Source: Novosphingobium barchaimii LL02
Lineage (GTDB): Bacteria > Pseudomonadota > Alphaproteobacteria > Sphingomonadales > Sphingomonadaceae
Reading direction: 5' to 3'
Length of the DNA: 64,000 nucleotides
NCBI RefSeq assembly: GCF_001046635.1
Contig: NZ_KQ130453.1
Span: forward strand, 315,001-379,000
Made by a program: the position numbers and the translations under genes
The notes under the pieces: model-generated
The model's input: only the letters and a program-made list of their open reading frames with translations
Database searches by the model: none
Told to the model about the DNA's origin: nothing
Shown: positions 1 to 64,000 of the stretch, piece after piece
Layout of the letters: each line of letters begins with the position of its first letter
Numbering within the stretch: position 1 is the stretch's first letter

Positions 1-141
1 GGCATTTCTTAAAGATGGAAAGGCGAAGACCATGGGGGATGCGGCGATGGAATGGACCAGCCGTCGATCTTCACAGGGATAGGCTAAAAGGGAAAAGCGT
101 CCGTTCCCACCAAAGTTCCGCCATTCCAGCGACAAGCAGGG

Positions 142-171
142 CGTCCTGAAAGCGGCCAGACATTCAGGACG
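142..171 (-). terminator. Hairpin after the efflux operon
   Basis: CGTCCTGAA and TTCAGGACG form a perfect 9-bp stem around a 12-nt loop, just past the stop codon of the last gene of the minus-strand efflux operon. There is no clear U tract, so it may act as an mRNA 3' stabiliser or a weak terminator. Confidence 0.5.
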
Positions 172-197
172 AATCTGGTCCCCACGACGGCACTCGA

Positions 198-1613
198 TCA
201 GGTTGCCGGAGCGTCCTGCCATGTGCCGCCCAGAGCGCGGAACAGGTCGACCTGGGCGAAGGCCACGTCGCGGGTTGCGGCGGCGGAATCCGCTTCGGCC
301 TGCGCCAGGGTGCGCTGGGCGTCCAGCACGGCGAGGGAATCGATCTCGCCCCGGCTCTGACGGGCCAGGCCGACATTCGCGGCGCGGCTTGCCGCATCGC
401 GTGAGGCGGCGAGGCGCTCCTTGCGCAGCAGCGCGTTGCGGTAGGCAGAAAGCGCGGTTTCCGTTTCCCCCAGCGCGCGCAGGACAGCGCCGTCGAACGT
501 GGCGAGGTCCGCCTTGGCATCTGCCCTGGCGCCGCCGATACGGGCGCGGATCACTTCCTGATTGGGGAAGGCCCATGATATCATCGGGCCGAGCAGCCAG
601 CGCAGAGGGCCGCCGCCGAACACTTCGGTGGCGCCCACAGCCGTGGTGCCCACCGAGCCGCCCAAAGTGATGCGCGGATAGAGGTCTGCCGTGGCTACGC
701 CGATGCGTGCGGTGTCGGCGGCCAGGCGGCGCTCCGCGGCCTTTACGTCAGGGCGGCGTGCCAGCAGTGTTGCGCCGTCGCCGACCGGTATGGGCTGGCC
801 GACATCGGGCGTGGTGGTGCGGGAAAGCACTGCGTCGGGCAGGTCCTGCGGAGTGCGGCCGGTGAGGACCGCGATGCGGAACAGGGCCGCATCGCGCCGC
901 GCCTCCAGCGCCGGGATCGTGGCAGCCTGAGCCTCGCGCAGCTGGATGGTGCGGATCACGTCGAGCTTCTGGTTGAGGCCGCGCTCGAAGCGGGCGTTGG
1001 TGATGCGCTCCGACCGGGCGAGCAGGTCCACCGTGCGCTCGGCGACGTCGATCTGTTCGCCCGCGCTGGTGGCATCGACATAAGCGCGCACGGTATCCGC
1101 CACCACGGTTACCCGCACGGCGTCGGCATCCTCCTGCGCAGCGCCGAGATCGGCGCGCGAGGCTTCGATGCCGCGCTTTACCCGGCCGAACAGGTCCAGC
1201 TCGTAGCCGACCGATAGACCGCCATCGACGCGGCGACCTTCGCGGTCGTAGCCGGGCAGGACCTGGCTTTCCGAGGCGCGGCCATAGGTGCCGGTGGCGT
1301 CGATGGTGGTCTGCGGCAGCGCGTCCGATCGCGACCCGCGCAAGGAAGCGCGGGCGCGCTCGATCCGGGCCAGCGCGATGCGCAGGTCGGTGTTGGCGCG
1401 TAGCGCATCGGTGACGAGGCCGTCGAGCACGGTGTCGTTGTAGAGGTGCCACCACTGCCCCACGGGCGCGCCGGTGGTCACTTCGGCGGACTGCACACCT
1501 ACGAACGGTGCCTCGGCCGAGGGCGGCGGCGTGGGCGCGACATGGTCGGGGCCGACCGCGCAGGCGGAGAGGGCGGTGGCGGCCAGCAGGGCCGCTATGG
1601 TCTTCGTAATCAT
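198..1613 (-). CDS. RND efflux outer-membrane factor, NodT/OprM family lipoprotein
   Basis: Outer-membrane channel of a tripartite RND pump; it forms a trimeric TolC-like duct from the periplasm to the outside. The start at 1613 is chosen because it gives a classic lipoprotein signal (MITKTIAALLAATALSAC, lipobox LSAC, so Cys18 would be lipidated). An upstream in-frame extension has no such logic and runs into the pump gene. The protein has about 471 residues, normal for the family, with the two repeated OEP domains (heptad-like helices around residues 70-250 and 280-460) and motifs such as SVGYELDLFGR and RPDVKAAERRLAADTARIG. It is the last gene of the operon, 100 nt after the pump. A drug or solvent substrate cannot be told from sequence. 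Confidence 0.93.
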   Translation of the reverse strand: MITKTIAALLAATALSACAVGPDHVAPTPPPSAEAPFVGVQSAEVTTGAPVGQWWHLYNDTVLDGLVTDALRANTDLRIALARIERARASLRGSRSDALPQTTIDATGTYGRASESQVLPGYDREGRRVDGGLSVGYELDLFGRVKRGIEASRADLGAAQEDADAVRVTVVADTVRAYVDATSAGEQIDVAERTVDLLARSERITNARFERGLNQKLDVIRTIQLREAQAATIPALEARRDAALFRIAVLTGRTPQDLPDAVLSRTTTPDVGQPIPVGDGATLLARRPDVKAAERRLAADTARIGVATADLYPRITLGGSVGTTAVGATEVFGGGPLRWLLGPMISWAFPNQEVIRARIGGARADAKADLATFDGAVLRALGETETALSAYRNALLRKERLAASRDAASRAANVGLARQSRGEIDSLAVLDAQRTLAQAEADSAAATRDVAFAQVDLFRALGGTWQDAPAT

Positions 1614-1713
1614 CGAAGATATCCTGTCATTCGCCGCGACTGGCGGCGGTGTGAATTCTGCGGTCTTGGGCGAGTCCAGGGCGGGCGGCGCGCCTACCCT
1701 GGACTGCCAAGGA

Positions 1714-4700
1714 TCATTCCGCCGGTTGCAGTGCGTGGCTGGCGTGATGGTTCGGGCCGCGTCGGCCGCCGAGCCTTTCGGCAAGATTGCGGCACACGAC
1801 GTAGAATGTCGGCGTGAACAGAAGGCCGAACCCGGTGACGCCGGCCATGCCGAAGAACACCGCGGTGCCCAGCGCCTGGCGCAGTTCGGAACCGGCACCC
1901 TGCGCGATGACCAGCGGCACGGCGCCCAGGATGAACGCGAAGCTGGTCATCAGGATCGGGCGCAGACGGGTCCGGGCGGCGTATATGGCGGCCTCGACCG
2001 GAGACATGCCGCGTTCGTCCTCGGCCTGCTTGGCGAATTCGACCACGAGGATCGCGTTCTTCGCCGACAGCGCGATCAGCACGACGAGGCCGATCTGGGT
2101 GAGGATATTGTTGTCCATGCCCCTGAAGTTGACCCCCAGCATCGCGGCGAGAAGGCACATCGGCACGATCAGGATGATCGCCAGCGGCAAGGTCAGGCTT
2201 TCATACTGCGCGGCAAGGACCAGGAACACGAACAGGACCGCCATGCCGAAGACGACGCCTGCCGTATTGCCGGCGGTGGACTGCTGGTAGGCGATGCCTG
2301 TCCATTCATGGCCGTAGCCTGCGGGCAGGGTCTCGTCGGCGATCTTTTCCATCGTCGATAGCGCCTGTCCGGTCGAGTATCCGGGGGCGACGTTGCCGTC
2401 GACCTCGATGGCGGGGTGCAGGTTGTAGCGCACGACGCGGTATGGGCCGGTCTTGTCCTCGAAATTGGCGACCGAACCGATGGGAACCATGGCGCCGGAA
2501 TTCGAGCGGGTCTTGAGGTTGGCGATATCGGCGACCGAGCCGCGATGGGCCTGGTCGGCCTGCGCGGTGACGCGGTAAGTGCGGCCCAGCAGGTTGAAGT
2601 CGTTCACGAAAGCCGATCCGAGGTAGACCTGAAGCGCCTCGAATACACGCTCGGGAGGAACGCCCAGAAGATCGGCCTTGCGGCGGTCGACGTCGGCGAA
2701 GACGCGCGGGGTGTTCTGGTCGAACAGGGTGTAGATCTGATGCAGGCCCTTGGTCTGGTTGGCCTTGGCGATCAGCGGGCCAGTGGCCTTGGCAAGATCG
2801 CCGTAACCGCGTCCTTCATTGTCCTCGACGATCATGCGGTAACCGCCGGCGGGGACGATGCCGTTGATGGTGGGCGGCGGGATCAACAGGACCTGCGCCT
2901 TGTCGTAGCCCTTCATGGCTTCCTGTGCCTGCTGCATGATCTGGTCGTAAGTGACGCCCAGTTCCTTGCGCTCCTCGAAGGACTTGAACGGAAAGTAGAT
3001 CGCGGCGGCATCGGGGGCGGCGGTGCGCGAAGGCCCGTGGAAGCCGGCGAACATCACCGCGCCGCGAATGCCCTTGATCGGCAGCAGCCGCTTGGCGATG
3101 TCCTGCGTCACCTGATCCGTGCGCTCGAGCGAGGAACCGGAGGGCAGGAACGCGGCGGCGAGGAAGTAGCCCTGGTCCTGCTGCGGAACGAAACCGGTCG
3201 GCGTCGCCCAGAACAGGCCCACGGTAGCGGCGATGAGGGCGCCGTAGACGGCCATCATGCGCGCGGGCAGAACCACGAGACGGGCGGTGAGGCGGGCATA
3301 GCTGTCGCTCATCCGCTCGAAGCCGTGGTTGAAGCGGTCGCCCGCCGATTGCAGGGCCCGGCGCCAGCGCGGCGCATCCTCGCCAAGCCGCTCCTTGTGG
3401 CGCAGCAGGATCGCCGCCAGCGCCGGGGAAAGGGTGAGCGAGATGATCAGCGACAGCACCGTTGCGGTCGAGATGGTGACGGCGAACTGCTTGTAGAATT
3501 GGCCGGAAATGCCGTCGATGAACAGCGTCGGCACGAAGACCGCGCAGAGCACCAGGACGATGGCGACAAGCGCGCCGGATACCTCGTCCATCGAACGGCG
3601 CGAGGCTTCGAGCGGGGTTAGTCCTTCCTCGATGTAGCGTTCCACGTTCTCGACCACGACGATCGCGTCGTCGACGACGATGCCGATGGCGAGCACGAGC
3701 CCGAACAGCGAGAGGTTGTTGAGCGAATAGCCCACGGCTGCCAGCATCACCGCCGTGCCGACCAGCGAGACCGGAATGGCGATGATCGGGATGATCGCCG
3801 CGCGCCAGTTCTGCAGGAACACCAGGATGACGAGGACGACGAGGATCACCGCCTCGAACAGGGTGTGATAGACCGCATCGATCGACTGGCCGATGAATTC
3901 GGTGGGGTTGTAGATCACCGAATATTCAAGGCCCTTGGGGAACTTTGCGGCAAGGGTATCCATCTCGGCGCGCACGGCCTGCGCGGATTCGAGCGCGTTG
4001 GAGCCGGGGCGCTGTAGCACCGCCATGACGATGGTGGGCTTGCCCGAAAGATAGGTGTTGGTGTTGTAGTCCTGCGCGCCCAGCTCGACGCGGGCGACAT
4101 CGCGCACGCGCACCTGATGGCCATCGGGATCGGTGCGGATGACGATGTCGGCGAACTGTTTCGGGTCGGCAAGGCGCCCCTGAAGTTCAACGCCGACCTG
4201 GTAGGCATTACCCTTGTCGAACGGCGGGGCACCGATGGAGCCTGCCGAAACCTGCACGTTCTGGGCCTTGAGCGCGGCGACGATCTCGCCGGCGGTCAGG
4301 TCCATTTCGGCGGCGCGGCCGGGGTCGATCCAGATACGCATTCCATAGTCGCGCGCGCCGAACAGCTGCACGTCGCCCACGCCCTCCACGCGCGCCAGCC
4401 GGTCCTTGACCTGGGTGAGCGCGTAGTTCGAAAGGTAGTCGCGGTCATAAGTGCCGTCGGGCGACTGGAGGTTGACCACCATCAGGAAGTCGGGCGAGGA
4501 CTTGCGGGTGACCACGCCCAGGCGCTGCACTTCTTCGGGCAGGCGCGGCGTGGCGACGGCCACGCGGTTCTGCACGAGCACCTGCGCGGCGTCGAGGTCG
4601 GTGCCGATCTTGAAGGTGACGGTGATCGTCACCTTGCCGTCGCCGGTGGACTGCGAGTCGACATAAAGCATGTCGTCGACGCCGTTGATCTCCTGCTCGA

Positions 4701-4899
4701 TGGGAGCAGCGACAGTGTCCGCAACGGTTTCGGCTGAGGCGCCGGGGTATTGGGCGGTCACCGTCACGGTGGGCGGGACGATGTCGGGATACTGGCTGAC
4801 CGGCAGGCCGACGAACGCCAGCGCGCCGATCACGGTGATGATCACCGCGATGACGCCCGCGAAGATCGGGCGGTCGATGAAGAAACGGGAAAGTCGCAT
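1714..4899 (-). CDS. RND multidrug efflux pump, inner-membrane subunit (HAE1/AcrB type)
   Basis: Proton-driven inner-membrane transporter of the hydrophobic/amphiphilic efflux family. With 1061 residues it matches AcrB/MexB. It begins MRLSRFFIDRPIFAGVIA (TM1), followed by the porter-domain sequence QYPGASAETV. The TM4 segment VLAIGIVVDDAIVVVENVER carries the paired aspartates of the proton relay, and the second half repeats the fold (IGLVVLIALSAKNAILVVEFA, TM10 region with the conserved Lys). It lies between the membrane-fusion gene and the outer-membrane gene on the same strand. A 195-nt gap containing a palindromic hairpin separates it from the upstream gene, which could set the relative expression of the two. 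Confidence 0.96.
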   Translation of the reverse strand: MRLSRFFIDRPIFAGVIAVIITVIGALAFVGLPVSQYPDIVPPTVTVTAQYPGASAETVADTVAAPIEQEINGVDDMLYVDSQSTGDGKVTITVTFKIGTDLDAAQVLVQNRVAVATPRLPEEVQRLGVVTRKSSPDFLMVVNLQSPDGTYDRDYLSNYALTQVKDRLARVEGVGDVQLFGARDYGMRIWIDPGRAAEMDLTAGEIVAALKAQNVQVSAGSIGAPPFDKGNAYQVGVELQGRLADPKQFADIVIRTDPDGHQVRVRDVARVELGAQDYNTNTYLSGKPTIVMAVLQRPGSNALESAQAVRAEMDTLAAKFPKGLEYSVIYNPTEFIGQSIDAVYHTLFEAVILVVLVILVFLQNWRAAIIPIIAIPVSLVGTAVMLAAVGYSLNNLSLFGLVLAIGIVVDDAIVVVENVERYIEEGLTPLEASRRSMDEVSGALVAIVLVLCAVFVPTLFIDGISGQFYKQFAVTISTATVLSLIISLTLSPALAAILLRHKERLGEDAPRWRRALQSAGDRFNHGFERMSDSYARLTARLVVLPARMMAVYGALIAATVGLFWATPTGFVPQQDQGYFLAAAFLPSGSSLERTDQVTQDIAKRLLPIKGIRGAVMFAGFHGPSRTAAPDAAAIYFPFKSFEERKELGVTYDQIMQQAQEAMKGYDKAQVLLIPPPTINGIVPAGGYRMIVEDNEGRGYGDLAKATGPLIAKANQTKGLHQIYTLFDQNTPRVFADVDRRKADLLGVPPERVFEALQVYLGSAFVNDFNLLGRTYRVTAQADQAHRGSVADIANLKTRSNSGAMVPIGSVANFEDKTGPYRVVRYNLHPAIEVDGNVAPGYSTGQALSTMEKIADETLPAGYGHEWTGIAYQQSTAGNTAGVVFGMAVLFVFLVLAAQYESLTLPLAIILIVPMCLLAAMLGVNFRGMDNNILTQIGLVVLIALSAKNAILVVEFAKQAEDERGMSPVEAAIYAARTRLRPILMTSFAFILGAVPLVIAQGAGSELRQALGTAVFFGMAGVTGFGLLFTPTFYVVCRNLAERLGGRRGPNHHASHALQPAE

Positions 4900-5042
4900 T
4901 TTGGGTGGCCCTTCTGGGCGCGCGTCGGGGCGGGCATGCAGCGGGGCTGCAGGCGAGGCATTCCGGCGCGCCGGTGGCGCGGTAGGTTAAGATGAGAGCG
5001 GCGTGAGGCCTCCGCGGCGAAACGCGGCCGGCCTGTTTATTT

Positions 5043-5076
5043 CCCCGTCACCCCGCTTTTGCGCAGGATGACGGGG
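5043..5076. repeat. REP-like hairpin inside the efflux operon
   Basis: CCCCGTCA and TGACGGGG form an 8-bp perfect stem around an 18-nt loop in the gap between the membrane-fusion and pump genes. The motif resembles the GTCATCCC-type palindromes common between sphingomonad genes. It may be a mobile palindrome or an mRNA processing or stability element. Confidence 0.45.
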
Positions 5077-5094
5077 TCTTGTGTATCGGCGCCG

Positions 5095-6372
5095 TCAGTT
5101 CACGAGCGTCGCCTGTGAGGCAGCCGGCTCGGCGGGGCCGGGCCCTGCCTGGACCTGAGTGCCCGAAACGATCTTGCCCGCTTTGGTCTGGACATGGGCG
5201 CCCGGCATGACGGCCTGATAGTTGGAGATGACCACCGTATCGTCCGCCTTCAAACCCGAGCGCACGACGCGAAGGTCGCCGATCAGCGGTCCGGTTTCGA
5301 CCGGCCTGCTGGCCACCGTTCCGTCCTTGCCCACGACCATCACGACCTTGCGGGTCTGGTCGGCACGGATCGCGGCGTCGGGCACCAGCATGGCCTTGAC
5401 GGTGCCGCCGCTGGCAAGGCGCATGTTGCCGAACATGCCCGGCGTCAGGAATCCGTCGGCGTTGTCGAGGCTGGCGCGCACGCGGATCGTGCCCGAACGC
5501 GGGTCCAGCCCGTTGTCGGTGAAGTCCAGCCTGCCCTTCCAGCGATAGTCGGCCTCATCCTGCAAGCGAACCTCGACAGGGGCGGCATCCCGCTTTTCGG
5601 CCTTGTCGCGCTGGGTCTTGAGGAACAGCGATTCAGAGGCGTCGAAAGTGAAGTAGATCGGTGAAACGGCGTTGATCGTGGTCAGCAGCGTGGCCCCGGC
5701 GCCATTGTCGCCGGAGACGAGATTGCCTGAATCCACCCGGCGGTCGGACACACGGCCCGAGATCGGCGCGCGCACCGTGGCGAACTCCACGTCGAGGCTA
5801 CGGGTGCGTACCCGTGCCTGGGCGCCGGCCAGTGCAGCCTCGGCGGCGCGCACACGGGCGCGGCGCTGATCCACTTCGCTGGCGGCCATCGCCTCGTCCC
5901 CGGTCAGCCCGGCAACGCGCGAATAGTCGGAACGGGCGAGGGCGAGATTGGCGCTGGCCGAGGCTGCATCCGCCTGCGCTTCGGCAAGGGCGGCGCGGTA
6001 GGGACGCTGGTCGACCACGAACAGCGCCTGTCCGGCCTGAACATAGTCGCCGTCCTTGAACAGGATCTGGGTAATCGCACCCGACACACGCGGGCGCACC
6101 TCGACCGTCTTGCTGGGGGCAAAACGGCCGACGTAATCGTCCCACTGCGTCACATCGCGCACCAACGGATGGGCGGTCTGGACGATGGTGGGCGGCGGCA
6201 ACGCGGCGGCGGGCTCGGGCTGGAGGAACTTCCAGCCCAAGCCTGCGACCGCGACCAGCGCCAGCGCGCCGATCACGACCGGCATCCGGCGCGAGGACGA
6301 GCCGCGCTCGGTCCTTGCTTCGCTGTCCCGTGCGTATTCGGAGGGGATTTCAAGAGATGTGGCGAGATTCAC
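5095..6372 (-). CDS. RND efflux membrane-fusion (periplasmic adaptor) protein
   Basis: Periplasmic adaptor that joins the inner-membrane pump to the outer-membrane channel. It has 425 residues: a cytoplasmic N-terminus with an Arg-rich stretch, one membrane anchor (about residues 30-48, VVIGALALVAVAGLGWKFL), then barrel-sandwich/lipoyl halves (VEVRPRVSGAITQILFKDGDYVQAGQ split around an alpha-hairpin at about 115-190) and beta-barrel and membrane-proximal domains ending near residue 400. The start codon is GTG at 6372, and it overlaps the upstream stop codon as GTGA, so translation is probably coupled to the small leader gene. It is the second gene of the operon. Confidence 0.93.
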   Translation of the reverse strand: MNLATSLEIPSEYARDSEARTERGSSSRRMPVVIGALALVAVAGLGWKFLQPEPAAALPPPTIVQTAHPLVRDVTQWDDYVGRFAPSKTVEVRPRVSGAITQILFKDGDYVQAGQALFVVDQRPYRAALAEAQADAASASANLALARSDYSRVAGLTGDEAMAASEVDQRRARVRAAEAALAGAQARVRTRSLDVEFATVRAPISGRVSDRRVDSGNLVSGDNGAGATLLTTINAVSPIYFTFDASESLFLKTQRDKAEKRDAAPVEVRLQDEADYRWKGRLDFTDNGLDPRSGTIRVRASLDNADGFLTPGMFGNMRLASGGTVKAMLVPDAAIRADQTRKVVMVVGKDGTVASRPVETGPLIGDLRVVRSGLKADDTVVISNYQAVMPGAHVQTKAGKIVSGTQVQAGPGPAEPAASQATLVN

Positions 6373-6767
6373 GCGGCGAGCCTCCGGAAGGGCGCTTTCG
6401 AGCGCCCGATGATATCGATGACGGCACCGATCTTGGCATCGCTGTGACCGGCCGCGCGGGCCTCCTTCAGCGCCGAGACCGGCAGGGTATAGCCCTGGTG
6501 CCAGGCGTGAACCGCCAGGCGCCGCAGGGCTTCGAGCTGTTCGTTGGCCAGCATGGCCGAAGGCGGCGTCGGGCCGAGGATCAGCCGCGAAAGCCAGCCT
6601 CGCTTGCGCTGGGGGCGCAGGGTCGCAAGGCCGTCTTCCCGCGCGAGCGCGACGACGCGGTGTTCCAGCGCGGAGAGCGGCTGTGTCTCGGCGGTCGGGA
6701 GCGCCGGGACGGAAATTGCGATGGGCAGCGCCTGGTGTGCTGCATCGGCGAAATTGACGAAGGCCAT
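6369..6767 (-). CDS. Small conserved-looking protein leading the efflux operon
   Basis: The family is not recognised. The ATG at 6767 is chosen for a good Shine-Dalgarno (AAGGAG) about 8 nt upstream. The 132-residue product has no signal peptide. Visible features are an N-terminal hydrophobic patch (ALPIAISVPALP), a central basic segment (RPQRKRGWLSRLILGP) and a C-terminal helical region (LEALRRLAVHAWHQGYTLP, then IGAVIDIIGRSKAPFRRLAA). The C-terminus vaguely resembles DUF1127-like Arg-rich tails, but this is not firm. It is the first gene after the operator-controlled promoter and overlaps the adaptor gene by 4 nt, so it is made together with the pump. A role as regulator or accessory factor is inference only. 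Confidence 0.7.
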   Translation of the reverse strand: MAFVNFADAAHQALPIAISVPALPTAETQPLSALEHRVVALAREDGLATLRPQRKRGWLSRLILGPTPPSAMLANEQLEALRRLAVHAWHQGYTLPVSALKEARAAGHSDAKIGAVIDIIGRSKAPFRRLAA

Positions 6768-7040
6768 GTCTCGTGCTCCTTCCTTGGAGTGCCCCGGCGC
6801 ACGCCCCGGGACGGGGGAAGGGCGCACACCGGGGCTACTTCCGGCTCGGGGCAGCCGGAAGGGTTTCGGGTGCAGTCGACCGGCGCCGGACACGGGTGTC
6901 CAACCGGGCAACTGCCAGTTCTGCGTAATGTGGCCCCGCGACCCGCGTGGGTTTGGGCGCCATGACCGACCCGCGAGGGCCAGCTGGTTGCTGAGGGATT
7001 ACCCGATACCGCGTCGGCGGCGAGTCGGGCACTGTGTTTC

Positions 7041-7102
7041 TATACCGAGTGGTATATATTCCATGCTGCGTTGCGTCAAGCGGCTTTCTGTACCGACCGG
7101 TA
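7041..7102 (-). promoter_or_regulatory. Efflux operon promoter with two TetR operators
   Basis: On the minus strand, -35 TTGACG (7079-7074) and -10 TATACC (7056-7051) are separated by 17 nt. Operator O1, TATACCGAGTGGTATA (7041-7056, IR 6-4-6), covers the -10. Operator O2, TACCGACCGGTA (7091-7102), sits just upstream of the -35, with the two centres 48 bp apart. Both match the site over the tetR start codon (TACCG-N2-CGGTA type). The layout predicts tight repression. The rest of the 6768-7237 gap shows no gene. Confidence 0.75.
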
Positions 7103-7237
7103 AATTAGGTCGCGCCAGCGCTTTTCAAGAGGTGAACGGCAGTTGAATGAAATTTTCGTGGGAGCCGTGGACGGCGGCGAGCCCTGCTTTACGCTGGGCA
7201 GCAATCTCGCACGTTCCAGCTTTCCCGAGAGCCAGCC

Positions 7238-7861
7238 TTAGCGGCTGGGCCACATCGACAGGAACGAGTCGACCGTACCTTGCAGCTCGGTGGGGCAAAG
7301 GCATCCCTGCGCCTTGACCGACATGCCTTGCAGGACAGTGGTCAGGCAGCCGGCCAACGCTTTTGCGTCGACGCTGCCGGGCAGGTCGCCTTCGCCCTGC
7401 GCACGCAGAAAGCGTTCGGCAATAGCCGCCTCTGTCGCGATGCGCCGGGCGATGACATGCTCGCGGATCGAATCGTCTTCCGTCGCGCAGGCGACCGTGC
7501 TGATGACGCCAAGGCAACCATGCGGATCGCTGGTGCCGCAGTGAGTGGCGACGGCGCCGTTGAGCAGACGCTCGGCCACGCCGCGGGCAGTGGGCGCATC
7601 GAGCGCCTTGCCGACATAGGCCAGCTTGTCGCGCTCATAAAGTTCCAGCGCCTTCTTGAAGAGCGCTTCCTTGTTGCCGAAACACGCATAGAGGCTGGGC
7701 TTGGTAATACCCATGGCCTCGGTGAGCTCCGCCATCGAGGCGCCTTCGTAGCCCCGGGTCCAGAATACGCGCAGAGCCGAAGCGAGCGCCTTGTCGGGAT
7801 CGAATTCACGCGGTCGGCCCCGACTCGCGGTGGGGGCCGTAATGGGGGCCGAACATTTCAT
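7238..7861 (-). CDS. TetR/AcrR-family repressor of the efflux operon
   Basis: A 207-residue TetR-type regulator. The N-terminal HTH lies at about residues 20-65 (RGYEGASMAELTEAMGITKP, then SLYACFGNKEALFKKALE), followed by an all-helical ligand domain with several cysteines (CGTSDPHGCLGV, CLCPTEL) that could be redox- or electrophile-sensing; the latter is inference. The gene precedes the efflux operon on the same strand. Its ATG lies inside an operator identical in type to the two at the efflux promoter, which argues for autoregulation and for efflux genes as targets. Confidence 0.9.
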   Translation of the reverse strand: MKCSAPITAPTASRGRPREFDPDKALASALRVFWTRGYEGASMAELTEAMGITKPSLYACFGNKEALFKKALELYERDKLAYVGKALDAPTARGVAERLLNGAVATHCGTSDPHGCLGVISTVACATEDDSIREHVIARRIATEAAIAERFLRAQGEGDLPGSVDAKALAGCLTTVLQGMSVKAQGCLCPTELQGTVDSFLSMWPSR

Positions 7862-7873
7862 ACCGAGCGGTAT
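7860..7873 (-). promoter_or_regulatory. TetR operator over its own start codon
   Basis: ATACCGAGCGGTAT is a perfect inverted repeat with a 2-nt centre (AG). It shares its half-sites with the two operators at 7041-7056 and 7091-7102 and overlaps the start codon of the regulator, so binding would block its own expression. Confidence 0.75.
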
Positions 7874-7937
7874 ATAGGTAGGAGGGGCGGCTGCGTCCAG
7901 TGGCGCATCCCTCCCTATCCTTTTGATCGCGCTCGGG

Positions 7938-7991
7938 TAACGTGAACCTTCGTTGCGCTAACGGTGAACTTCCGTCGATCAACGGTGAACC
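7938..7991 (+). repeat. Three direct repeats, 21-bp period, before the ArsR gene
   Basis: AACGTGAACC (7939), AACGGTGAACT (7960) and AACGGTGAACC (7981) recur at exactly 21-bp intervals, two helical turns, so all copies face the same side of DNA. They lie about 100 nt upstream of the ArsR-type gene. Phased direct repeats are typical of activator or response-regulator sites rather than ArsR palindromes. No cognate regulator is visible. Confidence 0.6.
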
Positions 7992-8088
7992 TGACCTGTT
8001 TCATAGGAAGTATGGCCGGATTTTCACGGACATCAATCCGACGAAGTCCTATCTCCACAGGTCTCGCTGGATGCCATAGTATTTGCCG

Positions 8089-8370
8089 ATGGAAACCGAA
8101 TCAGTCGTCTCTGCACTGGGAGCGCTTGCTCAAGATACGCGTCTGGCGACGATCAATCTCCTCGTCCATTCCGGACCGGATGGGCTCCCTGCTGGCGAGA
8201 TCGCCCGTTCCCTCGGTATCCCGAAAAACACATTGTCGAGCCACCTCAACATTTTGTCCGTCGGAGGCATTGTGACCTCCGAACGCCAGAGCCGACATAT
8301 TGTCTATCGCATCAACAAAGCCGCTTTGCGGGATCTATCGGAATATCTCATCGCGCTCCACTCCGCTTAA
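8089..8370 (+). CDS. ArsR-type winged-helix regulator
   Basis: A 93-residue HTH protein. It begins with the conserved ArsR opening (ALGALAQDTRLATINLLV), followed by AGEIARSLGIPKNTLSSHLNIL as recognition helices and a winged hairpin (VTSERQSRHIVYRIN). ArsR members are small dimeric metal- or redox-responsive repressors; the CxC metal site of ArsR/SmtB is absent here, so the signal is unknown. ATG at 8089 is preferred over an in-frame TTG at 8083. The last codons overlap the end of the convergent CBASS effector gene by 4 nt, so this gene sits exactly at the edge of the defence operon. Confidence 0.85.
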   Translation: METESVVSALGALAQDTRLATINLLVHSGPDGLPAGEIARSLGIPKNTLSSHLNILSVGGIVTSERQSRHIVYRINKAALRDLSEYLIALHSA

Positions 8371-9455
8371 ACAACTCGAAGAGTCCTCGTCTCGATCGAC
8401 GCTTGTCCGGTGGTTCCAACGGGCATCCGCACGCCCCATGGGTACGGCGGTGTGGCAGCCTGGTCATATTGGTAAACGATGAGGTCTGGCAGGTTGCGCT
8501 TGTCGTAGGAGCGCCCAAAGCGAAGCACTGAACTGTTCGTGGCAGAAAACACAAGGTGAACCAGTTTCACCTTCGTCCCGCAAAGCGCACGCACCGTGTC
8601 GAAAAACTGCTGCGCCAAAGCTACCTGCTTCTCGGAAGACCAGAACGATGCTGGATTTGGCTTGGGCATTTTCAAGTGAATCACGGGCAGGTCAGGGAAC
8701 GTCTTGGCGATGGCGCCAGCGTCGACGTCATACGACATCGATACGGCAACAACAGCTTCTATCTCATCGGTAAGGGCATCCAGCCCGGAGACAATGAAGC
8801 GCTCCCCATCATCTGTGCCGTTCAACTCGCGCCAAGCTTCGGAGCCGCGATCCCAATCCATCAGCAGCACTTCAGACTCGTCATCGATCAGCACACCGGC
8901 GAGGAAGGTATATGGGACCGGTGCCATTCCAGCCGCTACAAGCGAGATGTCCGCCCGATCAAACCCTTCCTCTTGATGCCGTATCGATGTCGGCAGTTGG
9001 GTTATGTGACCCAACGCGATGCCAGGTTGGAGAATCGAACCATCGGCACCTTGTCGCAGGTTCACCAGCACCGATTGACGGCGACCTTTCAGGCGGCTGG
9101 GAACAGCCTTCGACAGCGGAGTTCCACTCGTATCACGGAGACCACGAAGTTCTATCGCCAGGACTTTCTTACGGCCTTCCCGGTGATGCTCGACATAAAT
9201 CAGGATCAGTCCGGCGACCATCAGGACTATGCAGACGCTGAACATCGCCCAGAATGCTAATCCTGGAAGCCCGGAACTGCTGTCATAGGAGAAGGAGAAG
9301 CGACCATCTGGCGTAGGGAACCCGACCGAAATCGCAGCTCCGCCCATGATAGCCACCAGCAGACCTACACCCCAGCGAATGAGCGCCAAACCGGGAGATC
9401 GAAGGCGAAACATGTAGTTGATCAGCGACGTGATGAAGTGGTTGACGTGTTTCAT
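8367..9455 (-). CDS. cap14: CBASS effector: two-TM SAVED-domain protein (Cap14-like)
   Basis: Predicted membrane effector of the CBASS anti-phage system. Residues about 24-45 (LALIRWGVGLLVAIMGGAAI) and 66-88 (GLAFWAMFSVCIVLMVAGLI) are transmembrane helices, followed by a basic linker (EHHREGRKKVLAIELR) and a cytosolic C-terminal SAVED domain. That domain ends with the characteristic KLVHLVFSATNSSVLRFGR and a Tyr-rich strand. SAVED binds the cyclic oligonucleotide made by the CD-NTase; the known outcome for the 2TM-SAVED class is membrane disruption and abortive infection. The ATG at 9455 overlaps the cap3 stop as ATGA, and an upstream in-frame extension is therefore rejected. It is the last gene of the operon. 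The exact nucleotide ligand is not readable from sequence. Confidence 0.88.
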   Translation of the reverse strand: MKHVNHFITSLINYMFRLRSPGLALIRWGVGLLVAIMGGAAISVGFPTPDGRFSFSYDSSSGLPGLAFWAMFSVCIVLMVAGLILIYVEHHREGRKKVLAIELRGLRDTSGTPLSKAVPSRLKGRRQSVLVNLRQGADGSILQPGIALGHITQLPTSIRHQEEGFDRADISLVAAGMAPVPYTFLAGVLIDDESEVLLMDWDRGSEAWRELNGTDDGERFIVSGLDALTDEIEAVVAVSMSYDVDAGAIAKTFPDLPVIHLKMPKPNPASFWSSEKQVALAQQFFDTVRALCGTKVKLVHLVFSATNSSVLRFGRSYDKRNLPDLIVYQYDQAATPPYPWGVRMPVGTTGQASIETRTLRVV

Positions 9456-9937
9456 TCGGATTTCGTCTCGATGATATTGGCGATGGGGCCAATCGGCTTC
9501 GGAAAGCCTTGGCGCTCGAAAATTGTCGCTGTCCCTGTCAAGCGCCACCATGACGTACGGACCACCAACAGGAGCGCAAATGGAATGTCCCGCTCACCGT
9601 TGACCAAGGTCTGCATGGATCTGATGTCCTCGCCGCTGGGAACCGGATGGTGGTTGGGATGGGAGTGCCACTCGCCAAGGTAGTTGAAACGCGAGTAGTC
9701 ATGACCGGTTTTATCAAAGAACGCGGTCAGTTCCTCGTTATGATGCTCAACGGAGCGCACGAAATGCGCGGCGCTGCCCTGGGTAGGATCTACCGAGAAC
9801 CCGACAATGCGAAATGCGCCGGGGTCGAGTTGCTCGGCCATCAAGATCCCGCCGATTTCACTGCGTCCAGCTCGTCGGACAACGTTGCGCATGCGGGATC
9901 GTTGTTCGGCGGGAAATTCAATCCGCACCCGCTTCAA
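9452..9937 (-). CDS. cap3: CBASS Cap3, JAB/JAMM isopeptidase
   Basis: Metallo-isopeptidase that removes the CD-NTase from its conjugates, opposing Cap2. The 161-residue protein carries a complete JAMM zinc site: Glu27 in SEIGGIL, and H91-S-H93-P-x6-S101-x2-D104 in GEWHSHPNHHPVPSGED. The start is TTG at 9937, inside the end of cap2 (20-nt overlap); internal starts at GTG or at Met16 cannot be excluded, though Met16 would shorten the fold. The stop codon overlaps the effector start. Position between cap2 and the effector is the canonical type II order. Confidence 0.9.
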   Translation of the reverse strand: MKRVRIEFPAEQRSRMRNVVRRAGRSEIGGILMAEQLDPGAFRIVGFSVDPTQGSAAHFVRSVEHHNEELTAFFDKTGHDYSRFNYLGEWHSHPNHHPVPSGEDIRSMQTLVNGERDIPFALLLVVRTSWWRLTGTATIFERQGFPKPIGPIANIIETKSE

Positions 9938-11645
9938 CCTTGTTAGGGAAAAACTCCGCCATCAGGGCGATCATCTCTTCCGGCGACTTGATCACCTCAT
10001 CTGGACCCCAGACGCCCTCTTGCGCCAAATCTATCGGAAAGACCTCGAACGGGGCCGTGAATATCCACTCGGGAGCCAAGCCAATTGTGTAGGCAGAGCT
10101 GGGGAACAAGGTGTCCGCACGCACGAGCGTATCGATTGCCATCCGGGTCAGATGTGCAGCGATCACGCTGACATCGCCATCGTCGGCAACCATCACGTGC
10201 CCATCATGACCTTGATGTTCATAGCTACCAGCTCCCTTTCCGGTCCACTCGATGCCTTGCAATGCACACCATTCTACAACTTGGCGGCGAGCAGCATGAG
10301 GGACCGGGTCATGATCAGGCCGTAGTCGTACGACCATTCCACCGATCCCACCTTCGTAAATTTCACCCCAGATCATCGGAATCTTTTGGCGCTTCGCGAC
10401 CGAGCCGCAAAGGTTGTAGCTTACGGGCTCGGCGGTCGCATCGATGATAAGGTCACACGATGCGATATGATCGAGCGTGACCTCAGTGAACGAACTGCTC
10501 TCTTGTCCGCCGAGAGCTTGCCGTCGTTCAATAACTTGCGTGTTGGCATTGACGTCAAGCAGTCGGATTCTCAGCGCATCGGGCTTATTTAGACCGACAG
10601 CTCGTGCATCCAGATCGTTGCGGACCAAGTTGCCAGGTGCAAGAATGTCGCCATCGACCAGGACGAATTTCCCAACCCCGACGCGCGCCAATGATGTGGC
10701 GACTTTCGAGCCGACTGAACCGCATCCGACAATCGCTACAGATTTCCCAGCCAACGAAGCATAGCTATCCGGTAGTCTGGGTGTGTCTGCGCCTGTTTCG
10801 ACCGCACGATACTCAAAGGAGGTCGGACCATCAGACAAGTGCAGTATCGTCGACATCCGCATCATGCCCCGATGCATGATGATGATGAACAATTCCGACT
10901 TGTCGGTGTGCACAACCGTTAGCGCATCCGTAGCCCCAATGGTTTCTAGCATCGCGGTCAGCTCTTCAACGCTTGGGCACGTCGCTAGGGGGAAGTCATC
11001 GCTCAGGTGGACCGCAACAGCACACCGGGCGCGTTCATTCGATACCGGCGCGCCCTGTACCTGCCAGATTGGTGACTCAGTTGCGCCGAGGCGGCGAACA
11101 CGCGCTAGCCAGAACTCACTGTGATTGTGTTCGCTGACCGCTGCTTCGACAGCTACATTCGGCTCCAATTGGGCAAATGCTTCTTTCAGGTCCGCTGGTA
11201 CGGTGAAGCGCATCTTGGCAAATCGAACCGACTGCCCGACAGTCGATTGATGAGCGCTTGCCACACGAGCATGTACACCTGGAGCAGGACTTTCACCTAG
11301 CAACAGTCGGCGAGCGCTCTCGAGCATCATCGCGCCTGTAAACGCTGGTTCCCAGTTATCCGGCCGAAGCTCGAGGCACAATTCCCCGTTCGCATATTGG
11401 TGAATTGAGAGTCTACTTGCATCGGGCGCCAGGACTCGAGGGCAAGCGTCCGGGAAGTAATGTGGGTAGGCCAACGTCAAGGCAATAGGTTCACCATGAA
11501 GCAGGATCTCGAAATCCGCTATGAGATGAGCGTCGTTTTCCATTCGCCAGGAGACATTCTGCAGCCACTCGCTGCTTTGCTCCAAAGCATCAATGTCCGA
11601 CCGTTCGCTTCGATACCGGTCGTGACGCTCAAGCCACCAAATCAT
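9918..11645 (-). CDS. cap2: CBASS Cap2, fused E2-E1 ubiquitin-transfer-like enzyme
   Basis: A 575-residue fusion that primes the CD-NTase by attaching its C-terminus to target proteins. The N-terminal E2-like domain (about 1-115) has the catalytic-type Cys90 in HQYANGELCLELRPDNW. The C-terminal ThiF/E1 domain (about 295-560) has the ATP-binding loop VAIVGCGSVGSKVA (G307-x-G-x2-G312), an Arg/Asn set (GNLVRNDL) and a candidate E1 cysteine Cys460 in VVEWCALQG. A linker domain lies between. ATG overlaps the CD-NTase stop (ATGA), implying coupled translation. The assignment of Cys460 as the transfer cysteine is by position, not alignment. Confidence 0.93.
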   Translation of the reverse strand: MIWWLERHDRYRSERSDIDALEQSSEWLQNVSWRMENDAHLIADFEILLHGEPIALTLAYPHYFPDACPRVLAPDASRLSIHQYANGELCLELRPDNWEPAFTGAMMLESARRLLLGESPAPGVHARVASAHQSTVGQSVRFAKMRFTVPADLKEAFAQLEPNVAVEAAVSEHNHSEFWLARVRRLGATESPIWQVQGAPVSNERARCAVAVHLSDDFPLATCPSVEELTAMLETIGATDALTVVHTDKSELFIIIMHRGMMRMSTILHLSDGPTSFEYRAVETGADTPRLPDSYASLAGKSVAIVGCGSVGSKVATSLARVGVGKFVLVDGDILAPGNLVRNDLDARAVGLNKPDALRIRLLDVNANTQVIERRQALGGQESSSFTEVTLDHIASCDLIIDATAEPVSYNLCGSVAKRQKIPMIWGEIYEGGIGGMVVRLRPDHDPVPHAARRQVVEWCALQGIEWTGKGAGSYEHQGHDGHVMVADDGDVSVIAAHLTRMAIDTLVRADTLFPSSAYTIGLAPEWIFTAPFEVFPIDLAQEGVWGPDEVIKSPEEMIALMAEFFPNKVEAGAD

Positions 11646-12859
11646 GCAAACCCCGCCGGCTTGGTCGGCTTCCTTGCCGTGTTGCCGAATGAATGAGGCG
11701 CGTTTGCTGCAGCAGCCGCAGCAACGGCAGCCGTAGCGGGGCGAAGAAGGCCAGACGTCGTCGTCGTCCGTTCTTCAGCGCGCTTTGCCAATTCAGCGCC
11801 GAGATGCGGGCTCAAGGTATCCGTGATCCGCGTGCGTGTTACCTGCTGCGCAGCAGTGGCAAAGTCATGCCTCGCCTGCGCCAACCATTCATAGAACGCT
11901 CTTTCCCTCTCAGGGAAGGTCGCCCACTTGTCAGCGAAATTCTCCAACGGATCGCTGGGATTCTGAATGTACGCTTGGCCGTTAACCCGTTCGATGAACT
12001 GGTCCATGCGGCTCAAGATCGACAACAGCGCATCAGCTATCTGCTCTTCGCCATCATATGCGTGGCCTGCCAAGGTCGTGATGATGATCGAGATCGGACA
12101 GCAGTTAATCTCGTCATTGACGTACATGATGTCCCTGTGCCGCTTCAGGATCATGATGGCAGACTGAAGTGGCGTCCGGACCTTGTAGTCGGGAATGGAT
12201 TCCACGCTTGCACGGATTGAGTCAGCCAGGATCTGCTTACGCCTACGCTGAATGACCTCCATCCGGGACTTGAACCAACGAAGGTATCCCTTCGGATTGG
12301 AGTGCGGCCAATCCTGGGTCACCAAATCATAGAGGTGATGCTCGTTGTCGGTGATGCCAATGGCTGGATCGGCCCATTGCGCATCAAGGAAGCGGGCTTC
12401 GAGGACCGCACGCATGGCTGCGCCATCAGGGAGTGCTGGGACAACGTCCATATGGAACTGCGCACCGTCAGCGTACCGCAGCGTCCAGCAGCGCCGTCGC
12501 TCCTCGAGCGGCTGGTGCATTCCCTTCGATACCCGATAGGCTTCAATTTCTCGTCCAACGAGAATCTTCAACTCGCGCTGGGTAAGTTGAGCCTTTGTCA
12601 GGTCCTTCAATTCGCACACCGCGTCGATGTCGTACTCGGCGTCTGCCTTGATCGGCTTGATGACCGTACCCAGTCCGAACGAGCCTTGAACATAGACGGC
12701 CGGCGAATACTGCGCGATCGTTGATGCGTCGCGATTCAACCAGTCTCCAAGTGAGTGGTAGCTGCGCTCCGCCTGTTCGTAACGAGCTTCACTGACCGCC
12801 AATTCGTCAGCAAGCGCTTCCAGATACTCCTGAGCCGTCGCAGTTGCTTTCGTAACCAT
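11642..12859 (-). CDS. CBASS CD-NTase (cGAS/DncV-like nucleotidyltransferase)
   Basis: Phage-sensing cyclic-oligonucleotide synthase, 405 residues. The polymerase-beta-like active site is intact: G59-S60 in VYVQGSFGLGT, D77 and D79 in DAEYDIDAVCEL, and third carboxylate D138 in AQFHMDVVPAL. The helical C-terminal half ends in a flexible Ala/Thr-rich tail and the terminal residues PAGFA, the kind of exposed end that Cap2 joins to targets. ATG at 12859 is chosen for a near-perfect ribosome site (AAGGAGGT, 4 nt upstream); a longer in-frame extension to 12949 lacks support. It is the first gene of the operon. The clade (possibly CdnD-like) and product cannot be fixed without alignment. Confidence 0.93.
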   Translation of the reverse strand: MVTKATATAQEYLEALADELAVSEARYEQAERSYHSLGDWLNRDASTIAQYSPAVYVQGSFGLGTVIKPIKADAEYDIDAVCELKDLTKAQLTQRELKILVGREIEAYRVSKGMHQPLEERRRCWTLRYADGAQFHMDVVPALPDGAAMRAVLEARFLDAQWADPAIGITDNEHHLYDLVTQDWPHSNPKGYLRWFKSRMEVIQRRRKQILADSIRASVESIPDYKVRTPLQSAIMILKRHRDIMYVNDEINCCPISIIITTLAGHAYDGEEQIADALLSILSRMDQFIERVNGQAYIQNPSDPLENFADKWATFPERERAFYEWLAQARHDFATAAQQVTRTRITDTLSPHLGAELAKRAEERTTTTSGLLRPATAAVAAAAAANAPHSFGNTARKPTKPAGFA

Positions 12860-13229
12860 GGGACCTCCTTGGCGACCGCCAATACAAGGGGTCACACTCG
12901 CGTTTGATGAGGCAAAGATTGAGCCTCGATCGTCGAGCGACAAGGTCATGGGGTCAATAAATAATCAAAAAAGGCACAGTTTTTTCAATAAATTGACCCT
13001 GCTTCTGGACAATGGTCCGTTTCGGGACTGCGGAGAAAATATTGGGGATACGTGGGCCGAATTCAAAGTGTCATATGGTCTCGCCATGGCCGGTAAAGCT
13101 TAGGCATAATCGTTATCACAACTTTTTTCAGATGATGTGCGACAGATTATATGCACACTTTTTTACGGGCCAAGAGGCCTTAAAGGGTGTCGGAAGCCTC
13201 GGCGCGCACCCCATTCGTGTAGTTGCCTG
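12860..13229 (-). promoter_or_regulatory. CBASS upstream region with nested dyad
   Basis: An AT-rich gap with no gene. GGGTCAAT (12951-12958) and ATTGACCC (12992-12999) form an 8-bp outer stem, and A6/T6 tracts (about 12967-12986) pair inside it. It lies about 90 nt upstream of the CD-NTase start, so it may be the operator or promoter of the CBASS operon. Precise -35/-10 boxes are uncertain. Confidence 0.5.
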
Positions 13230-13925
13230 TCAGTTCAAGAACCGACTTTCAATCTGAACATCGAGCCCTTCTGCCAGCTCCGACGTAGGATCGTCGGCGA
13301 TCAGCAGCAACGTTGCTCCCATCGGTTCGGAGACTAGCGCGGCTGCTACCGGCTCACTCGGGTCGAATCCTTCCCTGACGAGAGCGTTGCCAGCAGTGAT
13401 GTCGCCAAAGCGACCTCGCACGTCCAGCGCAACTGCATCTTCGTTACGGGCAAGGATGGCGAGAAAGATCATGCACCGTCCGGAGTCAGTCGCTTCGGTG
13501 ATGCTCACGGTAAAAAGCCGCAACGACTGTCGTGCCTCCCGATTACGAGGTCCGATTGTGCCGATCGGGTCTGAGGCAGGCGATCCAAGGAGCAGGGCAT
13601 CGATCTGCCCTGGTTTGGTCATCGCACTCAGGCAGAGACCGTGAGCAATGATTGCGCGCTGATAATCAGGCCGATCCTGACAAGCATCTATAGCCGACCG
13701 CTCAGAGAAGAGAGGCTGGCGGGCATACATCCATTCTACCGGATCCATTCGCCTACTGTAGCTGAAGCGTTGACCAGTTTCTGCGGCGACCGAGATCAGT
13801 CGTGCCAACTGGCGCGCACTCAACGTGACCGGAGGGTCCTGCATCTGGTCGATGCCTAGCGGGTCAAGATAAGGTATCGCCATAAAGGGATCAGGTCGGA
13901 CAGGTTCGTTACTGCATGAGAACAT
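13230..13925 (-). CDS. Hypothetical protein upstream of the CBASS operon
   Basis: The family is not recognised. The 231-residue reading frame may begin at 13925, or at an internal ATG at 13883 (MAIPYLDPLGIDQMQ). It lacks a signal peptide, membrane helix or obvious HTH. The composition is acidic and soluble (SVAAETGQRFSYSRRMDPVEW, GLDVQIESRFLN). A middle strand-like region (LRLFTVSITEATDSGRCMIFLAIL) suggests an alpha/beta fold. It has the same strand and similar base composition as CBASS, separated by 370 nt, and dyads lie on its upstream side. It could be a cargo gene of the island or an accessory CBASS protein. The latter is speculation. Confidence 0.5.
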   Translation of the reverse strand: MFSCSNEPVRPDPFMAIPYLDPLGIDQMQDPPVTLSARQLARLISVAAETGQRFSYSRRMDPVEWMYARQPLFSERSAIDACQDRPDYQRAIIAHGLCLSAMTKPGQIDALLLGSPASDPIGTIGPRNREARQSLRLFTVSITEATDSGRCMIFLAILARNEDAVALDVRGRFGDITAGNALVREGFDPSEPVAAALVSEPMGATLLLIADDPTSELAEGLDVQIESRFLN

Positions 13926-14031
13926 TCCAATACTCCAGAATCATGCGGACGCGCCCAAGACTCAATGCAACAATTGGGGCGGGCTGCGATCAGTTCGAAA
14001 TGCACGCGAGGCTTCCTGCGACTCGTATATC

Positions 14032-14057
14032 AATAGTTCCATGATTCCAGAACTATT
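14032..14057. promoter_or_regulatory. Inverted repeat upstream of the hypothetical gene
   Basis: AATAGTTC and GAACTATT form a perfect 8-bp dyad around 10 nt in an AT-rich stretch about 110 nt upstream of the 13925 start. It is a plausible operator for that gene. Confidence 0.45.
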
Positions 14058-14286
14058 AATTTTCTCGACCGTGGTTTAACGCCAAGTCATTCTTATGGTC
14101 TCATCGATCCTTGATATGCAGGAACCTATTCCGCGGATGTGCAGTGGCAGAACACATGCTCGAATGGTTTTGAACCGTAGCGCCCATTTCGCTCCTGCAG
14201 TGTAGAGCTCTTGGTGCTTGCTACTTTGCAATGCAGAATCTTAACCTATCCCGGATCTACTAGAACACGTTATTGATAATAGACGA

Positions 14287-14327
14287 TTTATCCCACAATT
14301 CTCAATAATGGGAAAATGTGGGATAAA
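14287..14327. repeat. 11-bp inverted repeat in AT-rich spacer
   Basis: TTTATCCCACA (14287-14297) and TGTGGGATAAA (14317-14327) are exact reverse complements separated by 19 nt. The 13926-14470 spacer has no convincing gene. The dyad could be an operator, a transposon end remnant or an RNA hairpin. Confidence 0.5.
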
Positions 14328-14470
14328 CTTTAGAATAAATCAGAAAGTAAAGACCTTTCGGTTGTTATGGTCTCTCCACACGCTAACCGGAATAGCCGAA
14401 CTTTCTAACGATTGTGGCGGTGTGATCACCAGCACTGTGTTGCGGGTCTGCATTCAACCTGACGGCGGCC

Positions 14471-14762
14471 CGTCTCCGGGCTTGTCCCGTAGCCCTTAGC
14501 AACGGCGTCAATCGTGTCGACGTTTACAACAATTGCTTCTCGGAAATCGTCCTGGCTCGCTTTAATGAAGCCAAGATCGCCAATGCCAGCGTGAATGACA
14601 TACATGCTGTCTGGCAACATCCCCAGCTCGCCACGCGGGACCGCTGGGTCAATGTCGGAACGTCGATCTGGCACTTTTGCCGCCAAGTCAGAAAAGTGCA
14701 AAGAGGATCCCGTCCTTGAGATACCATCGCATTTGGTTCTGTCGTTGGTGGGCTCCTGGTTG
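14471..14762 (+). pseudogene. CaiB/BaiF CoA-transferase C-terminal remnant
   Basis: Plus-strand translation gives a recognisable family III CoA-transferase tail: IANASVNDIHAVWQHPQLATRDRW matches the family's IANARVNDM..VW.HPQL..R.RW region (shown here split across the scar). The frame then breaks near 14676 (a shifted frame reads DLALLPPS, the family's ALLPPG element) and again near 14700 (EDPVLEIPSHLVLSLVG, the family's DPVP..G.HT..IL). Everything N-terminal is missing. It is thus a decayed, frameshifted fragment at the outer edge of the CBASS island. Confidence 0.7.
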
Positions 14763-14908
14763 ACCATCACCATCGTTCGACATCGGCTGCCGTCTGGCAG
14801 CGGACGTTGGCCAATGACCCATTCACGCTGTGCTTTGTCAGCTTGATCGAAACCGTCGTTCAAGATTTGCTACCGAGCCGCCCTGAGACAGTAAGTGGGA
14901 TCACGATG

Positions 14909-15472
14909 TCAGCGGACTCGTGACAAGCTGCGGAAAGTGATCGACCAGCGCGGCCGATCCATCTCGGCAATGCTGTGCTCCCAATCGTAACGGGCAGGGC
15001 CACTAATGTGGTATCCCGCTCGTGGCTCGAGCGGCATAGTAGTTCTCGCAAAGCCATCCGCACGCTTACTGCGAAATCGCATAGTCGCTGGCGCACCTAA
15101 CGAAATTCCGACGATGTGCTCGTACACCGGGCGATCTCGGTGCCAGCCGCTTCCAGCACCGGGATCGTACCGGATCAGCAGCGCCTGGATCAGGAGATCC
15201 GGATCAAGTCCGGCGAACTGCGCCGCACGATCGCGGAACGGCGCCAGCCAGTCGGGGATCGGCGGAGCCTCCATCGGCCGGCCGACCTCGAAGTCGTAAC
15301 ACCAGCCGAACGACGTCGTCAGCCGCTTGCCCGTCCAACCCTGGAAGCGGAACGGCGTCAGGTCGCTCTCGTCGATCCGGCGGATCAACATCTGCTCCTC
15401 CGCACGGTCGATGATATCTCGCCGCTCTGCCAGGCCCGGCAGCACTGGTGTGTCGAACAAGTCCAGCATCAT
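14909..15472 (-). CDS. AlkB-like 2-oxoglutarate/Fe(II) dioxygenase
   Basis: Oxidative demethylase of the AlkB family, repairing alkylated bases by removing methyl groups as formaldehyde. The 187-residue protein shows the iron triad H111-x-D113 (SGWHRDRP) and H166 (DWEHSI), and the 2-oxoglutarate Arg region RPRWSITFRSL near residue 175-181. ATG at 15472 overlaps the stop of dinB as ATGA, so the two are translated together from the SOS promoter. This short form resembles ALKBH2/3-like bacterial AlkB proteins rather than E. coli AlkB. An RNA or protein substrate cannot be excluded. Confidence 0.9.
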   Translation of the reverse strand: MMLDLFDTPVLPGLAERRDIIDRAEEQMLIRRIDESDLTPFRFQGWTGKRLTTSFGWCYDFEVGRPMEAPPIPDWLAPFRDRAAQFAGLDPDLLIQALLIRYDPGAGSGWHRDRPVYEHIVGISLGAPATMRFRSKRADGFARTTMPLEPRAGYHISGPARYDWEHSIAEMDRPRWSITFRSLSRVR

Positions 15473-16575
15473 GCCGCCTGGCACTCTGCGAAGATCGGTA
15501 GCTCCGTCTCGACCGCTTCATGCTCTGGCGCTGCTGCTTCCGCGAAGTTCGAGACCGTGACGCCGACCAGCCGGATACCCTTGGCCGGCGGGAGAACAGT
15601 GCGAACGAGATCTACAGCCGATCGCCGAAGGTTCTCCTGTGACACGATGACGCTGGGCTGGCTGCGGCTGCGGGTAATCTGCTGGAAGTCGCCATACTTG
15701 ATCTTCACCGTGACGGTTCGACCGAATGCCTGCCGGGAATCACACCAAGCCCAGACGTCGTCCGCCATCTTGAGAATACCCGCCTCGATCTCGGTCGCGT
15801 CCGTCAGGTCACGGTCGAAGGTTGTCTCCGAGCCCGATGACTTGCGCACCCTGTTGGGATTGACCGGGCGATGATCGATGCCGCGCGCAATGGCGTAGTA
15901 CCACTCGGCGGAGCTGCGAAAATGCTGCTGGAGGAATTCCAGCGACTTCGCCCTCAGATCCGCGCCGGTCTCGATACCCAAACCCTTCATCTTGTCGGCC
16001 GTGACCGGACCCACCCCGTGGAACCGGCTTACAGGCAAGGTCTCCACCCATGCTGCCCCCATGTCCGGGGTGACCGCGAACTGCCCGTTCGGCTTGCGAT
16101 GATCCGACGCCAGCTTGGCCAGGAACTTGTTGTACGAGATGCCCGCCGAAGCCGTCAGCCCGGTCTCTTCCAGGATCGCTGCGCGGATCGCCTTAGCCGT
16201 CTTCCATGCGGTCTCGATGCCAGCTTTGTTCGCCGTCACGTCGAGGTAGGCCTCGTCGAGCGAGAGCGGCTGGATCAGATCGGTGTAGCGCGCAAAGACC
16301 TCATGAATCTGGCGCGACACTTCCTTGTAGACCTCGAATCGAGGCGGCACGAAGATCAGTTCGGGACAGCGCCGGCGGGCCGTCACCGAGGGGAGCGCCG
16401 ACTTCACGCCGAACTTGCGCGCCTCGTAGCTGGCGGCAGCGACCACGCCACGGGCCGCACCATGACCGACGGCCACCGGCTTCCCGCGAAGGGAAGGATT
16501 ATCGCGCTGCTCCACGGAAGCGAAGAAGGCATCCATATCCACGTGAATGATCTTGCGGATGACTGAGTCGGTCAT
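15469..16575 (-). CDS. dinB: DNA polymerase IV (Y-family, translesion)
   Basis: Error-prone translesion polymerase of 368 residues. The catalytic carboxylates are visible: D13 (HVDMDAFFASVE), and D107-E108 (PLSLDEAYLDVT). The thumb and little-finger domains follow (VSRFHGVGPVTADKMKGLG as the helix-hairpin-helix). It ends with a short tail (LPIFAECQAA) lacking a clear clamp-binding QL-LF motif at the extreme end, although an internal one may exist. It is the first gene of a two-gene operon with the alkB-like gene, behind a LexA box. Confidence 0.95.
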   Translation of the reverse strand: MTDSVIRKIIHVDMDAFFASVEQRDNPSLRGKPVAVGHGAARGVVAAASYEARKFGVKSALPSVTARRRCPELIFVPPRFEVYKEVSRQIHEVFARYTDLIQPLSLDEAYLDVTANKAGIETAWKTAKAIRAAILEETGLTASAGISYNKFLAKLASDHRKPNGQFAVTPDMGAAWVETLPVSRFHGVGPVTADKMKGLGIETGADLRAKSLEFLQQHFRSSAEWYYAIARGIDHRPVNPNRVRKSSGSETTFDRDLTDATEIEAGILKMADDVWAWCDSRQAFGRTVTVKIKYGDFQQITRSRSQPSVIVSQENLRRSAVDLVRTVLPPAKGIRLVGVTVSNFAEAAAPEHEAVETELPIFAECQAA

Positions 16576-16596
16576 AGGCGCAGACTATCATCAAAA

Positions 16597-16611
16597 GAAC
16601 ATATTGAGAAC
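16597..16611 (-). promoter_or_regulatory. LexA (SOS) box of dinB
   Basis: GAAC-ATATTGA-GAAC is the exact reverse complement of the alphaproteobacterial consensus GTTC-N7-GTTC. It is 22 nt upstream of the dinB start, so the dinB-alkB operon should be SOS-induced. It also lies 117 nt before the divergent small gene. Confidence 0.85.
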
Positions 16612-16727
16612 ATCAATCTGAACGGCGGTCACCCATCATTGCTGGCCTGCGCTTTCTGGTACAATCGCTCGGTTTGGCGTATGATCGCTGGCATAACCGC
16701 CAGCCCAAGACCTCGGAGGAAGGGCAC

Positions 16728-16925
16728 ATGATCATCACCCTCTCCGATCTTCTCAAGGGCATACGCGAGCGCAAAGCCGCGTTGGGCATCATCGATACCC
16801 CAGAACGCACAGATGCCATGCGAAACAGAGGATCGCAGCGGACCCAGCGCAAGCGCGCCATGCTTGCTCGCATCGAGGACCGGGCGCGTGAGAACGGCGT
16901 CCCACCCCTCGAGGCGCGCTTCTGA
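16728..16925 (+). CDS. Small basic protein divergent from dinB
   Basis: 65 residues, family not recognised by name. ATG at 16728 is chosen because GGAGGAAGG lies just upstream; an in-frame start at 16674 has no such site. The product is helical and very basic (DLLKGIRERKAAL, RTQRKRAMLARIEDRARENG) with no membrane segment. It is transcribed divergently from the LexA-controlled dinB operon and could share regulation, though the box is closer to dinB. Confidence 0.6.
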   Translation: MIITLSDLLKGIRERKAALGIIDTPERTDAMRNRGSQRTQRKRAMLARIEDRARENGVPPLEARF

Positions 16926-16970
16926 GGATCTACACTTGGCCGCTCTCCAGTGGTCAGTGAGCCTGTTAGT

Positions 16971-17336
16971 TCAGCCTGCGTCGTAAGCCGCCCGCGCGGC
17001 GATCACGTCATCTCGCCGATCGACGGCGAAGTCCGCCAATGCATTCATCGGCGTCAGCACATCGTGTCCGAGTTCTGTGAGGCGATATTCGACCTGCACA
17101 ACCGAACCAGGCAGGACAGTCCGGTCGACGTAGCCATCGCGCTCGAGCCCACGTAGCGTCGAGGTCAACATCTTCTGGGTTATAACGTCGATCTCACGGC
17201 GCAGCGCATTGAATGTCCACGGCCGCTGCGAGAGCAGCACCATCACGAGGATCGACCACTTGTTGCCGATCTGACCGAGGACGTCGCCGACCGTACGGCA
17301 AGCTTCCGATGGGATATCGCGATGACCCAGTTTCAT
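16971..17336 (-). CDS. HxlR-family transcriptional regulator
   Basis: A 121-residue winged-helix protein. The conserved HxlR core is present: a Cys near the N-terminus (SEACRTVGDVLGQIGNKWSI), then RRPW-like QRPWTFNALRREI, TQKMLTSTLRGLERDGYVDR and YRLTELG. HxlR proteins are dimeric regulators often sensing quinones or aldehydes through that cysteine. ATG at 17336 removes an unlikely N-terminal extension. It is divergent from a disrupted SDR reductase gene, with a palindrome between them, the usual pairing for regulator and target. Confidence 0.9.
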   Translation of the reverse strand: MKLGHRDIPSEACRTVGDVLGQIGNKWSILVMVLLSQRPWTFNALRREIDVITQKMLTSTLRGLERDGYVDRTVLPGSVVQVEYRLTELGHDVLTPMNALADFAVDRRDDVIAARAAYDAG

Positions 17337-17376
17337 CAAAGTGCCTTCTTGTCGCCCGGCATGACGCCGGACATGA

Positions 17377-17397
17377 CCAGTACCCATTAGGTACTGG
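17377..17397. promoter_or_regulatory. HxlR operator candidate
   Basis: CCAGTACC-CATTA-GGTACTGG is a perfect 8-bp inverted repeat with 5-nt centre between the divergent hxlR and SDR genes. The size and GTAC cores fit HxlR-type dimer sites. Confidence 0.75.
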
Positions 17398-17409
17398 TTA
17401 GGAAATCCA

Positions 17410-18417
17410 ATGGCAAACAACAACGACATAACCCTCGTCACCGGCGGCTCCGGCTACCTCGGTGGCTGGGCCATTGCCCAGCTCTTGAGCGAGGGCCATC
17501 ACGTGCGCGTGACTCTTCGCAATTTGGATCGCGTAGATGCCGTGCGAGCCGACATCGCCAGCGTTGTCCCGGATACTTCCCGTCTGGAATTCGTTGCCGC
17601 CGACCTTCTGAGCAACGCCGGCTGGGGAGTTGCGATGGAAGGCGTGCGCCAGGTCGCGCATGTGGCGTAACCTGTGATGGACCGTCCCGGCGTCGATACT
17701 ATCGCGACGGCGGTTGAAGGCACCATGCGCGTGCTCGCCGCTGCCACGCAGGCTGGCGTCGAGCGAGTGGTCATCACTTCGTCGGTCGTTGCGGCACGTC
17801 CGTCCGACAAGACGACCGGCGCCTAAGACGAGAACGACTGGACCGACATCGAAGCGCCCGACACGAACACGTACACGAAGTCCAAGACGCTGGCCGAGCG
17901 TGCGGCGTGGCAGTTCGCACGCAGCAACGCCAATGGACCGCGTATAGCAACGGTTCTCCCGAGTTTCATTCAAGGCCTGACGTTGGGGACCAACGCCAGC
18001 GCCAGCCTCGAGCTCATCCGTCAGATGCTCGATGGGCACATGCCTGCCGCGCCGCGTCTGGGCTTTGCGATCGTCGATGTGCGTGATCTGGCAAAGCTGC
18101 ACGTTCGTGCTCTGAATGATGAGGCTGCGATGGGCGAACGTTGGATCGCGAGCGCAGATTTCCTGTGGCTCACGGACATCTCAGCGGTGCTTCGCGCTGA
18201 GTTCGGCGATGCTGCAGCCAAAGCCCCAACCGACACGCTGCCGGATGAAGTCTTCCGCGAGGCCGTGGCGGATACCGAGATGGAGGCTTTGACCCCAGAT
18301 CTGGGGCGAGAAAGCGTCTTCTCCTCTGCGAAGGCAAAGCAGCTGCTGAACTGGGAGCCACGCTCCGCCAGCGAGGCTGTGCTTGCGACTGGCGCCAGCA
18401 TGCTTGGCGTTGCCTGA
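17410..18417 (+). pseudogene. NAD(P)-dependent epimerase/aldehyde-reductase gene with two in-frame stops
   Basis: An extended SDR of about 335 codons in one frame, interrupted by TAA at 17668 and TAA at 17824. The fold signatures are intact: the Rossmann loop TGGSGYLGGW near residue 12, the catalytic Tyr-x3-Lys in NTYTKSKTLAER, and the substrate/C-terminal part FAIVDVRDLAKLHVRAL. Homologues read HVASP at the first stop (Ser codon TCA to TAA is one step) and an aromatic at the second. No frameshift is seen. It is most simply a young pseudogene, as the reading frame is otherwise undamaged. It is divergent from hxlR. Confidence 0.85.
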
Positions 18418-18460
18418 AATACCTACTCCCACACGTCGCAGAATCGTAGGCAGCTGATGC

Positions 18461-18492
18461 CGCTGCTGGACCTCCAAACGGGTCCAGCAGCG
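18461..18492. terminator. Bidirectional hairpin between convergent genes
   Basis: CGCTGCTGGACC and GGTCCAGCAGCG form a perfect 12-bp stem with an 8-nt loop, lying between the SDR pseudogene (+) and the S1/P1 nuclease gene (-). It has no T tract on either side but is very stable. Confidence 0.6.
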
Positions 18493-18517
18493 CCAGCCAG
18501 CAAATCGGCTCGTTCAG

Positions 18518-19327
18518 CTACCGTCGCTTCGCAGTCTTACCGCCGTCATCCGGGGTCTCGAACACCCAGTTAAGGTAAGCCGCGATGCGAACGCCAGCCA
18601 TCTTCAACCGCTGGTCGATCTCTCCGCGGTGCTGGTACGCATAGTCGTACGACAGGGCTGGGTTTGCCGGATAGATCGTCTTTCGCAGCGCGATGCTCTC
18701 GTGCATCCAGACCTGGAGATCGCGCACGCTCCATGTCACCACCTCTTCCGGCGTGGTAGCGCGCTCAAGCCAGTGAGCATACTCGGAGTACGACAGCTGG
18801 CGCTGCTCGATCATGCTGGAGTCCCAGACGGTGTGGAGGTTGGTCGGCTTCCCGAACCACGTCACCTTCACGTCGTTGCCGCCTCTGTCGGTGCCCCCGC
18901 CAGCATGGAGCGGCTGATGCAGGTCGCCGATGATGTGGACGATGAAGCGCAGTGCCAGGCGCTTGTCGTCGGCCGAGGCTTTAGAATCGCGCAGGGTCGC
19001 GGTGAAGCGCTTGAGGGCGGCGTCTGCGTCGCCCTCCTTTGGCTCGTCCGACGCCTGATAGTCATCGCCGGCGACGGTCACGTAGTGCCAGGGCGATGCA
19101 GTCTTCTGCCAGAATTCGGACGGGTCGGAGCGCATATCATCCGGCCAGGTCGCAGCTTCGGCCAGATCCTCATTGCCCAGCAAGATCTCGACGTTGGCGC
19201 GGGCCACGCCGCTGAGATTGTCCTGGGCGATCGCGCCGGTGATCCGATGGCCGATGGCGCCCCAAGCCATAGCTGGCGTCGAATGGGCGGCTGATACGAG
19301 CAGTGCGGCGGCGAGTGCGTAACGCAT
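18518..19327 (-). CDS. S1/P1-type zinc nuclease, secreted
   Basis: Single-strand-preferring nuclease or phosphomonoesterase of the S1/P1 family, 269 residues. ATG at 19327 gives a signal peptide (MRYALAAALLVSAAHSTPAMA) whose cleavage leaves Trp as first mature residue (WGAIGHR), the zinc-binding N-terminus of this family. Other ligands are visible in TWPDDMRS, HIIGDLHQPLHAG and GGNDVKV-TWFG followed by LHTVWDSSMI. It works in the periplasm or outside, presumably scavenging phosphate from nucleic acids. It appears to be a stand-alone gene. Confidence 0.92.
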   Translation of the reverse strand: MRYALAAALLVSAAHSTPAMAWGAIGHRITGAIAQDNLSGVARANVEILLGNEDLAEAATWPDDMRSDPSEFWQKTASPWHYVTVAGDDYQASDEPKEGDADAALKRFTATLRDSKASADDKRLALRFIVHIIGDLHQPLHAGGGTDRGGNDVKVTWFGKPTNLHTVWDSSMIEQRQLSYSEYAHWLERATTPEEVVTWSVRDLQVWMHESIALRKTIYPANPALSYDYAYQHRGEIDQRLKMAGVRIAAYLNWVFETPDDGGKTAKRR

Positions 19328-19553
19328 TGGGGGGCTTTCCTTGACCTGATCGGATGTCGAGCAGCCTCTATCCATGGCTACGTTCGATGGCGATCCTATT
19401 TCGTTCCCGCAGAAACAGCGCTCGCAGAATCTGATCCACCTGCCATCGACCAATGATCGCCTCAGCTGGCTCAGTGATTTGCCCAGACGCGAGTAAATCG
19501 CGACTGGACGCGCAATTTTCACCGTTATGGATGACGCGGACGTCGCCCTAGGG

Positions 19554-19589
19554 TGAGTAGCCCCTAGTTTTTGAGTAGCCCCTAGTTTT
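19554..19589. repeat. Tandem copy of the IS terminal repeat
   Basis: TGAGTAGCCCCTAGTTTT occurs twice head to tail. The first copy is an isolated IS end, consistent with a previous insertion, tandem insertion or end-to-end recombination event. Confidence 0.85.
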
Positions 19590-20465
19590 CTAGACGCCTT
19601 CTGCTTTCAAAATCTGCTGCCGTTCGAACTGGGCGGGTGACAGCATCCCGTTTCTGACCTGCTTGCGCACCGGGTTGTAGAACATCTCGATGTAGTCGAA
19701 CACATCCTGCCGGGCTTCCTCGCGTGTTTTGTAGGTCCGGCGCCGGATGCGCTCTCGCTTGAGCGAGGAGAAGAAGCTCTCGGCGACAGCGTTGTCATGG
19801 CAGTTGCCGCGCCGGCTCATCGAATGCTCAAGATTGTGAGCCCGGATGAAGGCAGCCCAGTCCATGCTGGTGAACTGCGAGCCCTGATCCGAATGGATCA
19901 GCACCCGCTGCTTCGGCTCGCGCCGCCATACCGCCATGTGCAGCGCTTGCAGCACCGCATCGGTGGTCTGCCTGCTCTGCATCGACCACCCCACCACGCG
20001 GCGGGAATAGAGATCAATCACAACGGCCAGATAAGCAAAGCCCTCTAGGGTGCGGATGTAGGTGATGTCGGTCACCCAGGCCCTGTCGGGGGCAGCGACG
20101 TCGAACTGCCGGTCCAGAGTATTGTCGACCGCCAGGGATGGCTTGCCGCCATAGCTCCCCGGCCGACGCTTGTAGCCGATCTGCGCCTTGATACCTGCCA
20201 GCCTGGTCAACCGGGCAACACGGTTCGGGCAGCAGGTCTCGCCCTGATCCAGCAGGTCGTCGTGCAACTTGCGGTAGCCATAGACTTTGCCGCTGTCGTT
20301 CCAGGCTTGCCGGATCAACTTCGTCTGCCGAACATCTTCCCGGGCCCGTTGGCTCAGCGGGTTCTTCTGCCAGGCATAGAAGCCGCTGGGCTGGATGCGC
20401 AGGCACCGACACATCGATCGAACCCGGAACTGGTCACGATGCTCGGCAACAAATGCGTATCTCAC
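19590..20465 (-). CDS. IS3-family transposase OrfB (DDE integrase core)
   Basis: Catalytic part of the IS3 transposase. HTH_21-like start RFVRS-type region, then the rve core with DDE residues: D in WVTDITYI, D in LIHSDQGSQF and E in CHDNAVAESFFSSLK. The C-terminus is RNGMLSPAQFERQ. It can start at GTG 20465 (GTGA overlap with OrfA's stop). More likely it is made as an OrfAB fusion by -1 frameshifting at an A7G slippery run (20501-20495 read on the minus strand), as is known for this family. Confidence 0.92.
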   Translation of the reverse strand: MRYAFVAEHRDQFRVRSMCRCLRIQPSGFYAWQKNPLSQRAREDVRQTKLIRQAWNDSGKVYGYRKLHDDLLDQGETCCPNRVARLTRLAGIKAQIGYKRRPGSYGGKPSLAVDNTLDRQFDVAAPDRAWVTDITYIRTLEGFAYLAVVIDLYSRRVVGWSMQSRQTTDAVLQALHMAVWRREPKQRVLIHSDQGSQFTSMDWAAFIRAHNLEHSMSRRGNCHDNAVAESFFSSLKRERIRRRTYKTREEARQDVFDYIEMFYNPVRKQVRNGMLSPAQFERQQILKAEGV

Positions 20466-20731
20466 TTTGCATCCCTGGCGAAATACGCGGTGGCTTTTTT
20501 TAGTATATCGCGCTCCTCGGTCACCCGGGCCAGCTCGCGCTTCAACTGGCGGATCTCGGCATCCTTGCTGGCATCGCCAGACACCACCTTCGCCAATTGC
20601 CGCTTCCATGCGTACAGCGAATGCTGACTGACGCCGAGCCGTTCAGAAACCTCCGCTACCGGATACCCGCGCTCGGTGATCTGGGCCACCGCATCACGCT
20701 TGAACTCATCGCTGAAATTGGGCTTCCCCAT
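20462..20731 (-). CDS. IS3-family transposase OrfA (HTH)
   Basis: An 89-residue DNA-binding protein of the IS. It has the HTH_Tnp_1 sequence FSDEFKRDAVAQITERGYP with AEVSERLGVSQHSLYAWKRQ, followed by a leucine-zipper-like helix (EIRQLKRELARVTEERDIL) that holds OrfA and OrfAB together. The slippery A7G heptamer lies in its KKATAYF region, where frameshifting would create OrfAB. Confidence 0.92.
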   Translation of the reverse strand: MGKPNFSDEFKRDAVAQITERGYPVAEVSERLGVSQHSLYAWKRQLAKVVSGDASKDAEIRQLKRELARVTEERDILKKATAYFARDAK

Positions 20732-20820
20732 CGTCGTCTCCTGTCCTCAAAATTAGGATAGAAGGCGTCCAGAAATCTAGGGGCTACTCAGTCACGCTGT
20801 CTGGTTCACCCAGAGACATC

Positions 20821-21768
20821 GTGGACTGGGAGCTGGGCTTACGTTCAAATCCTCCGATCACGTCTCTTCAGGCATCGCGTAAACGCTTCGGAATCGAACT
20901 TCCCCTTCCAATTTTCGACGAAAAGGGATGGAAAGTTGCCATCGCGCCAAGCGGCAAGACCTGTCTCGTTACCCTGCGGCGGCCGCTTGATGGTTCAAAG
21001 GTTAGCTTGGCAGGGAGGTTTTATTCCAGCAGCTACCTTGCACTCGGAATGAGGCAGCAGGCGTGGCGCCTTGACATGGGGTGCCTGACCCTGACCTGGC
21101 GAGATGGCGACCTACGTGGGACGCTTTTCCTGGATCCCACGGAGCGTCTGGCGGTGGCGCAATTGCGTGATCGGGTTCGATTGGGCGGGTGGTCTGGTCC
21201 CGGCGATGTGCGTGCCACCGTAGTTGTTGACGGCGGGCGCCATGAGGTAGGGCCTATTGTTCTCCCTACCCGGGACGACGGAAGTGATGACTGGCTTGAA
21301 GCGGGCCGATGGGTTGGGACGCTTCAGACCATGCTCGACGCGCACCCGGGTAGCGACCCCAAGCTCTCCATCGATGATTTGTCTAATGCTGGCACCTGGC
21401 TGAAACGCTTCCACGATTGCTACTCAGCCAGCACAATGCGTGTCGAGCACATTCCCAATGAGGATGATGATCCCACGCATGCGGTCATATACCGCCTTCG
21501 CTGCGACGTCGGCGAATGGTGCTTCTTCGCCATCGTCCGGCGTGAAGTGCCCGTCGACACGATCATCGACGGTCGGCGCACCCTTTTCATGAAGCCGGCG
21601 GAATTGCTCGAGGCTCATGTCATGAGAGGGGCTTGGGCCGATCACATAAACGTGATCTTGCCAGCCTACGAACGGCATGTTCGTGCCATGGGCGATCCGA
21701 CGTACTTCTGGGACATTGGCGATTTGGAAGACTGGCTCGCAAGTAGGTTTCCGCCAGACGCGGAATGA
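20821..21768 (+). CDS. Hypothetical protein, probably 5'-truncated by the IS
   Basis: 315 residues from a GTG 31 nt after the IS end; the family is not recognised. The frame stays open leftward into the IS end (SVTLSGSPRDI precedes the GTG), so the original start was probably removed. The protein is soluble, beta-rich in the first half (WKVAIAPSGKTCLVTLRRP, LTLTWRDGDLRGTLFLDP) and helical later (TWLKRFHDCY), with a C-terminal WDIGDLEDWLASRF. No catalytic motif stands out. Whether it is still expressed is unknown. Confidence 0.6.
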   Translation: MDWELGLRSNPPITSLQASRKRFGIELPLPIFDEKGWKVAIAPSGKTCLVTLRRPLDGSKVSLAGRFYSSSYLALGMRQQAWRLDMGCLTLTWRDGDLRGTLFLDPTERLAVAQLRDRVRLGGWSGPGDVRATVVVDGGRHEVGPIVLPTRDDGSDDWLEAGRWVGTLQTMLDAHPGSDPKLSIDDLSNAGTWLKRFHDCYSASTMRVEHIPNEDDDPTHAVIYRLRCDVGEWCFFAIVRREVPVDTIIDGRRTLFMKPAELLEAHVMRGAWADHINVILPAYERHVRAMGDPTYFWDIGDLEDWLASRFPPDAE

Positions 21769-22023
21769 TGGTTAGAGGCACTCCTCAGCCATGTAATGCC
21801 GCCCTCAAGGGTAACAATCGCTCTGACGATCCGTCGTCGCAGATTTACATCGGCGTGCTAAAGAACCTGCGGTTGTGGCTATGGGATTACCTGGAAATTT
21901 CCCCCGAAAAATATCGGTGTTATGAAATCTTGATGATCCGGCACATACCCCGGCTTGTCTTAAAGAACACCGTTCAATCGGTCAGATCTTCAATGAATGC
22001 CGTAACTTTTGGCGAATTAAGAA

Positions 22024-22300
22024 ATGAACAATAGCATGATAGTCCATATCCGCAACGAAGCCGACTATGAAGTAGCTATCGAGCGCCCCGAAGTGCTGTT
22101 TCACGCTGAAGGCGGTACGCCTGAAGCCGTTGAACGCGATACTCTCTCTACTCTCGTTGATCGGTATGAAGACGAAAACTATCCGATTGCCCCTCCGACG
22201 CCACTGGAGGCGGTTCTGTTCCGTATGGAACAGCAAATTTGACTGCTCGTGATCTAGAACCGATCTCGGGGTCACGACCTCGCGTGACCGAATGCCAACC
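22024..22300 (+). pseudogene. HigA-like antitoxin remnant, frameshifted
   Basis: The first 72 codons give the N-terminal domain of HigA/XRE antitoxins (IRNEADYEVAIERPEVLFHAEGGTPEAVE split, then NYPIAPPTPLEAVLFRMEQQ), which normally leads into an HTH. A frame change at about 22239 stops it. The next frame reads LTARDLEPISGSRPRVTE, the start of the HTH, and this is broken again near 22292. No HigB toxin is recognisable upstream in 21769-22023. Confidence 0.7.
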
Positions 22301-22713
22301 GTCCCGGTGAAGTAAGAGCAGTTTTATGCGGAATCCCGCCTATAAAGTTCAACCTTGCGCGAGATGAACCGGTGGTCATCGGGCGCCATAGATGGTGCGA
22401 AACTGCGATTCTGCAGGTTCAATCTTGTTCCGCACTATCACCTTTTGATCAAGACCGTCACCCTGCGTCGAGCCGTCTCCGCCCGGAGCGCTTCGCCGCC
22501 ATACTGCGCCGGGTCATGACATGACCGGACATACGGTGCAGGTTGGAGGAGGCCAATCCCACTCCCGCCCCTTTCAGGAAAGGTCCATGGCCGCTCGCGA
22601 GCGGGTTGGGTCGAAGCCAAAACTACGCCACTCGGTCATGCCGTTGTCACTAATGTGGGCAAGAGGCCTAACGAACAGAATCGCATGATGCGGTTCGATG
22701 ACGAGGGACGCAG
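22301..22713. other. Gene-free spacer with palindromes
   Basis: No convincing gene. It contains CCTTTC-AG-GAAAGG (about 22570) and the perfect 14-bp palindrome CCGCTCGCGAGCGG (22591-22604), 110 nt before the MFS gene. Either may be an operator for that gene. Confidence 0.4.
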
Positions 22714-24060
22714 TTGCCAACCGAGCCGATCAGTCGCCTAGGCTGGATAAAGCTCGGCATCTTCTCCTCGCCGGTGCTGGTGTTCCAGGCGATCGAACTG
22801 CCCTGGCGCATGTTCCTGCCGCCTTTCTTCTCTGAAACCATCGGGCTGAGCCTTGTGGCCACGGGCGCCCTGATGATGTGGATACGTCTGTTCGACATGG
22901 TCGCCGATCCGCTCGTGGGCTGGGCCAGCGATCGCTTCCCCACCCGCTTCGGGCTGCGCCGGCCGTGGATGGTGGCCAGCCTGCCGCTGATCGTCGCGGG
23001 GACGTGGCACGTGTTCTTCGCCAGCCCCGGCACCGACATCTCCACGATCGCGGTATGGTGCGCGGCCATGCACCTGGGCTATACGCTGATGGTGGTGCCT
23101 CATGGTGGCTGGGGCCTGGAACTGTCGGACGACTATCACGAACGCACGCGGATCATGGGCGCCAAAGTGTGGTTCGCGGCGGCGGGAATGCCCCTGATTA
23201 TCCTGCTGCCCGCTGTGTTGGAGCGCCTGTCCCTGGCGAACCGCGCCGGACAGGTGGCGACGATGGGATGGATCCTGATCCTGCTGGCCCCGCTGTCGGT
23301 GCTGCTTGTACTCTACGCGATCCCTGAGCCCGGCGGCAATCACACCGCCGCTAGACAGACCGCCAGCCCCGCTCGCCAGTTCGCCGCGATCCTCGCCGAC
23401 CCCGCACTGGTCAAGGTGCTGGTGCTCTACGCTCTCGTCGGGCTGGCCGACGCGTCCAATGCCGGAACATTCGTGTTCTTCGTGGAGCGGGCGATTGGGC
23501 TGGACCGCATGGCCGGCATGCTGATGCTGATACAGTCGCTCGTTGCGCTGGTGGCGCTGCCCGTGTGGTTCTGCGTCAGCCGCCGGCTGGGCAAACGCGG
23601 GACACTTGTGCTGGTCTTCGCTTGGAACGCACTGCTGGCGCCGCTGGCTCTGCTGCTACCCGCCGGCAACGCCTGGTTACTCGGCGGTTTCCTGTGTCTG
23701 CGCAGCGTTTCGTGGGGCGCCGACTACATGCTGCTTCGCGCGCTGGTGGCCGATATCGCCGGGCGCAGAGGGCAGTCGGAAGGTGCGAGCCGGTCGGGCA
23801 GCTACTACGCGTTGTTCAACGTCACGCTCAAGCTGGCGGCCGGGCTTGGCATCGGTGCAGCGCTGTGGCTGCTGGCGCACGCGGGTTTCAGCCCTAGCGC
23901 TCCAAATGCTACGGCCGCGCTTGAAGCGGTGCGGCTGGTCTATGCGCTGCCATCGTGCCTGGCCGGGCTGGTCGGTGTTGCCATCACCCTGCTATACCCG
24001 TCCGAGCGACCGGCGCGTGTTCGCGATCCGTCGCTGGCGGTATCGCGGCCCATCCTTTAA
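22714..24060 (+). CDS. MFS transporter, GPH (sugar:cation symporter)-like
   Basis: A 448-residue integral membrane protein with about 12 hydrophobic spans. The N-terminal half has the GPH/MelB-type loop FDMVADPLVGWASDRFPTRF with RRPWMV, and helix 1 lies at about 20-45. The family moves sugars or other small solutes with H+ or Na+. The start is TTG at 22714 with GAGGGA upstream; no ATG is in frame nearby. It ends 10 nt before the double-TetR regulator, so the two are cotranscribed. Genes further on suggest import of a product released by phospholipase C or taken up by the receptor, but this is inference. Confidence 0.85.
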   Translation: MPTEPISRLGWIKLGIFSSPVLVFQAIELPWRMFLPPFFSETIGLSLVATGALMMWIRLFDMVADPLVGWASDRFPTRFGLRRPWMVASLPLIVAGTWHVFFASPGTDISTIAVWCAAMHLGYTLMVVPHGGWGLELSDDYHERTRIMGAKVWFAAAGMPLIILLPAVLERLSLANRAGQVATMGWILILLAPLSVLLVLYAIPEPGGNHTAARQTASPARQFAAILADPALVKVLVLYALVGLADASNAGTFVFFVERAIGLDRMAGMLMLIQSLVALVALPVWFCVSRRLGKRGTLVLVFAWNALLAPLALLLPAGNAWLLGGFLCLRSVSWGADYMLLRALVADIAGRRGQSEGASRSGSYYALFNVTLKLAAGLGIGAALWLLAHAGFSPSAPNATAALEAVRLVYALPSCLAGLVGVAITLLYPSERPARVRDPSLAVSRPIL

Positions 24061-24070
24061 GCGTTTCCCC

Positions 24071-25327
24071 ATGGCCTCTGCCTCCTCCCCCATCGCGCCC
24101 ACCGATGCCGATCTGCGCCAGCGGATATTGGCCGAGGCGATCGCACTGCTGGCATCAAACGGCATTCGCGGCGCGACGCTGCGCGACGTCGCGGGGCGCT
24201 GCGGGGTTGGCCTCGCGGCAATCTCGAGCCTGTTCGGCAACAAGGACGCCCTGATCACGGCGTGCTTCGCCGAAGTGGTGCGCGGCGACTTGGACAGGCT
24301 CGACACCATCGTCAACGAATGCGCGCAAATGGAAGTCACGGGCGACATCCTGCCCGCATTTCTATGGGTGGCCTGCGAGGAAGCGGGAGGTTCGCGTCGC
24401 ACGCAGATGCTGGTGCTGCTCGAACTTCTGCTATCGGCCCCCGCCTCGCCGCAGTTCGCGGCTCTGTGCCGGGAATGGCTCGTCGCCCGGCGCGATGCGC
24501 TGCGCCGGGCGGGCGCGAGCGCCGACATCGATCCACTGGCGATGGACGTGCTGGGCCTTCACCTCTTGTCGGAAAGCAGCTTCGCGATCAGTTGCGCCGC
24601 GTCCGCCAGCTACCTCCACCTCGCGCGGGCCGGTTTCCTCGAAGCCGCACTGCTGCTTACCGGCCAGGAAAAGACACCGGAACCGTCGTCGGTCACGGCG
24701 CTGGCGAGGCGCTTCTTCGCCGATCCCGGCAGCAACCCGCCCAGCGAGGGCGCGGCGGCAAAAGGGCGGGGAGCGGAGAGCCGTGCCCGCATCGTCGACG
24801 CCGCCGCTTCGATTATCGAGGCGGACGGCCTTTCGGCGATCACCAACCGCGCCGTGGCGGACCGTGCCGGCGTGTCGCTTGCCCTGACCACCTACCATTT
24901 CAAGTCGATCGCAGACCTCTCGTTCAGCGGCATCCTCCGGGTTTTTGAAAAGGTCAACGCCGGGTTCACCAGCGCGCCCGCCGAGGCACCGCGAGTTATC
25001 GACACAGCGGAAAGGTTTCGCATCCGTCAGCCGACCGGCGTGGAGAAACTGGCGAGCCGCGGCATGGTCGAGATATCGATGGCGGCGGCGCGCGGAGTTG
25101 CCGATCCCTCGCTGGGCCTTGCGATCCGGCAGCAGCGCGGGACGATCACCTACGCCGGGCTCGACCAGGCCACGCGCCGGGACGTGACCCGGATGCGGGC
25201 GGCCTCGCACGCGCTATGGGCGTCGATGGGCCTGATGGTATCGGTCGCGGTTGAGGATATCGACGGGCTCTACGACCTGACGGCGATGGCACGAATCGCA
25301 GGCCGCCAACTGCTCGAAAAAAGCTGA
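24071..25327 (+). CDS. Regulator with two TetR DNA-binding domains
   Basis: 418 residues containing two TetR N-terminal HTH units in one chain. The first is at about residues 15-60 (ASNGIRGATLRDVAGRCGVG, then SSLFGNKDALI). The second is at about 236-285 (EADGLSAITNRAVADRAGVS, then TTYHFKSIADL). Each is followed by a helical ligand/dimer-type region. Normal TetR proteins have about 200 residues and one HTH, so this is a head-to-tail duplication with diverged halves. ATG at 24071 is 10 nt after the MFS gene. A large dyad lies 58 nt downstream, before the receptor gene, a candidate target. Confidence 0.88.
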   Translation: MASASSPIAPTDADLRQRILAEAIALLASNGIRGATLRDVAGRCGVGLAAISSLFGNKDALITACFAEVVRGDLDRLDTIVNECAQMEVTGDILPAFLWVACEEAGGSRRTQMLVLLELLLSAPASPQFAALCREWLVARRDALRRAGASADIDPLAMDVLGLHLLSESSFAISCAASASYLHLARAGFLEAALLLTGQEKTPEPSSVTALARRFFADPGSNPPSEGAAAKGRGAESRARIVDAAASIIEADGLSAITNRAVADRAGVSLALTTYHFKSIADLSFSGILRVFEKVNAGFTSAPAEAPRVIDTAERFRIRQPTGVEKLASRGMVEISMAAARGVADPSLGLAIRQQRGTITYAGLDQATRRDVTRMRAASHALWASMGLMVSVAVEDIDGLYDLTAMARIAGRQLLEKS

Positions 25328-25384
25328 ACATTTGTTTTTGTAACGCCCCGTCCGGCTCTGTGGCGAGGTAGTGACCGTGCCGTG

Positions 25385-25416
25385 AAATAGCGGAATCAGA
25401 AATATTTCTGCTATTT
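25385..25416 (+). promoter_or_regulatory. Large dyad before the TonB receptor gene
   Basis: CAGAAATATTTCTG (25397-25410) is a perfect 14-bp palindrome, flanked by AAATAGC (25385-25391) and GCTATTT (25410-25416), which pair across it. It lies about 100 nt before the receptor start and just after the double-TetR gene, so it is the best operator candidate for that regulator. The receptor has a GAGGAG ribosome site at about 25505. Confidence 0.65.
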
Positions 25417-25516
25417 TAGTAGGTTGCTGAGAACCTGCACATTTGTATGCATCTGTCACAAAAATTGTACATTCGTCTCGTAGGTGCCGCTCATCAGGTT
25501 CTGAGGAGTTTCACGG

Positions 25517-27826
25517 ATGCACAGTAAACCAGTCAAAATGGCGCTCATGTATGGTGCTGCGTCAGCTGTACTTTTGTTTTCGCAAGCGGCCCATGCGCAG
25601 TCGGCGATGCCGATGGCGGGCGCCGATGCCGCCACGGCCGCAGGTGACGGCGCCGTCTCCGCCGCCGAAGCGCAGGGCGAAATCGTCGTTACCGCGCAGC
25701 AGCGCGAACAGCGCCTTGTCGACGTGCCGGTGCCGGTCACCGCGCTGTCGGGGAAACTGCTCGAAACCTTCAAGATACAGGGCATGGGGGAGCTTTCGCT
25801 CTACACCCCAGGCCTGCTGGTGCAGGAACAGAGCGTCCAGCGTTCGGGCTTCAACCTGCGCGGCATCACTGCCGACGATTCCAGCCCGGTGTCCGAACCG
25901 ACCATCTCGGTCTTCGTCGACGGCATCGACAACAGCCGTCAGGGCGGCGCCATTTCCGAACTGCTCGACGTCGCCAACGTCCAGGTGATCCGCGGACCGC
26001 AGGGTACGCTGTTCGGACGCGGATCGGTGATCGGCGTGCTTTCAGTGGAAAGTCGCCGCCCCACCAATGATTTCTCCGCCTCGGTCAGCGCCGAAGTCGG
26101 CTCATACGACCTGTTCAACCTCACCGGCGTCGTCAACGCGCCGATCGTCGACGACAAGCTGGCGGTGCGCGCCGCGGTGCGCGTCAAGAAGCGCGACGGC
26201 ACCGTGCGCAACCTCGCCATTCCCGGCGGCCGGCTCAACAGCATCGATACGTTTTATGGCCGGGGCACGATCCGCTTCACGCCAACCGAGCGGATCACCT
26301 CGGATCTGATCTTCACCTATCAGGAGGATCACCCCGACGCGACACAGTTCAAGTCGATCGTACTGGTCCCCGAGGGAGGCGACACCAGCCCCTTCACCGC
26401 CGCCGCGCAGGACCGCCCGGACCAGGGCATCGACCGCACTGTATTCGGCGTGACCTGGGACAACCAGATCGAGTTGAGCGACAGCCTTGCCCTGCGCTCC
26501 TTCACCGGCTTCCGCCGCGTCAAGGCGGCCGAGCGCTGGGACGGCGACGGCACCGGTTACGCTTTCGTCATCGGTGACCAGAACACTTTGCAGAAGCAGT
26601 ACAGCGAGGAAGCGCGCCTTACCTGGACGCCTGATCCCAGCTTCACCTTGATCGCTGGTGGATCATGGTGGCACGAGAAGGTGGACGACACTATCGCGTT
26701 CGGCGTCAACGAGCAGTACCTGCTCGGCAGCTTCCCTTCGATCACCGCGCCGGACAAGCCGGTCGTCGCCGCGACCAGCTACATGGGCCTGCCGGTCACT
26801 TCGCTCAACTACAGCGGCATCACCCGGCTCAACGACCGGACCAGCCTGTCAGGCTACGTCAACGCCTCGAAGACCTTCTTCGACCGGCTGACGCTGGATG
26901 TGGGCCTGCGCTACACCCATGACGACGCCGGCACGTCCGCCTCGGCCGCACAGAGGACCGTCGGCGGCGTCGCCGGCATCGTCCACCCGGCGGGCATCTT
27001 CGGCAACAGCGGCGGCAACGTCTCGTCCTACAACCAGACCTTCGGCTTCTGGACCCCGCGCGGCGCGCTGTCGTTCAAGATCACGCCCGATCTCAACGTC
27101 TACTTTGGCGTGGCGCGCGGCGTTCGTTCCGGCGTGGTCGATGCCTCGTTCGGCACCAAAGCGATCCAGCCGGTGGCGACCTGGAACATCGTGAAGCCGG
27201 AAAAGGTGATGAACTACGAAGGCGGCATCAAGGCCAAGATCGGCCGCATCAACGCCGACCTCACGCTCTACAAGTACGATTATACAAACCTGCAGGTACG
27301 CGACACGTCCACCGTACAGGGCATCATCAACAGCGCGGGCAAGGCCAGCGGCAAGGGCGTGGAGGCGTCAGTGCGAGGACCGGTGCTGCCCGGTCTCGAC
27401 CTGATCGCCAGCTATGCCTACAACGACAGCGGCTATACCTACTACGTAACAGCCGCGGGTGCCGACTATTCGGGCAACCAGTTCCGCCTCTCGCCGCACC
27501 ACAAGGCTTCGTTGGCGGTCAACTACGAGCATTCGGTTAGCGACAGCATGGTCGGCCATGTCCGCGTGACGCAGTTCTACCAGTCCAAGACCTTCTTCAA
27601 CGCCGACAACAAGCCCTACGAAACGCAGAAGGGCTATGCCGTGACCAACATAGGCGTGGGGCTGGGCGACGAGGCTGCGGGATGGAGCGTGGAAGGCTAC
27701 GTCAATAACCTGTTTGACAAGAACTTCCTGCTGGACCTCGGCAATACTGGAAAGTCCTTCGGGACACCCACCGCGATCCGGGGAGAGCCGCGCGTCGCCG
27801 GTGTGCGCTTCCAGCAGGATTTCTGA
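25517..27826 (+). CDS. TonB-dependent outer-membrane receptor
   Basis: A 769-residue receptor for active uptake across the outer membrane. Signal peptide residues 1-28 (ending FSQAAHAQ), TonB-box-like EIVVTAQQREQR at about 54-66, plug domain (LYTPGLLVQEQSVQRSGFNLRG; VIRGPQGTLFGRGSVIGVL) to about residue 190, then the 22-strand barrel ending in GVRFQQDF with the terminal Phe. The family resembles the iron complex/organic substrate receptors of sphingomonads. It ends 7 nt before the phospholipase C gene, so a shared transcript and substrate (phospholipid or its headgroup) are likely. The true substrate is unknown. Confidence 0.92.
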   Translation: MHSKPVKMALMYGAASAVLLFSQAAHAQSAMPMAGADAATAAGDGAVSAAEAQGEIVVTAQQREQRLVDVPVPVTALSGKLLETFKIQGMGELSLYTPGLLVQEQSVQRSGFNLRGITADDSSPVSEPTISVFVDGIDNSRQGGAISELLDVANVQVIRGPQGTLFGRGSVIGVLSVESRRPTNDFSASVSAEVGSYDLFNLTGVVNAPIVDDKLAVRAAVRVKKRDGTVRNLAIPGGRLNSIDTFYGRGTIRFTPTERITSDLIFTYQEDHPDATQFKSIVLVPEGGDTSPFTAAAQDRPDQGIDRTVFGVTWDNQIELSDSLALRSFTGFRRVKAAERWDGDGTGYAFVIGDQNTLQKQYSEEARLTWTPDPSFTLIAGGSWWHEKVDDTIAFGVNEQYLLGSFPSITAPDKPVVAATSYMGLPVTSLNYSGITRLNDRTSLSGYVNASKTFFDRLTLDVGLRYTHDDAGTSASAAQRTVGGVAGIVHPAGIFGNSGGNVSSYNQTFGFWTPRGALSFKITPDLNVYFGVARGVRSGVVDASFGTKAIQPVATWNIVKPEKVMNYEGGIKAKIGRINADLTLYKYDYTNLQVRDTSTVQGIINSAGKASGKGVEASVRGPVLPGLDLIASYAYNDSGYTYYVTAAGADYSGNQFRLSPHHKASLAVNYEHSVSDSMVGHVRVTQFYQSKTFFNADNKPYETQKGYAVTNIGVGLGDEAAGWSVEGYVNNLFDKNFLLDLGNTGKSFGTPTAIRGEPRVAGVRFQQDF

Positions 27827-27833
27827 GGCCGTC

Positions 27834-29924
27834 ATGACCCACACCCCCAACCGCCGCCGCTTCCTTCAGGGCGCCGGGATCGCCGTGGCCGGATCGATGC
27901 TGCCCCCCAGCATCGCCCGCGCCCTGTCGATCCCCGCCGACCGCCGCACCGGCACGATCATGGATGTCCAGCACGTTGTCATCCTGATGCAGGAGAACCG
28001 CTCGTTCGACCACTATTACGGGTCGATGCGCGGGGTCCAGGGCTTTGCCGATCCGCACCCCGTGCCGCTACCTGCCAAGGAAGCCAGCGCCGAGCCGGGC
28101 AAGCGCCTGGTATGGGACCAGCGCGACAAGGAGGAGCGGTCGATCCCGCCCTTCCACCTGGATTCGCGCACTACTGCCGCGCTCAAGGTGCCGGACCTTC
28201 CGCATAGCTGGAAGGACGCCACCGGCGCGTCGCGCGGGGGGCGCTGGGACGACTGGATCGCCTGGAAGACTCCGCTGACGATGGGCCACTATCGGCGCGG
28301 TGACATTCCGTTCCAGTACGCGCTGGCAGAGGCGTTCACCATCTGCGACGCATATCACTGCTCGGTCCACGGCCAGACCAACCCCAATCGCCTGTTCGTG
28401 TGGGCCGGCGGCAACGACCCGAAGGGCAAGGGCGGCGGCCCGGTGACGGAGAATACCTCCGGCGTGGCGATGGACTACAAGGCCGTCGTCACCCCGGAGT
28501 TGAAAATGCAGGCCGAACGCTACAAGATCGACCTCACCAATTATGGCAAAGGCCCGCGCTACACCTACACAACGTATCCCGAAAGGCTGGAGAAGGCCGG
28601 GATCAGTTGGAAGGTGTACCAGGACCCGAAGGACAACTTCTGGGGCCTGACCAACCCGGCGGTGGCTTTCAAGGCCTACAATGATGCCAGGCCCGGCGAG
28701 CCGCTGCACGACAAGGCAATGGCCCGCGCAACGATCGAGGACCTCAAGGCCGACGCGCTGGCAGGCCGCCTGCCGCAGGTGATCTGGATCGCCTCGCCGC
28801 AAAGCGCCAGCGAGCACCCCGGAGGCTCCAGCCCGGTCGAAGGCGCGGACTTCACGGCTCGCGTGCTCGATGCGCTGACTGCCGATCCCAAGGTCTGGGC
28901 GCGCACCGTGCTGTTCCTCAACTTCGACGAGAACGACGGCTTCTTCGACCACGTCACCCCGCCGGCGCCCCCGGCGCTCAATCCCGACGGTAGCCGCTCG
29001 GGTGCATCGACGGTGGACTTCGCCGACGACATCCACAGCGACGGCCTGGCCTACGGGCTGAGCGTGCGCGTGCCGATGACGGTTGTATCGCCGTGGAGCA
29101 CCGGCGGCTGGGTCAACTCGCAGGTGTTCGACCATACCTCGGTTATCCGCTTTCTCGAAAAGCGGTTCGGGGTGATGGAGCCTAATATCACTCCTTGGCG
29201 CCGTGCAGTATGCGGGGACCTGACTTCGGCCTTCGACTTCTCCAAGCCGGTTGCCGGTAAGCCCGTCCTGCCCGACACCAGCGATGCGATCGTCCGGGTG
29301 GAAGCGGCGCTGCGACTGCCCCAGCCAATGCCTCCCGCTCTAGGTCAGGCACTCTATCAGGAGGGGGGCACCAGACGCTCGCGCGCCTTGCCTTACGCCC
29401 CCTTCATCGAGGAAGTGCCGTCGACTTCCGGGATGGAACTCAGATTCCGCAACGAAGGTACCGCGACGATCGTTTACCAGGTGCACGACCTCAAAGATCT
29501 GGACCTGCCGCCTCGGCACTACACCGTGGAACCGGGCAAGGAATTGCGCGGGGTGTGGCCCGGCGCCGAATACCATATGCAGGTCCGCGGGCCGAACGGC
29601 TGGTTTCGCGAACTGGCCGGCGACACGCGATCCGGTCTCGTCACCTCGTTCCGCCAGGTGCCAAAGGACGAGATCATGATCCTACACATCGAGAACGCGG
29701 GCGCTGAGCAGATTTCGCTCGAATGCCGTGACCTGTTGTCGAAGCAGTCTGACCGGCATGTCGTCGCCCCTCGTGATGCCAAGGTGGTTCGCGCCTCCTT
29801 TGCAGAGGATTCAGGCTATTGGTATGATCTTGAGGTGGTTGATCCAGCTGGTCGGTTCCTGCGCCGCCTGAGCGGGCGCATGGAAACTGCCCGAGACTCG
29901 ATTAGCCGGCCACGGGTTGTCTGA
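27834..29924 (+). CDS. Phosphocholine-specific-type phospholipase C, Tat-exported
   Basis: A 696-residue enzyme of the bacterial phospholipase C/acid-phosphatase superfamily, which cleaves phosphatidylcholine or sphingomyelin to diacylglycerol or ceramide and phosphocholine. A Tat signal (NRRRFLQGAGIAVAGS) precedes the mature protein. The catalytic region includes VILMQENRSFDHYYGSMRG near residue 45 and LFLNFDENDGFFDHVTPP near 360. Two C-terminal DUF756-like beta modules occupy about 540-690 (ELRFRNEGTATIVYQVHD; DAKVVRASFAEDSGYWYDLEV), as in Pseudomonas PlcN/PlcH. ATG at 27834 follows the receptor by 7 nt. Confidence 0.9.
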   Translation: MTHTPNRRRFLQGAGIAVAGSMLPPSIARALSIPADRRTGTIMDVQHVVILMQENRSFDHYYGSMRGVQGFADPHPVPLPAKEASAEPGKRLVWDQRDKEERSIPPFHLDSRTTAALKVPDLPHSWKDATGASRGGRWDDWIAWKTPLTMGHYRRGDIPFQYALAEAFTICDAYHCSVHGQTNPNRLFVWAGGNDPKGKGGGPVTENTSGVAMDYKAVVTPELKMQAERYKIDLTNYGKGPRYTYTTYPERLEKAGISWKVYQDPKDNFWGLTNPAVAFKAYNDARPGEPLHDKAMARATIEDLKADALAGRLPQVIWIASPQSASEHPGGSSPVEGADFTARVLDALTADPKVWARTVLFLNFDENDGFFDHVTPPAPPALNPDGSRSGASTVDFADDIHSDGLAYGLSVRVPMTVVSPWSTGGWVNSQVFDHTSVIRFLEKRFGVMEPNITPWRRAVCGDLTSAFDFSKPVAGKPVLPDTSDAIVRVEAALRLPQPMPPALGQALYQEGGTRRSRALPYAPFIEEVPSTSGMELRFRNEGTATIVYQVHDLKDLDLPPRHYTVEPGKELRGVWPGAEYHMQVRGPNGWFRELAGDTRSGLVTSFRQVPKDEIMILHIENAGAEQISLECRDLLSKQSDRHVVAPRDAKVVRASFAEDSGYWYDLEVVDPAGRFLRRLSGRMETARDSISRPRVV

Positions 29925-30140
29925 TCAAAAGACGAGGCGCGGGGCACAAGGGCCATTTCAGGCAGATCGCCCCCGCCCGGTCCATATGCCGTCGTCCGAA
30001 TGGAGACGGAGTCCATTTGTCGGGGCAAGGTTTTTCCCAGGCGGGTGACCTTGTACTGCACGCACGGAGCATTCCAATGGCGAAAGCCGGGTTACGCGAC
30101 CCGCCTTTACTGCAATTGCCTCGCGCAATCGCGAGCCAAT

Positions 30141-31130
30141 TCACGGAAAAGTCGTGCCTCGTTCCAAAAGGGTGAAGTCGACGCAGATGGCTTGACCTGA
30201 ACCGTCTGATGATGCGGCGTCCAGCCGCTCCACCGCGCATTCAGCCATCCGGCCCACGTTTTGGTCAATGGTCGTGAGGTTATATCCCGGCCATCGAGAG
30301 GCGGGGATGTTGTCGAAACCGACGATTTGAGCATCACCTGGGATTGTCAGCCCTCCTTCGAGACGGAACGCGTCGATCACTCCGATGGCGGTAAGGTCGT
30401 TCACGCAGAAGATACCGTCGGGACGAACCGCCGCCGCCAGCATCTCGCGCCCCGCTGCGAGGCCGCCGTCATGATCGAGGCTTCCCGGCAGACACAGGGC
30501 AGCCGGCAGCCCGGCATCCTCGACTGCCGCGCAGAAGCCTGCCTGGCGGGCCCGCGATGCTATGCTGTCGGCGCCGATATAGGCGAGGCGTGTGGCTCCG
30601 CGCGATATCATGAGGTCCGCCGCAGCCCGGCCAGCGCTGGTGTTGTCGATTTCCACGACATGGATGTAGTCGGTGATGATGCCGGAATTGAGCGTCACAA
30701 CCGGGATGCGGTGCGCCGAGATCGCATCAGCGGCCTCCTGCGAGAGGATCGACAGCGCGCTGACGACGCCATCGATCCGATAGCCGATGAGTTCGCCGAC
30801 CATTTCATCCAGGGCGCGGTCGTTTTCGGCCTGGACCAGCATGATGCGTTTGCCGGCGGTTTGGATAGCCCGTGAAAATGCCTCCAGCGTTGCGGCGTGG
30901 AAGGGGTTGTAGGCGCCGCCGATGACCACCGCGACGATGCCCGAACGCCCTTGCACCATCATGCGCGGCAGGAGATTGGGCTGGTAACCCAATCGCGCTG
31001 CGGCTTCCTTCACCTTGGCGTGCAAGGCGGCCGAAATGCTGGCGCCCGGGGTGAAGGCCCGGGACACGGCGGACTGCGACACACCGGCGAGCCTGGCGAC
31101 GTCATGCGAAGTGATCGGTCGGTCAGGCAT
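30141..31130 (-). CDS. LacI-family transcriptional regulator
   Basis: 329 residues. An N-terminal LacI HTH (SHDVARLAGVSQSAVSRAFT, then ISAALHAKVKEAAARLGYQPN) at about 5-55 is followed by a periplasmic-binding-like effector domain (GIVAVVIGGAYNPFHAATLEA; DGVVSALSILS; IFCVNDLTAIGVIDAFR; IVGFDNIPASRW). LacI proteins mostly sense sugars or sugar derivatives. It is encoded after the aldo/keto reductase gene, 196 nt away, so it may regulate the dehydrogenase/porin operon, or be its last gene. No matching operator was identified here. Confidence 0.9.
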   Translation of the reverse strand: MPDRPITSHDVARLAGVSQSAVSRAFTPGASISAALHAKVKEAAARLGYQPNLLPRMMVQGRSGIVAVVIGGAYNPFHAATLEAFSRAIQTAGKRIMLVQAENDRALDEMVGELIGYRIDGVVSALSILSQEAADAISAHRIPVVTLNSGIITDYIHVVEIDNTSAGRAAADLMISRGATRLAYIGADSIASRARQAGFCAAVEDAGLPAALCLPGSLDHDGGLAAGREMLAAAVRPDGIFCVNDLTAIGVIDAFRLEGGLTIPGDAQIVGFDNIPASRWPGYNLTTIDQNVGRMAECAVERLDAASSDGSGQAICVDFTLLERGTTFP

Positions 31131-31326
31131 TCGCGTCCTTATTTCCCGCTAGGCTTCAAGCCGGTGGCCGTATCGGCATCCGTGCCACTAGGAAAGGCGG
31201 TTTGCGCACGTCCCTTTCCCCATCAAGGCGGGCAAGGCGCGTCCTACTGGCCCAGCGTGACGTAAAGCGGTCCGGCCCCGGGATCGCGATCGTGGGCCGA
31301 AAGACCGGCTACGCAGCGCATTGCGG

Positions 31327-32388
31327 TCAGTCCAGATGCGGGGCTATCAGGGCGAGGTCGGCGGGCGAGAGCCGGTCGGAGGCGGTACTTTTCTGGTGCC
31401 AATAGGGATAGAGCAGCGGGGGCCGGCTTACCGTCTCCAGCTGGGCGATGTCGTCGGCGGTCAGCGTGATCTCCGCCGCTTTCAGGTTGTCTTCAAGCTG
31501 GGCGTCGGTGCGGGCACCGATTACCAGGCTCGAAATCGAGGGTCGGGTCAGCAGCCATGCCAGGGCAAGCTGCGCGGGCGTGGCATCGCCGCGCGTCTCG
31601 GAGATCCGCACCAGCGTTTCGATGATGTCGTAGAGCGCCTCGACGTCACGCACCGGCGGCTCGTCCCAGTTCGCCGCCTTGCGCGTTCCTTCCGGTTCGG
31701 GCTTGCCGCGGCGATACTTGCCCGAGAGCAATCCGCCCGCCAACGGCGACCAGACGACGGTGCCGACGCCTTGGTCCACGCCGATCGGCAGTAGTTCGTT
31801 TTCCGCCTCGCGCGCCTGGAGGGTGTAGTGGATTTGCTGGCCGACGGGCCGGATCAGCCCTTCGCGCTCCGCAGCGGCGATCATCTTCATGACGTGCCAG
31901 CCTGAGAAGTTCGACACGCCGACATAGCCGATCTTGCCGGCGCGGGTCAGGTCGTCGAACGCGGCGAGGGTTTCCTCGACCGGGGTGAGGCCGTCCCATT
32001 CGTGGCACCAGTACAGGTCGATATGATCGGTGCGCAGACGCTTGAGGCTGGCTTCGCAGGCGCGCACGATGTGGTGGCGCGACAGGCCGCGTTCGTTCGG
32101 GCCCTTGGTGCCAGTGGGAAAGCGGACTTTGGTGGCGAGGATCATCTTCTCGCGGCGGCCCCCGGCGAGCGCCTCACCGACGATCTCCTCGCACAGGCCG
32201 GCGGAGTAGATATCCGCCGTGTCGATGGAATTGACGCCGGCCTCCAGGCACATGTCGATCTGGCGGCGGGCACCGGCGACATCGGTATTGCCGGTCTTGG
32301 CGAATGCGCCCTGGCCGCCGAACGTCATGGTGCCCAGGGTCAGGGTCGAAATCTTCAGGCCGGAGCGGCCGAGCAGGCGATATTCCAT
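31327..32388 (-). CDS. Aldo/keto reductase
   Basis: A 353-residue NADPH-dependent oxidoreductase of the AKR superfamily (YajO/IolS-like). The TIM-barrel signature is present, with the catalytic tetrad: Asp and Tyr in SIDTADIYSAGLCEE, Lys in LATKVRFPTG, and His in DLYWCHEWDG. NADPH-site sequence lies near TPAQLALAWLLTRPSISS-LVIGARTDAQLEDNL. The ribosome site AAGGGA precedes the ATG. Its 51-nt gap from the OprB gene puts it in the same operon as the periplasmic dehydrogenase, suggesting a cytoplasmic step on the imported oxidised sugar or polyol. Confidence 0.93.
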   Translation of the reverse strand: MEYRLLGRSGLKISTLTLGTMTFGGQGAFAKTGNTDVAGARRQIDMCLEAGVNSIDTADIYSAGLCEEIVGEALAGGRREKMILATKVRFPTGTKGPNERGLSRHHIVRACEASLKRLRTDHIDLYWCHEWDGLTPVEETLAAFDDLTRAGKIGYVGVSNFSGWHVMKMIAAAEREGLIRPVGQQIHYTLQAREAENELLPIGVDQGVGTVVWSPLAGGLLSGKYRRGKPEPEGTRKAANWDEPPVRDVEALYDIIETLVRISETRGDATPAQLALAWLLTRPSISSLVIGARTDAQLEDNLKAAEITLTADDIAQLETVSRPPLLYPYWHQKSTASDRLSPADLALIAPHLD

Positions 32389-32439
32389 GGTAGAATGTCC
32401 CTTCGTTGCTAGAGATCGTCGGGCGCGCCGCGCCGTGGC

Positions 32440-33774
32440 TTACAAGATCACCTGGAGATGGCCGACGAAGACGACGGCATCGGGCCGGCTTTCGTAGCCG
32501 CCGGGTCGTATGACATATTGCACCGCCGGGCGCACCAGCAGCCACGGCGCCACCTGCACGCCGTAGTTCAGCTCCCACAGTTCCTCGCTGGTCTGCGGCT
32601 CGTCGCCGTTCGCCGCCTGGTAGCGGGCCAGGCGCGAGTTGATGCGGGCCTTGGTCCAGCTCAGGCTGAGGATGTCGTCGGGACGGCTGGCCAGAATGCC
32701 GCGCCAGCTCGATCCCGCTTCGTAATAGGCCGGGATCAGGCCGGTATCTTTGTCTGCGATCGTGTAGACGCCGAATAGGGAGATGCCGCGCACGGTGCTT
32801 TCCTGAGGCTTCCAGATCTGTTGCGCCGCCTGGAAGATCGCGCCGGTGCGTCCCTTTTTGGTCTGGTCGGGGGCGCCCTGCAGCGCCGCGCGCGAGGTCT
32901 CGTAATAGCCGGTGACCTTGTAGGTTCCGGCATAGTCCGACGGCGTCTTGCCATGGACGTAGCCGACCTCGACCGGGAAGAACATGCCGCGCTCGCCGTC
33001 GAAATCGAAATCGAAGCCGTGCCCGGCCTGGTTCCTCAGAGTGTTGACGTCGAAGGCCGCGGCCTGGACGTACCAGCCACTAGGGTCGGACCACTTGATC
33101 CGTGCCCCCCATTGTCCGGTCGGGTCGTCGCGCCAGCCGCTGGAATAGACCGGGCCGAGCGGGTGGCCGCAGTTGCCGTTGTTCGTGAAGTTGCAGGTAT
33201 AAGGCAGCTTGCCGAAATCATTGCCCATCGGATAGAACCCGGCCTTCACCGCCAGCCGATCGTCGGCAAAGGTCTGTTCCCAGCTCAGTTCGTTGAAGCG
33301 CACGTTCTTGCCCTGGCCGGTGAACGCCTGGTTCTGGATATAGGCGCCGGTGCGCCGGCTGTTGGTGGCATCGCCCAAGCGGTCCGTCACCACGATCCGC
33401 ACGGTGCCGTGATCGACCCCGATGAGCTTGCCCATGTCGAGGTCCGCACCGATATTGATGCTGCTCACCACGTTGAGGCCGCTGCCCTTGTAGCCGCGCG
33501 TGTTGACCGCCGGTTCCACCACCCAGCGCCCGTTGAGGGTGACGCCATCGGCGGCCAGCTTTCTGCGCAGAGCCCAGTTGCGCAGCAATGGCTCCTGCTT
33601 CACGCTGTCCAGCGGGCCGCTCGCGGCGGCGGCGGGTTGCGCCATTGCAGCGCCATCGTCGCCGGCGTCGCTCGCGGCCGGGGGCGTTTGCGCGGTGGCA
33701 TTGACGGGTTGGGCCGATGCCAGGGCCGGCACGCTGGCGGCCAGCGCGGCCAGGATCAGGCTGGTGCGCTTCAT
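32440..33774 (-). CDS. Carbohydrate-selective porin, OprB family
   Basis: A 444-residue outer-membrane porin. The signal peptide (MKRTSLILAALAASVPALASA) is followed by an Ala/Pro-rich linker (about 23-55) and the OprB 16-strand barrel with repeated aromatic strands (WYVQAAAFDVN; VEVGYVHGKTPSDYAG; WLLVRPAVQYVIRPGG), ending VFVGHLQVIL. It passes glucose and other sugars into the periplasm. ATG overlaps the cytochrome stop (ATGA), so it is translationally coupled to the dehydrogenase. This supports a sugar or polyol as substrate. Confidence 0.92.
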   Translation of the reverse strand: MKRTSLILAALAASVPALASAQPVNATAQTPPAASDAGDDGAAMAQPAAAASGPLDSVKQEPLLRNWALRRKLAADGVTLNGRWVVEPAVNTRGYKGSGLNVVSSINIGADLDMGKLIGVDHGTVRIVVTDRLGDATNSRRTGAYIQNQAFTGQGKNVRFNELSWEQTFADDRLAVKAGFYPMGNDFGKLPYTCNFTNNGNCGHPLGPVYSSGWRDDPTGQWGARIKWSDPSGWYVQAAAFDVNTLRNQAGHGFDFDFDGERGMFFPVEVGYVHGKTPSDYAGTYKVTGYYETSRAALQGAPDQTKKGRTGAIFQAAQQIWKPQESTVRGISLFGVYTIADKDTGLIPAYYEAGSSWRGILASRPDDILSLSWTKARINSRLARYQAANGDEPQTSEELWELNYGVQVAPWLLVRPAVQYVIRPGGYESRPDAVVFVGHLQVIL

Positions 33775-35198
33775 GCCAGGGTTGCCTTTGCATGGCGAAG
33801 ACCGCCGCGCCGCAGCCGCCAGGCGACAATGCCGATGAGGATCAGGGCGAGCAACACCATGCCGGTGCGGGCCATCAGCAGGAGGATCGACAGCGAACTT
33901 TGCGAACGGGCGATCTCGACCTGCTTCTCGCTGATGGCGTCGCCGGGGCCGAACGTCTGGCGAAGAAACGTCCCGAGTTCGGCGATCTGCAGGTTGCTGA
34001 GAGGCTGAACGAACGAGTTTTCCCCGAAGCCGGGCATCAGCACATGACGGTCGCCGACGGTGCGATCGACCCCGTGCAGGATCACCGCGATCAGGTTGTT
34101 GGTACGCGAGGCGCCGACCGTACTGTTGTGGTGGAGCGAGGGGATCGCGCCATCGGGTGAACCGTCACCGTCGCGGCCGTGGCAGGCGGCGCACAGGCCG
34201 CTGTAAAGGCGGGCGCCTGCCATGGCGGGCTGTGTGCCGCCCCGGATCGCCGCCTCGAAAGTGCCGGACTTGCCGTAGCTGTAGGCAGGCTGCTTGTCGC
34301 CCTCGTCGCGCACGGCGGGAACAGTGGCGATGTAGGCGGCCATGGCATCGATGTCGGATCGCGTCAGTTTCGAGAAGCTGTGGGTCACGGCCTCGGCCAT
34401 GTCGCCTGCGGCCTGCGCCTTGCCTGCAACGTGTCCGGTGGCCAGGTACTGGGCGATTTCAGCTTGCGACCAGCCGCCGATGCCGCTGATCTTGTCCGAC
34501 GTGATGTTGGGCGCATACCACGCGCCGAGCGGACCGCCGGCAAGCGCGGAGCCTGTCTTTTCCTCCATCAGGAAGCCGCGCGGACTATGGCAGGTCGAGC
34601 AGTGCCCCAGCGTTTCGGCAAGATACCTGCCTCGGTTCCACTTCGCGTCGTGGCCCGGATCGACTTTCACCCGCTCGTCCTTGAGGAACAGGGCGTTCCA
34701 GGCCCGCATCGAGGTGCGGATGTTGAACGGGAAGGGCAGGCTGGTGGCCGGCGCCGTGCGATCAACCGGACGCACGCCCTTCATGAAGTAGGCATAGAGA
34801 GCGTGGACGTCCGTGTCGCTCAGTCCGGCATAGGAGGTGTAAGGCATGGCCGGGTACAGGGGCGCGCCGTCGCGCCGGATGCCCTGGCGCAGGGCGCGGG
34901 CGAACTCGGCTTCGGAATAGGCGCCGATGCCGTGGGTGCGCGAAGGCGTGATATTGGTGGAATAGATGCTGCCCAGCGGCGATACGATGGGATAGCCGCC
35001 GGCCATCTCGGCGCCTTCCCTGCCTGGCGCCGATGCGGGGGCATTGTGGCAGGCGGCGCAGTCGCCGGCGGTGGCGACATAGCGTCCGCGCTCGATTTCC
35101 GCTGCGGTGAAGCGGGACTGCGCGGTAGGCTGCGCCTGCGCCGCCAGCGGCGCGGCAAGCGAAAGCAGTGCGGCTGAAAGGATCGCGAGGGCTCTCAT
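33771..35198 (-). CDS. Membrane-bound triheme cytochrome c subunit of GMC dehydrogenase
   Basis: A 475-residue periplasmic cytochrome that passes electrons from the flavoprotein to ubiquinone. It has a signal peptide (ILSAALLSLAAPLAAQAQ), three CxxCH heme sites (CAACH near residue 45, CSTCH near 195, CAACH near 335) with later Met ligands, and a C-terminal membrane helix (about 440-465, ILLLMARTGMVLLALILIG). This is the architecture of the gluconate 2-dehydrogenase/sorbitol dehydrogenase/alcohol dehydrogenase cytochrome subunits. ATG at 35198 overlaps the stop of the GMC gene; a further upstream start is rejected. Confidence 0.94.
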   Translation of the reverse strand: MRALAILSAALLSLAAPLAAQAQPTAQSRFTAAEIERGRYVATAGDCAACHNAPASAPGREGAEMAGGYPIVSPLGSIYSTNITPSRTHGIGAYSEAEFARALRQGIRRDGAPLYPAMPYTSYAGLSDTDVHALYAYFMKGVRPVDRTAPATSLPFPFNIRTSMRAWNALFLKDERVKVDPGHDAKWNRGRYLAETLGHCSTCHSPRGFLMEEKTGSALAGGPLGAWYAPNITSDKISGIGGWSQAEIAQYLATGHVAGKAQAAGDMAEAVTHSFSKLTRSDIDAMAAYIATVPAVRDEGDKQPAYSYGKSGTFEAAIRGGTQPAMAGARLYSGLCAACHGRDGDGSPDGAIPSLHHNSTVGASRTNNLIAVILHGVDRTVGDRHVLMPGFGENSFVQPLSNLQIAELGTFLRQTFGPGDAISEKQVEIARSQSSLSILLLMARTGMVLLALILIGIVAWRLRRGGLRHAKATLA

Positions 35199-36841
35199 GC
35201 CGCCAGGCTCCGCGAGATCGAATCCGCAGCCTTGATGCCAAGCGCCGCCATGGTCAGCGTGGAATTGACCACGCTGGCCGAAGGGATCGCGCCGCCGCCC
35301 GGCAGCCACAGGTTGGCATGGTCATGGGCCCGGCAATCGCCATCCACGACGGAATCGCGCTTGTCTGACCCCATGATGACGGCGCCCATGATGTGGTTGT
35401 TGGCGTTGAGGTCGGTGGTGATGTGGAATTCGTCGGCGTTGAACAGCTTGCCGATGTGTTCAAGCTGCTCGCAGGCCTTGTCGTAGCCCTTGCGGGCATA
35501 GTCGCCCAGTTCGTATGCGATGTCGGGGGAGGGCAGGCCCAGCCCGTCGCGCCGGGTCTTGGACAACGTCAGCCGGTTGGCGGGATTGGGCAGCGGCTCC
35601 AGGCTGATCGACAGGTCGACGCCATAGGCGGCGCGGCGGCGGATTTCGGTGTCGAGCGCCTCGCCTACAAGGCCCATCGCCAACGCCTTCTTGGTTGCGT
35701 TGTGGATCTGGCTGATGTTGTTGAGGATGATCTTGTTCGCCGAGTATTCCGAGCGGAACGCCCCGTCGCGCGGGCCCACCATGCAGCTCGACTGGGCCGG
35801 GCCGCGGCCGAGCCAGATCGGGCGGTCGGCCAGGAAAGTGCAGTGGAAGCCGGAGTGGTCCATCATGTTGCGCCCGACCTGGTCGGAGCTGTTGGCGATG
35901 CCGCGCGGATTGCGTGCGTTCGCCGCGAGCAGCAGCAGGCGCGGGGTCTCCACGCTGTTGCAGGCAATGACGAAGGTTTTGCCCGTGGCTTTGTGGCTGA
36001 CCTTGTCGGCATCGTACCAGTGGACTGCGGTGATGCGGTTGTTGTCGTCGGTGTCGATCTTGTAGACCACCGATTCAGCCAGAACCTTGGCGCCCTTGCG
36101 TTCGGCCGATTCCACCGAATGGATACCGTTGTACATCGCTCCGATCGGGCAGATGGGCTGACAGTTGTTATTGCCGCAGCAGGCCGGGCGGTCTTTCCAG
36201 GGCTTGACCATTCGGCCTTGCGGGATCGGTACCAGATTGTAGCCATGCGGGTTTACCACTTCAGCGAACGCGGTGTCGCCGTGACCCCAAGGTACCATGT
36301 CTGAAGGATAGGGCCGGCTGCGCTCCGGCGGTGACTGGCGCGCAGGGTCGTGAGGACCGGAGACGCCCATCGCCTCCTCCGCGCGGCAATAGTAAGGTTC
36401 GAGATCGTCGTAGCTGATCGGCCAGTCGCGCCCCACGCCATAAGTGGACTGCATCTTGAGGTCGACCGGCAGATGGCGCCAGCACGACGCTGCCCAGTGC
36501 CACGTGGTGCCGCCCACGGCACGGATATAGCCTTGCTTGAAGCCCTTGGCGTCGGGCCCTGTCAGGTGGATGTAGTCGTTCGCCGGCCAATAGAGCGGTG
36601 CGGTGGCATGGGGTGATTGCGGATAGGGGCCCTGGAAATCGTTGCCGGCCCGCCGTTCGAAACTGAAGTTGCGCCAGTTTTCGACCACGTCCGCGCGGTT
36701 GAGGCGCGGGCCGGCTTCCAGCACCAGGACCGCATGACCTTCGCCAGCCAGCTGATCCGCGATCAATGCCCCGACAACGCCGGAACCGACGATCACCACG
36801 TCTGCGGCGGCATCGCCGTCGATGAAATCAACTTCCCTCAT
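35195..36841 (-). CDS. GMC-family FAD dehydrogenase, large subunit
   Basis: A 548-residue flavoprotein of the gluconate/2-ketogluconate/sorbitol/fructose dehydrogenase type. The FAD-binding Rossmann motif VVIVGSGVVGALIADQLAGEGH sits near residue 15-35 (G-x-G-x2-G). The GMC signature is GGTTWHWAASCWRHLP near 105. A Cys cluster (CCGNNNCQPICPIGAMYNG, about 215) could hold an iron-sulfur cluster, as in FAD-glucose dehydrogenases of this group. The C-terminal active site includes NNHIMGAVIMG and GGGAIPSASVVNSTLTMAALG. It lacks a signal peptide; export probably follows from pairing with the Tat-signalled small subunit. The start overlaps the small-subunit stop. Confidence 0.94.
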   Translation of the reverse strand: MREVDFIDGDAAADVVIVGSGVVGALIADQLAGEGHAVLVLEAGPRLNRADVVENWRNFSFERRAGNDFQGPYPQSPHATAPLYWPANDYIHLTGPDAKGFKQGYIRAVGGTTWHWAASCWRHLPVDLKMQSTYGVGRDWPISYDDLEPYYCRAEEAMGVSGPHDPARQSPPERSRPYPSDMVPWGHGDTAFAEVVNPHGYNLVPIPQGRMVKPWKDRPACCGNNNCQPICPIGAMYNGIHSVESAERKGAKVLAESVVYKIDTDDNNRITAVHWYDADKVSHKATGKTFVIACNSVETPRLLLLAANARNPRGIANSSDQVGRNMMDHSGFHCTFLADRPIWLGRGPAQSSCMVGPRDGAFRSEYSANKIILNNISQIHNATKKALAMGLVGEALDTEIRRRAAYGVDLSISLEPLPNPANRLTLSKTRRDGLGLPSPDIAYELGDYARKGYDKACEQLEHIGKLFNADEFHITTDLNANNHIMGAVIMGSDKRDSVVDGDCRAHDHANLWLPGGGAIPSASVVNSTLTMAALGIKAADSISRSLAA

Positions 36842-37443
36842 TTCTGCGACTTTCCTGCAGTTTGTCTGGCGCCGTTCGGGCGGGCAGCAGTGCCTGATAT
36901 CTCCACCGAGGGCGGCGACGCGGTCCACCAGGCGGGACCGCCAAGCTGATAGGTTGGCGGGAACAGGGCGTCCGCGACCGGCCGGTTCATCAGCGCGTCG
37001 GCATAGGCAATGGCTTGCGCGGACACTCCGGTGCCGACGGTGCCGGTGTACCAGGCGGCGACGATGGCCAGCGCCGCCTCGTGCTGGGCCGGAGTAGTGG
37101 CATCCAGCAGGGCGGTGGGGTTGGGGTGCTGGCGGGCCAGCGCGGCGAGCGCGGCAAACGTGGCCGCGATGTCCGGGAAAAGCTGACGAAACGCCTGTGC
37201 GGTCCTTGCAGCGATGACAGGATCGAGGTCGGGATGACCCGTGATCGCCTGCGACAGCGCGAGGAATACCGGATCCTCGGGCACCGCGACGACGCCTTCG
37301 GCGCCATCGATTTGCGATGGCGCCGTTCCGTGGCACGCAGCGAGCATCAGGCTCACCGCCGTGCCGATAGCAAACGCACGGCGCGTCATGCCGCTGGCAA
37401 TATCTCCGGTTCCCTCGAAAGCGAGATCACTTGCCTGATCCAT
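36838..37443 (-). CDS. GMC dehydrogenase small subunit (gluconate 2-dehydrogenase subunit 3-like), Tat signal
   Basis: 201 residues. A twin-arginine leader (GMTRRAFAIGTAVSLMLAAC) carries also a lipobox-like LAAC. The mature part is helical (DPVFLALSQAITGHPDLDP; FRQLFPDIAATFAALAALA) and ends with WYTGTVG..AIAYADALMNR and PTYQLGGPAWW, typical of the small subunit that chaperones and exports the flavoprotein through Tat. ATG at 37443 has a GGAGG ribosome site. It is the first gene of a five-gene operon, divergent from the LysR gene. Confidence 0.92.
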   Translation of the reverse strand: MDQASDLAFEGTGDIASGMTRRAFAIGTAVSLMLAACHGTAPSQIDGAEGVVAVPEDPVFLALSQAITGHPDLDPVIAARTAQAFRQLFPDIAATFAALAALARQHPNPTALLDATTPAQHEAALAIVAAWYTGTVGTGVSAQAIAYADALMNRPVADALFPPTYQLGGPAWWTASPPSVEISGTAARPNGARQTAGKSQK

Positions 37444-37693
37444 CGAACTGCCTCCACGATGAGGCAGCAGGCCAAAAGGCAGGCTAACCCCAGCGGTCAT
37501 AAGAAATTTAATCGGGCCAATGCCCGCCGATCGCATTATCCGACCGTAACGCACGGTGTTCTGGCACCGGGTACGTCATGCCATGGGGGATCGGTCTTCC
37601 AAAGTTATGGATTTTGGCCGAAAACCGATCCGTCATGGTTGCCGGCCTTATCGCATCGCGATGCAAAGGCCCCACAATGCTATTGGCGTACGG

Positions 37694-37711
37694 CCATAAA
37701 GTATTTTATGG
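37694..37711. promoter_or_regulatory. Dyad in the LysR/dehydrogenase intergenic region
   Basis: CCATAAA-GTAT-TTTATGG is a perfect 7-bp inverted repeat, 6 nt before the LysR start and about 250 nt from the divergent dehydrogenase operon. It is a candidate LysR autoregulatory site. The remaining 37444-37693 spacer shows no gene. Confidence 0.55.
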
Positions 37712-37717
37712 CAGGAC

Positions 37718-38665
37718 ATGTCCTTGCAACGTCTACGCACTTTCATCGAAGTCTATCGGCACGGTTCGATCAGTGCTGCCGCGCGTGCGCTTGACCTTTC
37801 CCAGCCCGCAGTCTCGCAGCATGTCGCCGGGCTTGAGGGGACGATCGGGCGGTCTTTATTCGAAAGGCGCAATCAGGGCGTCGTACCGACCGCAGCCGCG
37901 CATGAACTGGCGAAAGACCTTGGCGATCGTCTTGATGCGGCTGAAATGGCTCTGGCAGCGGCGCGGGTTCGGTCGGAAGAACTGGCCGGGACAATCCAGA
38001 TCGTCGGCCAAAGCGACTTTCTCTCTGAATTCGTGACGCCGCACCTGCTGCCGCTGCTGGACAGCGGAATGCTCGTACGGCTTCATGCGGCTGGGCCCGG
38101 TCAGCTAGAGCAATTGCTTCTCGATGGGCACTGCGACCTCGGAATTTCGGGTTTCGTGGTGAACGACAAGCGCTTGCGCAGCGAAAAACTACTGCGCCAA
38201 CGCGTTCGTGCGGTGGCGGCACCCGCAGTCGTTGCGGAGATCGAGAAGGCGGCCGATCTTGAAGCGGGGCTGCAATCGCAGCCGCTGCTGGCTTATACAT
38301 TCGAACGATCGCTGGTCGATTTCTGGGCGAGCAGGCAGGCGATCACGGTAGGGACGAAACCGGTCGCCTTCATGGCGCATAATCTTCACGCGCTGCGAAC
38401 GCTGGCCATGAGCGGCTATGGCTGGACTGTGATGCCCGAGTATTTCTGTCGGTCCCAGATCGCGGAGGGGCGGCTGCGAGCCATTGCCGGGCCTATGGAG
38501 GACCCCTTGATGTCCTACTACCTGGTCTGGGCTCCCAGTGCGCTTCGCAATCCCAGAACTGCGAGCGCGCGCCAGGAACTCATCCGTAGTTTTCATGCCA
38601 TGGAACCGTGGGGCGTGGAAGGCGACGTCAATGCAGCTTCAGGCGCGGTCGAACGATTCGGTTGA
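37718..38665 (+). CDS. LysR-family transcriptional regulator
   Basis: 315 residues. The N-terminal winged HTH is canonical (LQRLRTFIEVYRHGSISAAA, then ALDLSQPAVSQHVAGLEG at about residues 25-45), with effector domain from about 90 (LAGTIQIVGQSDFLSEFVTP; LLDGHCDLGISGFVV). Divergent placement from the GMC dehydrogenase operon makes it the natural activator of that operon. Its 3' end overlaps the convergent ndh gene by 38 nt. Confidence 0.92.
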   Translation: MSLQRLRTFIEVYRHGSISAAARALDLSQPAVSQHVAGLEGTIGRSLFERRNQGVVPTAAAHELAKDLGDRLDAAEMALAAARVRSEELAGTIQIVGQSDFLSEFVTPHLLPLLDSGMLVRLHAAGPGQLEQLLLDGHCDLGISGFVVNDKRLRSEKLLRQRVRAVAAPAVVAEIEKAADLEAGLQSQPLLAYTFERSLVDFWASRQAITVGTKPVAFMAHNLHALRTLAMSGYGWTVMPEYFCRSQIAEGRLRAIAGPMEDPLMSYYLVWAPSALRNPRTASARQELIRSFHAMEPWGVEGDVNAASGAVERFG

Positions 38666-39944
38666 CGTGACCGACGGTGATCAGCGCCGCGCCCTTGATC
38701 CATCCGTGAATGGCGATCAGATGCATCCGGTAAAGCGAGAGGTAGATGAATCGGGCCAGCCGTCCTTCCACCGCCAGCTTGCCGCCGACGAGATTACCCA
38801 TCAGCGACCCTACGGTGGAGAAGCGGCTGAGCGACACTAGCGACCCGTGGTCCTTGTAGACGAATGGAACGGGGGCCTTGTCTGTCATGAGGCGCTTGAG
38901 ATTGTCGAAGACCACGTCGGCCATCTGGTGGGCGGCCTGCGCGCGGGGCGGCACCGGACGTTCCTCGCCGGGCAGCAGGCAGAAGGCGCAATCCCCCATG
39001 GCGAATATGCGTTCATCTGTGATCGATTGCAGGGTCGGGCGCACGACGACCTGTCCCGATCGGGCGAGTTCCAGCCCATCGAGCCCGCCAGCGATAGGCA
39101 CCGCCTTTACGCCGGCGGCCCAGACCTGAAGGTCCGCCGTGATGACTTCCCCCTGACGGGTATCCATGCCTTGCGCAGTGGAGGCAGTCACTTGCGTGTC
39201 GGTGAGCACGCGGACGCCCAGGGCTTCCAGTTCATGGTGCGCGGCGGCAGCAAGCCGCTCGGGCAGGGCGGGCAGGATGCGCGGGCCAGCCTCGATCAGG
39301 GTCACTTCCAGGCGGCTGCCGTCGAACACTTCAAGCCCGTAATAGCCGAGCGCTTCGGCTGCGTTGAAGAGTTCCGCCGCCAGTTCCACGCCGGTCGCGC
39401 CGCCGCCCACGATCGCGATCCGCACCCGCGCGTTGTCGGAAGGGCTGGCCGTCATTGCGCGCGAAACCCGCAGGCACTGGTCCAGCAGGCGGTCGCGGAA
39501 GGCGTCTGCCTGCTTGTGACTGTCGAGGAAGGTGCAGTTGTCCGCGACGCCGGGGGTGCCGAAGTCGTTGGTGACCGAGCCGTAGGCCAGTACCAGATAG
39601 TCGTAGCGGATGACGTGAGCGGCCACGACTTCGTTGCCCTTGTCGTCGTTGACCGGGGCAAGATGGACCTGGCGCGCCGTACGGTCGATCGACGCCAGCG
39701 AGCCGTAGAAGTAGCGATAGCCCCAGCGGTGGCAGTGGCTGCGATAGCCCACTTCATCCATGTTGGCGTCGAGTGAACCGGTTGCAACTTCGTGAAGCAG
39801 GGGCTTCCAGATATGGGTTCTGGTGCGATCGACGAGGATGATGTCGTGGTGCTTTCGCCCGTATCGCCTACCTAGCTTGGCAGCCAGTTCGAGGCCTGCC
39901 GCACCGCCACCGACGATCACGATCTGGATCTTGCCGGCTTTCAT
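38628..39944 (-). CDS. ndh: Type II NADH dehydrogenase (non-proton-pumping)
   Basis: A 438-residue flavoprotein that oxidises NADH and reduces ubiquinone at the inner face of the membrane. Two Rossmann motifs are seen: FAD site VIVGGGAAGLELAAKLG at residue 8 and NAD site IAIVGGGATGVELAAEL near 175. ATGSLDAN-type and FAMGDCAFC segments match FAD contacts, and the C-terminal amphipathic region (AVEGRLARFIYLSLYRMHLIA) is the membrane anchor. It appears monocistronic and supplies the quinone-reducing branch of respiration. Confidence 0.94.
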   Translation of the reverse strand: MKAGKIQIVIVGGGAAGLELAAKLGRRYGRKHHDIILVDRTRTHIWKPLLHEVATGSLDANMDEVGYRSHCHRWGYRYFYGSLASIDRTARQVHLAPVNDDKGNEVVAAHVIRYDYLVLAYGSVTNDFGTPGVADNCTFLDSHKQADAFRDRLLDQCLRVSRAMTASPSDNARVRIAIVGGGATGVELAAELFNAAEALGYYGLEVFDGSRLEVTLIEAGPRILPALPERLAAAAHHELEALGVRVLTDTQVTASTAQGMDTRQGEVITADLQVWAAGVKAVPIAGGLDGLELARSGQVVVRPTLQSITDERIFAMGDCAFCLLPGEERPVPPRAQAAHQMADVVFDNLKRLMTDKAPVPFVYKDHGSLVSLSRFSTVGSLMGNLVGGKLAVEGRLARFIYLSLYRMHLIAIHGWIKGAALITVGHVNRIVRPRLKLH

Positions 39945-40090
39945 AATCTACTCCTGATGGTGGTGGCCGAATGACTGGCAATCGAGGCGCTGTGCTGATG
40001 CCGCATTTTCTGCCGAGTTATGTTGTGTCTGGCCGCAAGCTTGGTGATCGACGGAATTTTGGCCCAGACGCAATGATCGCCCGCTCCTGC

Positions 40091-40122
40091 AAAAAGGAAA
40101 GCCGACCACAAGGGTCGGCTTT
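40091..40122 (-). terminator. Intrinsic terminator, minus strand, without an obvious gene
   Basis: AAAGCCGACC and GGTCGGCTTT form a 10-bp stem with a 5-nt loop. On the minus strand the stem is followed by CCTTTTT, so it should stop leftward transcription coming from beyond 40123. No minus-strand gene is convincing in 40123-40588. Confidence 0.65.
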
Positions 40123-40169
40123 GAAAGTTTTGGGAGAGGATGCCTGAAAGGCGGTCGCGTTCTCGACCA

Positions 40170-40184
40170 TGCTGCAATGCAGCA
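40170..40184. promoter_or_regulatory. PhaR-type palindrome (CTGC-N3-GCAG)
   Basis: TGCTGCAATGCAGCA is a perfect 7-1-7 palindrome containing CTGC-AAT-GCAG, the site known for the polyhydroxybutyrate regulator PhaR of alphaproteobacteria, normally before phasin or PHB genes. No phasin gene is recognised here. The 39945-40588 gap otherwise holds no supported gene and includes the promoters of ndh (-) and acnB (+). Confidence 0.45.
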
Positions 40185-40588
40185 CAAGTGTGTACTTTGC
40201 ACCCGCGAATTCACCATTAGCAACAGACCGGCGTGGAAGGTCCTTACCACCTTGAAGGACAACAGAAAAACAGACCAGGTGACGACTTCCCGCGAACTGA
40301 CCATGGCCTTTGGCCGGATAGCCAACCAAAACTTCATTATCGGCCCAACCGGCAAAGACCGGGCCGTGCAGTATTGGCGTTTTTCATAATGGCAATTCGG
40401 CACCCCTGCTTGCGAGCAATTCTCAACCGCTCCAGGTGCCATCCCAAACGCCATTTTTGTCGGCATTCGGTGCCTTGCCAGCCCGGCTTGGTTGGCTTAC
40501 CGGGACCCCATCTGTCTCCACGCCGGTCAATGTTTTCGGAACGCAGCGCCGAATCCGGGTCCGTGCACCTCATGATGTTGGGATTACG

Positions 40589-43378
40589 ATGAGCGTATAT
40601 CAAGATTACCTGGCCGAAATCAAAACCCGCGAAGCTGAAGGGCTTGCTCCCAAGCCGATCGACGACGGCAAGCTGATCGCTGAAATTATCGCTCTCATCA
40701 CGGATGCCGGCAGCGCGCACCGCGCCGATGCCCTCAAGTTCCTCGTCTACAACACTCTGCCCGGCACCACGAGCGCGGCTGTCGTCAAGGCGGCGTTCCT
40801 GAAGCAGGTCATTCTGGGCGAAACGATCGTCCCGGAAATTACCCCGACTTTCGCCCTGGAACTGCTTTCGCACATGAAGGGCGGCCCCTCGGTCGAAGTG
40901 CTGCTCGACATTGCCCTTGGCGATGACGCCGCAATCGCAGCACGCGCAGGCGACGTGCTGCAGACCCAGGTCTACCTCTATGACGCTGACATGTTCCGCC
41001 TGCGCGATGCCTTCAAGGCCGGCAATGCGGTCGCCAAGGCCGTTCTGGAAAGCTACGCCAAGGCGGAGTTCTTCACCAAGCTCCCCGAAGTAGAGGACGA
41101 GATCAAGGTCGTGACCTTCATCGCCGGCGAAGGCGATATCTCGACCGACCTGCTCTCGCCGGGCAATCAGGCGCACTCGCGCTCGGACCGCGAACTGCAC
41201 GGCCAGTGCATGATCACGCCCGAAGCACAGCAGCAGATCGTGGCGCTGAAGGCCCAGCACCCCGACAAGCGCGTGATGCTGATCGCCGAAAAGGGCACGA
41301 TGGGCGTTGGCTCGTCGCGCATGTCCGGCGTCAACAACGTGGCGCTGTGGACCGGCAAGCAGTCCAGCCCCTACGTGCCGTTCGTCAACTTCGCCCCGGT
41401 CGTCGCTGGCACCAACGGCATCTCGCCGATCTTCGCGACCACCGTCGACGTGACCGGCGGCATTGGCGTCAACCTGAAGAATTGGGTCAAGAAGGTCGGC
41501 GAAGACGGGAAGCCCATCATCAACAATGACGGCAACCCGGTCCTCGAACAGGCTTTCTCGGTCGAAACCGGCACCGTCCTGAAGATCGACGTCAAGGGCA
41601 AGACCCTGCGCGACGAGAACGGCAACGAACTAGTCGATATAGCCGCCGCCTTCACGCCCCAGAAGATGGAGTTCATGAAGGCCGGCAGCTCCTATGCCAT
41701 CGTCTTCGGCAAGAAGCTGCAGACCTTCGCCGCCGAGACCTTGGGCGTCGAGGCGACCCCGGTCTACGCTCCGAACAAGGAAATCACCGAAGAAGGCCAG
41801 GGCCTGACCGCGGTCGAGAAGATCTTCAACCGCAACGCCGTCGGCGTGACGCCGGGCAAGGTGTTGCACGCCGGTTCTGACGTGCGCGTCAAGGTGAACA
41901 TCGTTGGTTCGCAGGACACCACCGGCCTGATGACCGCGCAGGAGCTTGAGGCGATGGCGGCTACCGTCATCTCGCCGATCGTGGACGGCGCCTATCAGTC
42001 GGGCTGCCACACGGCATCCGTCTGGGACAAGAAGGCGCAGGCCAACATCCCGAAGCTCATGTCCTTCATGAACAACTTCGGCCTGATCACCGCGCGCGAT
42101 CCCAAGGGCGTCTACCACGCGATGACCGACGTGATCCACAAGGTCCTGAACGACATCACCGTGGACGATTGGGCGATCATCATTGGCGGCGACAGCCACA
42201 CCCGCATGTCCAAGGGCGTGGCCTTCGGTGCAGACTCCGGCACCGTGGCGCTGGCGCTGGCCACCGGCGAGGCGACCATGCCGATTCCTCAGTCGGTGAA
42301 GGTGACGTTCAAGGGCTCGATGCAGCCGCACATGGACTTCCGCGACGTGGTGCACGGCACCCAGGCGCAGATGCTCAAGCAGTGCGGCGACAACGTGTTC
42401 CAGGGCCGGATCATCGAAGTCCACCTCGGCACGCTGCTGGCCGACCAGGCCTTTACGTTCACCGACTGGACGGCCGAAATGAAGGCCAAGGCCTCGATCT
42501 GCATCTCGCAGGACGAGACGCTGATCGAGTCGCTGGAAATCGCCAAGTCGCGCATCCAGATCATGATCGACAAGGGCATGGAAAATGCCGCCGGCACGCT
42601 TCGCGGCCTGATCGCCAAGGCCGATGCCCGCATCGCCGAGATCCGTTCGGGCGAGAAGCCAGCGCTGGCTCCCGACGCCAATGCGAAGTACTTCGCTGAG
42701 GTCGTTGTCGACCTGGACCTGATCGACGAGCCGATGATCGCCGACCCCGACGTGAACAACGCCGACGTGTCCAAGCGCTACACCCACGATACGATCCGCC
42801 CGGTTTCGTACTACGGCGGTACCAAGAAGGTCGATCTCGGCTTCGTTGGCTCGTGCATGGTGCACAAGGGCGACATGAAGATCGTCGCGCAGATGCTCAA
42901 GAACATCGAGAAGACCGAAGGTACGGTCGCGTTCAAGGCGCCTCTCGTCGTCGCGGCTCCGACCTACAACATCATCGACGAGCTCAAGGCGGAAGGGGAT
43001 TGGGAAATCCTCCAGAAGTACTCGGGCTTCGAATTCGATGACGTAAAGCCGAAGACCTCCACCCGCGTAGAGTACGAGAACATCCTCTATCTCGAACGCC
43101 CCGGCTGCAACCTGTGCATGGGCAACCAGGAGAAGGCGGAAAAGGGCGACACCGTCCTCGCCACCTCCACCCGCCTGTTCCAGGGCCGCGTCGTCGAGGA
43201 CAGCGCCGAGAAGAAGGGCGAATCGCTCCTGGCTTCGACCCCCGTCGTGGTGCTGTCGGCTATCCTCGGCCGCACGCCGAGCACCGAGGAATACAAGGCT
43301 GCCGTCGTCGGGATCGATCTGACCAAGTTCGCTCCGCCAAAGAGCCCTGTGATCGACCCCAAGTCCGTTCAGTTCTAA
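40589..43378 (+). CDS. acnB: Aconitate hydratase B
   Basis: Bifunctional aconitase/2-methylisocitrate dehydratase of the TCA cycle, 929 residues, somewhat longer than the 865 of E. coli AcnB. ATG at 40589 gives the typical beginning (MSVYQDYLAEIKTREAEGL) and HEAT-like helical domain (to about 160), then swivel domain and the catalytic core. The [4Fe-4S] ligands are visible in GFVGSCMVHKGDM near residue 756 and PGCNLCMGNQEKAEKG near 840. RNA-binding moonlighting is known for AcnB in other bacteria. It is a stand-alone gene with a strong downstream hairpin. Confidence 0.96.
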   Translation: MSVYQDYLAEIKTREAEGLAPKPIDDGKLIAEIIALITDAGSAHRADALKFLVYNTLPGTTSAAVVKAAFLKQVILGETIVPEITPTFALELLSHMKGGPSVEVLLDIALGDDAAIAARAGDVLQTQVYLYDADMFRLRDAFKAGNAVAKAVLESYAKAEFFTKLPEVEDEIKVVTFIAGEGDISTDLLSPGNQAHSRSDRELHGQCMITPEAQQQIVALKAQHPDKRVMLIAEKGTMGVGSSRMSGVNNVALWTGKQSSPYVPFVNFAPVVAGTNGISPIFATTVDVTGGIGVNLKNWVKKVGEDGKPIINNDGNPVLEQAFSVETGTVLKIDVKGKTLRDENGNELVDIAAAFTPQKMEFMKAGSSYAIVFGKKLQTFAAETLGVEATPVYAPNKEITEEGQGLTAVEKIFNRNAVGVTPGKVLHAGSDVRVKVNIVGSQDTTGLMTAQELEAMAATVISPIVDGAYQSGCHTASVWDKKAQANIPKLMSFMNNFGLITARDPKGVYHAMTDVIHKVLNDITVDDWAIIIGGDSHTRMSKGVAFGADSGTVALALATGEATMPIPQSVKVTFKGSMQPHMDFRDVVHGTQAQMLKQCGDNVFQGRIIEVHLGTLLADQAFTFTDWTAEMKAKASICISQDETLIESLEIAKSRIQIMIDKGMENAAGTLRGLIAKADARIAEIRSGEKPALAPDANAKYFAEVVVDLDLIDEPMIADPDVNNADVSKRYTHDTIRPVSYYGGTKKVDLGFVGSCMVHKGDMKIVAQMLKNIEKTEGTVAFKAPLVVAAPTYNIIDELKAEGDWEILQKYSGFEFDDVKPKTSTRVEYENILYLERPGCNLCMGNQEKAEKGDTVLATSTRLFQGRVVEDSAEKKGESLLASTPVVVLSAILGRTPSTEEYKAAVVGIDLTKFAPPKSPVIDPKSVQF

Positions 43379-43417
43379 GACTCGGACTGGATCGGTCAGC
43401 ACTTACACGCGTCCTTA

Positions 43418-43456
43418 GAAGCGGCGGCGTATGCGGTTCGCATGCGCCGCCGCTTC
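43418..43456 (+). terminator. Strong hairpin after acnB
   Basis: Arms 43418-43435 and 43439-43456 pair over 18 bp with one G-U wobble and a 3-nt loop; core GAAGCGGCGGCG/CGCCGCCGCTTC. It lies 40 nt after the acnB stop and lacks a T tract, and probably acts as a terminator or 3' stabiliser. Confidence 0.75.
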
Positions 43457-43515
43457 GGGTCGACTGGTGATTTCGGGCTCACATCGTCCCAAGCCAATCT
43501 CGGGCCGGTTGCGAT

Positions 43516-43749
43516 ATGTCCCAGAAGCACGTGCACCTGATGGAGGTGCGGCCGCTGACGATGTCGGACGCCGCGACCATCAACCATTCCGTGCATGTCT
43601 TGGGGTATCAAAGCGTGTCCCAGGTCACCCGCGAATATGGACGGATGGTCGGTCAGACACCGGCCCACGGCATCAAAGAGGCAAGGCACCGAAAGCGCAC
43701 GGGACGACCCTGCTGCGGGCGCGGGTCTGTCCATTCCTTTAAGCCTTGA
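43516..43749 (+). pseudogene. AraC-family regulator C-terminal remnant
   Basis: A 77-codon frame resembling only the second HTH of AraC regulators: SDAATINHSVHVLGYQSVSQ and QVTREYGRMVGQTPAHGI match the family's A...GY.S.SQF.REY.R.FG..P element. The first HTH and ligand domain are missing and the tail is basic junk. It is best read as a fragment, not a functional protein. Confidence 0.5.
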
Positions 43750-43833
43750 CGCAGATTCGCGAACTCTGCGTGTTCCGCATAGGCTGGCCATTCCTGCGAA
43801 GACGATCATGCGGCGCCGTTTTCTAACCGCGCA

Positions 43834-43959
43834 AAACAACCGGTTGCCCCATTCCAGCGTGGCGTACCCGGCGGCCTCAAACGATCGCCAAGGTCCTGGC
43901 CTGTGGATCACCTCGACTTTGCAGATGCCGTTGATCGCCTCTGCCAAGTCGCGACATTG
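43834..43959 (-). pseudogene. IS3-type transposase OrfB remnant
   Basis: Minus-strand codons read LAEAINGICKVEVIH and RPGPWRSFEAAGYATLEWGN, the well-known C-terminal stretch of IS3-family OrfB proteins (ET-INGLYK..VIH..GPW.S...VE.ATLEWVDW). Both ends are lost. It is unrelated to the intact IS at 19.6-20.8 kb, whose OrfB reads differently here, so it marks an older insertion next to the AraC fragment. Confidence 0.7.
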
Positions 43960-44099
43960 GTGAAATCCGCAACCTGAGAGGCAAACCCGTTCGTCGTCTT
44001 GCTGCCCATATACCCTGCCTCTCGGGAGCTAGGGCGCCGGCAATCGCGGCGTGGTTTCTGTCACCATCTTTGCCAGTCTTGAAACAGGGTTGATGAAAA

Positions 44100-44113
44100 T
44101 GATACCGGTGTCA
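44100..44113 (+). promoter_or_regulatory. LacI-type operator before the LamG enzyme gene
   Basis: TGATACCGGTGTCA is a near-perfect palindrome of the LacI form TGNNANCGNTNNCA, 22 nt before the ATG at 44136 and beside the ribosome site AAAGGAG. Its core differs from the GATAGCGCTATC sites downstream, so it may answer to another LacI member. Confidence 0.55.
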
Positions 44114-44135
44114 TAAAAGGAGCGTTAAACGTGCC

Positions 44136-47100
44136 ATGAGATCAGATGGGACAGGCACCAAGGCCTGCGAGGGAGAGAAACAAGTGTCGTACCCCCCAAA
44201 ACGCACCGTCACGAATCACGCCTGTTCGCGGGTGTCGCTGGCGATCGCGATTTTCAGCATCGCTGTGACCGTTGGCTCGGCGGGATATGCGAAACAGTCT
44301 GACGGCCTTGTGTTCCGCGCGCCTCTCGACACCGATTTTGATGCGACTGTCGCGGGCGGATCCTCCGCTCCCAATTTCAAAAGCGAAGTTTCCATCGTTG
44401 CCGATGGCGCGCTTGGCGGTGCTGGGCGCTGGACGGACGGCGGCTACGTCGCCTGGGAGGCACCCGGAAACATGCTGGCTCAGCGCGGCACGCTCTCGTT
44501 TTTCTGGCGCAGCCATACCCCAGTGGGCGAGGCGCCTTTCGTCATCTTCCGTGCGAGTGCGGGCGACCATTCGAGCTGGGACATGGCCTTCCTGCGCATC
44601 GACTGGAACGGCCACGGCTTCGATGCCTTCGTTACCGACGCCAACCTCTCGCGCGTCCGCGTCAGCTGGACCATGCCCACCCCGCCAGGCCCGGACGCCT
44701 GGCACCACGTCGCGTTCGCCTGGGACGAGACGCAGGGCGTGCAGCTGTTCTGGGACGGGCAGCAGGTCGCGGCCAACCGGCAGGCGGCCGATCTCGACAT
44801 GGCGCTCGACCAGTTCGGTCTCGCCGGCCGCGTCATCGCGCCGCACCAGGTGCAGAGCCGCTACAACTTCATGCGCGGCTCCGACCTCGATGACATTCGC
44901 GTCTACGACCACATGCTGGGTGGTGCGCAAGTGGCGGCGCTGGCGGCGAAACAGGAACCAGCCACTGGCCTCGCCCCCGCATCCGCAGACCTTCGCAAGG
45001 CCTGGCTCCACCGCTTCGGATGGGACACGCAGAGCCCAGCCGCGCTCAAGGACAAGGTCACGGTCGTGCGCAAGGTAGAGTTCGCCGACGCCAAGGACCT
45101 CAAGGAATGGATGTGGAAAGGCATCGATGGCATCGCCGAAACCACCTGGCCCGGCGTCTACAACCGCTCTCGCCTGCCGGGCCGCGACGACTATTTCCAA
45201 CTGCCCGACTGGAACGTCTACGTCGAGGGCGGCAAGACCTACGAACTGACACTGCCGGGGGACGCCGCCTTCAACCGTGTCGAAATTCGCGGCGCGGCCT
45301 ATGGCGCGCTCGAATGGTCCAGCAACGGCAAGTCCTCATGGGGCAAGCTGGCGGCGCGGCAGAAGGGCGTGGTGCGCTCCCTTACCGACACGCCGACGAA
45401 GACGGGCGGCACTCTGCGCTTCACCAACGTGATGCAGGAGCAGCCGATCCAGGAAATTTGGGCTTATGACATCCAAGCCGGCGAAGTGCCCAAGGGGACC
45501 TTCCAACTAAGCTACACCGTGCGCGCGGACGCTGCATCGGACCTTGGCGCGCTGGAGCGACTCAATAGGCACATCGCCGGCCGCTATCCCGCGAACGAGC
45601 GCTCGACGGTGGTGGCCTTGCCCACCAGCGGCGTGAAGGCCGCGGTCGGGGCGGGCAGCGCGGGTGCCTCCGGGACCGCGCGGCGCAGCGGTGACGACCT
45701 CCCGCTGGTTCACGTGCTGATACCGTCGAACTTTGGCGATGCCCCGGCCGACCGTGCGCTGGCGCGCGCGTGGAACTACGGCTGGGAGAACGCGCACGAC
45801 GGTCTCGACGGCATCGCCATCGACCTGCCCGCGATCAATGCCGTGCCCAACGCGAAAGGCGTGATCCCGCTCGATATCCGTGTGAAGGACCCGATCTGGC
45901 CGGAGCGCGACATGATCGACCTGCAGGTCTCGGTCCGCCCGGGCCAGCCGCGCACGCTGTGGCTCGACCTGCGCGACCGCATCCTGACGGCGGACAGCCT
46001 CTACCTCACCGTCGCTTCCGCTGCACCGGACTTCGGGGCCCAGTCGCTCGACGGGATGACCGTGCGCATGGTCTTCAAGGACCGCGCCGAAGCCAAGGCC
46101 GAGCATGTCGCCGACCGCTTCAACCAGGTGAAGGACAACTGGGCTTTCCTGGTGGAAGAGCACACCGCCTCCAAGAGGGCGGGGCTGTACCGGCGCCTCT
46201 ACGGCGACATCACCGACCTGCTGCGCATCGATCCGGACAACCTGGAGGCGCGCCGTTACTGGGCCGACATCGGCTATTCCGAAGACCAGCTACCGCCCTT
46301 CGTCCAGCCCAAGGCGCCGCCTGGAACGCCGCTTTGGGCTTTCCGCCAGCTGGAGGACCTGAAGCTCACGCGCCAGTTCGTGAACTGGTGGATCGATCAC
46401 CGGCAGGTGCCTTACGGGGACTTCGGCGGCGGCATTTCGGACGATACGGACCTGACGCAGCAGTGGCCGGGCCTTGCTCTGATGGGCGTCGATCCGGACA
46501 AGATCAACCGCTCGTTGCGGGCGCTGTCGGACGCGGTCTACAAGAACGGCATGATCGTCGATGGGCTGAGCTACATCTCCACCGACGAGCTGCACGTCTA
46601 CGAGGAGGGCATCAATTCTGACGCGGAGCGGCTCTATCTCAACTGGGGCGAGCCCAAGGCGGTCGAGCGCATGATGGCCACCGTCAAGGCACTGGGCCGG
46701 GTGATCCGCGCCAATTCCGCCGGGCATATGCACATCTCCTCAAGCTGGTACGGCGCCCGCAAGATCTACACCGACGAGCCGTGGGCATGGCAAAAGCCCT
46801 ATGGCTTCGTTATCATGCACACCCCGGTCCTGCTGGGCACGTTCAACGCCGACCCGACCGCGCGCGGGCTGGTGACGGGGCTGATCGACGGGTTGCTGTC
46901 GCACGGCAAGCGGGGCGCGGACGGGTTCTGGACCTTCCCGAACGATATCAGCTTCGACCACGACACAGAGCGGGCGGGCGACGGCGGCGGCGCGTCGCTT
47001 CCCATGCAGTCGGCCTGGGCGGCGTGGCGCTTCACCGGCGACGACAAGTACCTGAGGCCGATCCTCGGCCGAGTTGGCAAGGACAATTTCAGCGCGCTCA

Positions 47101-48038
47101 CCGAAATCAACGAGAACGCCATCACCGTGCTCGGCAAGCGCGCGGATTGGAAGGACACGGTGCTGCGCAAGGCTGGGGGCGGTGACGATTTCGCGCGCTT
47201 CGAGGCATGGAACACTACGGGCGACCGGGCTTGGCTCGAAGCGCTCAACGCCCACGGCATCTCGGACAAAAGCCAGCACATGTATATGTACACCGAGGGG
47301 CACTGGTGGAGCGACCGTGTCGATGCGCCTAACGAGCACCTGCAGCGCGAGCGCCTCGGCGGCATCGCCCTCAAGCGCAACCAGACCTATCCGGGCAACG
47401 CGGTGAGTTGGCGCTTCGCCGACCCGGATGCGGCGGTGAAGGTCGCGATCCTGGTGCGCGATGCGACGCCCGAGGCGTTCACGGTGGTTGCATATAATAC
47501 GAGCGCGGCCGAGCAGCGCGCGGAAATGGGAACGTGGAACGTCGTCGCCGGCACCTGGGAAATGACGAAGGGCCTTGCCGGGGACGGCGGTGACACGGCG
47601 CAAGGCGACGTCACGATCCGCGATGTCGAACTGGAGCGCAGCGGTTCGCTGCCGGTCACGTTTTCGCCGGGCACTACAACCGTAATGACGTTTCGCCTCA
47701 AGCAGAAGGCCGCAACGCAGCCCGAACATCGGCCGGACCTCGGCATCGGCGCAGACGACGTGACGCGCCAGGGCAACCGTGTCGCGGTCACGGTCCACAG
47801 CCTTGGCTCGGTCGGGGCGCCTGCCGGTAGGGTCACACTGGAGACGACCGAGGGCAAGGTGCTGGCATCTGCTGCCGTGCCGGCTCTGGAAGCTCCTCGT
47901 GATCTGACGGCCAAAACTGTGGAGGTCGCGCTCACCGTTCCAGGCGGCGCGCCGCAGGTACTGCATGTGAAGGTGTCGACGGGCGCGCCGGAAGTCACCC
48001 AGCGAAACAATGTCGTGGTGCTGGGGGGGACGAACTGA
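44136..48038 (+). CDS. Very large LamG-containing putative polysaccharide-active enzyme
   Basis: 1300 residues, exported by an N-terminal hydrophobic signal (VSLAIAIFSIAVTVGSAGYA). The start is ATG 44136 after AAAGGAG; GTG 44184 after GGAGAG is equally plausible and gives a cleaner signal. Residues about 55-285 form a laminin-G/concanavalin-like jellyroll (FVIFRASAGDHSSWDMAF; WHHVAFAWDETQGVQLFWDG). Then come two beta modules, and from about 740 an all-helical (alpha/alpha)6-barrel-like domain (LTRQFVNWWIDHRQVPYGDF; HISSSWYGARKIYTDEPWAW; MYMYTEGHWWSDRVD), followed by a beta C-terminus. Such architecture fits a polysaccharide lyase or six-hairpin glycosidase, but no family is recognised with certainty. 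It overlaps the next gene as TGATG and lies beside GH3 and GH43 genes. Confidence 0.75.
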   Translation: MRSDGTGTKACEGEKQVSYPPKRTVTNHACSRVSLAIAIFSIAVTVGSAGYAKQSDGLVFRAPLDTDFDATVAGGSSAPNFKSEVSIVADGALGGAGRWTDGGYVAWEAPGNMLAQRGTLSFFWRSHTPVGEAPFVIFRASAGDHSSWDMAFLRIDWNGHGFDAFVTDANLSRVRVSWTMPTPPGPDAWHHVAFAWDETQGVQLFWDGQQVAANRQAADLDMALDQFGLAGRVIAPHQVQSRYNFMRGSDLDDIRVYDHMLGGAQVAALAAKQEPATGLAPASADLRKAWLHRFGWDTQSPAALKDKVTVVRKVEFADAKDLKEWMWKGIDGIAETTWPGVYNRSRLPGRDDYFQLPDWNVYVEGGKTYELTLPGDAAFNRVEIRGAAYGALEWSSNGKSSWGKLAARQKGVVRSLTDTPTKTGGTLRFTNVMQEQPIQEIWAYDIQAGEVPKGTFQLSYTVRADAASDLGALERLNRHIAGRYPANERSTVVALPTSGVKAAVGAGSAGASGTARRSGDDLPLVHVLIPSNFGDAPADRALARAWNYGWENAHDGLDGIAIDLPAINAVPNAKGVIPLDIRVKDPIWPERDMIDLQVSVRPGQPRTLWLDLRDRILTADSLYLTVASAAPDFGAQSLDGMTVRMVFKDRAEAKAEHVADRFNQVKDNWAFLVEEHTASKRAGLYRRLYGDITDLLRIDPDNLEARRYWADIGYSEDQLPPFVQPKAPPGTPLWAFRQLEDLKLTRQFVNWWIDHRQVPYGDFGGGISDDTDLTQQWPGLALMGVDPDKINRSLRALSDAVYKNGMIVDGLSYISTDELHVYEEGINSDAERLYLNWGEPKAVERMMATVKALGRVIRANSAGHMHISSSWYGARKIYTDEPWAWQKPYGFVIMHTPVLLGTFNADPTARGLVTGLIDGLLSHGKRGADGFWTFPNDISFDHDTERAGDGGGASLPMQSAWAAWRFTGDDKYLRPILGRVGKDNFSALTEINENAITVLGKRADWKDTVLRKAGGGDDFARFEAWNTTGDRAWLEALNAHGISDKSQHMYMYTEGHWWSDRVDAPNEHLQRERLGGIALKRNQTYPGNAVSWRFADPDAAVKVAILVRDATPEAFTVVAYNTSAAEQRAEMGTWNVVAGTWEMTKGLAGDGGDTAQGDVTIRDVELERSGSLPVTFSPGTTTVMTFRLKQKAATQPEHRPDLGIGADDVTRQGNRVAVTVHSLGSVGAPAGRVTLETTEGKVLASAAVPALEAPRDLTAKTVEVALTVPGGAPQVLHVKVSTGAPEVTQRNNVVVLGGTN

Positions 48039-48700
48039 TGCGCGCGGGGATGGCGGTATTGCTCGCGCTGGTCGCGCTCCCAGCCGGCGCGCAAGCGAAG
48101 GAAGGTCGCACGGTTTGGAAGTTCGACCGCCTCGACCGCATTGGCGGGCTGCAGACTCAAGTGGCGGGCAATCCGAAGGTGGAACCGGCGCCGGGCGGCA
48201 AGGCCGCGGTCTTTGACGGAGTGGACGATGCGATCTACCTCCCCCGCCACCCGCTTGCCGGAGCGCGCCAGTTCACGGTCGAGGCGGTGTTCCGCCCGGA
48301 CGGTGGCGCCTTCGAGCAGCGCTGGCTGCATCTGGCCTCGAATGATCCGGCGAACCAGACGCGGCTGCTGTTCGAAATCCGCGTGGTCGACAGTTCGTGG
48401 TATCTCGACAGCTTCATCAAGGGGAGGGGCTACTCTCAGGTTCTGATCGACCCGGAGAAGCTGCATCCCATCGGCCGTTGGTATCACGTCGCCCAAACCT
48501 TCGACGGCACTACTTACCGCAGCTACGTCGACGGTGTTCTGGAAGGTGAGGCGAGGGTTGACGGCTTCACGCCGCAGGGCCCCGGCAATACCTCGGTGGG
48601 CGTGCGCTATAACGGGGTGAACTTCTTTCATGGCGCTGTGCGGATGACCCGTTTCACCGATCGCGCGCTGACACCCTCTCGCTTCAGATTACTGCCGTAA
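48038..48700 (+). CDS. Secreted LamG-domain protein
   Basis: 220 residues with a signal peptide (MAVLLALVALPAGAQA) and one concanavalin A-like jellyroll: AAVFDGVDDAIYLPRHPLAG, FTVEAVFRPDGGAFEQRWLH, IGRWYHVAQTFDGTTYRSYV, and GNTSVGVRYNGVNFFHGAVR. It is probably a periplasmic carbohydrate-binding or lectin-like partner of the upstream enzyme, with which it overlaps (TGATG coupling). No catalytic residues are visible. Stop TAA at 48700. Confidence 0.8.
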   Translation: MRAGMAVLLALVALPAGAQAKEGRTVWKFDRLDRIGGLQTQVAGNPKVEPAPGGKAAVFDGVDDAIYLPRHPLAGARQFTVEAVFRPDGGAFEQRWLHLASNDPANQTRLLFEIRVVDSSWYLDSFIKGRGYSQVLIDPEKLHPIGRWYHVAQTFDGTTYRSYVDGVLEGEARVDGFTPQGPGNTSVGVRYNGVNFFHGAVRMTRFTDRALTPSRFRLLP

Positions 48701-48704
48701 TGGA

Positions 48705-48956
48705 AGCTGTCGCGGGTGAGGATGGTCAAGGGGCGCGGGTCCTCGTGCCCGATCTCCACGATGCGCTTCCCCGACCGCAGTTCGGCCGGGGTGATGGGGG
48801 CCTGGAAGCCGACTGTTGGCGGTGACATGTCGCGCCTAGCCCCCCGCACACCAGCCCGCCGGACGATCGAGCGGTATGCCGCCGCTGCCCGCGCCGTCGA
48901 TGTGTGGGGGGGGCGGACAGCGCTGCGGCGAGGAGTATCGTTTTCAGTCTGCGCAT
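48705..48956 (-). pseudogene. Gene remnant broken at a G8/C8 run, unidentified
   Basis: Minus strand. The ATG at 48956 follows GGGAGAGGA and encodes a signal-like start (MRRLKTILLAAALSAPP), but the frame is lost at an 8-base C run (48903-48910 on the plus strand reads G8). A one-base shift continues as YRSIVRRAGVRGARRDMSPP, GFQAPITPAELRSGKRIVEI and PRPLTILTRDSFHYG, then it runs off into the LamG gene's antisense. The last part faintly resembles the RIV...P..ILTR.SF stretch of IlvD/Edd dehydratases; this is weak. It is the next gene after GH3 on this strand. Confidence 0.45.
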
Positions 48957-48976
48957 CGTCCTCTCCCGTTGCCGCG

Positions 48977-51604
48977 TCACTTCGGCAGGGGCAGTGCCTT
49001 GCCGCTCACCTTCACCCGCGCCCAGCCGCCGGGCGCGCCGGTATCGGGCTGGCCGCCGCCGACCCATACCGCGACCTCGCCCGGCAACACCGCCCGGCTG
49101 CCCTCCGCATCGACGCTGCTGAGTGCGCGGGGATCAAGGATGAAGCGAACCTCGCGGCTCTCGCCCGGCTCCAGATGAATGCGGGAGAAGCCCTGCAAGG
49201 CATGGCGCGGCGCGGTGCCTCCCGAGGGCGGCGCGCCGCGTACGTAAAGTTGCACGACCTCGTCGCCGCTGCGCTGGCCGGTGTTGGTGACCTTGGCCGA
49301 AACCGCCAGCGAACCGCCCGCCGTCACCCGGGCCGCGGCTTTGGGCGCGGCATAGGCGAAGCTCGTGTAACTCAGGCCATAGCCGAAGGGATAGAGCGGC
49401 TTGCCCTCGAAATAGCGGTAGGTCCGCCCGCGCATCGCATAGTCGCCGAAGGCCGGGAGCTGCAGGGCGGAGGCGTAGAACGTGACCGGCAAGCGGCCGG
49501 CCGGGCTGAAGTCGCCCGCGATCAGGTCCGCCACCGCCCGCCCGCCGACACCGCCGGGGTACCACGCCTCGACGATGGCGGGCAGGTTGGCCTGCGCCCA
49601 GTTCACGCTCATCGCGCTGCCGTTCAGCAGCACAAGCACTACTGGCCTGCCCGTCGCGTGGAGCTGTTCAAGCAGCTTCTCCTGCGGTGCGGGCAGGTCG
49701 AGACTGGTGCGGTCCCCGCCCGCGAAGCCCGGCGCGTTGACGCGCATTTCCTCGCCTTCCAGCTTCGAATTGAGCCCGGCGGCGAAGACCACGAGGTCGG
49801 CGCCCTTGGCGGCAGCGACTGCGGCGCCTTCCTGTTCGCGCAGGTCCGTCCACAACAGCGACTGGTCGCCCCGGTCGCCCTCCTGTCTTGCCTCGACGGT
49901 GATGGCGTGCGCCTTGCCGGCGGTGAGCGTCACCCCGTCGTTGTGGATCGAGGGCGGGTCGCCGGGGTCCCACGCATCGGCGATCTCTCGGCCGTCGACA
50001 AGGATGCGATAGCCGTCGTCCATGTTCATGCGGAAGTGGTATTCGCTGGTGACGTCTGGCCTGATCCAGCCGCTCCACCGCATCGCGCTGCGGCGCTGGG
50101 CGCGGGCAGGGCGGCCCCAGTCGAAGCGCACGTCGGCGCGGGTCTGGCGGCCGATCGCCTTGCCCTTTGCTTCGGGCCCCGCGAACTCCTCGACCGCCAC
50201 GCCCCTGGCGGCGCATCCGGCGTCTAGGCACAGGACTGCGCCCGGCACCGGCTTCAGCGGCGGCCCGACGTGGCCGGTGCCCGCGACGTAGGTGATCTTC
50301 GCATCGGGGAAGCGCTGGCGCAGGCCCTCCAGTACGGTGACGGGACGCGAGGGCGTGCCGTTGTAGTTGCCAACCAGCGCGTCGACGCTGTCGGCATTCG
50401 GCCCTATCACCGCGATCGAACGCGGTGCCTTCGCAAGCGGCAGCAGTCCGTCGTTCTTGAGCAGGACTATCGATTCGCGCGCCACGCGGCGGTTGAGTTC
50501 GGCATTCTGCAGCGTGTCGTTCTGCGCGGGCGTGATTGCCGAATAGGGCGTGGCCTCTCCCGGCAGGCCGAGGCGCAGGCGGTCGGTCATGGTGTGTGTC
50601 ACCGCGCGGTCGAGCAGCTCTTCGGGCAGCAGCTTCTGCCTGACGGCATCGACGATGACCGCCGGATCGGCGGACTTGTCGCGGCCGAACTCCGCGCAGA
50701 TGAGGTCGGTTCCAGCCAGCACCGCGCTCGCCGCCGCCTCGACCGGATCGGGGCTGAAGGCGTGGGCATCGGCGTTGAAGAAGTCCGCCATCGCCGCGCA
50801 GTCGGTGACGACGTGCCCGGCGAAGCTCCAGTCGCCGCGCAGGCGCTGGGCGATCAGCGGACTGCCGCAGGCCGGGACGCCGTCGATCGCGTTGTAGGCG
50901 CACATGATGCCGCTGGGTCTGGCCTCGGTCACCGTCGCGCGGAATGCGGGGAGGTAGGTGTCTTCAAGGTCGTAGGGCGAGGGGTGGACGTCCTCGCGGT
51001 GGCGGTTGCCTTCCGGCCCGCTGTGGACCGCGAAGTGTTTGGCGACGGCGGCAGTCTTGTAGAACACCGGATCATCGCCTTGCAGTCCGCTGACGAAGGC
51101 GACGCCCATGCGGCCGGTGAGGTAGGGGTCCTCTCCGAATGTTTCCTGCCCCCGGCCCCAGCGCGGATCGCGGAAGATGTTGATGTTGGGTGACCAGACG
51201 GTGAGGCCGCGGTAGCGTTTCGAACTGCCGTCCGCGCCGAGAGTCTCGAGGTACTTGGCGCGAAATTCGGTGGCGATTGTGTCGGCGGCCTGGTGGATCA
51301 GGGGCACATTGAAAGTTGCGGCCATCGCGATCGCCTGCGGGAACACGGTTGCCTCGCCGGCGCGGGCGACGCCGTGCAGACCTTCGCTCCACCAGTCGTA
51401 GGCGGGAATGCCGAGGCGGGGGATCGCGGGCGCCTCGGCTTTCAACTGGGCGGCCTTCTCTTCAAGTGTCATGCGGGCGACAAGATCGACGGCGCGGCTT
51501 TCCAGCGATGCGGCGGATGGCTGCGGGGCCGCGTTCTTCGCGGCGGCAACCCCAGTTTGCATGCTGGTCGCCACGCATAACAGCAATCCGATTCGATGCT
51601 TCAC
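48977..51604 (-). CDS. Glycoside hydrolase family 3 beta-glucosidase with PA14-like insert
   Basis: 875 residues. It hydrolyses terminal beta-linked sugars from oligosaccharides. GTG at 51604 is chosen for a GGGAGAGGG ribosome site and gives the signal peptide (HRIGLLLCVATSMQTGVAAA). The GH3 N-terminal barrel has YDWWSEGLHGVARAG and the nucleophile Asp in GHVVTDCAAMADF. The second domain has LLPLAKAPRSIAVIGPNADS. A PA14-like segment (about 440-570, SEYHFRMNMDDGYRILVDG) interrupts it, and an FnIII-like C-terminus ends the protein. It is divergent from a LacI regulator with a palindrome between. Confidence 0.93.
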   Translation of the reverse strand: MKHRIGLLLCVATSMQTGVAAAKNAAPQPSAASLESRAVDLVARMTLEEKAAQLKAEAPAIPRLGIPAYDWWSEGLHGVARAGEATVFPQAIAMAATFNVPLIHQAADTIATEFRAKYLETLGADGSSKRYRGLTVWSPNINIFRDPRWGRGQETFGEDPYLTGRMGVAFVSGLQGDDPVFYKTAAVAKHFAVHSGPEGNRHREDVHPSPYDLEDTYLPAFRATVTEARPSGIMCAYNAIDGVPACGSPLIAQRLRGDWSFAGHVVTDCAAMADFFNADAHAFSPDPVEAAASAVLAGTDLICAEFGRDKSADPAVIVDAVRQKLLPEELLDRAVTHTMTDRLRLGLPGEATPYSAITPAQNDTLQNAELNRRVARESIVLLKNDGLLPLAKAPRSIAVIGPNADSVDALVGNYNGTPSRPVTVLEGLRQRFPDAKITYVAGTGHVGPPLKPVPGAVLCLDAGCAARGVAVEEFAGPEAKGKAIGRQTRADVRFDWGRPARAQRRSAMRWSGWIRPDVTSEYHFRMNMDDGYRILVDGREIADAWDPGDPPSIHNDGVTLTAGKAHAITVEARQEGDRGDQSLLWTDLREQEGAAVAAAKGADLVVFAAGLNSKLEGEEMRVNAPGFAGGDRTSLDLPAPQEKLLEQLHATGRPVVLVLLNGSAMSVNWAQANLPAIVEAWYPGGVGGRAVADLIAGDFSPAGRLPVTFYASALQLPAFGDYAMRGRTYRYFEGKPLYPFGYGLSYTSFAYAAPKAAARVTAGGSLAVSAKVTNTGQRSGDEVVQLYVRGAPPSGGTAPRHALQGFSRIHLEPGESREVRFILDPRALSSVDAEGSRAVLPGEVAVWVGGGQPDTGAPGGWARVKVSGKALPLPK

Positions 51605-51624
51605 GATGCCCTCTCCCATTATTG

Positions 51625-51640
51625 TTGATAGCGCTATCAA
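51625..51640. promoter_or_regulatory. LacI operator between GH3 and LacI genes
   Basis: TTGATAGCGCTATCAA is a perfect 16-bp palindrome with the CpG centre typical of LacI sites. It lies 21 nt from the GH3 start and 69 nt from the LacI start. The same 12-bp core recurs before the TonB receptor at 57.8 kb. Confidence 0.85.
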
Positions 51641-51708
51641 TGACGAGGTTACATTGCAAGCGCCCTGCGGGCGGGGTAGCAGCTTCGCCACAGGGCAGGA
51701 GAACAAGA

Positions 51709-52797
51709 GTGGCTGACGAAAACGACGGATCGCCGACACCGCCGCAGACGTTGCCCCGGTCCTCCCGCCGATCGCGCGCGGGGGCGACGATCTCCGACGT
51801 CGCGCGCGAAGCGGGGGTGTCGCTGATGACGGTTTCGCGCGTGATGAACGGCAAGGCCAACGTGCGCGAGGAGACGCGAGAGCGCGTCAACGTGGCGATC
51901 AAGGCACTCAACTATTCGCCCAGCGCGGCGGCTCGCAACCTCGCGGCAGCCAGCGAGATCCGCATCGGGCTGCTCTACAGCAACCCCAGCGCGGGCTATC
52001 TCAACGAGTTCCTCGTAGGCAGCCTCGACCAGGCAGCGCGCTCGAACGTGCAACTCGTGGTCCAGCTCTGCGAGAAGGAGGAAGAACGCCGCGACACCGT
52101 CGAGCGGCTGATCGACAGCGGGATCGACGGCGTCATCCTGCCGCCGCCGCTGTGCGATTCAGAGGACATCCACGGGCTGCTGGTGAAGGCGGAAATGCCG
52201 GGTGTGGCGGTAGCATCGGGCCGCCCCGCGATCTTCCTCTCCTCGGTCAACATCGATGACCGCGCGGCGGCTGCGGCGATGACACGCCACCTGATCGGGT
52301 TGGGCCACCGGAAGATCGGCTTCATCTCTGGCAATCCGGACCAGACCGCTTCCGCGCTGCGCCTCTATGGCTATATCGATGCCTTGGGCGAGGCCGGGCT
52401 GGTTTCCGATCCTGCAATGATTGTGCAGGGGCTGTTCACCTACCGTTCCGGCCTCGGCGCGGCGCATGAACTGCTGGAGCGCGCCGAGCGGCCGACCGCG
52501 ATCTTCGCCAGCAACGATGACATGGCGGCGGCGGTCGTTTCGCTCGCGCATCGCATGGGGCTGGACGTGCCGCGAGACCTGACGGTGGTCGGTTTCGACG
52601 ACGCCCCGCAGGCGACGACGACCTGGCCCGAGCTGACCACGATCCGCCAGCCCATCGCCGACATGTCCCGCGCAGCAGTCGTGCAACTCGTCGAGGACAT
52701 CCGCATCCGCCGCGACGGCCTCCGCTTCGCGCCCCGGCACATACAGATGAGCTTCGAGCTGATCTCCCGCGAGTCCGACGCCTCGCCACTGGGGTGA
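51709..52797 (+). CDS. LacI-family regulator of the glycan locus
   Basis: 362 residues. GTG at 51709 (AGGAG about 7 nt upstream) is chosen; longer in-frame extensions overlap the operator and GH3 start. An N-terminal Ser/Arg-rich arm is followed by the LacI HTH (ATISDVAREAGVSLMTVSRV, then NVREETRERVNVAIKALNYSP) and the effector domain (IRIGLLYSNPSAGYLNEFLV; GLGHRKIGFISGNPDQ; AIFASNDDMAAAVVS; LTVVGFDDAPQA). It resembles the sphingomonad/xanthomonad SalR-type regulators that answer to breakdown sugars. The palindromes at 51625 and 57784 are its likely sites. Confidence 0.9.
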   Translation: MADENDGSPTPPQTLPRSSRRSRAGATISDVAREAGVSLMTVSRVMNGKANVREETRERVNVAIKALNYSPSAAARNLAAASEIRIGLLYSNPSAGYLNEFLVGSLDQAARSNVQLVVQLCEKEEERRDTVERLIDSGIDGVILPPPLCDSEDIHGLLVKAEMPGVAVASGRPAIFLSSVNIDDRAAAAAMTRHLIGLGHRKIGFISGNPDQTASALRLYGYIDALGEAGLVSDPAMIVQGLFTYRSGLGAAHELLERAERPTAIFASNDDMAAAVVSLAHRMGLDVPRDLTVVGFDDAPQATTTWPELTTIRQPIADMSRAAVVQLVEDIRIRRDGLRFAPRHIQMSFELISRESDASPLG

Positions 52798-53014
52798 GCG
52801 ACCGCGAACACGCGGCCGATTCAGAATTGCGCAAATCCATGATCGCTATAGCGACGCAAGAGCGGAAATCTTTGGCCCGCCGCGCCGTACATGCTTCTCA
52901 TGGCGGACATTGCGCCGCCGCTGCAACGGCGATTGCTCGCCGCTCGACTGGGTGGCCGGGTGGGGGAGTGGGCTGGTGCGGCAAAATGGCCAAAGCCCAT
53001 TCTCAAACGGTCTC

Positions 53015-53767
53015 TTAGGGGCGGCGGCCCGACGCCCAGAGCAGGCCGCCGCGCACATGCGCAAGGATCAGGCTGTTGTGCCAGGCTTCCGGGGTATGCC
53101 CGAGCGAAGTGTAGAACACCCGTCCGCCCTCGAAGTCATGAGCCCATGAAACCGGATGATCTTCGGCACCCGTCTCGCCGATAGAGGCGGGTGAGAAAGT
53201 CAGGAGCGGGCGCAGGGCCGGATCGACATCGGCGAACCAGTACCATTCGTCGGTATGGAAAAACTGCCCCGGCAGGCAGGCCAGGCTGGGGTGAGCGACC
53301 GTAGCGCGTCGCACCGTGCCGGTCGGCGTGCCCTTGGGGTGCCGGGCGAAGCGGGCGCCGATCATCCGGCCATACCAGTCCCAGGCATAATGGGAATCGG
53401 CCGCTCCGTGGATCGCCACTACGCCGCCGCCGCGCCGCATAAAGTTTTGGAATGTCTTACGGCGGGAGCCGGTCAGCCATTCGGTCTCAGGTTGGTTGCG
53501 GCGGGTGGTCGTGCTGACCAGGACAATCGTGTGCACCGTGTCAAGGGGCTGGTCGAACCGCGTCGGATCGGCGGTATTCTCGACGGTCATGCTGGCATCT
53601 CGCGCCAATTGAGCGATAGCGATGGCTGCCTGTTCGATGGAGTCATGACGGTAGCCTGTCGTGTGGGTGACAATGAGCACGGTATCGGCAGCTGTCTTCG
53701 CCGCCCCGGTCTCGGACGCGAGCAGCAGAGCCGCGAACGCGATGAGGGCTAACCGCTTCATCGTCAT
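53015..53767 (-). CDS. ThuA-like domain protein
   Basis: 250 residues with a signal peptide (RLALIAFAALLLASETGAA). It has the ThuA/glutamine-amidotransferase-like fold: VLIVTHTTGYRHDSIEQAA at residue 28, IVLVSTTTRRN, RRGGGVVAIHGAADSHYAWDWY, and PVSWAHDFEGGRVFYTSLGH. In other bacteria ThuA-like proteins accompany sugar or glycan uptake genes; the reaction is poorly defined. ATG at 53767 overlaps the GH43 stop (ATGA), so the two are coupled. Confidence 0.88.
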   Translation of the reverse strand: MTMKRLALIAFAALLLASETGAAKTAADTVLIVTHTTGYRHDSIEQAAIAIAQLARDASMTVENTADPTRFDQPLDTVHTIVLVSTTTRRNQPETEWLTGSRRKTFQNFMRRGGGVVAIHGAADSHYAWDWYGRMIGARFARHPKGTPTGTVRRATVAHPSLACLPGQFFHTDEWYWFADVDPALRPLLTFSPASIGETGAEDHPVSWAHDFEGGRVFYTSLGHTPEAWHNSLILAHVRGGLLWASGRRP

Positions 53768-54855
53768 TTGCCGGTGACGATCGGCTTGACGGTTTTGATG
53801 CGTCCTTCGGCGTCGTATTCCAGCGGCGCGACCTTCACGTTGCGTAGCCATGTCTTTCCAGACAGATGACTATCAGCATAGAACAGCCACCATTGTCCCT
53901 CGTACTCCACGATCGAGTGATGCGTGGTCCACCCGTCGACAGGTTCGAGGACGCGCCCCTGGTAGGTGAACGGTCCGGTGGGCGAATCCCCGATAGCATA
54001 GGCGATGAAGTGGGTGCCGCCTGTCGAATAGCTGAGATAATAGCGGCCACGGTACTTGTGCATCCAGGTTCCCTCGAAGAACCGGCGCTGCGCGTCGTCC
54101 GCGCGGATCGGCTTTCCGTCGGCGTCCAGGATGTCGACCGCACGGGCCGGCTTGGCGAAGCCCAGCATGTCGTCCGTCATCGGGGCAACCATCGGCGTAT
54201 AGGCCGCCTCAAGGGGCGCACGGTCCGCTTCGCGCGGCCCGCCGGGGTGGAACACACCGTCGACGGTCTTTTGGAGCTGTCCGCCGGAAAGGCCCCCGAA
54301 GTACATGTAGCTGCGGCCATCATCGTCGGTGAAGACGCTGGGGTCGATCGAGAAACTGCCCTGGATCGGCTGGGGCTGTGCCTTGAACGGTCCTGCCGGC
54401 GAGCTGGAAGTGGCGACTCCGATACGAAAGGCACCCTGCCAATCCTTGGCTGGAAAGTAGAGGTAATACGTGCCGTTCCGAAAAGCCGCATCGGGTGCCC
54501 ACATCTGGCGGGCGGCCCAGGGGACGTCCTTGATGTCGAGCGCCACCGGGTGGATGGTAACCGGCCCACCGACATGGTCCATGCTCAAGACGCGATAATC
54601 GCGCATCTTGAACGCGTTGCCCTGGCTATTGAGGAACGGCGCAATGTCGGGAAGCGGGGGTCCCTCGATATCGTGGCTGGGATAGACGTAGAGCTTGCCC
54701 GCGAAGACATGAGCGGAAGGGTCGGCGGTATAGATTTCCTCGACGAGGGGCGCATGGACATTGCCGGCCGGCGGGGGCGCTTCCGCGTAGGCATAAGTGC
54801 CCAAGGCAGCCAGCGCCAAGGGCAGTCTGCGCGCCATGGTTCTGTGAAAACGCAT
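53764..54855 (-). CDS. Glycoside hydrolase family 43 enzyme
   Basis: 363 residues with an N-terminal signal (RRLPLALAALGTYAYA). A five-bladed propeller of the GH43/62/68 clan: the first catalytic Asp region is IYTADPSAHVFAGKLYVYPS, the second PIQGSFSIDPSVFTDDDG, and the Glu EGTWMHKYRGRYYLSYST. Members split alpha-L-arabinofuranosides or beta-xylosides from plant polysaccharides. It lies after the TonB receptor but behind its own strong terminator and ribosome site (GAGGAG). The exact substrate cannot be assigned. Confidence 0.9.
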   Translation of the reverse strand: MRFHRTMARRLPLALAALGTYAYAEAPPPAGNVHAPLVEEIYTADPSAHVFAGKLYVYPSHDIEGPPLPDIAPFLNSQGNAFKMRDYRVLSMDHVGGPVTIHPVALDIKDVPWAARQMWAPDAAFRNGTYYLYFPAKDWQGAFRIGVATSSSPAGPFKAQPQPIQGSFSIDPSVFTDDDGRSYMYFGGLSGGQLQKTVDGVFHPGGPREADRAPLEAAYTPMVAPMTDDMLGFAKPARAVDILDADGKPIRADDAQRRFFEGTWMHKYRGRYYLSYSTGGTHFIAYAIGDSPTGPFTYQGRVLEPVDGWTTHHSIVEYEGQWWLFYADSHLSGKTWLRNVKVAPLEYDAEGRIKTVKPIVTGK

Positions 54856-54870
54856 CGTTATGCTCCTCTA

Positions 54871-54911
54871 AAAAATGCCGGCCGCGGCACGAGGGGTTCG
54901 CCGCGGCCGGC
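54871..54911 (-). terminator. Intrinsic terminator between TonB receptor and GH43
   Basis: GCCGGCCGCGGC and GCCGCGGCCGGC form a perfect 12-bp GC stem around 11 nt, followed on the minus strand by ATTTTTT. It follows the receptor stop (54942) and precedes the GH43 start (54855). Thus the receptor mRNA should be much more abundant than GH43-ThuA. Confidence 0.9.
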
Positions 54912-54941
54912 GGCTCGCCTTGGAGGGGACGAGCAAACCGG

Positions 54942-57758
54942 TCAGAACGTGACGCGTGCGCCGAGTTGGATGACGCGGCCAGTATGCTGGTACGAGTAGT
55001 TGCGATCGGCATCCTGGTCGGTGAAGCTGTTCTGGTAGGTGTCGAGCAGGTTGTTGCCGTCCACGCGCACCTGCAGCCAGTCGGTGAACTGATAGCTGAC
55101 CGAAGCGTCCAGAAAATAGGTGCCATGGAAGCCGTCGAACAGATTGCCGTTTCCGCCGGTGGTGTCGAGATAACCCGAGCGGTAAGCCAGTGAAGAACGG
55201 ACGGCCAGTTTGTCCTTCTCGTAATACAGCGTGGCGTTCGCGGACCATTTGGACAGGCCCAGCAGGCGCTCGGTCACCTGCACGGGCGTCAGGGTCGGGA
55301 AGCTGGTGGCAAGCGGGTTGGTGGCGGCGCCCTGCAATGCGTAGGTCGTCTTGGAATCGACGTACGTCACGTTACCGGTAAAACCGAAGCCATCGAGCGG
55401 TCCCGGCAGGAACGTGAAAGGAAGCTGCAGGCCGACCTCCACGCCTTTGATCGAGGCGCCGGGTCCGTTGATCGTCGTTGCAATCTGCCAGGGTTGCCCC
55501 TCTGGATCGGCGGCTGCCGGCGAACTGGGGATGATCAGCGAGAGCGGCAGGCCGGTGGAAGCATATGTTCCGATAATCGTCTGGCTGATCGGAAAGCTTT
55601 CGATATCCTTCTTGAACAGCGCCACCGAGATAAGCGACTCGCGTGCGAAATACCATTCGACCGAGAGATCGAACGTGGTGGCGCGAGTCGGGTCGAGGAG
55701 GGGGTTGCCGAAGCTCACGCGATAGTTGAAACCATCGACCGAGCCGCCCGGCGATAACGTGCCGAGGCCCGGACGACGCATCACCTTGGCAATGGCGCCG
55801 CGCACGATGAGGTTGCTGGCGGGATAGACCGCCAGGTTCACCGACGGCAGCCAGTCGTCATAGCTTCGGCCGACACCGATGGTCTGTGCATTGTTGATGC
55901 CGATCGCGCGCTGCTGCGTATGTACGTAGCGCATGCCCGCGTTGGCGGCATATTCAAGGCCGAGCAGATCTCCCTTGACGTTGAATTGCACGTAGCCGCC
56001 GGTGGTCCGCTCGCGCACGCTTCGGGTATCCCCGGCGCTGCGGTTGAGAGGGCGGCCGTAGAGGTCGATCAGGTCGGCGACATAGCCCAGGTTCGGCACG
56101 ACGAAGCTGGTGGTCGTACCAGCCGGCACATTGCCGACGTTCGGCAGGTTGAAGGTCTGGGCCATGTCAGGGGTCACGGTCATTCCGTAAGCCCCCGGCG
56201 CGCAGGCGAACGCGGCGCAATAAGTGGAATCTCGCGATCCGGCCTGACTGTCGAAGTTGAACTCACGGAAGATGCCGCCTGCAAGGATAGTGAATCCTTC
56301 GGCAGCGTCCCACTGGGTATTGAGCTTCACCGTTTTGTAGTCATTGACCACGTTCGATGGGCGGTCGCGGAACTCGGCGAACTGGAACGAGGATGGATCG
56401 GAGATCGAATCCGCGAACGTCAATTGCGGCGCACGACTGTTCTGGCTGTAATCGTAGGAATAGCCATTCATGTCGCGGTCGTCGAAGATGATCGTCGTCT
56501 CGAACGGAACGTCCGCCTCGGAACGGGAAATGCCGCCGATCAGGGTCGCCTTGAAGGTGTCCGAGAATTCTTGGTCGATGCTGCCGCTGAACTGGTAGAA
56601 GCTGTTCTTCGACTGACGGTAATAATCCTCGATCCGCACCCAGGCGTTGTTGAACGTCCCCGAAACGAGGTTGTTGGTGGTCGGATCAATGACCGGGTTG
56701 ATTACGTCGATGCCTCGTTCGTTGCCGCGAAACAGCACCTCGGCGAACTTCTCGCGGCGGTTCTCGGTGTACTTTGCGTAGAGCGCGTTGATGTTGATGT
56801 CTGTGCCGTCCGCCGGCTTGATCTCGAACGAGCCGGTCAGACCCAGACGTTCGCGCTCGAACTCGATCTGGCCATAGCGCGGGATTCGAGGATGGAATGC
56901 GAGCGCGACGTCGTTGCAGGCAGTGCCCGGTACATACGTGCCGCCGCTACGATTCTGCGTGAAGCAGGGCGTTCCGTCCACGGAGTTGAAGCGTGACTGC
57001 TGCCAGCGCACGGTGTTGTTACCAGCTTCCACCGTCTTGTATTTTGCATAGGCTGCAGACACCGAGGCTGCCCATACGCCGCCCGGATCCTTGTACGCGA
57101 CAAGGGCCGCCACGCGCGGGCCGACGTTGTCGTTGAGGTCATTATACTGAACCTTGGCCGAACCGACCACGGTAAGCCCATCCTTGTAGGACAGGGGATT
57201 GCCGGTGTTGAGATCGACCACGGCGCCCAGCGAACCTTCATCCAGGTTCGCCTCGGCCGTCTTGTGAACCACCAGCGAGCGGAACAGATCCGAGGCGAAG
57301 ATGTTGAAGTCAAAGCCGCGCCCGCGGTTCACCGTCGCTGCTGCAACAGTCTCCAGTCCGTTGAGCGTCACCTTGGTGTATTCGCCGCCAAGCCCGCGCA
57401 CCGTTATCTGATTTCCCTCCCCGCCTTCGCGGCTGATGGCGACGCCCGGAATGCGCTGAAGGGATTCTGCCAAGTTCTGATCCGGGAATTTCGCGATGTC
57501 TTCAGCAACAATGGCATCGACAGCGGCGATCGAGTCGCGTTTGACGTTGAGCGCCGCATCAAGCGATTTACGAAATCCCGTAACGATGATTTCCGGAGCC
57601 GCCACTTGCCCATCCGCGTCGGCGACTGCTTCCTGTGGTTGCGCGGGAGGGGACGCTGTATCCTGCGCGTGGCTGAACGTAGGTATGATGCCCACCGCCA
57701 ACGCGAGAAACGAAGTCGATGCTCGCGATGTTGCCGAGCGCAAACAAATGCCAACCAT
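54942..57758 (-). CDS. TonB-dependent receptor of the carbohydrate-uptake type
   Basis: A 938-residue outer-membrane receptor. The signal peptide (SFLALAVGIIPTFSHAQ) is followed by a TonB box-like EIIVTGFRKSLDAALNVKR at about 55-72, and the plug ILS (VAEDIAKFPDQNLAESLQRI, VAISREGGEGNQITVRGLG), then a long barrel ending DRNYSYQHTGRVIQLGARVTF. The FRKSL/NVKRDS signature is that of the large Caulobacter/sphingomonad receptors found in sugar utilisation loci. A LacI palindrome at 57784 lies 26 nt upstream of the start. Confidence 0.93.
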   Translation of the reverse strand: MVGICLRSATSRASTSFLALAVGIIPTFSHAQDTASPPAQPQEAVADADGQVAAPEIIVTGFRKSLDAALNVKRDSIAAVDAIVAEDIAKFPDQNLAESLQRIPGVAISREGGEGNQITVRGLGGEYTKVTLNGLETVAAATVNRGRGFDFNIFASDLFRSLVVHKTAEANLDEGSLGAVVDLNTGNPLSYKDGLTVVGSAKVQYNDLNDNVGPRVAALVAYKDPGGVWAASVSAAYAKYKTVEAGNNTVRWQQSRFNSVDGTPCFTQNRSGGTYVPGTACNDVALAFHPRIPRYGQIEFERERLGLTGSFEIKPADGTDININALYAKYTENRREKFAEVLFRGNERGIDVINPVIDPTTNNLVSGTFNNAWVRIEDYYRQSKNSFYQFSGSIDQEFSDTFKATLIGGISRSEADVPFETTIIFDDRDMNGYSYDYSQNSRAPQLTFADSISDPSSFQFAEFRDRPSNVVNDYKTVKLNTQWDAAEGFTILAGGIFREFNFDSQAGSRDSTYCAAFACAPGAYGMTVTPDMAQTFNLPNVGNVPAGTTTSFVVPNLGYVADLIDLYGRPLNRSAGDTRSVRERTTGGYVQFNVKGDLLGLEYAANAGMRYVHTQQRAIGINNAQTIGVGRSYDDWLPSVNLAVYPASNLIVRGAIAKVMRRPGLGTLSPGGSVDGFNYRVSFGNPLLDPTRATTFDLSVEWYFARESLISVALFKKDIESFPISQTIIGTYASTGLPLSLIIPSSPAAADPEGQPWQIATTINGPGASIKGVEVGLQLPFTFLPGPLDGFGFTGNVTYVDSKTTYALQGAATNPLATSFPTLTPVQVTERLLGLSKWSANATLYYEKDKLAVRSSLAYRSGYLDTTGGNGNLFDGFHGTYFLDASVSYQFTDWLQVRVDGNNLLDTYQNSFTDQDADRNYSYQHTGRVIQLGARVTF

Positions 57759-57783
57759 ATCCTGCTCCCATATTCTTTATGGA

Positions 57784-57795
57784 GATAGCGCTATC
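57784..57795 (-). promoter_or_regulatory. LacI operator before the TonB receptor
   Basis: GATAGCGCTATC matches the core of the site at 51625-51640 (TTGATAGCGCTATCAA). It lies 26 nt from the receptor start, so both promoters are likely controlled by the LacI protein at 51.7 kb. GGTAACCGGTGTCA (57802-57815) next to it is a weaker second site like the 44100 one. Confidence 0.8.
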
Positions 57796-57815
57796 ATCCA
57801 ATGGTAACCGGTGTC

Positions 57816-58220
57816 AACGAGGTTCAACGGTATTTTCGGATGACTTACAAGTCGATTGGAACCAGCCATATTGCAGCGCCGTCACATTCACGTACGGGCG
57901 CCGCAATCGTCGTCGGCGACGATCATGGCTTTAATGGCAACGGCCCCCATCAAGCACGCCTCGCGGCATATGGACGCGGACCTACGCGTGGTTGACCGAA
58001 GGACGAGTATGGCCGTCGTTCTGAATAGCGGCCGCCCGCTATTGCCGATTGCCTCAACGGTCGATCAGGAACGGCAGCAGTTTTCCACAAGCCGCTTAAA
58101 CATGGTTTTTGGGAAACCTGGGGCGCGCCCCGCTGGAGAATCTGAGCTCACGACTCCCGCAGCGGAGCAGAAGATCTTTCGCACGCCATTTGATGATTGG
58201 ATTCAAAGATCACGCAGGGC
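57816..58220. other. Gene-poor spacer
   Basis: About 400 nt between the receptor promoter and a LysR-like tail. Open frames are present but have no family features. A promoter for the receptor must lie near 57780-57850. Confidence 0.5.
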
Positions 58221-58331
58221 CCTACGTCCAGTCTGGCGATCGCGATCCGCCTGGATGACCGGTCGCCCACCTTTGCGGCTTTCGTGAAGGAAACACAGTT
58301 TCAGGACGGCGCGGGCCGATCGGACGACTGA
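58221..58331 (+). pseudogene. LysR-like regulator C-terminal tail
   Basis: 37 codons read TSSLAIAIRLDDRSPTFAAF and VKETQFQDGAGRSDD, which resemble the last strand and helix of LysR effector domains (..LAIAIRRDDRSP.L.AF..). No upstream portion is joined in frame. It is a low-confidence fragment. Confidence 0.3.
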
Positions 58332-58336
58332 TCGGT

Positions 58337-58365
58337 GGCGGGGCAGACATTGGGATCGCCCCGCC
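58337..58365 (-). terminator. Hairpin after the prolyl oligopeptidase
   Basis: GGCGGGGC and GCCCCGCC pair over 8 bp around 13 nt, 11 nt past the stop codon of the peptidase gene. No T tract is seen. Confidence 0.5.
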
Positions 58366-58375
58366 TCTGTCGCTG

Positions 58376-60499
58376 TCAGTCCATCAACTTGCGGGTCAGG
58401 TAGGTCAACCACAAGGCCGTGGTTTTGGCGGACTGGCGGATGTCCGCGCCCGATCCGTGCCCGCCTTCGGTGTTCTCGTAGAAGTAGTAGGGCAGTCCCA
58501 TTTCCTCCATCCGCGCTGCGAACTTGCGCGCGTGCTGGGGCCCCGTGCGATCGTCGCGCGTGGTGGTGAAGATGTAGGGCTCGGGGTATTTCACGCCCTT
58601 GCGCAGTGCGTGATAGGGTGACTTTTTCAGCCAGAATGCCCGCGCTTCGGGGTCGGCGTAGACATCACCGTATTCGCCCTGCCAGCTGGTCCCCGCCGCG
58701 ATCTTGCTGATGCGGATCATGTCTAGCAGGGGCACCTGGATGACCACCGCGCTGTATAGTTCTGGGAATTCGGTCATCTCGACGCCCATCAGCAGGCCGC
58801 CGTTCGAACCGCCGACGATGCCCAGCCGGCGCGGCGAGGTGATCTTGCGGTCGATCATGTCGCGGGCCACGCTGGCGAAGTCGTCATAGGCGACCTGCCG
58901 CTTGGTCTTCAGTGCGGCTTCGTGCCACGCCGGACCGAACTCGCCGCCTCCCCGGATGTTGGCGAGCGCGAAGGCGCCCCCCCGCTCCAGCCACAACTTG
59001 CCGATCGTGCCCGAGTAGGACGGCGTGGAGTTGACCTGGAAGCCGCCGTAAGCGTCAAGCAGGACCGGCGTCGAACCGTCCAGCGGCATGTCCTTGCGGT
59101 GGACGAGGAAGTAGGGGATCGCCGTCCCGTCCGTGGACTTAGCCTCGCGCTGTTCGACGACGAGGCCCTTGCTGTCGAAACGTGGCGGCAGGCTCTGTAC
59201 CGGCTGCGCCGTGGCTGCGGCCGCGTCGACGAGGTACAGGCTGCTGGGCGTGGTGAACCCTTCGGCCCAGGCAAACACGCGGTCCCCGTCTGTCTGCGCC
59301 GAGCCGAAGCGCAAGGCCAGCTTGTCGGGCAGGGGCAGCGTTGCCGTGGTCCATGCGCCGCCGGCGGCCGGGGCCAGCGAGAGCAGGCGGCCATTGACGT
59401 TGTCGAGAATGGAAACAAGCAGCCGGCCCTTGGTTGCCGAAACCGCTTCCAGCGCCTCGCGCGGGCCGGGATTCCATGCCAGCTTTGCGGAAAATCCCTC
59501 GGGACGCTGCATCACTTCGGTGAGCGGGGCGGCGGCGACCGAGCCGGAGGGCAGATCGCCCCAGGCCTCGTCCAGACGAAACACCACGCGGCCCGCGACG
59601 AGCCCGGCGACGGAGACCTTTTGCGGGATCGCCAGTTCGTGCATCTTGCCATCGGCGGCGATCACGAAGCTGCGCTGGTGGAAGAAGTCGATCGCGCGGG
59701 TTATGAGCTTCAGCGTATGGCCTTCCCCGTCGTGCAGCACGGCGGGAAACATGCCGACATCGCTCTTTTCGCCCCGGAAGACCTCCACCGCTTCGGTGAA
59801 TGGCCGTCCGCGCGTGACGCGCTTGACAACGTAAGGATAGCCGGACGTAGTGACTTCGCCCGGTGTCCATTCGGTGGCGACGAGCAGATGATCGGCGTCT
59901 TCCCATGTCACGCCCTGCTTCGCGCGCGGAATGTGGAATCCACCTTCGACGAAAGTGCCGGAAGCCAGGTCGAACTCCCGCACTTCGACCGCATCTTCGC
60001 CGCCGTTCGACAGGGATATGAGGCAGCGCCGCTGTTCCGGCTCCAGGCAGTCCGCGCCCTTGTAAACCCAGCTCTTGCCCTCGGCCTTGCCCAGCGCGTC
60101 GATGTCGAGAACGGTCTTCCAGGCGGGCTTGCCGCCGCGATACTCGTCGAGCGAGGTCTTGCGCCAGATGCCGCGCAGATGCTCCTCGTCCTGCCAGAAG
60201 TTGTAGATCTGGCCATTCAGGAAACTGGGGGAGGGAATACGGTCCTTCGCGCCGAGAATGGCCAGCGCGTCGTTGTAGAAGGGCTGGTAATGCGGATCGG
60301 ATTCCAGGCGCTGTTCGGTTGTGGCGTTATGGGATTTCACCCAGTCCATCACGCGCGGGCCGTTTGCGTCCTCCAGCCAGATCCAAGGGTCGGCAGGGTC
60401 GCGCGGATCGGCGGGGGCGGGCGTTGCGGCAAAGGACATGGATGTGGAACTCAACAGGGCCAGAGTGGTGGCAAGCGCAATGCGCAGCGTCTTCTTCAA
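58376..60499 (-). CDS. Prolyl oligopeptidase, S9 family, exported
   Basis: 707 residues. A TTG at 60499 is chosen: GAGGAAA lies 7 nt upstream and a signal peptide follows (LRIALATTLALLSSTSMSFA). The beta-propeller occupies about 60-420. The alpha/beta hydrolase domain carries the triad: Ser in LGIVGGSNGGLLMG, Asp in TTTRDDRTGPQHARK and His in NTEGGHGSGAD. It hydrolyses small peptides after proline. A longer in-frame extension to 60655 would remove the signal from the terminus and is rejected. It is monocistronic, divergent from the ATP-grasp gene. Confidence 0.93.
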   Translation of the reverse strand: MKKTLRIALATTLALLSSTSMSFAATPAPADPRDPADPWIWLEDANGPRVMDWVKSHNATTEQRLESDPHYQPFYNDALAILGAKDRIPSPSFLNGQIYNFWQDEEHLRGIWRKTSLDEYRGGKPAWKTVLDIDALGKAEGKSWVYKGADCLEPEQRRCLISLSNGGEDAVEVREFDLASGTFVEGGFHIPRAKQGVTWEDADHLLVATEWTPGEVTTSGYPYVVKRVTRGRPFTEAVEVFRGEKSDVGMFPAVLHDGEGHTLKLITRAIDFFHQRSFVIAADGKMHELAIPQKVSVAGLVAGRVVFRLDEAWGDLPSGSVAAAPLTEVMQRPEGFSAKLAWNPGPREALEAVSATKGRLLVSILDNVNGRLLSLAPAAGGAWTTATLPLPDKLALRFGSAQTDGDRVFAWAEGFTTPSSLYLVDAAAATAQPVQSLPPRFDSKGLVVEQREAKSTDGTAIPYFLVHRKDMPLDGSTPVLLDAYGGFQVNSTPSYSGTIGKLWLERGGAFALANIRGGGEFGPAWHEAALKTKRQVAYDDFASVARDMIDRKITSPRRLGIVGGSNGGLLMGVEMTEFPELYSAVVIQVPLLDMIRISKIAAGTSWQGEYGDVYADPEARAFWLKKSPYHALRKGVKYPEPYIFTTTRDDRTGPQHARKFAARMEEMGLPYYFYENTEGGHGSGADIRQSAKTTALWLTYLTRKLMD

Positions 60500-60675
60500 G
60501 GATGATTTCCTCGTCAATTGATTGTCTTGAAGGTAGTGGATGGCGCGGATGACGCAAGCCGCCGTGTATTTATCAATGCGAGCGAACCTGCAAATCCGGG
60601 GAGACAGGGCAGAAGCGGCATCGGTGCCGGTGTCTTCGGTTGACACTTCCCTCACGTTCGATAGCGCTGAAACCC

Positions 60676-61689
60676 ATGAAAATATGGTTCAATCAGTCGT
60701 TTTCCATGCGTAACGTCGTCAGCCGGATCGTCAGCGAGCGACCGTCTGTCAGCCTTTTGGTCAGCGCCATCGACAGCCGCTCGCCGGTGCGCGATGTGGC
60801 TCCGGTGTTCTGGGAAGAACCGGCGCGTGGTACGGTCGATTATGCCGCTTGGGTCCTGGATACCGCCATGGCGCGCGGCGTGGAGGCCCTGGTGCCGCAG
60901 CGCGGCAAACGCGGCGTGGCCCGTATGCTCGACCAGTTCGCCGCAAACGGTATCGCGGTGCATGTCGCGGCTGACGCTGATACGATGGAATTGCTCGACG
61001 ACAAGGCGGCTTTCGCTGTTTCCATGGCCGGCGACCCTTACCTATGTCCGACGTTCGCGGTGACTTGCGCGCAGGGCTTCGAGGACGCCGTGCAGGCGCT
61101 GACGGCGAATGGTGCCAGCGCCTGCGTGAAGCCTTCACGCGGCGTTTACGGCGCGGGGTACTGGACGCTGGATGCGCAAGGCCCGTTGACGCATCTTGCC
61201 GATCCCGACGCGCGCCGGATATCGCCACGGGCCTACGCTGCGGCCCTGGTCGAAGCGGAGCAGCGCGGCGAGGCGTTCTCGCTTCTGGTAATGGAGCACC
61301 TTTCTGGGCTTGAGTGTTCGGTCGACATGGTGTGCGAACGCGGCATTGTGCTGCTGGCGGCGGTCCGCACGAAGCTGGATGCCAATCGCCAGCGGATACA
61401 GACCCGTCATTCCCTGATCGCGCACGCGGCCAAGCTCGTCCGGCGGCACGGCCTGCACGGCGCCATCAACGTGCAGTACAAACAGGACCGCCGCGGCGAG
61501 TGGCGTATCCTCGAGATAAATTCACGCGCGGCGGGCGGAGCGTCCTATTGCGACGAGGTCGCTATCCCGTTTTGCACGACGTGGATCGACGTCGTCACTG
61601 GCAATGCGCGGCCTTTCGAGGCTGAGGTCGATGTGGAGATCATCGCTGTCACCCGCGCTGTCCACGCCATGTCGGCCTTAGCAGCCTAA
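60676..61689 (+). CDS. ATP-grasp protein of the Ter cluster type
   Basis: 337 residues. ATG at 60676 (MKIWFNQSFSMRNVV). The ATP-grasp parts are visible: DDKAAFAVSMAGDPYLCPTF (pre-ATP domain end), ASACVKPSRGVYGAGYW (nucleotide lysine and Gly-rich loop), LLVMEHLSGLECSVDMVC (adenine-contact segment) and INVQYKQDRRGEWRILEINS (metal-ligand Glu/Asn). Such ATP-grasp proteins are found with TerD-type proteins in tellurite/stress biosynthetic clusters, where a ligase role is proposed but not shown. It is 500 nt from the terD gene and converges on a degraded gene with a 4-nt overlap. Confidence 0.8.
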   Translation: MKIWFNQSFSMRNVVSRIVSERPSVSLLVSAIDSRSPVRDVAPVFWEEPARGTVDYAAWVLDTAMARGVEALVPQRGKRGVARMLDQFAANGIAVHVAADADTMELLDDKAAFAVSMAGDPYLCPTFAVTCAQGFEDAVQALTANGASACVKPSRGVYGAGYWTLDAQGPLTHLADPDARRISPRAYAAALVEAEQRGEAFSLLVMEHLSGLECSVDMVCERGIVLLAAVRTKLDANRQRIQTRHSLIAHAAKLVRRHGLHGAINVQYKQDRRGEWRILEINSRAAGGASYCDEVAIPFCTTWIDVVTGNARPFEAEVDVEIIAVTRAVHAMSALAA

Positions 61690-61966
61690 AGCGGACGGTC
61701 AGTGACCAGCCATGCATAGGGCACCGACTTTTCCTCGCGGAAACATGCGTCTGGGCTGACCTGGCGGTCGCCGCCGCCGACGATGAGAACCTGCTTGGGC
61801 AGACATGGTCATCTTTGCCCCACACGTTGACGAGCACGCCCGCTAACTTGATGACATCACCGCCCAAGCAGTGGAATCTGGGATAATCGGACATATCCAG
61901 CACCGCCGGCGGGCGATCGCGCTCGGTGCTTCGACATAGTCCAGCAACCCAGCAGCCGCCGATCAA
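61686..61966 (-). pseudogene. Frameshifted C-terminal fragment, family unknown
   Basis: On the minus strand, one frame reads PPAVLDMSDYPRFHCLGGD and VIKLAGVLVNVWGKDDH. A shift near 61805 continues as PKQVLIVGGGDRQVSPDACF then REEKSVPYAWLVTDRPL to a TAG at 61686. The two halves join as one plausible protein tail, so it is a single gene with a frameshift. Its N-terminal part is absent or unrecognisable beyond 61966, and 61967-62188 shows nothing else. I do not recognise the family. Confidence 0.5.
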
Positions 61967-62188
61967 TCTCGACCATCATCGGTTCGGTGGATCCGCTTAA
62001 AAAAAGAGGACCCGGTGCGGGAGCATGTCAAAAAAGTGCCACCGTCGAACCGCTAAGGAAGCAAGGGGATAACCGGTGAACGCTTGATTTGGAAAGCGTA
62101 AATACGCCGCGCGGCTATTGCGGACGCTGACCTAATCGTAATAGTCAGTGGTGAATTCGACATATCGGTTCGGAAACGGGAGCGTTGC

Positions 62189-62773
62189 GTGGTTAGTCTG
62201 CAAAAAGGCCAGTCGGTTCGTCTTGAAAAGTCTGGCGGAGGCTCGCTGACCCGCGTTTCGATGGGCCTTGGCTGGGACGTGCGCAAAGCCAAAGGCTTAT
62301 TCGCCAAGCTGACCGGTGGTGGCGGCGGGGAGGTCGATCTCGACGCATCGTGCCTGCTGTTCGATGCTCAGCGCAACCTGCTCGACCAGGTCTGGTTCCG
62401 CCAACTCGCCAGTCACGACGGCAGCATCGTCCACAGCGGCGATAATCGTACCGGTGCCGGGGACGGCGACGACGAGACGATCAACGTCGATCTCACGCGG
62501 CTGCCTGCCAACGTCCAGACGCTGCTGTTCACCGTCAACAGTTTTCTAGGCGACAGTTTCGACCGCATCGATAATGCCTACTGCCGGGTCGTCGATTCCA
62601 CCAACAGTAAGGAACTCGCGCGTTACGACCTGACCGGCTCGGGCACGCATACCGGTCAGATCATGGCCAAAGTGGTCCGTGTGGGCGAAGGCTGGGAAAT
62701 GAAGGCCCTGGGCGAACGGACCACCGGCCGCACCTTCCAGGATATGATGAGCCAGATCATCGGCGCGCTGTGA
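62189..62773 (+). CDS. terD: TerD-family stress/tellurite-resistance protein
   Basis: 194 residues. The start is GTG at 62189, after GGGAG. It has the TerD beta-sandwich: VSLQKGQSVRLEK at the N-terminus, MGLGWDV, VDLDASCLLFDAQRNLL, HSGDNRTGAGDGDDETINVD (calcium-binding Asp cluster) and GWEMKALGERTTGRTFQDMM. TerD proteins bind Ca2+ and act in phage, colicin or tellurite stress response; the mechanism is not settled. It leads an operon with the next gene (48-nt gap). Confidence 0.92.
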   Translation: MVSLQKGQSVRLEKSGGGSLTRVSMGLGWDVRKAKGLFAKLTGGGGGEVDLDASCLLFDAQRNLLDQVWFRQLASHDGSIVHSGDNRTGAGDGDDETINVDLTRLPANVQTLLFTVNSFLGDSFDRIDNAYCRVVDSTNSKELARYDLTGSGTHTGQIMAKVVRVGEGWEMKALGERTTGRTFQDMMSQIIGAL

Positions 62774-62821
62774 CGCACGTCGGCGAACGTCAAAACGCCT
62801 GAACAAGGCATAGGGGCAAGT

Positions 62822-63997
62822 ATGACTGATCTCCAGCAGGGCGGCAACGCGTCCGTTCCGGCAGACCGGCTAACAGTGTCCTTCGCATGGACGCCGACCG
62901 CCGGGCGCGAGGTCGATGCGGACGCCTCGGCTTATCTCTTGACGGCTTCCGGCAAGGTTCGCAGCGACGCCGACATGGTGTTCTACAACCAACCGCAAGG
63001 CGGGGACGGCGGCGTGCGCTTCGTAACCGGGCCCGGGCAAGGCACGTTCGAGGTAGATCTTTCCTGCCTGCCGCCCGAGATCGAGCGAGTGGTATTCTGC
63101 GTGACCATCCATGAAGCGCAGGCCAAGGGACAGACCCTGGCCCTGCTGGAAGGCGCGCTGATCGACGTGGCGACATCAGGCGGCGGGTCTGCCCTGCGCT
63201 TCGTGCCCAGTCTTGCCGGCGCGGCAGAGGCGGCGATGACTTTCGGCGAACTCTATCTTCGCAATGGGCAGTGGAAGTTTCGCGCCGTCGGGCAAGGCTT
63301 CACCGGCGGTCTGGCGCCGCTGGCGCGATCCTTCGGGATCGACGTGGCCGAGGATGCGCCCGCTGCCGCCCCGCCACCGCCCCCTCCGGCCCCGAAGCCG
63401 GTGAGCCTCAGCAAGGTGACCCTGGAAAAGGCGGGCCAGACCGTCAGCCTCGAAAAGCGCGGGTCGAGCTTTGGCGAGATCACGATCAACCTCAACTGGT
63501 CGCGTGGACGCAAGGGGTTCTTTGGCGGCGGTTCGGCGATCGACCTCGACCTCGGCTGCCTGTTCGAACTTTCTGACGGGCGCAAGGGCGTGGTGCAGGC
63601 GCTGGGCAATGCCTTCGGGTCCTTTGCGCAGGAGCCTTTCATCGCCCTCTCTGGCGACGACCGCACCGGCGACGTCTCGCAAGGCGAGACGATGCGGATC
63701 AACGGCGCCCGCTGGGCCGATATCCGCCGCATCGCGATCTTCGCCAACATCTATGACGGCGTGCCGAACTGGCAACAGACCGACGGCGTGGTACTGGTGA
63801 GCATGCCCGACCAGCCGCCGATCGAGGTCCGCATGACCGAAGGTCAGAACGATCGGCGTCTGTGCGGGATCGTGCTGATCGAGAACGATGCCGGCCGCCT
63901 GAAGGTCACGCGCATCGTCGATTACGTCCGCGACCAGAAGGTGCTGGACGAAAGTCTCGGCTGGGGCCTGCGCTGGGTCGCTGGCCGTAAGGATTGA
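62822..63997 (+). CDS. TerA-like protein with two TerD-type domains
   Basis: 391 residues. Two TerD-like beta-sandwiches in tandem. The first, residues about 10-165 (TVSFAWTPTAGREVDADASA; QGTFEVDLSCLPPEIERVVF), is degenerate. The second is about 195-385 (KVTLEKAGQTVSLEKRG, EITINLNWSRGRKG, SAIDLDLGCLFEL, SGDDRTGD with intact Asp cluster). A proline linker (PAAAPPPPPPAPKP) joins them. TerA proteins have this length. The stop codon is 3 nt before the window end, so further ter genes probably follow outside. Confidence 0.9.
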   Translation: MTDLQQGGNASVPADRLTVSFAWTPTAGREVDADASAYLLTASGKVRSDADMVFYNQPQGGDGGVRFVTGPGQGTFEVDLSCLPPEIERVVFCVTIHEAQAKGQTLALLEGALIDVATSGGGSALRFVPSLAGAAEAAMTFGELYLRNGQWKFRAVGQGFTGGLAPLARSFGIDVAEDAPAAAPPPPPPAPKPVSLSKVTLEKAGQTVSLEKRGSSFGEITINLNWSRGRKGFFGGGSAIDLDLGCLFELSDGRKGVVQALGNAFGSFAQEPFIALSGDDRTGDVSQGETMRINGARWADIRRIAIFANIYDGVPNWQQTDGVVLVSMPDQPPIEVRMTEGQNDRRLCGIVLIENDAGRLKVTRIVDYVRDQKVLDESLGWGLRWVAGRKD

Positions 63998-64000
63998 GCC

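Follow-up and report, generated by a model that had tools for sequence, protein, structure and literature searches.

The four genes at 8367..12859 of the window (the whole stretch of 64,000 nucleotides analysed from Novosphingobium barchaimii LL02) very probably form a complete type II CBASS antiphage system with a 2TM-SAVED membrane effector. The genes for CD-NTase, Cap2, Cap3 and effector were all located on the minus strand (Table 1). The first-pass annotation had proposed such a system, and profile matches, catalytic residues, 23 relatives with the four-gene set and a predicted SAVED fold agree with it. We excluded a chance or frame artefact, since the profile scores are far beyond chance and the operons are conserved in relatives. 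The operon is a clean, well-conserved instance of an already-known kind. What is new in this analysis is the split of the effector family between loci where the cyclase bears a tail and is accompanied by Cap2/Cap3 and loci where it ends in an AGS_C domain. Small and intact, this type II CBASS joins a clade G-like cyclase to a SAVED effector of the membrane rather than the nuclease sort; among the matches listed in the open-access literature, no paper is devoted to this combination.

Table 1. Positions of the genes and features of the operon in the window
Feature	Position	Strand	Basis or conservation
CD-NTase (CdnG-like cyclase), 405 aa	11642..12859	-	ATG 12859; profiles; phmmer to VcCdnG
CD-NTase active site G59-S60, D77, D79	12623..12685	-	26/26 aligned
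CD-NTase third Asp D138	12446-12448	-	26/26 aligned
CD-NTase lid residues N188, Y192 (N194/Y198 of VcCdnG)	12284..12298	-	phmmer alignment
CD-NTase C-terminal conjugation tail F-x4-R-x-P-x2-P-x-G-F-A (putative)	11645..11689	-	conserved motif
Cap2, E2-E1 fusion, 575 aa	9918..11645	-	profiles; overlaps CD-NTase by ATGA
Cap2 E2 cysteine C90	11376..11378	-	26/26
Cap3, JAMM isopeptidase, 158 aa from GTG 9928 (161 aa from TTG 9937)	9452..9928	-	profiles
Cap3 JAMM E24	9857-9859	-	28/28
Cap3 JAMM motif H88, H90, S98, D101	9626..9667	-	28/28
2TM-SAVED effector, 362 aa, ATG 9455	8367..9455	-	Saf_2TM + SAVED; ATGA overlap with Cap3
Effector N-terminal helix 2-17, aromatic-x-F-R motif	9405..9452	-	model; R17 37/40
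Transmembrane helix 1, residues 24-42	9330..9386	-	hydropathy; helix 21-37 in model
Transmembrane helix 2, residues 70-88	9192..9248	-	hydropathy; inside model helix 65-95
SAVED sensor domain, residues 97-358	8382..9167	-	profile + predicted structure
SAVED R203	8847-8849	-	40/40
SAVED S241	8733-8735	-	40/40

Gene layout, cyclase and the Cap2-Cap3 module

ATG 12859 was chosen as the CD-NTase start because a Shine-Dalgarno sequence, AAGGAGG (12864-12870), lies four bases upstream of it. The ATGA overlaps described earlier are present at the CD-NTase/Cap2 junction (4 nt) and at the Cap3/effector junction, where the effector begins. A longer effector frame of 394 aa from ATG 9551 was rejected, since the N-termini of the relatives and the ATGA junction favour ATG 9455. 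The 20 nt overlap reported between Cap2 and Cap3 did not hold. It derives from TTG 9937, which directly abuts an AAGG, whereas GTG 9928 is found nine bases past the same AAGG and gives a Cap3 N-terminus matching L001 in length; as the better fit to the ribosome-binding site and to L001, GTG 9928 is probably the start, with an overlap of 11 nt. The overlaps suggest translational coupling rather than the fixed stoichiometry previously read from them.

The CD-NTase matches SMODS (6.2e-10), DncV-like (5.5e-10) and PADLOC Cyclase (5.2e-144) profiles, and in NCBIfam the CBASS-cyclase and Cap3 equivalogs score below cut-off. The G-S and three Asp noted as intact are invariant in our alignment (A8) of 26 hand-picked CD-NTases, 18 with tail and 8 with AGS_C, window included. 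Among solved CD-NTases, phmmer gives VcCdnG (9woo) at 5e-83, SmCdnG at 2.7e-36 and the next at 1.8e-14, and by this nearest match alone the enzyme would be clade G-like. It has the N/Y lid pair that predominates in clade G (PMC12804361), which we placed manually from the phmmer alignment to VcCdnG and the numbering of that paper; N188 is kept in all 26 sequences, and the position of Y192 holds Y in 23 and F in 3.

As in type II CBASS, where a CD-NTase ending in Gly or Ala occurs with Cap2/Cap3, the window CD-NTase ends in GFA. We compared 26 tails, 24 of them distinct, omitting L035, where the CD-NTase is split in two and its end carries the motif as well. The tail residues F, R, P, P and G are invariant across the 24 and are preceded by a variable Ala-rich linker, the last residue being A in 21 and G in 3.

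Cap2 was recognized by ThiF (2.2e-21) and PADLOC E1-E2 (2.2e-200) profiles; its E2 part scores 0.0076 in Pfam, below cut-off, and 4.9e-5 by phmmer to E2 enzymes. In 26 Cap2 frames of >500 aa, window included, C90 and the glycines of the reported GxGxxG (G307, G309, G312) are invariant. The candidate E1 cysteine, C460, is kept in 23/26, being Tyr in L014, L016 and L018, and none of the cysteines in the E1 part is invariant among these frames. Solved Cap2 aligns with the window protein over the ThiF core only, placing the latter on a divergent branch. Cap3 matches Prok-JAB (1.5e-11) and PADLOC JAB (1.3e-62), and the full set of JAMM residues claimed for it is invariant in 28/28 frames, window included. 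The window thus shares with the known Cap2-Cap3 module of type II CBASS the E2 Cys, the ThiF ATP site, the JAMM motif and the Ala/Gly-ended CD-NTase, but the candidate E1 Cys460 of its family is not invariant. The first-pass annotation had named the loss of any core active site as evidence against its reading; in the alignments, the one active site left unplaced is the E1 cysteine of Cap2, which it did not mention. By analogy with relatives, Cap2 would load the C-terminal alanine of the CD-NTase onto C90 and conjugate the CD-NTase to cell proteins, leaving it primed, and Cap3 would undo this conjugation.

The membrane SAVED effector and its signal

The effector matches Saf_2TM (1.2e-34), SAVED (7.5e-39) and PADLOC 2TM effector (2.3e-137) profiles. 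Two transmembrane helices plus SAVED had been described for it; hydropathy gives both helices, and structure prediction gives the SAVED fold, whose lack of support had been named as a second ground for doubt. The hairpin joining the helices is of low confidence in the model (pLDDT 57), and the N-terminal helix 2-17 is probably interfacial. A third transmembrane helix at 172-190 was rejected because the model puts this segment in the SAVED core. The effector was rightly called Cap14-like, with membrane helices fused to a SAVED fold like that of BtCap14, at 14-19% identity to BtCap14 (9om7) and 3TM-SAVED (9wq2, 9wq3) in the structure comparison. Whole-chain superposition of the model gave rmsd of 6.9 A for 9wq3_G and 8.6 A for 9wq2_A; these entries are titled 3TM, whereas hydropathy of the window effector shows two helices, to which the model adds a short one at the N-terminus. 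Effector counts refer to 40 of 47 long frames (alignment A7; L003, L015, L036, L037, L039, L042 and L045 omitted as near-copies or truncated). The broken or partial effectors of L046, L048 and L049 were never among the 47, and the structure alignment (A9) has 34 effectors, with plasmid rows left out.

On infection, judging from relatives, the clade G-like CD-NTase would make a 2'-5'-linked cyclic dinucleotide, for which 3',2'-cGAMP is the likeliest candidate, and this signal would probably switch on the effector, with stacking and membrane damage, as the basis of the antiphage activity we infer. The earlier description had left both the nucleotide signal and the mechanism of the pore open. Part of this has been overtaken: in the PDB, BtCap14 SAVED is present with 2',3'-cGAMP (9om7), and 3TM-SAVED with 2'3'-cGAMP as both a dimer and a filament (9wq2, 9wq3), all released in April 2026, and the product of VcCdnG, the closest solved cyclase, is 3',2'-cGAMP (PMC12804361).

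In Cap5, an Arg and a Ser of SAVED contact the 2'-5' phosphate, and their counterparts in the window effector are R203 and S241. Both are also kept in effectors beside quite different cyclases (L006, L007), so that they may belong to SAVED in general and need not prove the linkage. The SAVED of the PsCap5, AsCap5 and LlCap5 chains is 13% identical to that of the window, and Cap5 systems (VcCdnG-Cap5, AsCdnG-Cap5) have an HNH nuclease effector where the window has membrane helices. The column of AsCap5 back-face D349 is Asn in 36/40 effectors. What makes the exact nucleotide unsure is that R281, the Arg with which LlCap5 reads guanine, corresponds to A248 in the window and to a variable position in the family, with D, A, N or G there in 36/40 effectors.

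It is thus a possibility of some substance, if not the favoured one, that the same system makes and reads 2',3'-cGAMP, 3',2'-linked c-di-AMP or another signal. The loss of the guanine-reading Arg would fit this, as would the solved TM-SAVED relatives, which hold 2',3'-cGAMP and not 3',2'-cGAMP, the PsCap5 structures with 3',2'-c-diAMP, the unlike cyclases of L006 and L007, and the column of VcCdnG K118, which is Gly in 22/26 CD-NTases and Arg in the window. On the other hand, of the 17 VcCdnG residues named for the active site, lid and pocket, 15 are identical in the window enzyme, including E308/F310 of the donor guanine pocket, which speaks against a different signal. With this operon one can ask directly if Saf_2TM-SAVED stacks in membranes in response to the 2'-5'-linked dinucleotide of a CdnG enzyme.

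Two kinds of cyclase beside one effector family

From 50 loci surveyed (49 relatives and the window), 24, window included, have the effector with a tail-bearing cyclase and Cap2/Cap3. Another 9 (L012, L013, L019, L020, L021, L034, L040, L042, L050) are two-gene CBASS with the same effector family and a related cyclase core, but their cyclase has no tail motif and terminates in an immunoglobulin-like AGS_C domain; neither Cap2 nor Cap3 was found within the DNA examined around each. Both kinds are present in 3 loci, and 13 fit neither class, since they are truncated or broken or have more distant partners. In L024, Cap2 and Cap3 are present and the contig ends before the CD-NTase.

The cyclase tree (38 rows) has one change between the tail and AGS_C kinds, with support of 93, not starred. 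The effector tree has three between the two labelled kinds, with an AU p of 0.037 against one clade, a weak result from a quick tree with long branches. Repeated independent gains of AGS_C cyclases are not shown by these trees.

One tentative idea, with the odds rather against it, is that Saf_2TM-SAVED serves as a plug-in killer to which different triggers can be fitted. One related cyclase core would be activated in two ways, in the window by Cap2/Cap3 conjugation of a tail F-x4-R-x-P-x2-P-x-G-[FY]-[AG] and elsewhere by a fused Ig-like AGS_C sensor of the sort that Pycsar cyclases have, and no cyclase would carry both modules. In that case Cap2/Cap3 and an Ig-like domain that senses phage would do equivalent jobs, and the window operon and its AGS_C counterparts would be a natural matched pair for learning what Cap2 conjugation replaces. 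This operon also allows one to ask whether tail conjugation and the Ig-like domain are interchangeable as controls over one type of cyclase and effector.

The pairing of 2TM-SAVED effectors with different cyclases would also fit an inverse logic as in Panoptes, in which a constant nucleotide holds the effector off until phage sponges remove it. A small set of 2TM-SAVED proteins adjoins mCpol cyclases (PMC12657218), and the tested Panoptes effector, OptE, a beta-barrel and not a SAVED protein, operates in this way. Such a logic is improbable for the window, where the cyclase is accompanied by Cap2 and Cap3, Cap2 conjugation having increased cGAMP output in the system tested in PMC10097602, and where the SAVED residues needed for AsCap5 activation are partly kept.

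Surroundings and state of the operon

Two neighbouring genes gained no support as members of the system: an ArsR-like gene (8083-8370), whose only matches in the ORFs of the searched loci are ~6 kb from the effector (L040, L042), and the ORF 13230-13925, with no match in three libraries and no relative among the same ORFs. A descent of the effector from phages or viruses was not supported either: phages gave no match, and in viral contigs a pattern scan with the single protein gave no relative. The edges of the island have short imperfect repeats only, not those of a mobile element, and the segment 7900-8080 had no plasmid match.

Promoter and terminator scans gave nothing above chance (5 promoter-like matches found, 3.4 expected), and the window CD-NTase has Gly two residues past the GS motif, where Arg stands in 20/26; a decayed or silent operon, no longer working in this host, is nevertheless very unlikely, given that this Gly is also present in two other sequences of 26 and that the operon has four full-length frames, intact active sites, a ribosome-binding site and coupled overlaps.

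Composition of the operon and its cyclase

Four adjoining genes lie on the minus strand of the window in the order CD-NTase, Cap2, Cap3 and effector, with AAGGAGG four bases ahead of the CD-NTase start (ATG at 12859). The first-pass annotation had read them as a type II CBASS with a 2TM-SAVED effector, which is borne out by Pfam and PADLOC profiles and by the kept active sites, and the system belongs to a kind already known. The effector SAVED domain exceeds the NCBIfam cut-off, while the NCBIfam equivalogs for cyclase, Cap2-like protein and Cap3 gave matches below cut-off only, so these three are divergent members. The operon is a clean, intact example of a clade G-like cyclase combined with a membrane SAVED effector, its value lying also in the matched contrast with relatives whose cyclases carry the immunoglobulin-like AGS_C domain.

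Genes of the CBASS operon and their profile matches (Pfam, PADLOC)
Gene	Coordinates	Strand	Match
CD-NTase	12859-11642	-	SMODS/DncV-like NTase
Cap2	11645-9918	-	ThiF; sub-threshold ubiquitin-conjugating match (0.0076)
Cap3	9928 (or 9937)-9452	-	Prok-JAB
Effector	9455-8367	-	Saf_2TM, then SAVED

In an alignment of 26 CD-NTases picked by hand, the GS motif and three Asp, previously described as intact, are invariant (26/26), as is the lid residue N188; Y192 is conserved in 23, the other 3 having Phe. We mapped 17 VcCdnG residues by hand on a phmmer alignment, with the numbering of PMC12804361 (Q55, G56, S57, D73, D75, K118, K119, R120, D135, S193, N194, Y198, K244, R247, S261, E308 and F310). Fifteen are identical in the window, K118 and K119 being replaced by Arg, and across the 26 sequences 14 of the 17 do not vary. 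At the R59 position, two past the GS motif, the window and 2 other rows have Gly and 20 have Arg.

Conjugation module and cyclase tail

The active sites earlier reported for Cap2 and Cap3 are likewise preserved: C90 in 26/26 Cap2 sequences, with the GxGxxG glycines kept, and the full JAMM set in 28/28 Cap3 sequences. Cap2 residues 55-144 match E2 enzymes by phmmer (best 4.9e-5). No cysteine is invariant in the E1 part across the 26 aligned Cap2 sequences, and the candidate E1 cysteine C460 (10266-10268) is Tyr in three relatives (L014, L016, L018), all of which retain both C90 and the tail of the CD-NTase. When Cap2 was compared by profile with its solved counterparts, the ThiF core alone aligned, so the E1 cysteine is not placeable by sequence; judging from these alignments, the E1 step may be unusual in this branch.

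The last 15 CD-NTase residues in the window's branch read F-x4-R-x-P-x2-P-x-G-[FY]-[AG], with no variation at the F, the R, the two P or the G in 24 distinct tails, following a variable Ala-rich linker. PMC10097602 reports that 1,583 cyclases whose operons contain both Cap2 and Cap3 in full end in Gly or Ala after variable penultimate residues, and that other operon types lack such conservation of the last residue. The motif sharpens this rule for the window's branch.

Nucleotide signal and proposed mechanism

According to PMC8568899, LlCap5 R234 and S274 contact the 2'-5' phosphate of 3',2'-cGAMP, R234 being the discriminating residue. Their effector counterparts, R203 and S241, are each kept in 40/40 sequences, including those adjoining unlike cyclases (L006, L007), which suggests that they may be general SAVED features. 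The position of the guanine reader, LlCap5 R281, is Ala in the window effector, and one of Asp, Ala, Asn and Gly occupies it in 36/40, an argument against simply assigning the ligand of Cap5 to this effector. Three AsCap5 back-face residues were mapped: D220 and K347, at which mutations lower activity, align with D192 (37/40) and K319 (33/40), and at the position of D349 the effectors have Asn in 36/40. Taken together, these residues favour a 2'-5'-linked dinucleotide, short of proof. Through the cyclase, 3',2'-cGAMP is our best guess, in contrast to the 2',3'-cGAMP present in structures of solved TM-SAVED relatives.

The discussion in PMC8568899 predicts that 2TM effectors make pores through SAVED domains stacked back-to-front in a circle, and Cap14 is counted among membrane-disrupting effectors in PMC10419184 and PMC12642688. 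In the window, the cyclase would be conjugated by Cap2 and released by Cap3; infection would trigger signal synthesis, and the signal would induce SAVED stacking and, in turn, membrane damage. For the view of Cap14 as a membrane-disrupting effector, PMC12642688 refers to Duncan-Lowey 2021.

Genomic context and relatives

G+C is 0.51-0.58 at 8-15 kb, against 0.62-0.70 at 0-8 kb and 0.61-0.63 at 15-20 kb, but it also dips to 0.57-0.59 at 20-23, 40 and 57 kb, so low G+C by itself does not identify an island. A Novosphingobium resinovorum plasmid matches 226-7902 in four collinear pieces (76-84% identity) ending at a TetR gene, and AlkB-DinB (14924-16557) matches at 72% a genome of the same family as that of L009; the 19 kb taken from this genome gave no other match to the window. 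The operon is therefore probably an island acquired by a sphingomonad. Saf_2TM is rare in this family (4 of 397 genomes drawn).

An ArsR/SmtB-type winged-helix gene (8083-8370) is convergent with the effector, overlapping its stop by 4 bases. Upstream of the CD-NTase, on the operon strand, 13230-13925 encodes a 231-aa protein with no match in Pfam, PADLOC, NCBIfam or the ORFs of the loci searched. At the island's low end, GTGAAC was spotted by eye three times (7942, 7964 and 7985), 21-22 bases apart, in a stretch (7940-8000) with no plasmid match.

Near-identical effectors and cyclases occur in Sphingobium (L009), Sandarakinorhabdus (L011) and an alphaproteobacterium (L047), a sign of what may be recent transfer. 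In L029:1567-4510, a Ruegeria effector close to that of L025 adjoins a distant cyclase (70 bits) without window-type Cap2 or Cap3, perhaps a recent partner swap. Three Rhodobacterales plasmids carry a six-gene composite CBASS (L002:626-8128, L003:623-8128, L004:622-8128) in the order CdnG-like cyclase, Cap2, Cap3, HNH-SAVED (Cap5-like), second cyclase with AGS_C end and 2TM-SAVED effector; a Panoptes-like arrangement, with the second layer guarding the first, is a possibility. In Roseobacter denitrificans, a WYL-domain gene (L005:2455-3273) directly upstream of the operon perhaps resembles the CapW regulators described in PMC9122588.
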